DNA from: Marinimicrobium sp.
Lineage (GTDB): Bacteria; Pseudomonadota; Gammaproteobacteria; Pseudomonadales; Cellvibrionaceae
Assembly: GCA_027322215.1 (NCBI GenBank)
Contig: DAHVRW010000002.1
Coordinates: 1 to 42,047, forward strand
Direction: 5' to 3'
DNA length: 42,047 nt
Position 1 is the stretch's first letter. Each line of letters begins with the position of its first letter. The notes beneath the pieces were generated by a model. That model was given only the letters and a program-made list of their open reading frames with translations. It did no database searches and had not been told where the DNA came from. Of the stretch, positions 1 through 42,047 are shown one piece after another. A program made the translations under genes and the position numbers.

Positions 1-320
1 GGCTTGGTGATGTAATCATCGGCGCCCACTTCCAGGCCCTGAATTTTGTTGTCCTCTTCACCTTTCGCGGTGAGCAAAATGATAGGCACCTTGGCGGTCA
101 CCTCGTCCTGCTTCAATCGACGGGTCAGCTCCAGACCACTGGTACCCGGCATCATCCAGTCCAATAGAACCAGATCCGGCCGATGATCGATGATGATGCT
201 GTGCGCGTCTTGCGCGTTGCTGGCCTCCAGACATTCGTAATCGGCCATCTCCAGCGCCACGCGCAACATATCGCGGATGGCCGCCTCATCGTCGACTATA
301 AGAATGGTACGCGTTGCCAT
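1..320 (-). CDS. phoB: PhoB, phosphate regulon response regulator (partial)
   Basis: The reverse strand from the ATG at 320 reads MATRTILIVDDEAAIRDML and continues to the window edge with no stop, so only about 106 N-terminal residues are present. They form a CheY-like receiver domain: the acidic pair in VDDE, the phosphoacceptor Asp in LVLLDWMMPG, the switch Thr in LLTAKGE and the Lys in DDYITK. The OmpR-type DNA-binding half lies outside the window. The name PhoB rests on the receiver sequence, the position behind ubiC-ubiA as in Pseudomonas, and a Pho box just upstream. PhoB is phosphorylated by PhoR when phosphate is scarce and activates phosphate-acquisition genes. It could be another OmpR-family regulator, but the Pho box makes that unlikely. 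Confidence 0.88.
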   Translation of the reverse strand, partial: MATRTILIVDDEAAIRDMLRVALEMADYECLEASNAQDAHSIIIDHRPDLVLLDWMMPGTSGLELTRRLKQDEVTAKVPIILLTAKGEEDNKIQGLEVGADDYITK

Positions 321-393
321 AAGTTTGCCCGCCAATAATCGAGTCCGCGTAATGGAAACGTGTCGATGCGGACGCAGAAAACTTCGTCTTTAG

Positions 394-427
394 ATTAAAC
401 GCTCTGCGTGTTACAGATTTATGACAA
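394..427 (-). promoter_or_regulatory. Pho box and -10 of phoB (probable autoregulated promoter)
   Basis: On the minus strand TTGTCAT-AAAT-CTGTAAC (427 to 410) matches the Pho box layout of two CTGTCAT-like heptamers separated by four A/T bases, with 6/7 and 5/7 matches. Ten bases further on is TTTAAT (399-394), the distance expected when PhoB replaces a -35 element. It lies between the ubiA stop and the phoB start and points at phoB, which suggests positive autoregulation. Confidence 0.75.
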
Positions 428-449
428 AGCTCGCTGGCGTCCCCGCACC

Positions 450-1373
450 TTAACCCCTAAGGGCAAACTCCAGAGCGATGCCCACAAAAACGCTAAAGCC
501 CACCCAATTGTTATTGAGAAACGCCCGAAAACACCGCCCACGCTCGCGGTGGCGAATCAGGTATTGCTGATAGACGAACAACACGGCCGCTACCGCCAGA
601 CCCAAATAGTAATAACGTCCCAGCTCGAAGCGCCCACCCACCATAACCAGTGCATAGAGGGTCATCAATTGCAAAATAGCGGTTATGACGCGATCCAGAT
701 CGCCGAACAGCACAGCGGTGGATTTCACCCCCACGTGCAGATCATCGTCGCGATCCACCATGGCGTAGAACGTGTCGTACACCACCGTCCACACGACCAC
801 GGCGGTATACAGCAACCAGACATCCTCACCCAAGCTGCCTCGCTGCGCGGCGAAGGCCATGGGCACCGCCCAGGCAAAGGCGGCCCCCAAAACCACTTGG
901 GGCAAATGGGTGTAGCGTTTCATAAACGGGTAACAAAACGCCAGCGCTACGGCCACAAACGCCAGTTTCACCGTAAACGGATCGGTAAGCAGCACCAGCA
1001 CAAACGCCACTAAACACAAGACCACAAACAAAATAATGGCCTCGCGGCTAGACACCTCACCGGTGGCCATGGGACGCTCGCGAGTGCGTTTGACATGCCC
1101 GTCGACGTTGCGGTCGGCAAAATCGTTAATCACGCAACCGGCGGAGCGCATCACAAACACCCCCAGCACAAAAATAACTAACAGATGCCAGCTGGGGAAG
1201 CCCTCAGCGGCCAGCCACAACGCCCACAGCGTGGGCCAAAGCAATAAGAAGGTACCGATGGGTCGGTTCAAGCGAGTCAGGCGCAAGTACACACCGAGAC
1301 GCTCACGGCTGCGCGTCCATAGGGTGTGCTGTGAACGGGGCTTAGCGCGACGACGAGAGGCAGATGGCTTCAT
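450..1373 (-). CDS. ubiA: UbiA, 4-hydroxybenzoate polyprenyltransferase
   Basis: This inner-membrane prenyltransferase attaches the polyprenyl tail to 4-hydroxybenzoate, the second committed step of ubiquinone synthesis. At 307 aa it is near the usual 290. Both Asp-rich Mg-diphosphate motifs are visible: [19 protein letters not shown] at about residues 83-101 and [20 protein letters not shown] in the second half. The body is a series of hydrophobic helices after a basic N-terminus. Its ATG overlaps the ubiC stop as ATGA, so the two are probably translationally coupled and the lyase product passes to the next enzyme. phoB follows in the same direction but has its own promoter. Confidence 0.96.
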
Positions 1374-1969
1374 AGCGATAAACTGTGTGTAAATTGTGGC
1401 AAAAACACTTCACTCACCAACAAGGGTTTGCCCTCTAAGGAGAACACTGAACGGCGCCCCCAAAGAGGTTCGTCCGTAACCAATTCAGCGGGTAGATACG
1501 GCTGCTCCGGATGGATGCAGCTGAACTGCAACGCGCCGCGGCGCAGGCCGGGCTGAGCAAATAGGAAGGTTCCCAACGGTCGCTCGCGCAGCCAGCGTAA
1601 TTGACGCAAACGCCCGGTCAAGCTGGTCAGCGGCACCAGACTGCGAGCGAACACCCAAGGCTGGCCTCGGCCAAACAGCACCACTTCGCGTACCAGTGCC
1701 TGGCGGCCGGCCGTCATGCCCAGTAAGCGCTGTTCAGATAACAGTGGGCGCGCTACCACCTGATGCAGCACCTGGACCCTAAAATCCCCCTGGCTGCGCG
1801 CCACCAGTTTAGCGGTCAGCGAGCCTTGATCCAACAGCCAGGGCTGGAGTGCACGGGGCGGAGTTATCCCCTGACTGCGCAAACGGCTGGGCGCATACCA
1901 ACGCGGAGCACAACCCATGCCACGGCGCGACGCCGAGCGGTGCTCCTGAAGCTGGGGTAAGCGGGACAT
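1370..1969 (-). CDS. ubiC: UbiC, chorismate pyruvate-lyase
   Basis: UbiC converts chorismate to 4-hydroxybenzoate and pyruvate and opens the ubiquinone pathway in the cytoplasm. Family features are visible: RSLVPL-type strands, [13 protein letters not shown] (the conserved Arg and PLG region) and a late Glu in SEVFLP. The track extends to a TTG at 1996. The ATG at 1969 (MSRLPQLQ) gives 199 aa, still longer than E. coli UbiC at about 165, and is preferred, although a purine-rich GGGAAGAG about 17 bases upstream means the TTG cannot be excluded. It overlaps ubiA by four bases and is transcribed away from the symporter gene. Confidence 0.9.
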
Positions 1970-2059
1970 AAATACCGACAAAAACTCTTCCCTCAACGGC
2001 GTGGGCGTAAAATCGGCATTCTAACAGGTTCGGCCCGAGCCGCACTTTACCGTGCCCGC

Positions 2060-2088
2060 TTGACTTGCTTTAATGGGCCCGGCTTAAC
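2060..2088 (+). promoter_or_regulatory. Weak candidate sigma70 promoter for the symporter gene
   Basis: TTGACT (2060-2065) and CTTAAC (2083-2088) are separated by 17 bases, 54 bases before the symporter ATG. The -35 is good and the -10 is poor. It is the best pair I see in the ubiC/symporter divergent gap. Confidence 0.25.
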
Positions 2089-2142
2089 AATCGGCTTCCG
2101 TACTGGCGACGGCTACCCACGATAAGATAACAAGAGCAATCT

Positions 2143-3408
2143 ATGAGTCTGACAAAACGCATCATCCTGGCCATGGTTTTGGGTATCGTGGTAGGAGCAG
2201 TAATACACCTAATTCCCGGACTGGATGAAAGCCACACACTCTACCGGGTGGTCGTGAGCGGGTTGTTTGACGCCGTGGGCCAGATGTTTATCTCATCGCT
2301 GATGCTGCTCGTAGTGCCCCTGGTATTTGTGTCGTTGGTATGCGGCAGCGCCACTTTAGGGGCGGATAGCCGCATGGGCATCATGGCCCTGAAAACCCTC
2401 GGTTTTTATTTGCTCACCACGGCGTTAGCCATCACCCTGGCGATCACGCTGGCCACTTTGCTTGGGCCCGGAAAAAGCGTTCACCTGGCCGCGCCTGAAG
2501 TGACTGGAAGCACCAACGTATCCGCACCTTCCATAAAAGATACTTTGATCAACATGATTCCCAGCAACCCCATCGGCGCCATGGCCGAGGGCAACATGCT
2601 GCAAGTGATCGTGTTCGCGTTGCTGTTGGGCATTGCCATTTCACGCACCGGAGGGGAACCGAGCCGCTATCTTCTGGAGTTTTTTGAGCATCTGAATGCG
2701 GCGGTTCTCAAGCTCGTCATGTTGGTGATGGAGCTGGCGCCTTACGGTGTGTTTTGCCTATTGGCCAAACTGTTTTCCGAGCTGGGCTGGAGCACACTCG
2801 TCGATTTAGGCTTTTATTTCGCTGTGGTGCTGACGGCACTGCTGCTACATGGCCTGGGTGTTTACAGTCTGTTGTTAAAGATCCTGACAGGGCTGAATCC
2901 CATCACGTTTTTACGAAAGATGCAGCCGGTATTATTGTTTGCGTTCACGACCGCCTCCAGCAATGCCACCATACCGGTAACGCTGCGCACGGTGGAGCAG
3001 GAGCTTGGGATCGACAATAAGGTAGCGTCATTCACGGTGCCCCTGGGGGCTACTGTTAATATGGATGGCACATCCATTATGCAGGGCGTCGCCACCGTGT
3101 TTATCGCACAGGTTTACGGCATCGACATCGGCATAACCGGCTATCTCATGGTGGTACTCACCGCCACTTTGGCCTCCGTCGGTACGGCGGGCATTCCCAG
3201 CGTGGGGCTCGTTACCCTGGCCATGGTGCTGCAACAAGCGGGGCTGCCGGTGGAAGGTATTGCCATGATCATTGGTGTGGATCGGTTGCTGGACATGGTG
3301 CGCACCTCGGTGAACGTCACCGGCGACGCGTTGGTGTCCACCGTTGTGGCCGATAGCGAAGGTTTGCTGGACCGGGACCGCTTTAAAGCGCCCCGTGGCC
3401 CGATCTGA
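2143..3408 (+). CDS. Dicarboxylate/amino acid:cation symporter (DAACS family)
   Basis: A 421-aa inner-membrane secondary transporter of the GltPh/GltP/DctA fold that couples uptake of glutamate, aspartate or C4-dicarboxylates to Na+ or H+. Signature elements are present in order: multiple N-terminal helices, the Ser-rich HP1 loop TTASSNATIPVT at about residues 268-279, the TM7 motif NMDGT at about 306-310, the HP2 region GTAGIPSVG and the TM8 run DRLLDMVRTSVNVTGDA, which carries the Asp, Arg and Asn used for cation and substrate binding. Sequence alone does not settle dicarboxylate against glutamate, so no symbol is given. It converges on the thioesterase gene with only 12 bases between stops. 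Confidence 0.93.
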   Translation: MSLTKRIILAMVLGIVVGAVIHLIPGLDESHTLYRVVVSGLFDAVGQMFISSLMLLVVPLVFVSLVCGSATLGADSRMGIMALKTLGFYLLTTALAITLAITLATLLGPGKSVHLAAPEVTGSTNVSAPSIKDTLINMIPSNPIGAMAEGNMLQVIVFALLLGIAISRTGGEPSRYLLEFFEHLNAAVLKLVMLVMELAPYGVFCLLAKLFSELGWSTLVDLGFYFAVVLTALLLHGLGVYSLLLKILTGLNPITFLRKMQPVLLFAFTTASSNATIPVTLRTVEQELGIDNKVASFTVPLGATVNMDGTSIMQGVATVFIAQVYGIDIGITGYLMVVLTATLASVGTAGIPSVGLVTLAMVLQQAGLPVEGIAMIIGVDRLLDMVRTSVNVTGDALVSTVVADSEGLLDRDRFKAPRGPI

Positions 3409-3420
3409 TTCCGGCACGCA

Positions 3421-3855
3421 TCATTCGGCCGCAAACCAGGCGCGAATCGACTCGGGCAAGGGTCGGGATTTTCCTTCACCGTCCACCCAGACAATCTTGG
3501 AGCTGGCTTCAGCAGCGGGCTGGTTGGGGTCCGCGTGGGTGTACATTTTGTAATACACCATAAAACTGGAGCGGCCTGGCTCAGCGGCGGTGCAATCCAG
3601 GCGCAGCGTGTCCGGATAAAACACCGGGCGAAGAAAACTGCACTCGATGGTTACCACAACCGGATAACTCTCTGGCGATACCGAGATGTTGCGCTCGGCC
3701 AGCCACAAAAAGCGCGCCTCTTCGCAATAGCGCAAATAAAGGGTGTTATTCACGTGCCCGAAGGCGTCCATATCGCCCCAGCGTAACGGAATTTCGCAGG
3801 AGAAATGGCTCGCCCTGCCGCTATGGTCCTGTTCGGTTTCCCTATTAGCTCCCAT
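3421..3855 (-). CDS. Acyl-CoA thioesterase, 4HBT hot-dog family
   Basis: A single hot-dog domain of 144 aa. The diagnostic segment RWGDMDAFGHVNNTLYLRYCEEAR holds the catalytic Asp and the HVNN turn of the YbgC/FadM-type 4-hydroxybenzoyl-CoA thioesterase family. Such enzymes hydrolyse acyl-CoA thioesters in the cytoplasm; the substrate cannot be read from sequence. The track starts at TTG (3864), but the ATG at 3855 is a better start because the only GGAG upstream would be too close to the TTG. It lies 69 bases downstream of the HDOD gene in the same direction and could be co-transcribed with it. Confidence 0.88.
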   Translation of the reverse strand: MGANRETEQDHSGRASHFSCEIPLRWGDMDAFGHVNNTLYLRYCEEARFLWLAERNISVSPESYPVVVTIECSFLRPVFYPDTLRLDCTAAEPGRSSFMVYYKMYTHADPNQPAAEASSKIVWVDGEGKSRPLPESIRAWFAAE

Positions 3856-3924
3856 ACCTAACAAACTCCATGTCCGATTGAGGTGCGCTGGTTCTGGCGC
3901 GCGAAAATTGGATCAGAGCCGCGC

Positions 3925-5325
3925 TCAGGGCCCGCCCAAGTGTGTCGCTATTTCGTCCAACTCGGTGGCCGATTCCAATATGTTGGCCACAGTGGCATGA
4001 GCTTTTTCGGCATCCAGATGCAGCTCCGCAAACAGCTCGTCCGGAATGGCCAGTTTTGGACCGCGCCCAACATCGTGTTGCAACAAAAGCCGTTTGGCGA
4101 CAAAAATCAGTTTCGCGTATTGCGCGTGCTCGCCCCGATAGCCGGGGTTATTCTGGTGCCTCAGCCCCTGAACAATTTCCTCGGGCATGGACCAAAGGGA
4201 CATGAGCGTGCCCGCCAGCTGGTCGCGCGTCACTCCCAGCAGGTGGCGCTCAATGGTCTGCGGCATCACGTGTGGGTTGGCCTCGGCCAGGCGACAATAC
4301 TGGCTGAAATAGGGAGGAAACACCTCCGCCAGAATCAGGTAACCAAAGCTGTGTAGCAGCCCCCCTAAATAAGCCATGCCGAAATCAGGACGCTCCTCCC
4401 GGGGAATCGCGGTAACCAACCCCTCGATGGTAGCGGCCGTATACACCGCTTCCTGCCAATAGCTCTGGTAGCCGTTGGGGCCATCTTTGGGAAGGTGCAG
4501 GGTGCGCCCTAGGGCTAAGCCCAGGGCCAGGTTGAGAACCATATCGAATCCCAGCACCCGTACGATCGCGTCCTGAACGGAGCGGATTTTTCCCGGCGCG
4601 GAATAGTACGGAGACGCGGCCCAGCTGACCACTTGGGCCGACAGACTTGGGTCGGTCTCAACCACTTCCGCCAGATCACTGATATCGGCTTCGGGGTCCA
4701 CACGCAAGTTGATAATTCGCTGGGCGGTCTCCGACAGCAGGGGCAGTTCCAGGGTTTCTTCCAGGCGCTGACGGATACGAAGCTGTGTAAAGTTCTGGAC
4801 CGCGCCTAAAATTTGCTCGCTGTCGGTACTGGGATCGACGTCCTGCTCCAGCGGTGCCAAGGGCACAGCGATATCGCAAATAATGGCGCCTTTCAGTACG
4901 CGTTCAAAGTCTTTGCGCTCCAGATGTAACAAAAGGGCATCGTCGCCGGATTCTAACAGTAAGCTTTCTTTGTCCAGCAGACGCCGATCCACCAACGTGG
5001 GTAGATTGGCCAGTTTGGGCAGCGCCGGCACGGATCGCAGACTGTGGCTATCGCAAAACTGACGCACATCTTCCAAACTGGTGGCGTACAGTTCGCGCTC
5101 CATCTGTCGATTGACGGCGTGTAAATCCAGCAGCGTGTCGGCACCCACCACTGCCAACACACGGCCGCGACCGTCCTCCAACAGCACCGACTTGGCTGCA
5201 CCGACATTACGCAGATGCTGGTCATGCCATAGGGCCTGGTTGTCGGCGCCCTTCGGTGTCTCAGCGATGTCGTAGCGAATGTTCTGATCGTTGAGCAGAG
5301 CCTCAACACTGGTCGGTACTGGCAC
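3925..5325 (-). CDS. YbaK-like and HDOD domain fusion protein
   Basis: A 466-aa cytoplasmic two-domain protein. Residues about 1-150 resemble the YbaK/ProX tRNA-editing fold: a core Lys in AAKSVLLEDG, a strand VLAVVGADTLLDLHAVN, then SVPALPKL and LVDRRLLDKESLLLESG like the closing strands of that family. Residues about 185-440 form an HDOD domain (LPLLSETAQRIINLRVDP, DPSLSAQVVSWA, SVQDAIVRVLGFDMV, GLLHSFGYLIL). HDOD domains resemble HD hydrolases without a full metal site and usually act in signalling. The start is a GTG with AAGGAG six bases upstream. Whether the YbaK half still edits aminoacyl-tRNA is unknown; a regulatory role is more likely. Confidence 0.85.
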   Translation of the reverse strand: MPVPTSVEALLNDQNIRYDIAETPKGADNQALWHDQHLRNVGAAKSVLLEDGRGRVLAVVGADTLLDLHAVNRQMERELYATSLEDVRQFCDSHSLRSVPALPKLANLPTLVDRRLLDKESLLLESGDDALLLHLERKDFERVLKGAIICDIAVPLAPLEQDVDPSTDSEQILGAVQNFTQLRIRQRLEETLELPLLSETAQRIINLRVDPEADISDLAEVVETDPSLSAQVVSWAASPYYSAPGKIRSVQDAIVRVLGFDMVLNLALGLALGRTLHLPKDGPNGYQSYWQEAVYTAATIEGLVTAIPREERPDFGMAYLGGLLHSFGYLILAEVFPPYFSQYCRLAEANPHVMPQTIERHLLGVTRDQLAGTLMSLWSMPEEIVQGLRHQNNPGYRGEHAQYAKLIFVAKRLLLQHDVGRGPKLAIPDELFAELHLDAEKAHATVANILESATELDEIATHLGGP

Positions 5326-5577
5326 AATCGGCTCCTTCTTTGGACAAAAGGTCGCCCTAGGGGCGGCGCAGTGGCGGATTTCTTAACTCGCTCCGCCAGT
5401 GTGTAAGAAGTGAGAGGCTTGTTCAAGCTCGCGGTGACTGGACCCAGGGTAAGCTCAGGCCCGCTCAAACTCTTACCCTTTGATAATAACAGTGTAGCCC
5501 ATGGGGCGGTCTACGAGCGGATGTTAAAAACCTGTCGGGAATTCTTAAATCTGCCCTGCAGCGGTCTATACTTGGGC

Positions 5578-7668
5578 CTATACCTGTAAATATCGAGGAT
5601 TGTCCCCCAGCCAGCGATGGATAATGTTCTGGCACAGCTCCGGGTGCTCCCGCAACAAACGCTGAGCGCCATGTTGTACCTGAGGCAGCAAGTCCGAATC
5701 CCGCACCACGTCGGCAATTTTAAACTGCAGATCACCGGTTTGGCGGGTACCCAGCACTTCACCTGGCCCGCGCAGTCGCAAGTCTTCCTCCGCGATCACA
5801 AAGCCATCGCTGTGCTCACGCATGATCCGCAGCCGCTCGCGGCCGTGACGGGATAGGGGCGAGCCGTACAGCAATACGCAGTGGCTGGCGGCCGCGCCCC
5901 GGCCCACGCGCCCGCGCAGTTGGTGCAGCTGGGCCAGACCGAGGCGCTCGGGGTTTTCAATGATCATTAGGCTGGCGTTGGGCACGTCCACCCCCACTTC
6001 GATCACAGTAGTAGCCACCAGAAGGTCGATGGCGCCGTCTTTGAACGCCTTCATGGTGGCTTCTTTTTCTTTGCCTTTGAGCCGGCCATGCACCAAGCCC
6101 ACCTTGAGCCCTCCGAGTGTTTCCCGAAGCGACTCGGCGGTAACTTCCGCCGCCTGGGCAGCCAGTGTTTCCGATTCTTCGATCAGCGTACACACCCAAT
6201 AGGCCTGACGGCCCTGGGCGCAGGCCTCGCGCACCCTCGCCACCACCTGATCGCGCCGCTGCTGGCTAATTACAACGGTGGTTACCGGCGTGCGGCCAGG
6301 CGGTAACTCATCAATTACCGAGCTATCCAGATCGGCATAGGCGCTCATGGCCAGGGTGCGAGGAATAGGCGTGGCGGTCATGATCAGCTGATGGGGACGG
6401 AGCCCATCATGGGCCCCTTTTTGGCGCAGCGACAAGCGTTGGTGAACGCCGAAGCGGTGCTGCTCATCGATAATAATCAGCCCGAGCCGGGCGAAGATCA
6501 CATCCTCTTGAAACAGGGCGTGGGTTCCCACCGCCACCTGCGCTGCGCCGCTAGCCAACTGTTCCAGCTCCTGGCGTCGACGCCCCGCGCTCAAGCGTCC
6601 CGTCAGCCAACCCAGCTGTATACCCAGAGGCTCCAGCCAGGCACCGAAGTTGTGCCGATGCTGCTCCGCGAGGATTTCAGTGGGGGCCATGATGGCCACT
6701 TGAAAACCACTGGTGACGGCGGTCAGGGCCGCCAGGGCGGCTACCAGGGTTTTGCCGGAACCAACGTCGCCTTGCAGCAAGCGCAACATGGGTGTGGACT
6801 GGGTTAAATCGGCGGCGATCTCCGCACTGACTCGCTCTTGCGCCCCGGTTGGCGTAAAGGGCAGCCCCTGCAAAAACCGCCGCATTACGTCCGGGTCCGG
6901 ACGCAACTGTGGGGCCCGCTCTGCCTGGGTTTGCCGACGCAGCAACAACAGGCTCAAGTGGTGAGCCAGCAGCTCCTCGAAGGCCAGGCGGCGCTGGTAG
7001 GGGTGCTCGCCCGCCAGCAATTGCTCTACGCGCGCATCGCTCGGCGGTGCATGCAAATAACGCAAAGCCTCCACCAGCGACACCTGATGAAGTTCGCGCC
7101 GCAGTGATTCCGGCAACAGCTCGGTTAACGGGTGCTGATCCAGACAGCCGATCGCCTGAGTGGCCAGGGCCCGCATACGCGGCTGGGTCAGACCCTCGGT
7201 GGCCGGATAGACCGGGGTTAGCCGCGCCTCCAACGGCCGAGGCGTGTCCCCATCCAGCACCTCGTATTCGGGATGATAAAACTCCAGACCGGAGGCACCT
7301 CGGCGCGCCTCGCCGAAGCAGCGCAAACGGGTGCCTACCAGCAGCTTATCTTTCTGGGCGGCGGAAAAATGAAAAAAACGCAAGGTGACTGTGCCGGTGC
7401 CGTCCTGCAACCGACATACTAAACTGCGGCGGCGAGCGTAAACGATATCGCAGGCGCGAATCTCGCCCTCGATCACCGCGCTGGTATTGGGTTGCAGCGC
7501 GGCCAGAGGGGTCACCCGGGTTCGGTCCAGATAGCGGGCCGGCAAATGAAACAGTACATCCTGAACGGTATGCAGGCCGAGTTTGTCCAGTTTAGCCGCG
7601 AGCTTAGGGCCGACCCCTTTAAGAACCGTCACCGGTAAACGCTCCAAGCTGATGACGGCGGTGCTCAC
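5578..7668 (-). CDS. recG: RecG, ATP-dependent branched-DNA helicase
   Basis: RecG remodels stalled replication forks and branch-migrates Holliday junctions. At 696 aa it has normal length. An N-terminal wedge/OB-fold region (about 1-260) contains the HhH-like VLKGVGPKLAAKLDKLG and the OB strands. The helicase core follows with Walker A GDVGSGKT, motif II DEQH, motif III MTATPIPRT and the C-terminal motifs VGVDVPNASLMIIE and QLRGRVGRG. The start is a GTG three bases after the oxyR stop, with GGAG in the end of oxyR serving as its ribosome site, so the two are an operon. Confidence 0.97.
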   Translation of the reverse strand: MSTAVISLERLPVTVLKGVGPKLAAKLDKLGLHTVQDVLFHLPARYLDRTRVTPLAALQPNTSAVIEGEIRACDIVYARRRSLVCRLQDGTGTVTLRFFHFSAAQKDKLLVGTRLRCFGEARRGASGLEFYHPEYEVLDGDTPRPLEARLTPVYPATEGLTQPRMRALATQAIGCLDQHPLTELLPESLRRELHQVSLVEALRYLHAPPSDARVEQLLAGEHPYQRRLAFEELLAHHLSLLLLRRQTQAERAPQLRPDPDVMRRFLQGLPFTPTGAQERVSAEIAADLTQSTPMLRLLQGDVGSGKTLVAALAALTAVTSGFQVAIMAPTEILAEQHRHNFGAWLEPLGIQLGWLTGRLSAGRRRQELEQLASGAAQVAVGTHALFQEDVIFARLGLIIIDEQHRFGVHQRLSLRQKGAHDGLRPHQLIMTATPIPRTLAMSAYADLDSSVIDELPPGRTPVTTVVISQQRRDQVVARVREACAQGRQAYWVCTLIEESETLAAQAAEVTAESLRETLGGLKVGLVHGRLKGKEKEATMKAFKDGAIDLLVATTVIEVGVDVPNASLMIIENPERLGLAQLHQLRGRVGRGAAASHCVLLYGSPLSRHGRERLRIMREHSDGFVIAEEDLRLRGPGEVLGTRQTGDLQFKIADVVRDSDLLPQVQHGAQRLLREHPELCQNIIHRWLGDNPRYLQV

Positions 7669-7671
7669 AGG

Positions 7672-8592
7672 TTATTCGGCTCCGGGCATGCGGCACATGT
7701 TGATGGCTCGGCGCAGCGCATCGATAGCCTTAAACCGTGGGAAACTGGCGCGCCAGGCAAGAGCGATAGTGCGGCTGGGCGCGGGCGGCGCAAACGGCCG
7801 AGTGACGAGAACATCGGAGGAGTAACCGGTGGTCATCGCCGCCGAAAGCGGCAACACAGTGATACCCAGCCCCGAAGCCACCATATGCCGCAACGTCTCC
7901 AGAGAGCTGCCCTCGCCGGCGGTGCGCCGGCGGCCGGTGGCGTCGTCAGCGCTGCTTTGCAGATGGGGGCAAGCGGCCAGCACCTGGTCGCGAAAGCAGT
8001 GACCCTCGCCCAGCAACAGCACGTTATGCTCATCCAAATCATCGGGTGCAATGACGTCTTTGGCGGCCAGAGGATGATCGGTGGGCATGAGCACCACAAA
8101 ATGCTCATCAAACAGCGGCTGGGTGACCACATCGGCCTCGGAAAACGGCAATGCGACAATAATCACGTCCAGCTCGCCCTTGCGCAGCCGCTGGCGCAAG
8201 GTGGCGGTGTAGCCCTCTTCCACATACAAGGGCATTTTGTCAGCGACTTTCTGCAGCTCGGGGATAAAGTGCGGCAGCAGATAGGGACCGACGGTGTAGA
8301 TCGCGCCCACGTTCAGCGGACTGCTGAGCTGGTCTTTGCCGGCGTTAGCGATGTCCTGGATCGCGGAGGCCTGCTCTAAAACCAGATGGGCCTGGGCGAC
8401 AATTTTCTCCCCCAAGGGCGTTGCTTGCACCCGGGATTTGGAGCGCTCGAACAGGGCCACACCCAATTCTTCTTCAAGCTTTTTGACCGCGATACTCAAC
8501 GTGGGCTGACTCACAAAGCAGCGCTCAGCGGCACGGCCAAAGTGCTGCTCCTGGGCCAACGTTACGATGTATCGCAGTTCTGTTAAAGTCAT
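7672..8592 (-). CDS. oxyR: OxyR, peroxide-sensing LysR-type regulator
   Basis: A 306-aa LysR-family activator of peroxide defence. The N-terminal winged helix is typical (LRYIVTLAQEQHFGRAAERCFVSQPTLS). The effector domain carries GEGHCFRDQVLAACP; counted from the chosen start the cysteines fall at residues 199 and 208, exactly the redox pair of E. coli OxyR, so the peroxide switch is probably intact. The ATG at 8592 has GAGG upstream; the track's GTG at 8604 adds four residues and overlaps this ribosome site. recG follows by three bases. I do not see katG, ahpC or other target genes nearby. Confidence 0.95.
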   Translation of the reverse strand: MTLTELRYIVTLAQEQHFGRAAERCFVSQPTLSIAVKKLEEELGVALFERSKSRVQATPLGEKIVAQAHLVLEQASAIQDIANAGKDQLSSPLNVGAIYTVGPYLLPHFIPELQKVADKMPLYVEEGYTATLRQRLRKGELDVIIVALPFSEADVVTQPLFDEHFVVLMPTDHPLAAKDVIAPDDLDEHNVLLLGEGHCFRDQVLAACPHLQSSADDATGRRRTAGEGSSLETLRHMVASGLGITVLPLSAAMTTGYSSDVLVTRPFAPPAPSRTIALAWRASFPRFKAIDALRRAINMCRMPGAE

Positions 8593-8760
8593 GGATGAGC
8601 GCACCTCAAAATATGGGCTGGCTGCCAGTGTGCAGGGAGCTCACTGAAGGTTCCCTACCGACATATTCAACGCAGGATGTTTAGTAATGACTATCAACCA
8701 GACCCGACAAATAGTTTGGTCAAGCGCCAAGTGTGCCCTGTTCGTGAGCGTTACGCAAAG

Positions 8761-9615
8761 GTGAATAGCGAAAAGCTATTGATCATTGGGTGCGGCGATA
8801 TCGGTCACCGTCTGGCCGAGCGCCTGAGCCAGGAGCACTACCAAATTACCGGCTTGCGACGCCAGCCTCCGGCGTCCAGCCCACGACTGCGGTATCTAGC
8901 AGCCGACGCCGCCGACCCGGCCGCTTTGACACGGGCGTTGACCGAGCGCTTCGATGTGGTGGTGGTTACCTTGACCCCGTCCCAGCGCACCGACGAAGGC
9001 TATCACCACGCCTATGTACTCAGTTGCGAGAACCTTGTGCGGGCGTTGGGCCGACAGGCTCAGCCACCGCGGCTGGTGATATTTGTCTCCAGCACCAGCG
9101 TATACGGACAAACCGGCGGCGAATGGGTAGACGAAGAGTCACCCACAGAGCCTCAACGTGCCACGGCGCGCCGTCTTTTAGAGGCCGAAAGAGTCATCGC
9201 TGACAGTGACTTCGCACATTGCATTGTGCGCTTTAGCGGCATTTATGGCCCGGGGCGCAACCGCTTGGTGGAGCAAGTGCGCCAGGGCCGAGCGACGTTG
9301 AGTGGTCGTTACACCAACCGTATTCACGCCGACGATTGCGCTGGCGTGCTGGCCCATTTGATAGAGCGTCAACGCCTGGGCGAGCCCATCGATACGCTGT
9401 ATGTCGCCAGTGACGACGAGCCGGCCCCCATGGCTGAGGTGGTCAATTGGCTGGCTATGCACCTGCGGGTGGACTGGGCACGGTTCGCTCCCGACGCGAG
9501 GGCGGCGACAGACAACAAACGCTGCGCCAACCAACGCCTGCGCGCCAGCGGTTACGACTTCCGCTACCCAGATTACCGGGCCGGTTACAGTGCGTTATTG
9601 GAAGGCCTTTTGTAG
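8761..9615 (+). CDS. YeeZ-like NAD(P)-dependent epimerase/dehydratase
   Basis: An extended short-chain dehydrogenase/reductase-fold protein. The Rossmann strand LLIIGCGDIGHRLAERL carries GxGxxG and begins five residues after the proposed GTG start. The SSTSVYGQTGGEWVDE segment holds the Ser and Tyr region, and FSGIYGPGR and YTNRIHADDCAGVL are typical of this branch (COG0451, E. coli YeeZ). The substrate is unknown. The track starts at ATG 8677, giving 312 aa; the extra 28 residues do not resemble the fold, so GTG 8761 (284 aa) is preferred, but no strong ribosome site decides. It is divergent from oxyR and convergent with recQ. Confidence 0.8.
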   Translation: MNSEKLLIIGCGDIGHRLAERLSQEHYQITGLRRQPPASSPRLRYLAADAADPAALTRALTERFDVVVVTLTPSQRTDEGYHHAYVLSCENLVRALGRQAQPPRLVIFVSSTSVYGQTGGEWVDEESPTEPQRATARRLLEAERVIADSDFAHCIVRFSGIYGPGRNRLVEQVRQGRATLSGRYTNRIHADDCAGVLAHLIERQRLGEPIDTLYVASDDEPAPMAEVVNWLAMHLRVDWARFAPDARAATDNKRCANQRLRASGYDFRYPDYRAGYSALLEGLL

Positions 9616-9689
9616 CGCGAGATCATCGTTGCGAACCCACTTTCAGCCGCCCGTGGATACCTCGCTCGGTGTGCGGCTTCGGGCTGGCG

Positions 9690-11498
9690 CTACAGTGATT
9701 CGTATTCAAACTCGCGAATAACATCCAGAAACGCCTCTCCAAAGCGCTCCAGTTTGGTGTCGCCCACACCGCTGATAGCCAGCAGCTGCCGAGGCTCAAC
9801 GGGTTTTTGTTCCAGCATGGCGCGCAGGGTCGCATCGTGGAAAATGACGTACGGCGGTACGCCGTGCTCGTCCGCCAGGCGTTTTCGACAGGCGCGCAGC
9901 GCCTGCCACAGGCCCAGTTCTTCCTCGGGTATTTCTTCCAGCGCTCGGCGCACCGAGGCGCGGGCCGCGGGTGCTTTGACTTCGCGCCGCAGGAGCACCG
10001 CCTGCTCACCCCGCAAAACCGGCCGACACCGCTCTGTCAGCCGCAGGCCGCCATAACCTTCCGGGTCCACGTCGAGGTAGCCCGCAGCCACCAGCTGACG
10101 CAAAATCGAACGCCACTCGCCCGCGCTCAAATCGCGCCCGATGCCATAGGTTGATAGGCGATCATGCCCCAAGGCGAGGATTCGTTCCGCCGTACTGCCG
10201 CGCAACACATCGATTAGATGATTGGCGCCAAAGCGCTGACCGGTGCGGTACACACATGAGAGCGCCTTTCGAACCGCCTCACTGGCGTCCCATGTTTCTG
10301 GCGGCGACAAACAGGTATCGCAATTGCCGCAGGGAGTTTCCAGAATATCGCCAAAATAACGCAATAACACCTGACGACGACAGCTAGTCACTTCGCACAG
10401 GCCGAGCATGGCGGTCAGTCGCTGTTGCTCCTGGCGCTTGAACGCCTCAGCGCCCTCGGAGCTGCTCATCATCTGGCGCAGCTTTACCACATCCTCCAAG
10501 CCGTAGAGCAATAACGCGGTAGCCGGTTCGCCATCCCGGCCAGCGCGGCCGGTCTCCTGGTAGTAGGCTTCGATACTTTTGGGCAGGTCCAGATGGGCAA
10601 CAAAGCGCACGTCGGGTTTATCGATGCCCATTCCGAAGGCGATGGTGGCCACCATAACGATCTCTTCTTCACGCAAAAAACGGCTCTGGTGGGTAGCCCG
10701 CAAGGCGGCCGGCAAACCAGCGTGATAAGGCAGGGCGTTGAAGCCCTGTTGGCACAGCCACTGGGCCGTTTGTTCGACTTTATTGCGCGACAAACAATAA
10801 ACGATGCCCGATTGCTGGGCGTGTTCGGCGCGCAAAAATTGCAGCAGCTGCTGACGTGGATTGTCTTTTAACTGAATACGATACTGGATGTTGGGCCTAT
10901 CGAATCCCGCCACGAACTGGCGTGCTTGCTCGAGCCCGAGCCGGGTAACTATCTCTTGGCGGGTGCGCACGTCAGCGGTGGCCGTCAGGGCGATGCGCGG
11001 CACTTGGGGAAAGCGTTGCTGGAGTATGTCCAAGCGTAAATAATCGGCGCGAAAATCGTGTCCCCACTGGGCCACGCAATGGGCTTCATCAATGGCAAAC
11101 AGTGCCAGGGGCGCTGATTCGAGCAAGCTCAGGGTGCGCCCTTGCAGCAGACGCTCCGGCGCCACATAAAGAAGATCCAGCTCGTTGCTGAGCAGGGCCT
11201 GTTCAGTGGCTCGTACCTGTTCCATCGACAAGGTGGAATTGAGAAATCCGGCGCGCACACCCAGCTCATTGAGCGCATCCACCTGATCCTGCATAAGCGC
11301 GATCAGTGGCGATATAACCACCCCCACGCCGGGGCGCAAGAGGGTGGGAATTTGATAGCACAGTGACTTTCCTCCGCCGGTGGGCATCAGCACCAACGCA
11401 TCCTCGCCGGCGATCAGCGTGTCGATAATCGCTTCCTGCTGGCCGCGGAAACTGGGATAACCAAAGGTGTGCTGAAGTACGTCCAGAGGGGTTTGCAT
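9690..11498 (-). CDS. recQ: RecQ, ATP-dependent 3'-5' DNA helicase
   Basis: A 602-aa RecQ helicase of normal bacterial length, acting in recombination and fork repair. Visible in order: motif 0 [13 protein letters not shown], Walker [15 protein letters not shown] box [14 protein letters not shown] with the RecQ-specific aromatic loop, [12 protein letters not shown], the motif VI region [12 protein letters not shown], the zinc-binding cysteines in [17 protein letters not shown] and CGNCDTC, a winged helix, and a C-terminal HRDC domain ([31 protein letters not shown]). It converges on the epimerase gene with about 75 bases between. Confidence 0.97.
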
Positions 11499-11569
11499 CG
11501 CGCCAGTATACGGGCAGCGGCCGCGCGGTGCCAGAATGTGGCCGCGCCCGTGAGCCGGCTAGGGGATGT

Positions 11570-11866
11570 TTACGATGGGTCGTCACGTCGTCTTTTCTGA
11601 CTCACCAAAAGCTCCAGCCCAGAACCTGGATCTTCCTCGCCACAAGCGGCATAGCCCATAGGGCTTCCCGCGGCGGCTTCGCGACTGTTCAAGGTGAAGG
11701 TTCGCCACCAAAGCTCGGTCGCGCTGACGGCGGTTTGTGTTTCGTGGCCGGTGCCGTTGGTCACCGGTTGTTTAGTCGTCTGATCCTGCCGACTATCCGG
11801 CACAGGCGCACTTTTCGCTGGTTGTGAGGATGGCATCATCGGATTGGGCAACTGGGATTTAGCCAT
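11570..11866 (-). CDS. Small protein of unknown function (98 aa)
   Basis: I do not recognise this protein. The ATG at 11866 has a strong GGAGG five bases upstream, the main reason for calling it real; the track's upstream start overlaps that ribosome site. The first half is low-complexity, rich in Pro, Ser, Gln and Thr, with no signal peptide or membrane segment. The C-terminal half (ELWWRTFTLNSREAAAG, a single Cys, then a basic-acidic tail QKRRRDDPS) looks more structured. It lies alone between recQ and the discoidin gene, all on the minus strand. Confidence 0.5.
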   Translation of the reverse strand: MAKSQLPNPMMPSSQPAKSAPVPDSRQDQTTKQPVTNGTGHETQTAVSATELWWRTFTLNSREAAAGSPMGYAACGEEDPGSGLELLVSQKRRRDDPS

Positions 11867-11897
11867 TACTGCCTCCAATTACGTACTGCTGGGATTT

Positions 11898-12062
11898 TTA
11901 AGAGTCCTGCTTTTTGTTTGTCCGGTTAAACACTGGCCATGGTAACAGGGTTTCAAACCACAGCCCCGTGAAATTTTTCTCCGCATTTACCGTGGTTAAC
12001 GCGTCATGATCAAAACGATAACGCGCGAAACGCTCAAGCACCAAACCATTGGACAATTCCAC
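11898..12062 (-). other. Short ORF or gene remnant (about 54 aa)
   Basis: Too short for the ORF track. From a GTG at 12062 the minus strand reads to a TAA at 11898-11900. The product has an ordinary protein-like composition, containing ERFARYRFDHDALTTVNAEK and FTGLWFETLLPWPVFNR, and resembles the tail of a longer protein. An in-frame TAG lies just upstream of the GTG and there is no clear ribosome site, so it may be a decayed gene end left by a rearrangement. It starts just past the discoidin terminator. Confidence 0.3.
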
Positions 12063-12090
12063 CGACAGTTTGCTCGGTGACTATATAACC

Positions 12091-12118
12091 AAAAAAAAAG
12101 GGCAGCCGAAGCTGCCCT
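12091..12118 (-). terminator. Rho-independent terminator of the discoidin gene
   Basis: AGGGCAGC-CGAA-GCTGCCCT forms a perfect 8-bp stem (12099-12118) with a tetraloop, followed on the minus strand by nine T residues. It lies 23 bases after the discoidin gene stop. Confidence 0.92.
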
Positions 12119-12140
12119 ATGCATAGTAAGAAAAGAACCT

Positions 12141-14477
12141 TTAACGGGCGCGGATCGTAACGAACTTGCTGTACAGCCCATCGGTATCGAAGGCAGCAAT
12201 TTCAAACTCGTAACTCCCCAACAGCTCCGTAAACGTATGGCGGGTCGCTTTGGGGCCAATGGTTATCGTTCGGTATTGGCTTTCATTGGTGCGACGGTAA
12301 CGGATTTCGTAGCCGCCAATTTCACTCAACTCCAGATACTTGCCATCTTCCCGCGCGCTAGGCGGTGTCCACTCCAGCGTCAAACCGATTGCTGGATCCG
12401 GTGCAGCGATGGTCGAGAGCACCAGCGTGGTGCTGAACGCTGACCAGTTACCCGCCGCATCACCCGCGCGGATGGTGTAGCGATAAGTGGTCCCGGCACG
12501 CAAACCCGAATCGGTAAAGGTACGTGTGCTGCCCGAAACCGTCGTCAAATGGTTTCCGTCCCGATGAATGGTGTAACGGGTGACACCCACATCATCGCTG
12601 GAGGCGTTCCAGCGCAAGCTGATCTGATTTTGACCTACATCGCTGGCACGGAAGCTACCGGGTACAGTCGGGGCGGTTACATCGCCGCTTACGGGCGGAT
12701 TGTCAGGGTCGGTCGGCTTGTCGAGGCCGTCATCCGAATCACTACCAGAGCCATCACCGGGACCTGGTCTGGCACCGTCGTCGTAACCGTCCGGGTCCAG
12801 TGGGTCGTAACCAAATACGTCCATTTGCCATAAGGAGTAGCCCCACGAAGTCCCGCGCTCCAGGCCCTGCATGCGAACATAGCGTCCTGTGGCGTTCAAG
12901 TTAATGTTGTCCACGCCGCCATTGCCATTGATTGTGGTATGGACGGTGCGCCAGTTACGGCCATCGCTCGAAACCCGAATCTGGTAGTCTTTTCCGTAAG
13001 CCGCTTCCCAGTGCAGGCGCACACCGGTGAGGTTATACAGCCCACCCAAGTCCACATCCAGCCACTGATTGTCGGTGCGATCACTGGCCCAACGGGTGGT
13101 CGAATCGCCGTCCACCGCGTTGCTGGCACGCAGCTGCTGAGACTCTGAACTCGAAGCACTAACGGGCTTTTGCTGAGCAAGGTTGGCCTGCGCCGGCGTG
13201 AACGGGGTACCGTGCACTTCAAACTCCCACAGCGAATAACCCCATTGGGTGCCACGCTCATGGCCTTGCATGCGGACGTAGCGACCCACGCCGTTCAGGT
13301 TGATTTGGTCAACGCCGCCCGTGCCGTTCGTTTCGCTGTGCACGGTGCTCCAGGTGTTGCCGTCGGCAGATACCTGAATGTCATAAACCTGACCGTACGC
13401 CGCCTCCCAATGCAGGGTGACACCGCTGAGGCTGTATAACTCGCCCAAATCAATAGCAATCCACTGGGCATCGGTGCGCTCACTGGCCCAGCGGCTATTC
13501 ATATCGCCGTCGGTGACCGTCTGCTCGCTGCGGCTGGTGCCCTCGCGACTGGATGCGGTAACGGTCTTGCCCTGGGCAATGTTGTCACTGGTCACGATCG
13601 CTGGGCTACCCTGCACGTCGAACGCCCACAGAGAGTAACCCCACGCGGTGCCGCGCTCCTGACCGTTCATACGCACGTAACGCCCTGTGCCGTCCACGCT
13701 CAACGTATCAACACCTCCGGTGCCGTTGGTCACTGAGCGCAGGGTTCGCCAGTTTTCTCCGTCATCGGAAATTTGAATTTGATAGGCGCGCCCATAGGCC
13801 GCTTCCCAATGCAGGGTCACTTCACTTACGTGGAAGTTGCCTCCCAGATCCACCGCGATCCAGTTGCGGTCAGAGTAGCTACTGCTCCAGCGTGTCGATA
13901 AATTGTTATCAAACGCGTGGCTCGCGGGGTGACCATTCTCGGCGCTAGAGCTGGTGGCCGTTTTGCCCGCAGCAATGCTGTCGGTACTGACGAAAACGGG
14001 CCCACCATGCACTTCAAACTCCCACAGGGAGTAGCCGTAACGAGTACCCCGTTCAATACCATTCATGCGCACATGGCGTGCTGTCGCATCAATATCGAGC
14101 GAATCGACTCCGCCGCGACCGTTGGTAACGGTACGCACCGTGGTCCAGTTGTCGCCATCATTGGACACCTGGATTTGATAGTGGCGCGCGTAGGCGGCCT
14201 CCCAATGCAAGGTGACGCCACTGAGGGCATACACATCGCCAAGGTCAATCGCAATCCAGTTATTGTCCTGTAAAGAGCTCGCCCATCGGCTGGCCATATT
14301 GCCGTCGACGGCGTTGCGCGCACCCATGCTGGCGGATTCGCGGGAGGAGCTGGTGGCATCTTTGCCCATTGCGAGATTGGTCGAAGCGTGGCCGGCGATA
14401 GACCATAATGCTAAAGAAAGGAAAACCATAAGTGCGGAGAGGTAACGGGTACTTCCGCGCAGGTCGATAGACTTCAT
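12141..14477 (-). CDS. Secreted protein with four discoidin (F5/8 type C) modules and FN3 domains
   Basis: A 778-aa exported protein without a catalytic domain that I can recognise. From the ATG at 14477 a signal peptide ends near AGHAS (residue 32). Four tandem F5/8 type C (CBM32-like) modules follow at roughly 33-160, 165-295, 300-430 and 435-565. Each has the pattern SRWAS.-W..(I/V)DLG-LHWEAAYG-VRM.G.ERGT-GYSLWEF. An acidic Gly/Asp/Pro linker (about 570-610) leads to an FN3 domain (about 615-700) and a second FN3-like domain at the C-terminus. Such modules bind sugars on polysaccharides or cell surfaces. The track's longer start adds 33 residues before the signal peptide and is rejected; GGGGA precedes the ATG. 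It may be a glycan-binding adhesin or scaffold. The gene is monocistronic with its own terminator. Confidence 0.85.
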   Translation of the reverse strand: MKSIDLRGSTRYLSALMVFLSLALWSIAGHASTNLAMGKDATSSSRESASMGARNAVDGNMASRWASSLQDNNWIAIDLGDVYALSGVTLHWEAAYARHYQIQVSNDGDNWTTVRTVTNGRGGVDSLDIDATARHVRMNGIERGTRYGYSLWEFEVHGGPVFVSTDSIAAGKTATSSSAENGHPASHAFDNNLSTRWSSSYSDRNWIAVDLGGNFHVSEVTLHWEAAYGRAYQIQISDDGENWRTLRSVTNGTGGVDTLSVDGTGRYVRMNGQERGTAWGYSLWAFDVQGSPAIVTSDNIAQGKTVTASSREGTSRSEQTVTDGDMNSRWASERTDAQWIAIDLGELYSLSGVTLHWEAAYGQVYDIQVSADGNTWSTVHSETNGTGGVDQINLNGVGRYVRMQGHERGTQWGYSLWEFEVHGTPFTPAQANLAQQKPVSASSSESQQLRASNAVDGDSTTRWASDRTDNQWLDVDLGGLYNLTGVRLHWEAAYGKDYQIRVSSDGRNWRTVHTTINGNGGVDNINLNATGRYVRMQGLERGTSWGYSLWQMDVFGYDPLDPDGYDDGARPGPGDGSGSDSDDGLDKPTDPDNPPVSGDVTAPTVPGSFRASDVGQNQISLRWNASSDDVGVTRYTIHRDGNHLTTVSGSTRTFTDSGLRAGTTYRYTIRAGDAAGNWSAFSTTLVLSTIAAPDPAIGLTLEWTPPSAREDGKYLELSEIGGYEIRYRRTNESQYRTITIGPKATRHTFTELLGSYEFEIAAFDTDGLYSKFVTIRAR

Positions 14478-14719
14478 TCTTGCGTCCCCAGAAATTATCG
14501 ATAGCTCGCTAATTTCTGCAGATGCACGGACTTTGTCAGCGAACGCGCGTGACGGATCAGAGTGAAGCGGACACACCCCCTTCAGCGCTGATACGCCAAC
14601 AGAAACTAGCGGCGGTAAAAAAATTAACGAGCGTGTGGTTCACTGAGCTATTCATAAAAGGGATTCCATCCGACCGTTGAAATAGCGTTGACGAAAAGTC
14701 TTTGCTGCGAACACTGCCT

Positions 14720-14780
14720 GGTCCCCGACTGACAATCAGGGACCTTCCATTTAGATTATCGTGGCGCATTTTTCTGTCAA
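14720..14780 (-). promoter_or_regulatory. Candidate promoter and 5' stem-loop for the discoidin gene
   Basis: On the minus strand TTGACA (14780-14775) is followed after 16 bases by TAATCT (14758-14753). The expected start would lie a base or two before an inverted repeat GGTCCC-13 nt-GGGACC (14744-14720). That would give a leader of about 270 bases beginning with a stem-loop. The -35 is perfect and the -10 is weak, so this is only a candidate. Confidence 0.4.
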
Positions 14781-14784
14781 GCAA

Positions 14785-15381
14785 ACCCCATGCACACGAC
14801 GGCAGCCACAGCGCAGGGCCAATCTTGACAAAAAATTTTCGTTATTCTTTACAAAAAACACACCGACTATTCAGCACGCGATCCAATTTTTTTAAAAAGT
14901 AGATCGCAAATAAATCAAGAGGCCCAGTGCGCAAAACCAAAAAGATTATCGAGCGAAATGTGACGTCTCTGTCATCCGGCGCGTGACCCAAAGATGAAGA
15001 ACGCTGGCTAATAAACAAATAGAAAGGGAAGAGGAAAACGCGGGGGCAGACCAAATAACCACGGGGCGCATGATTCTTTATTTCTTATCTTGCATTAATT
15101 CCGACGATTTATAGCCCAAAAGCATCAATAAATATTATTTTTGCGATTTATCATAAAAGTAAGTGCGACGCTGCGCACAGTTTGAACACTTTGTTATACT
15201 TTTTAGTTATCGATAAAGCCCTGCGTTAGTCAAAACAGTTTAAGAACAGTCAAAAATATGGCGCGCCAATCATCGCCCACAGGCCGGTTCCGAACTAACC
15301 CTCCGTCGAGCGGGTGTTTACTGACATTCCGCTCGAACACTCGGTTCCCTGAGTAGTGAACATCTTGGTACCGGCGGAGTA
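14785..15381. other. AT-rich non-coding stretch
   Basis: About 600 bases between the discoidin promoter region and the end of the cation-efflux gene. It is clearly more A/T-rich than its surroundings, above all at 14830-15240. Short ORFs here lack protein-like composition and ribosome sites. A 7-bp inverted repeat (CGAGCGG at 15307, CCGCTCG at 15329) could be a weak terminator for a gene ending here, but it lacks a T run. I see no RNA gene. Confidence 0.6.
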
Positions 15382-16269
15382 TCACCTCATCTGCTTTCGC
15401 TCTACGCCAGCATCGAGATAAATAAGAACCTCTGCGTCGTCGAGTATGTGTAAAAGGCGGAGCCGCACTTGCTCGCCAATGCTGTTACCTTCACGCACCG
15501 TAATTTCGCCATCGACCACAATATGAACATCCACGAGAACCAGATCACCCATGCGCCGTGTGCGCAGGTTCTTATGGGCGAGGACGCCCTCTACCGTGTC
15601 AATCGCCTCAGCCAGCTCGGCAACCTGCTCACCGTCGAGGCCGGTATCGACCAACTCCTGCAAAGAATCCCAGACGAACCGACAGCCCATTGAGCCCACC
15701 ATCATCGCTACAATAATCCCAGCGACCGCATCAAACCAAGCGTAGCCAGCCAAGACACCGGCCACGCCAACAATAACGATAAACGATGAGAGCGCATCCG
15801 AACGGTGATGCCAGGCATTGGCTTCAATGAGCTTCGAGCGTACCTTTCGCCCCACACGGATTGTGTAGTGATACATCAGCTCTTTAATCAGCACCGAGGC
15901 AACGGCTACAGGTAAAACAAACCAGCTTGGCAGAAATAAAGTGGCCGGATTAAGCACCCGCTGAGTGGCATCGTAAATAAAACCCGCGGCTACAATGATC
16001 AACAGCAAGCCAATGCCCACAGTCGCCACGGTTTCAAAACGTTTATGACCATAAGGATGGTTGTGGTCCGCTTCCAAGCGGCCCACATGGGCGGCATACA
16101 AGACCACTACGTCGCTGACAAGGTCGGATAAAGAATGGATACCATCAGCGACCAGAGCCTGTGAATGGCCAAGCACACCAAGCCCTATTTTACCTATCGT
16201 CAACACCACGTTGCCCACCGCCCCCACGAGGGTGACGCGGCGCTTTTGCCGGTACAAATCGTCGGCCAT
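15382..16269 (-). CDS. Cation diffusion facilitator (FieF/CzcD family)
   Basis: A 295-aa inner-membrane metal/proton antiporter that exports divalent cations such as Zn2+, Fe2+, Cd2+ or Co2+. The metal-site helices are visible: ADGIHSLSDLVSD in TM2 (H..D..D pattern) and HHRSDALSS in TM5. The loop motif DHNHPYGHKRFE and a C-terminal cytoplasmic ferredoxin-like domain with DVHIVVDGEITVREG are also typical. The ATG at 16269 has AGAGG upstream. Which metal is exported cannot be told from sequence. The gene is divergent from yigZ. Confidence 0.93.
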   Translation of the reverse strand: MADDLYRQKRRVTLVGAVGNVVLTIGKIGLGVLGHSQALVADGIHSLSDLVSDVVVLYAAHVGRLEADHNHPYGHKRFETVATVGIGLLLIIVAAGFIYDATQRVLNPATLFLPSWFVLPVAVASVLIKELMYHYTIRVGRKVRSKLIEANAWHHRSDALSSFIVIVGVAGVLAGYAWFDAVAGIIVAMMVGSMGCRFVWDSLQELVDTGLDGEQVAELAEAIDTVEGVLAHKNLRTRRMGDLVLVDVHIVVDGEITVREGNSIGEQVRLRLLHILDDAEVLIYLDAGVERKQMR

Positions 16270-16434
16270 ACAGACCTCTAGCTAAACCAATATAAGCGCC
16301 GAACAGCGCGAACCCTACCGGCCGCCAAGTATACTCAGGCGCAAGGCTGGCCCTGCAAGAGCATACCAAGGCGGTAGTGCGCGTCAACAACCTCCCTCTT
16401 GTAGATACGCGCCCCATCCTGTAAAAGCAACAGT

Positions 16435-17067
16435 ATGAGCCAAGGTTCCGTCACAACACCCACAACACCCTATCGCGCCATCGCACGAGCCTGTCAGTAC
16501 ACGCTCGAAGAAAAGCGCAGCCTGTTCCACACCTACCTGTTCCCGGTGCAGACCCGTGAGCAAGCCCTAGCGCACGTCGAGCAACTGCGCATAGAGCAGC
16601 CAGGCGCAACACATTATTGCTGGGCTTACCTGCTCGGGCCCGCGGATCAACCCCGCAGCCAAGCCTTCAATGACGACGGCGAACCCTCGGGCACCGCCGG
16701 CAAGCCCATGCTTCACGTGTTAACCCAGCGGGGCGCGGGCGACTGTCTGGCCGTAGTCGTGCGTATATTTGGCGGGATCAAACTCGGTGCCGGAGGGCTG
16801 GTGCGAGCCTATGGCGGCGCGGTTTCTCAGGCGCTGGATTGTGCCGAGTGGCGAGACGTTACGCCCATCAGCGAAGTGACTATCCGTATACCGTTTGCCG
16901 ATGAGGAGCGGGTAAGGCACTGCCTGGACCCGCTGGAGGCAACCATTTTAAACGTCACCTACGACCAAGAGGTGCACCTGAACATCGCGGTCCCCAGTGG
17001 CGCGTTAAACGCCTTGAAAGAGCGTGTACAACACCTCACGAGTGGGCGTTTTGGTTGGGAGGTCTGA
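16435..17067 (+). CDS. yigZ: YigZ/IMPACT family protein
   Basis: A 210-aa cytoplasmic protein of the UPF0029/IMPACT family. The N-terminal domain carries the family hallmark DDGEPSGTAGKPMLHVL at about residues 83-99 and the following VRIFGGIKLGAGGLVRAYGG. The C-terminal part (about 140-208) is the DUF1949-like ferredoxin fold. The biochemical role is not settled; the eukaryotic relative regulates translation under stress. It is divergent from the cation-efflux gene and separated from the BCCT operon by about 165 bases. Confidence 0.93.
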   Translation: MSQGSVTTPTTPYRAIARACQYTLEEKRSLFHTYLFPVQTREQALAHVEQLRIEQPGATHYCWAYLLGPADQPRSQAFNDDGEPSGTAGKPMLHVLTQRGAGDCLAVVVRIFGGIKLGAGGLVRAYGGAVSQALDCAEWRDVTPISEVTIRIPFADEERVRHCLDPLEATILNVTYDQEVHLNIAVPSGALNALKERVQHLTSGRFGWEV

Positions 17068-17139
17068 CATAAAAGGCCATCCGGTATCCCGGCATAGGGC
17101 GCCGAGCAATTCGTGCGCGTACTCACCGCCGGTACTATG

Positions 17140-17167
17140 TTATGGTAAGTAGCCCTTATGGTAAGTA
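17140..17167 (+). repeat. 12-bp direct repeat upstream of the BCCT operon
   Basis: TTATGGTAAGTA occurs exactly twice, at 17140-17151 and 17156-17167, a period of 16 bases. It ends 65 bases before the BCCT start codon, in the only non-coding space before the operon, so it may be a regulator-binding site. No family consensus was recognised. Confidence 0.55.
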
Positions 17168-17231
17168 ACCAGCGATAAAAATTCATTGCCCGGAGGCACA
17201 GGGGTCGGCCTGTCTCTCCTAAGGAATCCTC

Positions 17232-19358
17232 ATGTCTGACGCAACACCTTCTAATCAGAAGCCGAGCGCCGGCTCGACTATTCTCCTTCCAGTATTTCTG
17301 CCCGCCGTCATTGTTATAGCGCTATTAGTGATCGGCACCATCAGCAACCCGACGCTGGCCGCTGAAGCCTTCAGCGCAACTCTCGCGTACATCATCAGCA
17401 CCTTTGGCTGGTTCTACATGTTGTCGGTAGCGTTTTTCCTGGTATTTATTGTCAGTATCGCGCTCACCAAATGGGGCCACATCAAGCTCGGGCCAGACCA
17501 TGCCGACCCTCAGTACAGCTTTCCTGCCTGGTTTGCGATGCTGTTTTCGGCCGGCTACGGCATTGCATTGCTGTTTTTTGGGGTGGCGGAACCTGTGTTG
17601 CACTTTGCCGCGCCTCCAGCGGGCGCTGCTGAGACGGTAGGCTCGGCCCGGCAAGCCATGCAAATCGCATTTTTCCATTGGGGTTTTCACATCTGGGCGA
17701 TTTACGGGTTAGTAGGGCTAGTGCTGGCTTACTTCGCGTTTCGCCACGGGCTGCCGCTGTCGGTGCGCTCGGCGCTGTATCCGCTGATCGGCGAAAAAAT
17801 CTACGGGCCGACTGGCCATGCCGTCGATGTGTTCGCCATTCTCGGCACTATGTTTGGTATCGCCACCACGCTGGGGCTGTCGGTCGCGCAAATTAACGCC
17901 GGCATGAATTATTTGTGGCCCTCCATTGCCGTGGGCCCAACCGTTCAAGTTACGACGATTGCCGTCATTACCGCGTTGACTACGGTGTCGGTTGTGGCGG
18001 GGATGGACAAGGGCATCAAGCGCCTGTCTCTTCTGAACATGACATTGGCAATTTCGCTAATGGTATTTGTGTTCGCGGTAGGCCCGACAATCCATATCTT
18101 GGAAACCTTCCTGCAAAATACGGGTAGCTATCTCAACAACATTGTGGAGCGCACGTTTAACCTTCAGGCGTACGAACGCTCAGACTGGATTGGCAACTGG
18201 ACGCTGTTTATTTTTGGCTGGACGATAGCGTGGGCCCCCTTTGTCGGGTTGTTTATTGCCAAAATTAGCCGCGGCCGCACCATTCGCCAATTTGTGATCG
18301 GTGTCATGCTGGTCCCGTCGATGTTCACCTTCTTGTGGTTTTCCGTCTTCGGTGACACCGCTTTGCATTTGATCATGCACGAGGGCTATACGAGCCTGAT
18401 CGGAGAGGTGCAAGCCGACCACGCCATCGCTTTGTTCAAGCTCCTGGAGGCGTTACCTCTGACGTCAATCGTCTCGTTTATTACGGTGCTGTTGATTGTC
18501 ACCTTCTTCGTTACCTCGGCGGATTCGGGAGCCCTTGTGATTGATTCCCTGGCCTCTGGCGGAGTCCTGCATACACCGGCGTGGCAGCGGTTATTCTGGG
18601 CTTGCTCGGCCGGTCTCGTGGCGGCAACGCTACTGGTAGCCGGTGGACTGAAAGCATTGCAAACCATGACTCTTGTCAGCGCATTGCCCTTCGCCATTAT
18701 CATGATCATTGCCGCTCTAGGTATGTGGCGAGCACTGGTCATTGAAGGGCACCACCATCGCAGCCTAAAGACAGGCGTACCGCAACGCCTGACCGGCACA
18801 TCGGGCCGCAGTTTGTGGCGACAGCGGCTGGCCGGGCTGGTCAGCTTCCCGCAAAAAGACGAAGTGTGGGAGTTTATGGCTTCCACCGTTAGCAAGGCCA
18901 TGCACCGGGTCGAGCGCGAGCTGAAAAAACAGGATTGGGATGCGCAGGTTCACACCGATGAAGAAAACGACCGGCTGTGGCTGGAGGTGATCAAAGAGGA
19001 GCATGTGGACTTCGTTTACGAAATTCGCTGCAAAGAACACGCCCTGCCGGATTACGCTTTCCCCGAAATGCCGCGCGGCGATGCAACTGACACGGTCTAT
19101 TATCGAGCGGAAGTATTCTTACGCCGCGGCGGCCAATCGTACGATATTTTTGGGTTCGATCAGCAGGATATTATTACCGATATCCTGGACCAGTTTGAAA
19201 AGCATCTGCACTTTCTGGATATATCGCCCGGCGTCTTGCCCTGGCGTATGGAAGAGCACGACGACATGCTCGCAACGCCCCCCGAGCCGCCGGAAGAGGA
19301 GCCCAGTGTAAAAGACCCTCAAAACGACGAGCCGGGAACGCCTCCGCGAGACCCGTAA
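17232..19358 (+). CDS. BCCT family transporter with long C-terminal domain
   Basis: A 708-aa inner-membrane secondary transporter of the betaine/choline/carnitine family, BetT-like in length. About 12 helices span residues 18-500, with GYGIALLFFGVAEP as the Gly-rich TM3, HWGFHIWAIY as TM4 and FVGLFIAKISRGRTIRQF after TM8. The TM4 aromatic residues W150, W155 and Y158 are kept. TM8 reads WTLFIFGWTIAW: by alignment with the usual FYWGWWxxW, two of the aromatic-box Trp are replaced (F328 and T331) while W330 and W334 remain, so the substrate may differ from glycine betaine. A cytoplasmic C-terminal domain of about 150-200 residues resembles that of BetT. AAGGA precedes the ATG. It heads a compact operon with an outer-membrane protein and a periplasmic binding protein. 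Confidence 0.93.
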   Translation: MSDATPSNQKPSAGSTILLPVFLPAVIVIALLVIGTISNPTLAAEAFSATLAYIISTFGWFYMLSVAFFLVFIVSIALTKWGHIKLGPDHADPQYSFPAWFAMLFSAGYGIALLFFGVAEPVLHFAAPPAGAAETVGSARQAMQIAFFHWGFHIWAIYGLVGLVLAYFAFRHGLPLSVRSALYPLIGEKIYGPTGHAVDVFAILGTMFGIATTLGLSVAQINAGMNYLWPSIAVGPTVQVTTIAVITALTTVSVVAGMDKGIKRLSLLNMTLAISLMVFVFAVGPTIHILETFLQNTGSYLNNIVERTFNLQAYERSDWIGNWTLFIFGWTIAWAPFVGLFIAKISRGRTIRQFVIGVMLVPSMFTFLWFSVFGDTALHLIMHEGYTSLIGEVQADHAIALFKLLEALPLTSIVSFITVLLIVTFFVTSADSGALVIDSLASGGVLHTPAWQRLFWACSAGLVAATLLVAGGLKALQTMTLVSALPFAIIMIIAALGMWRALVIEGHHHRSLKTGVPQRLTGTSGRSLWRQRLAGLVSFPQKDEVWEFMASTVSKAMHRVERELKKQDWDAQVHTDEENDRLWLEVIKEEHVDFVYEIRCKEHALPDYAFPEMPRGDATDTVYYRAEVFLRRGGQSYDIFGFDQQDIITDILDQFEKHLHFLDISPGVLPWRMEEHDDMLATPPEPPEEEPSVKDPQNDEPGTPPRDP

Positions 19359-19375
19359 AACAAGAGGAGGACGCA

Positions 19376-20662
19376 GTGCACCACGCAACCGGTCGAGAGT
19401 GCCGCTTCTGGTGGGCTGGCCTGGCGCTGCTCACGCCGTTATCAGCACTGGCAGAGCCGTCGTTGGACGAGCTGCTGAGAGAGGTTGAACGGCTCAAGGA
19501 ACGGGTTGAACAGCTTGAACGTGAGCGGGTCAGACCGGTACCGGCGCAAGAACTTAATCTGGGGCTCTCCATTTCCGGAACTGAACGGGCAGTCGAAGCG
19601 CCCGTGGAGGCCAAACCCACAGCGCCGGAAGTCCATGTGGGCGGCGCATTACGCTTCAACTTTGTTCATCGCGATTTTGTGGAGGCATCCGACGGCAAGC
19701 GCGGCGAAAGCGGTCTGGACGTCTTTCGGCTGAACGTCGAAGGGGCAATCGACAACATTCTGGTTTCCGCCGAATACCGTTTCTACTCCTACATGCACAC
19801 ACTGCACCACGGCTGGATTGGCTACCAGTTCGACGACAACAGCCAATTGCAGTTTGGTGTCCACCGCGTGCCGTTCGGCCTGCAACCCTACCCCGCCCAT
19901 AACGCCTGGTTCGGCGTTCCCTATTACACAGGGTTGGGTGACGATTACGACATGGGCATCAAGTACCAGCGTGAGGACGGACCCTGGCAATGGCAGCTGG
20001 CGTTTTACAAAAACGAAGAGCTGAACGACTCGACGAGCGCGGAGCGGTACTCGTTTGATCTGGTGCGGTCGGGCGATCAGCAGAATGAGGAAACTAACCA
20101 ATTCAATGGCCGCGGCGCCTTCACCTTCGGCTTAGGCACCGGCTGTGAAACCGAAACAGGCGCCTCACTGCAAGCCGGCGAGCTTTACAATCATATCACC
20201 GGTCGCCGTGGCGACCACTGGGCCGCAGCCGCGCATTTGGATAGCCGCTGTGGGCGTTGGCATGTTCAGCTATCGGGCATTCGCTACAACTACAGTCCCG
20301 CCAACCCGGAAGGTATGAATAACGACACCGTGCAGGTGGGCGCATTCGCCGGCACTTATGACGTTGCCAGCCGCGCCGATGTGTTAGTCGCCAACCTTGC
20401 CTATAACGTGCCGTCGCCGTGGAAACACATCGACAGCATCACCTGCTACAACGACTACTCCCAATTATTCAAAGACGACGCCCATTCGCGGGATTCGCGC
20501 ATTAACACCCTGGGTTGTGCCGTAGGTATGGGGCCCATATTCACTTATGTGGATTATATCCTCGCTAACAACATGGCCTATTTCGCCGAAGGCTCCATGG
20601 CCCAGGGCGGCGACAATGAATGGCACAGCCGATTTAATGTCAATCTGGGTTTCTACTGGTGA
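19376..20662 (+). CDS. Outer-membrane porin-like beta-barrel protein
   Basis: A 428-aa exported protein starting at GTG with GGAGG six bases upstream. A signal peptide ends near LSALA. A short coiled coil (LDELLREVERLKERVEQLE) follows, as in trimeric porins with a periplasmic N-terminal helix. The remainder alternates like a beta barrel, begins VHVGGALRFNFVHRDF and ends in an aromatic residue (FNVNLGFYW), the usual outer-membrane assembly signal. It resembles the OprO/OprP-like porin superfamily, but I cannot assign a substrate. Four cysteines lie within the barrel region, which is unusual for a porin and could allow disulfides. It is 17 bases after the BCCT gene and overlaps the binding-protein gene by four bases. 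Confidence 0.78.
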   Translation: MHHATGRECRFWWAGLALLTPLSALAEPSLDELLREVERLKERVEQLERERVRPVPAQELNLGLSISGTERAVEAPVEAKPTAPEVHVGGALRFNFVHRDFVEASDGKRGESGLDVFRLNVEGAIDNILVSAEYRFYSYMHTLHHGWIGYQFDDNSQLQFGVHRVPFGLQPYPAHNAWFGVPYYTGLGDDYDMGIKYQREDGPWQWQLAFYKNEELNDSTSAERYSFDLVRSGDQQNEETNQFNGRGAFTFGLGTGCETETGASLQAGELYNHITGRRGDHWAAAAHLDSRCGRWHVQLSGIRYNYSPANPEGMNNDTVQVGAFAGTYDVASRADVLVANLAYNVPSPWKHIDSITCYNDYSQLFKDDAHSRDSRINTLGCAVGMGPIFTYVDYILANNMAYFAEGSMAQGGDNEWHSRFNVNLGFYW

Positions 20663-21756
20663 ACATGATGAAACGATACCGCTCCAGGCTGTTGCTCTTA
20701 CTCTGCATGCTCGGTGCCCACAGCGCCCACGCGCAGCAGGAACTGAACGTCGTCTCCTGGGATGGAGCCTACGTCAAAAGTCAGATTCTGGGTTTTATTC
20801 GCCCCTATGAAGAGCACGCCAACATCCGGGTGAATGTGCTGCAATATACCGGCGGCATCGACGAGATCCGGCGGCAGGTGCGGGCCTGGAACGTGCAATG
20901 GGACGTGGTGGACCTGGAACTGTTCGATGCCATTCGCGCTTGCAACGAAGGGCTGTTAGAACACATTGACCCCAAAACGCTGCCCGATGCACCCGATGGC
21001 ACAACGGCGCAAGATGATTTTATTCCGGTCAGTCTGATGCCCTGCGGCGTAGGCAACGTCGTCGGCTCCACCGTGGTCAGCTACCGGCAGGATAAATTCA
21101 AAGAACCGCCAGGCCGCCTGGAAGATTTTTTTGATCTGAAAAAGTACCCCGGCCGTCGCGGCCTGCGGCGCAGCCCACAAGGCAACCTGGAATGGGCGTT
21201 AATCGCCGACGGCGTCGCCACAGAAGACGTGTACAAAGTGCTCTCCACCGAGGAAGGGCTCGACCGCGCGTTTCGGGTATTAAACCGCATCAAGCCCTAC
21301 ATAGAATGGTGGCGCACCGGCGAAGAAGCCGTACGGCTATTGGAAACCAACGCCGTTGCCATGTCATCGGCGTACAGCGGCCGGTTGGACGACGCCGTCC
21401 AGCGCGGTGAGCCGCTGGCCATTGTCTGGGATCATCAAGTGTGGTTTTACGATGTGTGGGCCATTCCCAAAAATGGCCGTCGTACCGAGCAGGCGATGGA
21501 TTTTGTGCGTTACGCCACTACCACCCAAAGCCTCGCGGCCCAAGCCCGCTACATTCCCTATGGCCCGGTTCGCCAATCCTCCATGGCGCTATTGGAGCCC
21601 GAACTGCGCGAGCGCTTGCCCACTTCCCGAAAAAATCTGCGTACCGCCATTGAACTGAACGCCGGGTGGTGGTCCGAAAACCTGGACCGCATTGCTCCAC
21701 GCTTTGAGCGCTGGGCCGACCGACCCGTTATGGTGCCACGCAAGCTGCCCCGTTAG
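20659..21756 (+). CDS. Periplasmic solute-binding protein, PotD/PotF-like (COG0687)
   Basis: A 365-aa exported binding protein. A signal peptide ends at AHSAHA. The mature protein begins LNVVSWDGAYVKSQ, the opening strand typical of spermidine/putrescine-type ABC binding proteins, and later shows TGGIDEIRRQV, WDVVDLE, DFFDLKKYPGRRGLR and HQVWFYDVWAIPKNGRR, all usual for that family. The GTG at 20659 overlaps the porin stop; in-frame ATGs at 20665 and 20668 are alternatives with no clear ribosome site, so coupling to the porin gene is likely. No ABC permease or ATPase gene lies in or next to the operon. The ligand may be a polyamine, amino-acid derivative or quaternary amine. Confidence 0.88.
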   Translation: MNMMKRYRSRLLLLLCMLGAHSAHAQQELNVVSWDGAYVKSQILGFIRPYEEHANIRVNVLQYTGGIDEIRRQVRAWNVQWDVVDLELFDAIRACNEGLLEHIDPKTLPDAPDGTTAQDDFIPVSLMPCGVGNVVGSTVVSYRQDKFKEPPGRLEDFFDLKKYPGRRGLRRSPQGNLEWALIADGVATEDVYKVLSTEEGLDRAFRVLNRIKPYIEWWRTGEEAVRLLETNAVAMSSAYSGRLDDAVQRGEPLAIVWDHQVWFYDVWAIPKNGRRTEQAMDFVRYATTTQSLAAQARYIPYGPVRQSSMALLEPELRERLPTSRKNLRTAIELNAGWWSENLDRIAPRFERWADRPVMVPRKLPR

Positions 21757-21934
21757 TTCGTGGTTGCAGGATCGGTTACCCACGCTGCCAGCCTGGTTGT
21801 TCAGCCAGGGTCCAGTGGCTGCGCGACTACAAACTGTTGAGTGTCCGTCACCAAACTCTCTTCTGTGCGACGCTAACCCGGGCTAATCATTGGGTGTTCT
21901 TTTTTGTGCGTCTGTCGTTCAGCGGGGCGCACGG

Positions 21935-22642
21935 TTAGCGGCGATCCAGTGTTTTTTGCATAGAGCGCAGCATACTCTCCCCTTCGGTTAACTGCCCTTT
22001 GCAGCGGGTGGGTAATTCCCAGCCTGTTGTCGTTCCCTGCGCATCGCTTGCGCTACGCATACAGGTGCCGTTGCCCAGGTCTACCCAGGTTGTGCCAGTG
22101 GCATCCCGCCAACTGAATAGCTCGGGCTTTTCGGTGTTGTGCAAGCGCTCGCGCCGTGCGCGGGCGCCTCTGATTTGGCCTCTGAGGCCCGGATGAAACA
22201 CATTGCCGGGCGCTGGTTCGCTGGTGATAGGTAGGTGGTGCGGGGTGATATCCAGAGCGCGAGTATCAATCCGGGGTGCATCCTGGGTAATCACTTCGGT
22301 TGCTGCTGTGTTGTCAGGTAGTGAGGGAAGCTCTGGTGTGATGGGCTCTTCCACCGCTGGGGACTCCTGCTCCAGCACGGTTTCTGGTACGGCTATGTCG
22401 GTCACAGCCGTATTGAGAGTGATGCGCACGCTCGGCGCAGGGGCTATTGACTTCACATCGGTTGGCCGAGTTGCCCATATTGACAGCAGGATGGCGTGCA
22501 CCAGCAGGGAAGCCAACAAAGTTAACCATAGGGTTCTACCGGCGCCTTGGCGCGGCGGTTCAACCTCGCTTAAAGTGCCACTGCGTGCCAGGGAAGCCAG
22601 ATGCAGGGAGCAAAAGTCCCCTGCCGGCAGATCTTGATCCAT
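21935..22642 (-). CDS. Single-pass membrane protein with TonB-like layout
   Basis: I do not recognise a family with certainty. From the ATG at 22642 (MDQDLPAGDF) the product is 235 aa: about 40 cytoplasmic residues, one membrane helix (LWLTLLASLLVHAILLSIWA, about 39-58), a Pro/Glu/Thr-rich stretch (about 65-140) and a C-terminal globular part with WRDATGTTWVDLGNGTCMRS and two Cys. This layout resembles TonB-type or cell-envelope anchor proteins, but the usual TonB C-terminal sequence is not evident and there are no exbB/exbD neighbours. The track's TTG start at 22702 adds 20 basic residues and is less likely. It converges on the binding-protein gene. Confidence 0.6.
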   Translation of the reverse strand: MDQDLPAGDFCSLHLASLARSGTLSEVEPPRQGAGRTLWLTLLASLLVHAILLSIWATRPTDVKSIAPAPSVRITLNTAVTDIAVPETVLEQESPAVEEPITPELPSLPDNTAATEVITQDAPRIDTRALDITPHHLPITSEPAPGNVFHPGLRGQIRGARARRERLHNTEKPELFSWRDATGTTWVDLGNGTCMRSASDAQGTTTGWELPTRCKGQLTEGESMLRSMQKTLDRR

Positions 22643-22830
22643 AAAATCGTCGCGTGATGGTCCGGTCTTCCGAGACCGGCAGGCGCGGCGAGAGTTCCCC
22701 AAGGGCTTGATGGCGACACAGTACGAAATGGAGGGTGCAGCAGCTTCATTCGGCTAATTGCAGCATAGGAGCTCGTCGAATTGTCGTCGATCAGTTGCCG
22801 CCAATTTAAACTAGGTGTCTTGATGGGACC

Positions 22831-22955
22831 AATGAGGTCAGAGTCGTTGATCGCTGAACGACTGGTATATTTGCTAGACGCTCATTTGCTATTCCGTGAA
22901 ATGAGATCATTCCTAATGGACGTGTTTGTCTAACATCATTGACTCTGACTTCATT
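22831..22955. repeat. 15-bp inverted repeat around the end of the small membrane gene
   Basis: AATGAGGTCAGAGTC (22831-22845) is the reverse complement, with one mismatch, of GACTCTGACTTCATT (22941-22955). A third related copy, AATGGAGTCAGAATC, lies at 23432-23446 in the same orientation as the first. The second and third copies flank the 143-aa membrane gene as inverted repeats with 13/15 matches. Confidence 0.5.
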
Positions 22956-23382
22956 GATTTTTATCTTTTGTGTCGGGCCGGTAAAACACGAGCCAATAGC
23001 ACAACAGACTAGCGCCGGCTACCGGAAAGATAAAACCCAGCAACACGATGGCGTTGCCCAAATTGGACGTGCCGCTACCAAAAATAAATATAAAACCTGC
23101 AAAACAAGCCACTACAGCCATGCCGGCGGCGAGTGCGTGACGGAGAAGAAACGAGGCGGGAGCGGTGCCGAGGATGCGCAAAAAGAAATACCACAACAAC
23201 GATCCGCTGACACCAAAAAGAATAAATCCCATCATCGCCACTAAATAGGGCAGCGTAAATGACTCGGCAAACACGTCCTTGCCCGTGGCCAGATCATAGA
23301 GCACCGTAGACGCCGCCAACACAGTGGCCAGCGTAAAAAGCGCGAGCACAATAGAGCCTAAAATTTTTCCGTATTCACGCAT
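22951..23382 (-). CDS. Small four-helix inner-membrane protein of unknown function
   Basis: A 143-aa protein that I cannot assign to a family. Four hydrophobic segments are visible, at about residues 7-28, 44-68, 82-104 and 111-133, with a short charged tail (FYRPDTKDKNQ). The second segment ends in LLWYFFLRI. There is no signal peptide separate from the first helix. Related 15-bp repeats lie at both ends of the gene. It is separated from the rpmBG operon by the rpmG terminator and so has its own promoter within 23383-23530, where I see a short direct repeat (CCTATCTACTA twice, at 23502 and 23516) but no convincing -35/-10 pair. Confidence 0.7.
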   Translation of the reverse strand: MREYGKILGSIVLALFTLATVLAASTVLYDLATGKDVFAESFTLPYLVAMMGFILFGVSGSLLWYFFLRILGTAPASFLLRHALAAGMAVVACFAGFIFIFGSGTSNLGNAIVLLGFIFPVAGASLLCYWLVFYRPDTKDKNQ

Positions 23383-23530
23383 CAGCTTTTTCGTCGCACA
23401 CGGTCAGCACCGCAAAGCCGTCGGCGAGATCAATGGAGTCAGAATCATCGGTGGCTGAAAGACCTGTTATCCCGTTTTATTTCGGGGTGTTTAACACAAC
23501 CCCTATCTACTATTTCCTATCTACTAGCCA

Positions 23531-23564
23531 AAAACACAAAAACCCGGCACCAGGCCGGGTTTTC
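23531..23564 (-). terminator. Rho-independent terminator of rpmB-rpmG
   Basis: AACCCGGC-ACCAG-GCCGGGTT gives an 8-bp stem (23541-23561), extended by A/T pairs and followed on the minus strand by TTTTTGTGTTTTTGG. It lies about 40 bases after the rpmG stop. Confidence 0.9.
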
Positions 23565-23604
23565 AGAAGCAGCCCACCGTATGCGGCAGGCATACAAAAT
23601 CAAT

Positions 23605-23760
23605 TTACTTGATTTTGCCTTCTTTGTAGATCACGTGCTTGCGGACCACGGGATCAAACTTTTTGATCTCCATTTTGCCGGGCATGTTCCGCTTGTTTTT
23701 GTCGGTGGTGTAAAAATGACCAGTGCCGGCGGTAGAGTTCAAACGAATTTTATCGCGCAT
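23605..23760 (-). CDS. rpmG: 50S ribosomal protein L33
   Basis: Too short for the ORF track. The minus strand from the ATG at 23760 encodes 51 aa beginning [19 protein letters not shown] and ending [14 protein letters not shown], the complete L33 sequence pattern. The Cys pairs that bind zinc in C+ paralogues are absent, so this is the zinc-independent form. It follows rpmB by 15 bases and precedes a terminator, the usual rpmB-rpmG operon. Confidence 0.97.
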
Positions 23761-23775
23761 GGAAATATCTCCTGA

Positions 23776-24012
23776 TTAAACTTTTTCGCCGCGCGCACGC
23801 AGCTCAGCCAGCACAGTTTCGATGCCGCGCTTGTCAATTACACGCATGCCTTTAGCGGAAACGCGCAGCTTCACAAAGCGCTTCTCAGCTTCGACCCAAA
23901 AGCGGTGGCTGTGCAAATTAGGCAAAAAACGACGCTTGGTGTGGTTTTTTGCGTGAGAAACGTTGTTTCCAGTAATCGGGCGCTTGCCGGTTACCTGACA
24001 TACCTTGGACAT
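23776..24012 (-). CDS. rpmB: 50S ribosomal protein L28
   Basis: A 78-aa protein matching L28 in length and sequence: [21 protein letters not shown] at the N-terminus, then [16 protein letters not shown] and the C-terminal helix [12 protein letters not shown]. It contributes to the large subunit and to assembly of the 70S interface. It is the first gene of the operon, with rpmG 15 bases downstream. A promoter candidate lies about 180 bases upstream, leaving a leader of about 170 bases in which I recognise no known regulatory RNA. Confidence 0.98.
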
Positions 24013-24192
24013 GGTCTTGCCTCGTAAATGATTTCAGCGCGCTGCGCTGCGGGTTCGCCTTACAAACAGGCCCCACAGCCCGCACCCGGGGTGTATGAGC
24101 AGCCTATTCTTTCCTGTTCACGGCCTCGTGGCTGGGCGTTCGAGGCGAAAAACACCGACGCCGGGCGCATCATCGGCCGCAGAGAGCCGCGT

Positions 24193-24221
24193 TTTATACC
24201 AAAACAGGCCCACAATAGCAA
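24193..24221 (-). promoter_or_regulatory. Sigma70-type promoter for rpmB-rpmG
   Basis: On the minus strand TTGCTA (24221-24216), a 17-base spacer and TATAAA (24198-24193) form a good housekeeping promoter, with 4/6 and 5/6 matches, in the gap between radC and rpmB and facing rpmB. Confidence 0.6.
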
Positions 24222-24289
24222 CGACCAAATGCAAATCTACCCACGTTTTTGGGTTTTTCGCCGCATTCTCACCGAAATTGAAGCCCACC

Positions 24290-24964
24290 TCACAGCCAGC
24301 CCCGCTCGGCAAAAGACACCACCTCGGCATCGCCCACCACCATATGATCCAGCACCCGCACCCCCACCAAATCCAGCGCTTTTTGCAGACGTTCGGTAAT
24401 ACGGCGGTCGGCGTCGCTGGGCTCGGCGACCCCAGAGGGGTGGTTGTGGGCCAAAATCACGGCCGCCGCGTTACGAGCCAGTGTCGCCTTGACCACTTCT
24501 CGCGGGTAAACGTTGGCGCTGTCAATGGTGCCAAAAAACAGCTCCTCGTAGGTGAGCAAGCGGTGCTGGCTATCCAAAAACAATACGGCGAACACCTCCT
24601 GTGGCCGATGTCGCAGGTGACTGCTCAGGTAGCGTCGCACCAAATCGGGGCTGGTGAGCAACTCGCCCTCGCTCATGTTCGCCGACAAGTGCCGACGCCC
24701 CATCTCCAGCACCGCCTGCAGCTGGGCATACTTGGCTGGGCCCAGCCCCTGGCCCTGGCAGAACTCATCCTGATCCGCCTCCAGCAACGGCCTTAAACCA
24801 CCGAAGCGCAGGAGCAGATCCCGGGCAAGGTCCACAGCGGATTTGCCGGCACAGCCAGTGCGTAGAAAGATGGCCAGAAGCTCAGCGTCAGAAAGCGCGT
24901 TAGGCCCCCGGCTGAGCAACTTTTCTCGTGGGCGTTCGGCCTCCGGCCATTGCGCGATGGACAT
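24290..24964 (-). CDS. radC: RadC family JAMM/MPN-domain protein
   Basis: A 224-aa protein of the RadC (UPF0758) family at normal length. The N-terminal helix-hairpin-helix region reads [26 protein letters not shown]. The C-terminal MPN domain carries the metal motif [19 protein letters not shown] (H-x-H ... S ... D), after [16 protein letters not shown]. It was once thought to be a DNA repair factor; its true activity is not established and a metalloprotease-like role is possible. AAGGAGG precedes the ATG. It is divergent from coaBC, the usual arrangement near Pseudomonas rpmBG. Confidence 0.95.
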
Positions 24965-25171
24965 AGCAACCTCCTTGTTGTTTATGCGGGTATAACACCT
25001 TTATATAGAAGCACCTGCCCAGCCGGCATCTCTCGGGGCGGTTTATAACTACCTTAATGAGATAATCGGCCTGAGCTGGGGAAATAAGCCCAAATCATCG
25101 GCTCAGTAGAGTCTCTGGCGCAGAGAATGGTATCTTAGCACCTTCCAGTCAAGCCCTTGCGGACCACCTTC

Positions 25172-26368
25172 ATGAGTTCACTCACCAACAAACGAATTCT
25201 GCTGGGTATCACCGGCGGCATCGCGGCCTATAAAAGTGCCGAGCTAGTACGCCGGCTAAAAGAGCGCGGCGCCGACGTGCGCGTAATCATGACCCAAGCC
25301 GCTCAGGAGTTCATTACGCCGTTAACCCTGCAGGCATTATCGGGCAACCCGGTGCACACCGATTTGCTGGACCCGCAAGCCGAAGCCGCCATGGGCCACA
25401 TTGAATTGGCCCGCTGGGCGGACTTGGTTCTGGTTGCCCCAGCCAGCGCCAACTTCATCGCGCGCTTAAGTGCAGGGCGGGGCGACGACCTGTTAAGCGC
25501 CCTGTGCCTGGCCACCACTGCGCCTATCGCTCTGGCACCGGCCATGAATCAGGGCATGTGGCACAACCAGGCCACCCAAGACAATCTGACCACACTGCGC
25601 GCCCGGGATGTACGCCTGTTAGGCCCCGCTGCCGGCAGCCAGGCATGCGGTGAAACAGGACTTGGGCGCATGCTCGAGCCGGAGCAGCTGGCCAAGGCCT
25701 GCGCAGAGCAGTTCGCCTCCGGTTTACTCACCGGCAAGCGCGTGGTGATTACCGCTGGGCCCACGCGGGAAGCCATTGATCCGGTGCGTTATCTGAGCAA
25801 TCACAGCTCGGGCAAGATGGGCTACGCTTTGGCCGAAGCGGCGGTTGAAGCCGGCGCACAGGTGGTTCTGATCAGCGGGCCGACGCACTTGCCGCCGCCG
25901 GAACGAGTCGCACTGGTGCCAGTCGTTAGCGCACAGCAAATGTACGATGCTGCCCTGAAGCATGCCGCCGGATGCGATCTGTTTATTGGCGCCGCCGCTG
26001 TGGCCGATTACCGCCCGGAACAGGTCGCCTCTGAGAAAATTAAAAAAGGTGTGGAAGAGCACACCACGCTCACGCTGGTGAAAAACCCCGACATTATCGC
26101 CGCGGTGGCCCGGCTCGCGCCCAAGCCCTACACCGTCGGCTTCGCGGCGGAAAGCGAGCGATTGCTGGAACACGCTCGAACCAAACTCGAACGCAAAACG
26201 CTGGATGCGGTGATCGCTAACGATATCAGCGAGGAAGGTATCGGCTTTAATAGCGACGACAATGCGGTGACGTTTATCGACAACGAGCGTTCTATACAAC
26301 TGGACCAACGCCGCAAATCGCAACTGGCGCGGGATCTGGTTGCTCTCGTAGCGGCGCGCTTGCGCTGA
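25172..26368 (+). CDS. coaBC: CoaBC, phosphopantothenoylcysteine synthetase/decarboxylase
   Basis: A bifunctional enzyme of coenzyme A synthesis that joins 4'-phosphopantothenate to cysteine (CoaB) and decarboxylates the product (CoaC). The N-terminal flavoprotein part shows GITGGIAAYKSAELVR, the catalytic His in GHIELARWAD, APAMNQGMW and the active-site Cys in SQACGETGLGRM. The CoaB part starts near residue 190 with ITAGPTREAIDPVRYLSNHSSGKMG, followed by EKIKKG, KNPDIIA and IANDISEEGIGFNSD. The ATG at 25172 (MSSLTNK) is preferred to the track's TTG, giving 398 aa. In Pseudomonas dut follows directly; here the next gene is algC. Confidence 0.97.
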   Translation: MSSLTNKRILLGITGGIAAYKSAELVRRLKERGADVRVIMTQAAQEFITPLTLQALSGNPVHTDLLDPQAEAAMGHIELARWADLVLVAPASANFIARLSAGRGDDLLSALCLATTAPIALAPAMNQGMWHNQATQDNLTTLRARDVRLLGPAAGSQACGETGLGRMLEPEQLAKACAEQFASGLLTGKRVVITAGPTREAIDPVRYLSNHSSGKMGYALAEAAVEAGAQVVLISGPTHLPPPERVALVPVVSAQQMYDAALKHAAGCDLFIGAAAVADYRPEQVASEKIKKGVEEHTTLTLVKNPDIIAAVARLAPKPYTVGFAAESERLLEHARTKLERKTLDAVIANDISEEGIGFNSDDNAVTFIDNERSIQLDQRRKSQLARDLVALVAARLR

Positions 26369-26465
26369 AAAAAACACACCAGAAAACAGGTATCATAGGC
26401 CGCGCTTTTTTTGGAATCTTGTACCGGCGGCCGCTTAGTTCGACACAAATCACTTGGGGACACGC

Positions 26466-29887
<3,422 letters not shown>

Positions 29888-29993
29888 GCAGCGCAATAGG
29901 TCGCAGTTGCATATTGAAGCACAGCACAGTTCCATATAGGATGGTATGCGCGCCATCCGCGACAAGTCCCACCTGAACAGCCGATAAAGCACT

Positions 29994-30614
29994 ATGAGCA
30001 AAGCAAGTAATAAAGTGTCCCGCCGTCAACAGATATTGGAATCCTTGGCACGCATGTTGGAAGCAAGCCCTGGGGCACGCATCACCACGGCGGCACTGGC
30101 CCGAGAGGTGGGCGTTTCCGAAGCGGCTCTTTACCGCCACTTCCCCAGCAAGTCCAAGATGTTTGAAGGTCTGATCGAGTTTATCGAGGAGACCATTTTC
30201 ACGCGCATTACGCTGATTCTGTCCGAAGAGCAAACCGCGTTACGCAGCTGCGAAAAAATCCTGCTGTTATTGCTGACCTTCACCGAACGCAACCCCGGCA
30301 TTACCCGCCTGCTCACCGGCGATGCACTGACCGGCGAAACAGAGCGCCTGCGTAATCGTGTCGCGCAACTGTTTGAGCGCGTGGAGACACAATTGAAGCA
30401 GGTGCTGCGTGAAGCGGAACTGCGTGAGGGCCTGCGCCCGAGCCTGCCTCTTTCCGCCGCCGCCAATTTGCTGATGGCGTGCGCTGAAGGGCGTATTACT
30501 CAGTTTGTGCGCAGCGAGTTTCGCCGCCTACCCACCGAGCATTGGGCTGACCAGTGGCCAGTGATTACCGAAGGCTTGATGCGTGAGCCGCAGCTGCATC
30601 CGGTTATGGGTTAG
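29994..30614 (+). CDS. slmA: SlmA, nucleoid occlusion factor (TetR family)
   Basis: A 206-aa TetR-fold DNA-binding protein. The N-terminal helix-turn-helix reads [32 protein letters not shown], and the body ([50 protein letters not shown]) is characteristic of SlmA rather than metabolite-responsive TetR repressors. SlmA bound to its chromosomal sites blocks FtsZ polymerisation over the nucleoid. It lies between argB and pyrE as in many gammaproteobacteria. Its stop overlaps the end of the convergent DUF4124 gene by 11 bases. Confidence 0.95.
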
Positions 30615-31218
30615 CGCGCTGCTGATTTATCAATTCTTCAAAACGGGCAATATCGCGATCGAAGCTCTGCGCCGTTTCCTGGTATTCCAACGTGCGCTGC
30701 TCAATTTGCTGCAGTAAATCCTGTTCTTCCTGATTCAGACTGGCGAGTCCCTCGAGAATGCTTTCGGGCACCTCTCGACCACTGCGTTCCAAACCGGCGG
30801 CGCGGGTTTCCATGTTTCTGGCACGGGCGCGCACACTGTTCACATTGCCCTCCAGTACCGCAATATTGCTTTGCAATGTGTTCAAGCGCCGCTCTTTAGC
30901 CGCAAGGATGTCCGCAACGGTGCTATAACGGCGCCGCAGCTCCGCATCTTGACGCTGGCGCTCCTCCGCCAATTCCCGCTCTTGGGCCCGACGCTCCAAT
31001 TCCTCTTTACTGGGTGCGGGCGCGACGGTGCGTACCACCGTGCCGCCGATGGTCACAACTTCGTAACCTAAAGGAACGTATTCGGGGGGGATCCGATCAT
31101 TAATCACCGTAACCCCGTGCTCATTGGTGTAGCGGTAGTACACCTTCTCGGCAGCCCATGGGCCGCTGGCGGATACCAGGGCTGCGCATAGCGCCGCAGC
31201 CAGGTAAAACTTTTTCAT
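30604..31218 (-). CDS. DUF4124 domain protein with coiled coil, exported
   Basis: A 204-aa protein with a clear signal peptide ([22 protein letters not shown]). A short DUF4124 domain follows, with [20 protein letters not shown] at about 25-44, a motif common in periplasmic proteins of gammaproteobacteria. The remainder (about 75-200) is highly charged and predicted to be coiled coil, rich in Glu, Arg and Gln with heptad-like spacing. The function is unknown; an envelope-structural or scaffolding role is plausible. AAGAGG precedes the ATG. It is downstream of pyrE on the same strand with a 37-base gap and likely shares its transcript. Confidence 0.85.
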
Positions 31219-31255
31219 TGGTTCACGCCTCTTTCGTTATCGGTTCGTCGCCCCG

Positions 31256-31903
31256 CTAATCCTCCACGCCGTATTGGGCCCGGTAGGCGCCAATGGTCTC
31301 CAGTACCGATTCCTGGCCACCTTGTTGGCGTAGATAGTCGACGATATGCTCCAGCTTTATAATGCTGATCACTGGCACGCCATAGGTCTGCTCCACTTCC
31401 TGTATCGCGGAAAGCTCCTTTTGACCACGCTCCTGTCGGTTCAAACCAATCAGTACGGCCGCTGGCTGGGCCCCAGCCTCGGCAATCATGCTCATCACTT
31501 CGCGCACGGCGGTACCGGCGGTGATCACATCGTCCACAATCACAACCCGCCCCGCCAGAGGTGCTCCCACTAAAGAGCCGCCCTCGCCGTGATCTTTCGC
31601 CTCTTTTCGATTGTAGCAATAGGGAACATCGGCGCCATGATGATCAGCCAGGGCGATGGCCGTTGTGGCCGCCAGAGGAATACCTTTATAGGCGGGGCCA
31701 AACACCAAATCGGCAGCCACCCCGGACGATACCAGCGCCTGAGCGTAACAGCGGCCCAGCTCGGCCAGAGCTCGACCTGTTTGAAATCGGCCGGCGTTAA
31801 AAAAGTAGGGGCTGGTGCGGCCCGACTTTAAGGTAAACTCACCAAACCCAAGCGCCTGGTGCTCAAGTGCCAATTCAATAAACTGGCGCTGGTACATTTC
31901 CAT
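31256..31903 (-). CDS. pyrE: PyrE, orotate phosphoribosyltransferase
   Basis: A 215-aa enzyme that makes orotidine 5'-monophosphate from orotate and PRPP in pyrimidine synthesis. Visible features: the N-terminal [29 protein letters not shown], the mobile catalytic loop [13 protein letters not shown], and the PRPP signature [16 protein letters not shown] at about residues 119-134. Length is normal. It is divergent from crc, the arrangement also known in Pseudomonas. Confidence 0.97.
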
Positions 31904-32074
31904 GCAAACTTCCCGTGAATAGACTAGATTAATACAACAGTTCGGCAGGACACACGCGGTAACATTCTACTTTTATTGGCATCCAATAAGCTTGTGGTGG
32001 CCCGAATACTCGGCGAGTTAACACAAAACTTGCAGCCTCGGGTATCATACACAGTCCATAATAAAGGGGCTAAC

Positions 32075-32845
32075 ATGAGAGTTATCAATCTGAGTGTCGA
32101 TGGCATCTTTCAAGCAGCGCAGCGCGGCCTGTTCCAATGGCTCGATAGCCAGGATGCAGACGTTATTTGCTTGCAGGACCTGCGTGCCCTGGAACCCGAA
32201 ATGGATAACCCAGCGTTCCAACTAGACGGCTATTTCGCCTATTTTTTTGATTCAGGAACTGAACACTACAACGGTGTCGCCATTTATACCCGCAAACAAC
32301 CCAAGGCGCTGATTTATGGCATGGGGTTTTCTTCCGGCGTGGACATGGAAGGCCGATACCTGCAAGTGGATTACGAGCAATTGAGCATTGGTTCACTGCT
32401 GGCTCCAAGCGCCACCTCCAGCGCCGAATCCCAGGAAGTCAAAATCAGCTTTTTTGACGATATGCAGGCTCATCTGGAAAAAATCACCCGCAAGCGCCGA
32501 CAGTTCATTTTTTGCGGTAACTGGGCCATGGCGCACACGCCACGGGATGTTTCCAACAGCGACGACAACGAAAACGAGTCGGGCTTTCTGCCACACGAGC
32601 GGCAGTGGCTGAGCCAAGTGTTCAATCAAATTGGCTATGTGGACGCGTTTCGAAAATACAACAAAGACGCGGACGAATACAGCTGGTGGCCGAGCGGAAC
32701 AATCAACCAAGGCGAAGGTTGGCGCACCGACTTTCAAGTGGTTTCCGCGCCGATTGGTAATCGGGTTGAGCACGCTGCCATTTACAAATCACAGCAGTTT
32801 TCCAGCCATTTGCCGGTCATTATTGATTACGATCTGGAGCTGTGA
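32075..32845 (+). CDS. crc: Crc, catabolite repression control protein
   Basis: A 256-aa protein of the exonuclease/endonuclease/phosphatase fold. Much of it lines up with P. aeruginosa Crc as I remember it: DADVICLQDLRA, FQLDGYFAYFFDS, GVAIYTRKQPKALIYGMGF, GRYLQVDYEQLSI, GFLPHERQWLSQVF, YSWWPSG and FSSHLPVIIDYD. The exonuclease III position LQE is LQD here. In Pseudomonas Crc is not a nuclease; it assists Hfq in blocking translation of catabolic mRNAs. The ATG at 32075 has AAGGGG six bases upstream; the track's start adds 33 unlikely residues. It is divergent from pyrE and convergent with rph, as in Pseudomonas. Confidence 0.93.
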   Translation: MRVINLSVDGIFQAAQRGLFQWLDSQDADVICLQDLRALEPEMDNPAFQLDGYFAYFFDSGTEHYNGVAIYTRKQPKALIYGMGFSSGVDMEGRYLQVDYEQLSIGSLLAPSATSSAESQEVKISFFDDMQAHLEKITRKRRQFIFCGNWAMAHTPRDVSNSDDNENESGFLPHERQWLSQVFNQIGYVDAFRKYNKDADEYSWWPSGTINQGEGWRTDFQVVSAPIGNRVEHAAIYKSQQFSSHLPVIIDYDLEL

Positions 32846-32872
32846 CGGAGCGCCATCACAGCCCAGATCAAC

Positions 32873-33592
32873 TTACTCGGCTAGCGCCGCCTTTTGCATT
32901 TCGTGCAATTGCGCGATTCCTTTTTTCGCTAATGCCATCATGGCGGCCAGCTCCGCTTCGGTAAACGGCTCCATTTCGGCTGTGCCTTGCACCTCGATCA
33001 AACCGCCATCATCCCCCATCACGACGTTCATATCAGTCCCGGCCTGAGAATCCTCGGGGTAATCCAAATCCAGCACCGGCTGTCCTTGATAAATACCCAC
33101 TGAGACCGAAGCGATGGCGCGCTTTAAGGGCTCGGTACTAATGTGCCCGCTGTTTTGCAGGAACCTAACCGCGTCGGCCAGCGCCACCCACGCACCGGTG
33201 ATGGAGGCGGTGCGCGTGCCGCCATCGGCCTGAATCACATCACAATCCACGTGAATGGTGTGCTCACCGAGCGCACGCAAGTCCACCGCGGCGCGCAACG
33301 AGCGACCAATCAGCCGCTGAATCTCCACCGTACGTCCACCTTGTTTGCCCCGCGCCGCTTCGCGACCCATGCGCGTGTTGGTAGAGCGGGGCAACATCCC
33401 GTACTCGGCCGTAAGCCAACCCTGACCCTGCCCCCGTAAAAACGGCGGCACACCCTCGACCACACTGGCGGTGCAAATTACTTTAGTATCCCCAAACTCC
33501 ACCAGCACGGAACCCTCGGCGTGTTTTGTATAGCCGCGGGTCAAACGCACGGGTCTCAATTGATCGGGCTGGCGTCCACTGGGGCGTTGCAT
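32873..33592 (-). CDS. rph: RNase PH
   Basis: A 239-aa phosphorolytic 3'-5' exoribonuclease that trims tRNA precursors. Family sequence is clear: [32 protein letters not shown] at the N-terminus, [29 protein letters not shown] with the substrate-binding Arg residues, [19 protein letters not shown], and [20 protein letters not shown] with the phosphate-site residues. The ATG at 33592 with AGGA six bases upstream is the start; the track's TTG at 33634 is rejected. It is divergent from yicC. Confidence 0.97.
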
Positions 33593-33752
33593 AGGCGGTC
33601 CTGTCTGGTTGTGATTGAATGGGCGATCGGCCAAGCTGTGTTAATAAGTTGTGTTAATATTTGTAAAGCCCAAGCAGGGCTGTATTACTGGAGCGAACTT
33701 TACCAGCTCTCACGAACAATCGTAACCGCCTACCGCGAATGGGGACCACTTG

Positions 33753-34655
33753 ATGACACGCAGCATGACCGGCTTCGCCCGGCAGGAACAGACATTTTCT
33801 TGGGGCAATGCCATTTGGGAGCTGCGCAGTGTTAATCACCGCTACCTGGAAACCAGTTTCCGCCTGCCCGACACCCTGCGCGAGCTCGAGCCCAAACTGC
33901 GAGACGCCGTTCGCCAGACATTGCAACGGGGCAAACTCGAAGCCACCTTGCACCTGCAACTGGAGCAAGCCAGCGAACAAACGATTGGTTTGAACATGGA
34001 GCGCGTTCGTCAGCTGGCCCTGGCCGGTCAACAAATCACCGCGCAACTGGATCAGGCCGCACCCATTAACCCACTGGAAATACTCCGATGGCCAGGCGTG
34101 ATACAGGAGGCGGAGCTGGACCGGGAAACCATGCAGCAAGCCGTTTTGAAACTGTTTGACAGCAGCTTGCAGCAATTGGTTGAACACCGCACTCGCGAAG
34201 GCGCCGAGCTGGAACAACACCTTCTGCAGCGGCTGAGCACCATCAGCGAACACGTGGTCCACCTACGCCAGCGTATGCCCGACATCATTCAAGCCCAGAG
34301 GGAGAAGCTGCAATCCAAAATCGCCGCCCTGCAAGTGGAACTCGACCCGGAGCGTCTGGAACAAGAGATTGCCTTACTGGCCCAAAAAGCCGACGTGGAC
34401 GAAGAGCTGGACCGCCTCGACACCCACGTCATCGAAGTCAAACACACCCTCAAGCAAAGCAGTTCTCTGGGCCGACGCCTCGATTTTTTAATGCAAGAAC
34501 TCAACCGCGAAGCGAACACCTTATCGTCAAAGGCCGTGGTAGCCGAAACGACTCAAGTGGCGGTGGAGCTGAAGGTATTGATTGAGCAAATGCGGGAGCA
34601 GGTGCAGAATATTGAGTCATTTTTATCGCCTGACGACTATTGTAGGCGACGTTAA
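33753..34655 (+). CDS. yicC: YicC family endoribonuclease
   Basis: A 300-aa protein of the YicC/YloC family, slightly longer than the usual 287-290. It opens MTRSMTGFARQE and WELRSVNHRYLETSFRLP, and the C-terminal DUF1732 part is seen in ADVDEELDRLDTHVIEVKHTL, GRRLDFLMQELNREANTLSSK and EQMREQVQNIE, followed by an additional short tail. YicC has been reported as an endoribonuclease acting in RNA turnover. The ATG at 33753 follows GGGGA by seven bases; the track begins one codon earlier at TTG. gmk normally follows in Pseudomonas and E. coli but does not here. Confidence 0.95.
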   Translation: MTRSMTGFARQEQTFSWGNAIWELRSVNHRYLETSFRLPDTLRELEPKLRDAVRQTLQRGKLEATLHLQLEQASEQTIGLNMERVRQLALAGQQITAQLDQAAPINPLEILRWPGVIQEAELDRETMQQAVLKLFDSSLQQLVEHRTREGAELEQHLLQRLSTISEHVVHLRQRMPDIIQAQREKLQSKIAALQVELDPERLEQEIALLAQKADVDEELDRLDTHVIEVKHTLKQSSSLGRRLDFLMQELNREANTLSSKAVVAETTQVAVELKVLIEQMREQVQNIESFLSPDDYCRRR

Positions 34656-34688
34656 TCACTGCGAGTAAATCGACCATAGATTACCGGT

Positions 34689-34719
34689 GCGGCTGAACGG
34701 GCTCGAGCCCAGACGCCGC
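34689..34719. repeat. Palindrome between convergent genes
   Basis: GGGCTCGAGCCC (34699-34710) is a perfect 12-bp palindrome, flanked by GCGGC and GCCGC arms that extend the fold with an internal loop. It lies between the ends of yicC and the carboxymuconolactone-decarboxylase-like gene and may act as a bidirectional transcription stop, though no T run follows on either strand. Confidence 0.4.
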
Positions 34720-34772
34720 CTACACAGTCACACCACATTACCCCCGGCGGCTTGCCCCACGGCTCACTTTCA

Positions 34773-35183
34773 TCACTCTCCCTTTTTTGAAATCGCCACA
34801 CCCTGCTCAGCGAAAACCTCCTGAGCCACTTTCAATGCGTTGAGCGCGCGGGGGAAACCGACGTAGGGAATCAGGTGCATGATGCAGCCGATAATTTCGT
34901 CTGGGGTTAAGCCGACGTTGAGACCGGTGATCACGTGCATGCCAATTTGCGGTGTGCCTTGAGCCACCAGGGCTGAAATCGTGGTAAGTACCTTTTGTTT
35001 GTTATCCAAGCCGGGGCGGGCATAAATATCACCAAAGGCAAACTCCACTACCAACCGGGTCAGGTCCGGGGCTACGTCCTTAAAGCTTTCACCGACTTCC
35101 ATATGGCCCGTGGGGCTTTGGTCGTTAGGCACCGTTAACTCTTCGAGCTTTGCCATGCCTTTCTGGTAGCGATCGCTGGTCAT
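34773..35183 (-). CDS. Carboxymuconolactone decarboxylase family protein
   Basis: A 136-aa all-helical protein. The family core is GMHVITGLNVGLTPDEIIGCIMHLIPYVGFPRALNALK at about residues 78-115, preceded by KQKVLTTISALVAQG. The AhpD-type CxxC is absent (a single Cys in GCIMH), so peroxiredoxin-reducing activity is unlikely; many members have unknown roles. The ATG at 35183 with AAGGAG six bases upstream fixes the start; the track's longer version reads through non-coding sequence. It is divergent from the glycoside hydrolase gene. Confidence 0.88.
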   Translation of the reverse strand: MTSDRYQKGMAKLEELTVPNDQSPTGHMEVGESFKDVAPDLTRLVVEFAFGDIYARPGLDNKQKVLTTISALVAQGTPQIGMHVITGLNVGLTPDEIIGCIMHLIPYVGFPRALNALKVAQEVFAEQGVAISKKGE

Positions 35184-35484
35184 AACTATCTCCTTAAACG
35201 AGGGGGATATTCGGAATGTGATGGATGGAGCCGGTCCGGGAGTGCAAACCGGGCACTGTTGGCGCAGCGGCGGACATGCTAGAGCCGAAGCGACGCCATG
35301 CAGCTTTGTGGACACCATTGTAAACGAAGCGCAATTTATCGCGAGGTTCCCAGGCCAAACCGTCGGGACCAGCGGTTGGCGTCACGGGCCTGCAGTCGTG
35401 GCGAATTGCGAAAACACAGACTACGCTAGATGGAGAGACGCGCCTTTCGATAACCTAATTCAATTACATAAAAAGAACATTGCT
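35184..35484. other. Divergent intergenic region
   Basis: About 300 bases between the carboxymuconolactone-decarboxylase-like gene and the glycoside hydrolase. The hydrolase reading frame stays open across it (the track starts at 35218), but the translation there lacks protein character and precedes the lipoprotein signal. I see no convincing promoter hexamers; the last 60 bases before the hydrolase are A/T-rich. Confidence 0.5.
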
Positions 35485-38238
35485 ATGTTTCCACGCCTGT
35501 TACTTTCGTTGTCTTTTCTAATCGTGCTGAGCGCCTGTAGCGGCTCATCGGGTTCTGCCTCCGTTGTGGAGCCACCGACGGAAGTTCCAACCGATCCGGC
35601 GCTGGAGCCGGAGCCGTCGCCACGCGGCAGTCAAATAGCGCCGTTTGTGCTGCCTTTTGACGACGCCAGCGACGGTGTCACCCATATGGGCACGCGCTTG
35701 AATCATGTGCCGGCGGGCAAGTTCGGCTCATTGATTGTCAATGATGATGGGCATTTCGCCTTTGAGAGCTCCGCTCAGCGGGAGCGTTTTTGGGGCGTGA
35801 ACATCACCGCCCGCTCGGCCTTTCCCACCGAGCAGGATGCTGAGGCGGTGGCTGGGCGCCTGGCCAAATTCGGCGTAAACCTGGTGCGCTTCCATCACAT
35901 GGATCACAACTGGGGTGGTCTAGGACTGATTGATTACAGCCAGGGCAACTCACAGCACTTCAATACAAAGGCGCTTCAGCGGCTGGATTATTTCATCGCC
36001 CAGCTCAAAAACCAGGGCATCTACACCAACCTCAACCTTATTAATGCCCGTGAGTTTATGGCCAGCGACGGCATTCCCGCCTCAATTGGTGAACATGAGT
36101 GGGACGAGCTGGACTGGAAAGAGCGGCAAATTATGGGGTTTTTTATTCCAGAGATTCGTGCGCTGGAACAAGTCTACGCGTACGAACTGCTCACCCGGGT
36201 CAACCCTTACACGAAACTGACCTACGCCCAAGACCCAGCCATTGCCTTTGTGGAAATCAACAATGAGAACAGCCTATTCCAACAATATTTGGACGGCAAC
36301 ATGGACCTTTGGCCCGACTCCATCCGTGCACTTTTGCAGGAGAAGTGGAATCAGTGGTTAGCCGAGGAGCACGACGACACGGCGGCAATGGCGAAGGCGT
36401 GGGGTGCCCGAGAGGAGTCTTTTGGCAGCGAAATGCTAACCGCGCTCGATAGCAGTGCATTTACCCACGATGACGCCGGCTGGGTTTTGGAAAGGCACAG
36501 TGGCGCTCAGGCTCAGGCAATTGTGAATGCCCACGACCGAACTGGCGCGCGCATTAAGGTGACCGAAAGCGGCACCGAAGGCTGGCATGTGCAACTGGTG
36601 CATCCCGGGTTGAGCATCACCGACGGCGAACTGTACACCTTGTCTTTCGCCCTGCGCTCACCGGATTACGACTCCATCTCAGTGGCACTGCAACAGGATT
36701 ATGGAAACTATGAACTGCGGGTCCCATACCAACTGACACCCAGCAACCAGTGGCAGGAGTACAAGTTTACGTTTGTTGGCCCGGAGGACGACGACAACCT
36801 TCGCCTGGCTTTTAGTGGCCTGGGCACGGCGACGGGGCAGCTCGATCTGTCCGAGGTGAGCTTGCGTCGTGGCGGCTCCATAGGCCAGTTGCCCGCTGGC
36901 CAGACCCTAGAGGCGAAAACCGTTGCACTTAACCTGCGCAACAACGGTTACACCATCGAGCGCAACCGGGAATGGATGCGTTTTCTCCGTGCTCTGGAAC
37001 AGAACTATTGGAGCGACATGCACGATTACGTGAAGAACGGGCTGGGATTCAACGGCCTGGTCACCGGGACTCAGTTGATGAACAGCCCGCCGAGCACCCA
37101 GAACGAATACCCGTTTATCGACGCTCACGCCTATTGGCAGCACCCGGCATTTCCGGGCGTGGCCTGGGACTCAGCCAATTGGACCGTGGGCAACGAATCC
37201 ATGGTCAACACCCTAAACAACACAATCCATCAGCTGGCTGGTCAGCGGATCGCGGATAAACCGTTTACCGTTTCCGAATACCAACACGCATCGCCCAACA
37301 CCTTCTCCAGCGAAGCGCCGCTGCTGGTCGCCGCCTACGGGGCGTTGCAGGATTGGGACGGCATTTATCTGTTTGCCTACGATGCGCGCTACCGGGACAC
37401 CAACGATTTGGACGGCCACTGGGATGCGGGTTTTTTCGATAACTTCTTCGATATGAACCAACACCCGAGCAAGATGGCCAACATGGCGTTGGGGGTCAAT
37501 TTGTTCCGGCGAGCCGATGTGGCGCCCGCTGAGCAACAGGTGCGATTGAACTTCAGTGCCGACCGGGAGCTCGACATTCTGGCCAGCCGGGGCAGTGCCT
37601 GGAACGTGGCCAACGCCTCGCACCTGGCGCCGCCGCCAAGGCTCGCACATACCCACCGCCTGGCGTTGGATACAAACGACACACCACAAGGCGTTGATGA
37701 ACCGCCTTCCATGGATAACGGGCACGTGGTGGTCGCCGATACCGAACAGCTAACGTGGGACTTAAGCCGTGCCGGAAAAGGCGTGGTGCTAGTGGACACC
37801 GACCGCACAAAGGCGGTGATTGGCTTTATCGATGACCGGGAGTTTGACCTAGGCGGCGTTAACATCGCCGTGCATAAAACGGAGCATGATTGGGCCACCG
37901 TGGCCCTCAGTGCCCAAAGCGGCAATCTGGCGCAGCCACAAGGCGCCGCCAGTTTACTGTTGGTCACCACCGGCCTAACCGACAATACCGGCATGGCCTG
38001 GAACAGCGCACGCACCTCCGTCGGCACGGACTGGGGACGAAGCCCGAGCCGAGTGGAAATCATTCCGCTCACGCTCACGCTGCCTTACCCCGCCGAGCGG
38101 ATCCGCGTATGGACTTTGGATTCCAGGGGCCAGCGCGATCACGCCCTGCCGGTGCATGACGCCGAGGGTCGCAGTCGTCTGGAGCTGGACGGCTCCACCG
38201 CCACACTGTGGTATGAAATCGATGTACAGGCGCACTAG
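35485..38238 (+). CDS. Lipoprotein glycoside hydrolase of clan GH-A with internal carbohydrate-binding module
   Basis: A 917-aa protein from the ATG at 35485. A lipoprotein signal (LSFLIVLSAC, Cys at about residue 19) and a Ser/Pro/Glu-rich spacer are followed by a GH5-like start (HFAFESSAQRERFWGVNITA, GVNLVRFHHMDHNW). The predicted acid/base is E261 in EINNENS and the nucleophile E598 in FTVSEYQH. Between them, about residues 333-464 look like a CBM4/9-type jelly roll (WVLERHSGAQAQ to LDLSEVSLRRGG), so the module appears inserted in the barrel. The C-terminal 250 residues look like beta-sandwich domains. The substrate is unknown; a beta-glucan or marine glycan is plausible. No ribosome site is obvious, but the signal peptide supports the start over 35218. 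Confidence 0.85.
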   Translation: MFPRLLLSLSFLIVLSACSGSSGSASVVEPPTEVPTDPALEPEPSPRGSQIAPFVLPFDDASDGVTHMGTRLNHVPAGKFGSLIVNDDGHFAFESSAQRERFWGVNITARSAFPTEQDAEAVAGRLAKFGVNLVRFHHMDHNWGGLGLIDYSQGNSQHFNTKALQRLDYFIAQLKNQGIYTNLNLINAREFMASDGIPASIGEHEWDELDWKERQIMGFFIPEIRALEQVYAYELLTRVNPYTKLTYAQDPAIAFVEINNENSLFQQYLDGNMDLWPDSIRALLQEKWNQWLAEEHDDTAAMAKAWGAREESFGSEMLTALDSSAFTHDDAGWVLERHSGAQAQAIVNAHDRTGARIKVTESGTEGWHVQLVHPGLSITDGELYTLSFALRSPDYDSISVALQQDYGNYELRVPYQLTPSNQWQEYKFTFVGPEDDDNLRLAFSGLGTATGQLDLSEVSLRRGGSIGQLPAGQTLEAKTVALNLRNNGYTIERNREWMRFLRALEQNYWSDMHDYVKNGLGFNGLVTGTQLMNSPPSTQNEYPFIDAHAYWQHPAFPGVAWDSANWTVGNESMVNTLNNTIHQLAGQRIADKPFTVSEYQHASPNTFSSEAPLLVAAYGALQDWDGIYLFAYDARYRDTNDLDGHWDAGFFDNFFDMNQHPSKMANMALGVNLFRRADVAPAEQQVRLNFSADRELDILASRGSAWNVANASHLAPPPRLAHTHRLALDTNDTPQGVDEPPSMDNGHVVVADTEQLTWDLSRAGKGVVLVDTDRTKAVIGFIDDREFDLGGVNIAVHKTEHDWATVALSAQSGNLAQPQGAASLLLVTTGLTDNTGMAWNSARTSVGTDWGRSPSRVEIIPLTLTLPYPAERIRVWTLDSRGQRDHALPVHDAEGRSRLELDGSTATLWYEIDVQAH

Positions 38239-38276
38239 CACTACCACCTTGTGGCACCGTACAAACCAGTGGAAAC

Positions 38277-38290
38277 TTGAGATATATCAA
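38277..38290 (+). promoter_or_regulatory. FNR/ANR box upstream of the nap operon
   Basis: TTGAGATATATCAA matches the FNR consensus TTGAT-N4-ATCAA in all but one fixed position. It is centred 84 bases before the napE ATG. A weak -10 (TACGCT, 38313-38318) would put the box near -41.5, the class II activator position; TATACA at 38319 is an alternative. This suggests oxygen-dependent control. Confidence 0.8.
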
Positions 38291-38367
38291 GACAAAGCAA
38301 CCCGGTTCTACTACGCTTATACACAAAAGACCGGTATGCTCATATCTGTTTGTCGTTTGGAGGTGGC

Positions 38368-38538
38368 ATGGACTCATCCGAGCCGATCACAGCCAAGGAA
38401 GAAAAGCGCCGCGAGTGGCGCCTTTTCCTTTTTATTGTCGTTTTTTTGTTTCCCATTCTGTCCGTGATACTGGTTGCCGGCTTCGGCTTTAGTATCTGGA
38501 TGTATCAGCTATTTGCTGGCCCACCCACGGTTGGCTAA
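38368..38538 (+). CDS. napE: NapE, small membrane protein of the periplasmic nitrate reductase operon
   Basis: A 56-aa protein with a charged N-terminus (EPITAKEEKRREWRLF) and one membrane helix (LFLFIVVFLFPILSVILVAG), ending MYQLFAGPP, which is the NapE/TorE pattern. The track's 62-aa version starts earlier, but the ATG at 38368 has GGAGG just upstream. Its function in nitrate reduction is not established. It is the first gene after the FNR box and 11 bases before napD. Confidence 0.88.
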   Translation: MDSSEPITAKEEKRREWRLFLFIVVFLFPILSVILVAGFGFSIWMYQLFAGPPTVG

Positions 38539-38549
38539 CGGAGGCGCGC

Positions 38550-38867
38550 ATGTCCAGCACCATTGATCGGGGCGCCAGCATTATCGCTCGCGCGCCCGCC
38601 GAGCCAGAGCTACACATAGCCAGCTTGGTAATCCATGCCCGCCCCGAGAGGCTGGCTCAGGTTAGGCAGTGGCTGCTCGAGCAGCCCAATATGGAAATCC
38701 ACGCCGAGGACGAGCGCGGCAAGCTGGTCGTAGTTACCGAGCATGAGCGTGCTCAACCGATTCTCGACTTGATCGACCGCGCCAATGACTTACCCGGCGT
38801 GGCCAATGCCGCGCTGGTCTATCACGAAATCCTCACGGAGCTCGAATCAGAAGAGGAGCTAGAATAA
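38550..38867 (+). CDS. napD: NapD, NapA-specific maturation chaperone
   Basis: A 105-aa cytoplasmic protein with the ferredoxin-like fold of NapD: IASLVIHARPERLAQVRQWLLEQPNMEIHAEDERGKLVVV and the later NAALVYHEILTELESEEE. NapD binds the Tat signal of NapA and holds it until the cofactor is inserted. GGAGG precedes the ATG. Its TAA is followed directly by the napA ATG, so translation is probably coupled. Confidence 0.93.
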   Translation: MSSTIDRGASIIARAPAEPELHIASLVIHARPERLAQVRQWLLEQPNMEIHAEDERGKLVVVTEHERAQPILDLIDRANDLPGVANAALVYHEILTELESEEELE

Positions 38868-41372
38868 ATGAAGCTTACCCGCCGCCAATTTGCGAAAGCC
38901 AACGCCGCTGCCGTGGCCGCCTCCGCCGTCGGCATACAAATGCCTGCGGCCGCCAGCAATCTCATCACCAACCAAGACCTGACCCGGCTGAAATGGAGCA
39001 AGGCGCCATGCCGCTTTTGCGGGGTTGGCTGCGGGGTTATGGTCGCCACGCACAGCGACCGAGTCGTTGCCACCCACGGTGACGTGCGTGCCGATGTAAA
39101 CCGGGGCATCAACTGCGTTAAAGGCTACTTTCTGTCAAAAATTCTGTACGGCCCGGACCGGCTTCACCAACCGCTGCTGCGCATGCGCAATGGCCAGTAC
39201 CACAAGCAGGGCGAGTTTCAGGAAGTGAGCTGGGATGTCGCACTGGATTTGCTGGCGGATAAATTCAAAGAAGCCATTCGCGAACACGGCCCCGAAAGCG
39301 TGGCCATGCTCGGTTCCGGGCAGTGGACCATTTGGGAAGCCTACGCCGCCGCCAAGCTGTTCAAAGGCGGCTTACGCAGTAACAACCTTGACCCCAACGC
39401 CCGGCACTGTATGGCCTCAGCCGCCACGGGCTTTATGCGCACCTTTGGCATCGACGAGCCCATGGGCTGCTACGACGACATCGAGCACGCCGATGCGTTT
39501 GTGCTGTGGGGCTCGAATATGGCCGAGATGCACCCGGTGCTCTGGAGCCGGCTCACCGATCGGCGGCTGTCCAACGATCACGTGGAAGTGGCGGTTATGT
39601 CGCCCTACGAAACCCGCAGCTTTGAGCTGGCGGATATTCCCATCATCTTTAAGCCACAAACCGACCTGATCATTCTCAACTACATTGCCAATCACATTAT
39701 TGAATCCGGCAACGTCAACACCGATTTTGTTAATAAGCACACGCGCTTTGTGAAGGGCCAAACCGATATCGGCTACGGCCTGCGCCCCGAAGACCCGCGC
39801 CAACAAGCGGCCGCCGGCGCACACGACCCCGGAGCCGCCACGGACATTGACTTCGACCAGTTCGCCGAATTTGTACGTCCCTATACACTGAAGCGGGCGG
39901 TGGAGGAAACGGGCGTTTCAGAAAGCTATCTGCGCCGGCTGGCAGAAATTTACGCCGACCCCAACAAAAAAGTCATGTCCCTGTGGACCATGGGCTTTAA
40001 CCAGCACACCCGCGGTGTCTGGGCCAACAACATGGCCTACAACCTACACCTGCTCACCGGTAAAATATCCGAGCCGGGCAACAGCCCCTTTTCGCTTACC
40101 GGCCAGCCTTCGGCGTGTGGCTCCGCCCGGGAAGTGGGCACCTTCGCACACCGCTTACCCGCCGACATGATGGTAACCAATGACGAACATCGGGCCTTTG
40201 CGGAGGATGTGTGGAAACTGCCAAAGGGCACCATACCCAGCAAAATTGGCTTCGATGCCGTGGCCCAAAGCCGGGCGCTCAAAGACAGCAAACTGCGGGT
40301 TTACTGGACCCAGGTCACTAACAATATTCAGGCCGGCCCCAACCTGATGCAGGAGACGTTGCCCGGCTGGCGTAACCCCGATGCCTTTGTGGTGGTTTCG
40401 GATGTGTACCCCACCGTTTCCGCCCAGGCGGCGGATATGATTCTGCCCGCCGCCATGTGGGTAGAAAAAGAAGGCGCCTTTGGCAACGCCGAGCGTCGCA
40501 CCCAGTTCTGGCAGCAGTTGGTGCCACCCCCGGGCAATGCCCGCTCCGACCTATGGCAATTGGTGGAAATTTCCAAACGCATTACCACTGACGACGTCTG
40601 GCCCCAGGCGCTTCTGGACCAGGCACCGGAGTACAAGGGCAAGACCCTATACGAAGTCCTCTACACCAACGGCCAGGTCAATGCCTTCTCCAATGAGGAG
40701 CGCAATCCGGATTACGCCAATATGGAAGCCGATCATTTCGGTTTCTATATTCAAAAAGGTCTGTTCGAAGAATACGCCCGCTTTGGCCGGGGCAAAGGCC
40801 ACGATCTGGCGCCGTTCGATACCTATCACCAGGTTCGGGGGCTACGCTGGCCGGTGGTCAACGGTCAGGAAACCCTGTGGCGCTACCGAGAGGGCTACGA
40901 CCCCTATGTGGAAAAAGGCTCAGAAGTGCAGTTTTACGGCAAGCCGGACAACCGCGCGCTGATTTACGCACTGCCCTATGAGCCTCCGGCGGAATCGCCA
41001 GATGAGGAATACCCGTTCTGGCTCAGCACCGGCCGGGTGCTGGAGCACTGGCACACAGGCACGATGACCCAACGGGTAGAAGAACTAAACCTGGCGATGC
41101 CCTACGCGCTGGTATATATGAATTTTGAGGATGCTCGGGAGCAGGGCTTTCGTCGGGGCAGTGAGGTACGAGTAATCAGCCGTCGCGGCAATATACGCGC
41201 CCGGGTGGAAACTCGGGGCCGCGTCCGACCGCCACGGGGTTTGATTTATGTTCCGTTTTTCGACGCCAACCGTCTGATCAACAAAGTGACACTGGACGCC
41301 ACCGATCCCATTTCCTTGCAGACCGACTATAAAAAGTGTGCGGTTCGCCTAGAACTGGTCAGCTTGGCCTAA
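38868..41372 (+). CDS. napA: NapA, catalytic subunit of periplasmic nitrate reductase
   Basis: An 834-aa molybdopterin enzyme that reduces nitrate to nitrite in the periplasm. The Tat signal has [15 protein letters not shown] at residues 4-18. The [4Fe-4S] cysteines are C48-x2-C51-x3-C55-x27-C83, and the Mo ligand is C181 in NARHCMAS, the same number as in E. coli NapA. Bis-MGD-binding regions include [13 protein letters not shown] and the C-terminal [20 protein letters not shown]. The length and all cofactor residues suggest a working enzyme. It sits inside napEDABC. Confidence 0.98.
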
Positions 41373-41383
41373 GGAGAATGACT

Positions 41384-41893
41384 GTGAAACAGCTCCCCCT
41401 ATTGGCACTGCTTCTGCCCCTGGCATTGTGGGCCCAAACTCCGCCACTAAACCCGGCCCATGTCATGGCCGACCCAGACGACTCATCCCTTGATGCACCG
41501 GCCCCCAGTGGGCTGCGCCCCGGTGGCACCCTCAGCCAGGAGCTTGAGGCCCCTCCCATCGCCGACCCCCGTTCGGCGCTGGAGCGCAGGCCCCGTAACT
41601 GGCCACAGCAGCCGCCGGTGATCCCGCACAGCATTCGGGGCATTCAGGTTACCAAAAACGTTAACCAGTGCCTGGGTTGTCACAGCCGCACCGCGACGCA
41701 CATCAGCGGTGCGCCCATGGTCAGTATCACCCACTTTACCGACCGGGATGGGCAGGATTTGGCCGCCGTTTCACCAAGGCGTTACTTCTGTGTGAAATGC
41801 CATGTACCCCAAGCGAACACACGCCCGGCAAAAATCAGCACCTTCCAAAGTATTGACCAGGTGCTCGAACAAGCCATACAACTCGGCGAATAA
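41384..41893 (+). CDS. napB: NapB, diheme cytochrome c subunit of nitrate reductase
   Basis: A 169-aa periplasmic electron carrier. A signal peptide (VKQLPLLALLLPLALWA) precedes a Pro-rich region and two heme c sites, CLGCH and CVKCH, with the NapB context RNWPQQPPVIPHSI and APMVSITHFTDRDG. The GTG at 41384 lies seven bases after AAGGAG, whereas the ATG at 41378 is one base from it and the track's 41336 start overlaps napA; the ribosome site therefore favours the GTG. It passes electrons from NapC to NapA. Confidence 0.95.
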   Translation: MKQLPLLALLLPLALWAQTPPLNPAHVMADPDDSSLDAPAPSGLRPGGTLSQELEAPPIADPRSALERRPRNWPQQPPVIPHSIRGIQVTKNVNQCLGCHSRTATHISGAPMVSITHFTDRDGQDLAAVSPRRYFCVKCHVPQANTRPAKISTFQSIDQVLEQAIQLGE

Positions 41894-41908
41894 GGAAGCG
41901 GCTCCGCT

Positions 41909-42047
41909 ATGCGTATCTGGAATTTCATTAAAAGCTATTGGCGCACCTTCAATCGGCCTGCCACGCACCTGAGCTTAGGGCTGCTGTCCATGGGTGGTTT
42001 TATTGCCGGCATTATTTTCTGGGGTGGTTTCAACACGGCCATGGAGT
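41909..42047 (+). CDS. napC: NapC, membrane tetraheme quinol dehydrogenase (partial)
   Basis: Cut by the window edge after 46 codons. From the ATG at 41909 it reads MRIWNFIKSYWRTFNRPATH and then a membrane anchor (LSLGLLSMGGFIAGIIFWGG) with FNTAME, the usual N-terminus of NapC/NirT cytochromes. The heme sites lie outside the window. AAGGAAG precedes the start by eight bases. It would oxidise quinol and feed NapB. Confidence 0.9.
   Translation, partial: MRIWNFIKSYWRTFNRPATHLSLGLLSMGGFIAGIIFWGGFNTAME

Follow-up and report, generated by a model that had tools for sequence, protein, structure and literature searches.

We describe a conserved three-gene unit in which genes for a BCCT carrier, an outer-membrane porin and a periplasmic solute-binding protein (SBP) follow one another in that order. 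This trio is present in the window (the whole 42,047-nucleotide stretch of Marinimicrobium sp. DNA that was analysed) and in 15 other loci, 16 in all (the window, L018-L024, L031, L032, L149-L151, L222, L223 and L225): the arrangement is a real conserved module, not a chance association. Our preferred reading, to which we assign a probability of roughly 0.55, is that the trio constitutes a single transport module, spread over three compartments, for a zwitterionic nitrogen compound. It draws together the conserved gene order, the missing cognate ABC permease, the chemistry of the SBP site, the co-divergence of the three proteins and their private sequence signatures. The preliminary description had proposed one component per compartment, and that proposal still offers the best account of the conserved unit. 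The porin would admit the compound across the outer membrane; the SBP, released from its ancestral ABC partners, would capture it in the periplasm; and the BCCT would import it using an ion gradient. All three proteins would act on the same compound, one that bears a carboxylate and an amine or ammonium group and is of the GABA, omega-amino acid or betaine kind. The loaded SBP may raise the local concentration of this compound for the BCCT or the porin, or may dock on either of them; that it passes ligand directly to the BCCT is possible, at a little short of even odds.

All three genes lie on the forward strand. The BCCT carrier (Pfam PF02028) is encoded at 17232-19358 (708 residues, ATG start), and 17 bases separate its stop codon from the GTG start of the porin gene (19376-20662, 428 residues), which is assigned from a partial Porin_O_P match and an AlphaFold2-predicted barrel. 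The gene for the SBP, an SBP_bac_8 protein of the GABA/opine group with a Sec-type signal sequence (20659-21756, 365 residues), begins at a GTG that overlaps the porin stop by 4 bases; an alternative ATG start is available at 20668. On recheck, the coordinates, the strand, the gap and the overlap given in the preliminary description were all correct. The upstream intergenic segment (17068-17231, forward strand) is presumed to carry the promoter; it contains no promoter-like match, and promoter and Rfam scans of the region returned nothing beyond chance. A hairpin with a T-rich tail, possibly a terminator, lies 3′ of the SBP gene (21876-21895, forward strand), but it is a weak candidate, as shuffling predicts the same number of such hairpins as the region contains. 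The neighbouring genes scanned in the window encode a CDF efflux protein, YigZ and one protein without assignment: none encodes a permease or ATPase of the ABC type, and the ABC-ATPase motif pair did not occur once in the retrieved flanks of the 16 trios, which bears out the earlier remark that such genes do not accompany the trio.

In all but one of the 16 trio loci, the BCCT and porin genes overlap or are at most 24 bases apart. The first nine relatives have BCCTs that are 75-81% identical to the window's, porins at 58-70% and SBPs at 60-77%. The flanks vary between trios, with some flank genes held in common by closely related genomes; no flanking gene is common to all trios, and we found no regulator or catabolic gene common to their flanks. 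The yigZ gene that lies 5′ of the window's trio is missing from the trio flanks of relatives, and is not part of the unit. The distribution of the module is patchy, since a high-scoring porin is found in 11 of the 144 genomes of the window's family and is missing from one genome in the window's genus. The three-gene neighbourhood was nevertheless recovered from relatives by the genome search that the preliminary description had recommended; the opposite outcome, absence of the grouping from related genomes, would by its own account have spoken against it.

Across the 16 trios, the pairwise distances of all three proteins are correlated (permutation p = 0.0002 for each pair): r = 0.77 for porin and BCCT, 0.73 for porin and SBP, and 0.52 for BCCT and SBP. 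The agreement between BCCT and SBP trees, which the preliminary description had suggested as a check, is present in that the two proteins co-vary, yet theirs is the weakest of the three correlations. Co-divergence of this kind would be expected from vertical descent of the operon as well as from cooperation between its products.

The SBP scores 150 bits against the Pfam SBP_bac_8 profile, and its AlphaFold2 model (pLDDT 94) finds as its best Foldseek match the SAR11 'PotD' protein that was solved with GABA (8jv1; 33% identity); next come two opine binders, MotA and AgtB, and Atu4243, which binds GABA. True PotD structures are 15-18% identical to the SBP, and the NCBIfam PotD model returns 19.9 bits, where its cut-off is 582. 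We rejected a polyamine reading of the SBP on this profile score together with the structure search: the earlier label 'PotD-like' applies at the superfamily level only.

We mapped the GABA site of Pf622 (W9, T13, F100, Y102, which is Phe in the parent, W202, R205, D228 and Y264; PMC12999171) onto the trio SBPs by alignment. The equivalents of W9, R205, D228 and Y264 are retained in all 16, and it is plausible that these Trp, Arg, Asp and Tyr residues are a minimal set for holding a carboxylate and an amine; from the site we infer a ligand of a GABA-like or betaine-like class. At the positions of T13, F100, F102 and W202 the trio SBPs have Tyr, Val/Ile, Gly/Ser and Tyr, respectively. Three of these positions (T13, F100 and W202) are much like those of the ABC relatives, whereas the change at F102 is trio-specific: Gly (13 proteins) or Ser (3) in the trio SBPs, whereas 21 of 22 ABC-linked SBPs have Trp or Tyr there. 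A further distinguishing feature is the equivalent of G10, which is Asp in 16 of 16 trio SBPs but Gly in 22 of 22 ABC-linked SBPs; Gly is also found in all four porin-linked SBPs that have no BCCT. Judging from these two substitutions, the pocket of the trio SBPs is probably larger and more acidic than that of their relatives. In comparison with the GABA/opine SBPs (SAR11 PotD 8jv1, Atu4243, Pf622, PA0222, AgtB and MotA), the trio SBP has the same fold and the same zwitterion-gripping residues, but it is set apart by the Asp at Gly10, the Gly/Ser in place of the aromatic Phe102, an extra tail, and its lack of ABC partner genes.

The porin matches Porin_O_P weakly and partially (27.9 bits against a gathering threshold of 20.9; profile positions 69-189 of 370), and its sequence has no match in the PDB. 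Its AlphaFold2 model (pLDDT 88) is a barrel of about 16 strands with an N-terminal segment that is helical and coiled-coil-like. The fold matches OmpT, Omp32, OprP and DcaP; the predicted barrel resembles general and specific porins of the OprP/OprO, Omp32 and DcaP kind, but at only 11-13% identity, and the trio porin differs from these in being linked to BCCT genes. We considered the N-terminal helix as a trait specific to SBP-linked porins and rejected it, as several SBP-less porins have a similar segment. Four cysteines are retained in all SBP-linked porins, and C257 and C292 are found in 20 of 20 SBP-linked porins versus none of the 24 other porins of the family. In the porin tree, the trio members form one clade, which adjoins the other SBP-linked porins.

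Porins of this family keep company with BCCT carriers even where there is no SBP. A BCCT gene is directly beside the porin in 12 of the 24 SBP-less loci (on the same strand in 11, in both gene orders), and four more have one no further than 5 kb away. These carriers belong to several clades other than that of the trio BCCT, so that the partnership of porin and BCCT is one that recurs. There is good evidence that the porin serves BCCT-type substrates, and porin and BCCT are likely to be partners. The SBP-less porin of L131 adjoins a proV-type betaine/proline ATPase. Separately, we noted a porin (L144) that adjoins a class III CoA-transferase of 837 residues.

The link between porin and SBP is the more constant one. 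All 20 SBPs of the clade are encoded directly 3′ of a porin of the same family, accompanied by a BCCT in 16 loci, by a GGDEF protein in two (L065 and L066) and by neither in two (L067 and L224). The SBP ends in a C-terminal tail, RPVMVPRKLPR, and the form RPVMVPxxLPR is present in 20 of 20 porin-linked SBPs as opposed to none of 22 ABC-linked ones. On sequence grounds, this tail and the porin cysteines are signatures of a putative porin-SBP partnership, and the two proteins are very likely partners. The link between SBP and BCCT looks looser, because the SBP follows the porin in four loci that have no BCCT. The binding-protein-assisted BCCT uptake envisaged in the preliminary description is therefore upheld in part: the unit is conserved and most trio genomes are without a cognate permease (see below), but the constant partner of the SBP is the porin, not the BCCT.

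The loci with diguanylate cyclases, together with a signalling precedent, give rise to the main rival of the transport reading. According to this rival, which we judge unlikely, the SBP acts in the periplasm as a reporter or regulator: it would signal the presence of its ligand to a membrane partner, and would not deliver it; the partner would be a diguanylate cyclase in some loci, and the porin or the BCCT in the trios. Two loci are indeed ordered GGDEF, porin, SBP, and the long cytoplasmic C-terminal part of the BCCT is of the kind that regulates BetT. The precedent is NspS, a PotD-like protein that signals to MbaA in Vibrio cholerae (PMC8967002, PMC8079147): as a member of the PotD superfamily without ABC partners it bears comparison with the GGDEF-porin-SBP loci, but it differs from the trio in its signalling role, its polyamine ligand and the lack of a porin or BCCT. 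Several observations argue against a sensory role in the trios. A separate GGDEF-motif gene occurs in the retrieved flanks of just one of the 16 (L150), on the opposite strand, and the trios, as noted above, have no flanking gene that is common to all. Furthermore, the trio-specific changes fall in the ligand site of the SBP, and where the porin family occurs without an SBP, it is paired with a carrier at half of the loci.

The carrier is a full-length member of the BCCT family: residues 21-502 align with profile positions 1-482 of the 485 in PF02028 (611 bits). Its score against the NCBIfam BetT model is 654.8 bits, under the cut-off of 695, which leaves it outside that subfamily. It does have a long, cytoplasmic, BetT-like C-terminal part of about 200 residues; BetT is regulated by a part of this kind. 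The aromatic box of TM4 (HWGFHIWAIY, with Trp/Trp/Tyr) is retained. In TM8, which reads FIFGWTIAWAPF, the residue that we take to be the equivalent of BetP Trp374 is Thr in 16 of 16 trio members, and in TM3, GYGIALLFFGVAEP, the third Gly of the glycine stretch is replaced by Ala. The trio BCCTs therefore retain the TM4 half of the betaine aromatic box and have lost the TM8 Trp: their pockets combine FIFGWTIAWAPF with GYGIA, whereas the BCCTs beside SBP-less porins retain the Trp and the betaine pocket (FYWGWWIAWSPF and similar). What the trio carriers have in common with BetT and BetP is the full-length BCCT sequence, the TM4 box and the BetT-like C-terminal part; they depart from them in the Thr, the TM3 Ala, the score below the BetT cut-off, and the porin and SBP neighbours.

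The trio BCCTs sit in a larger clade of mostly solo genes; inside it, the BCCT tree brings the trio members together, and four solo genes fall within their grouping. We considered whether the pocket change (Trp374 to Thr) came about with the arrival of the SBP, and discarded this, because the wide clade of mostly solo carriers shares the altered pocket. We also looked for a docking face on the trio BCCTs, and none was convincing: almost no residues are unique to them relative to close solo members, most of the differences fall in the cytoplasmic C-terminal part, and many recur in the nested solo members. With a clade that is mostly solo, and four solo members nested among those of the trios, the carrier would not need an SBP in general.

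We also observed a second pairing of SBP and BCCT, in which an SBP of another lineage is encoded 30 bases upstream of a BCCT, with no porin. It occurs in two genomes, G360 (L075) and G909 (L277), whose flanks differ markedly; two more genomes have a second-lineage SBP at a contig end. The BCCT of this porin-less pair is of a different clade from the trio BCCT. The second-lineage SBPs do not have Gly at the G10 position and have a conserved tail of their own that ends in GTVR. Of the residues that grip GABA they no longer have the Arg and the Tyr, and so they probably bind another ligand than the trio SBPs do. It is not certain that the two pairings arose independently, because the SBP tree places both on its non-ABC side.

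A second rival, also improbable in our view, is co-regulation only: porin and BCCT would serve one osmolyte, the SBP would bind another compound or serve another transporter, and the common operon would reflect a response to the same stress or habitat. This is consistent with the BCCT-SBP co-divergence being the weakest of the three, with the occurrence of the BCCT clade without an SBP in most genomes, and with the ABC origin of the SBP family, which is likely since the closest SBPs outside the clade (about 40% identity) are mostly in ABC operons with an ATPase and two permeases. On the other hand, the SBP pairs with two BCCT clades, and the same three genes, and no others, remain linked. Moreover, most trio genomes contain no cognate permease for the SBP to serve. 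Our model of that permease (A4), the larger permease of the ABC operons of the nearest SBP relatives, scored 625-720 bits in five ABC control genomes, whereas in 12 of 14 trio genomes it found nothing or scored no more than 43 bits. Bearing in mind that no permease or ATPase flanks the trio either, the unit does not have the make-up of an ABC importer, and a partner permease elsewhere in the genome, which the preliminary description had regarded as fatal to its proposal, was not found in those 12 genomes. The BPD permease domains of the window's own genome number five; they fall into three clusters that, judged by sequence, resemble importers of phosphate, iron and peptides. It is most improbable that the SBP is an orphan feeding a distant ABC transporter: G482 does have a match of 160 bits (an ordinary PotB-like permease), G548 has a weaker one of 83 bits, and the window's genome is a draft (2.54 Mb, 310 contigs, 87% complete), but no match at 1e-5 was obtained in G484 or G583, each 99% complete, and in G005, G036 and G059, which are complete or nearly so, the only matches are generic permease ones of 43 bits or less.

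We return to the reading of the trio as a transport module. The families of SBP-dependent transporters listed in a 2018 review are ABC, TRAP and TTT only (PMC5812351). TRAP and TTT systems resemble the proposed module in being secondary carriers fed by an SBP (PMC5812351), but their membrane subunits are unrelated to the trio's: the sole membrane carrier within the unit is the single BCCT protein, and the unit contains no DctM/DctQ or TctA/TctB gene. In the literature searched, which lay mostly outside subscription journals, we found no SBP-dependent or SBP-linked BCCT, in agreement with the preliminary description, and no betaine-specific porin. There is a precedent for an SBP_bac_8 protein encoded next to a secondary carrier: the GABA-specific PA0222 of Pseudomonas aeruginosa is encoded in the operon PA0218-PA0222 with a carrier, PA0220, that is of the APC family and not a BCCT, and the available text of that report makes no claim of cooperation between SBP and carrier (PMC6829864). 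A later study terms PA0222 and PA0602 orphans outside transporter operons; it shows that in Pseudomonas aeruginosa an SBP gene of this family is not always the functional partner of the gene beside it, and that proximity of SBP and sensor genes does not imply a functional link (PMC11113362); by analogy, this last point would be a fair caution for the trio.

We tentatively propose a further class of SBP-dependent secondary transport, composed of a BCCT carrier (LeuT-fold), a GABA-type SBP and a dedicated porin. This class may have had more than one origin, once in the trio lineage and once in that of the porin-less SBP-BCCT pair. The comparison also brings out a porin family linked to BCCT carriers, which is a subject in its own right. 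If the transport reading is true, a single-protein carrier with the LeuT fold can be fed by a binding protein, which would explain how BCCT carriers gain access to dilute substrates, and betaine-like compounds would have a dedicated entry through the outer membrane.

In 12 of the loci fetched from other genomes (L129, L130, L132, L133, L138, L140, L141, L145, L148, L152, L153 and L155), a relative of the window porin directly adjoins a BCCT gene with no SBP gene present, and either of the two genes may come first; this is a BCCT-linked porin family. At L144 (5896–9827 within that locus), a family member instead adjoins the gene for an 837-aa CoA-transferase family III protein, which matches DMSP-cleaving DddD in size and family; a BCCT gene lies 4 kb from these two.

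An SBP and a BCCT can also be paired without a porin: in L075 (6144–9160) and L277 (6120–8888) the BCCT gene follows 30 bases downstream of the SBP gene. This BCCT, with the motif FYWGWW, belongs to a clade other than that of the trio BCCT; the SBP tail is conserved in this lineage, with GTVR at its end, and the same SBP also occurs at contig ends in L275 and L276. Elsewhere, L034 holds what seems to be the remnant, broken or frameshifted, of an SBP like those of the trios (8001–8547), convergent with a canonical BCCT, and an SBP of the ABC-linked group in L084 (6262–7455) bears a twin-arginine-like signal (RRDFLALG).

A wide BCCT clade within the order (L226–L250) has Thr at the TM8 position equivalent to Trp374, and its members are for the most part solo. 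One, in L228 (4183–7578), is followed with zero gap by a member of the M24/creatinase-N peptidase family, which may point to the substrate of this BCCT.

Within the window, the minus strand (12141–14576) encodes an 811-aa protein that combines four discoidin (F5/8 type C) domains with one fibronectin type III domain and is probably secreted and carbohydrate-binding.

Finally, L065 (5126–8834) and L066 (6813–10683) carry consecutive genes for a GGDEF protein, porin and SBP, without BCCT. Their porin–SBP pair is that of the trios, here coupled to a diguanylate cyclase, and the set is perhaps a sensor for the same compound class as the trio.
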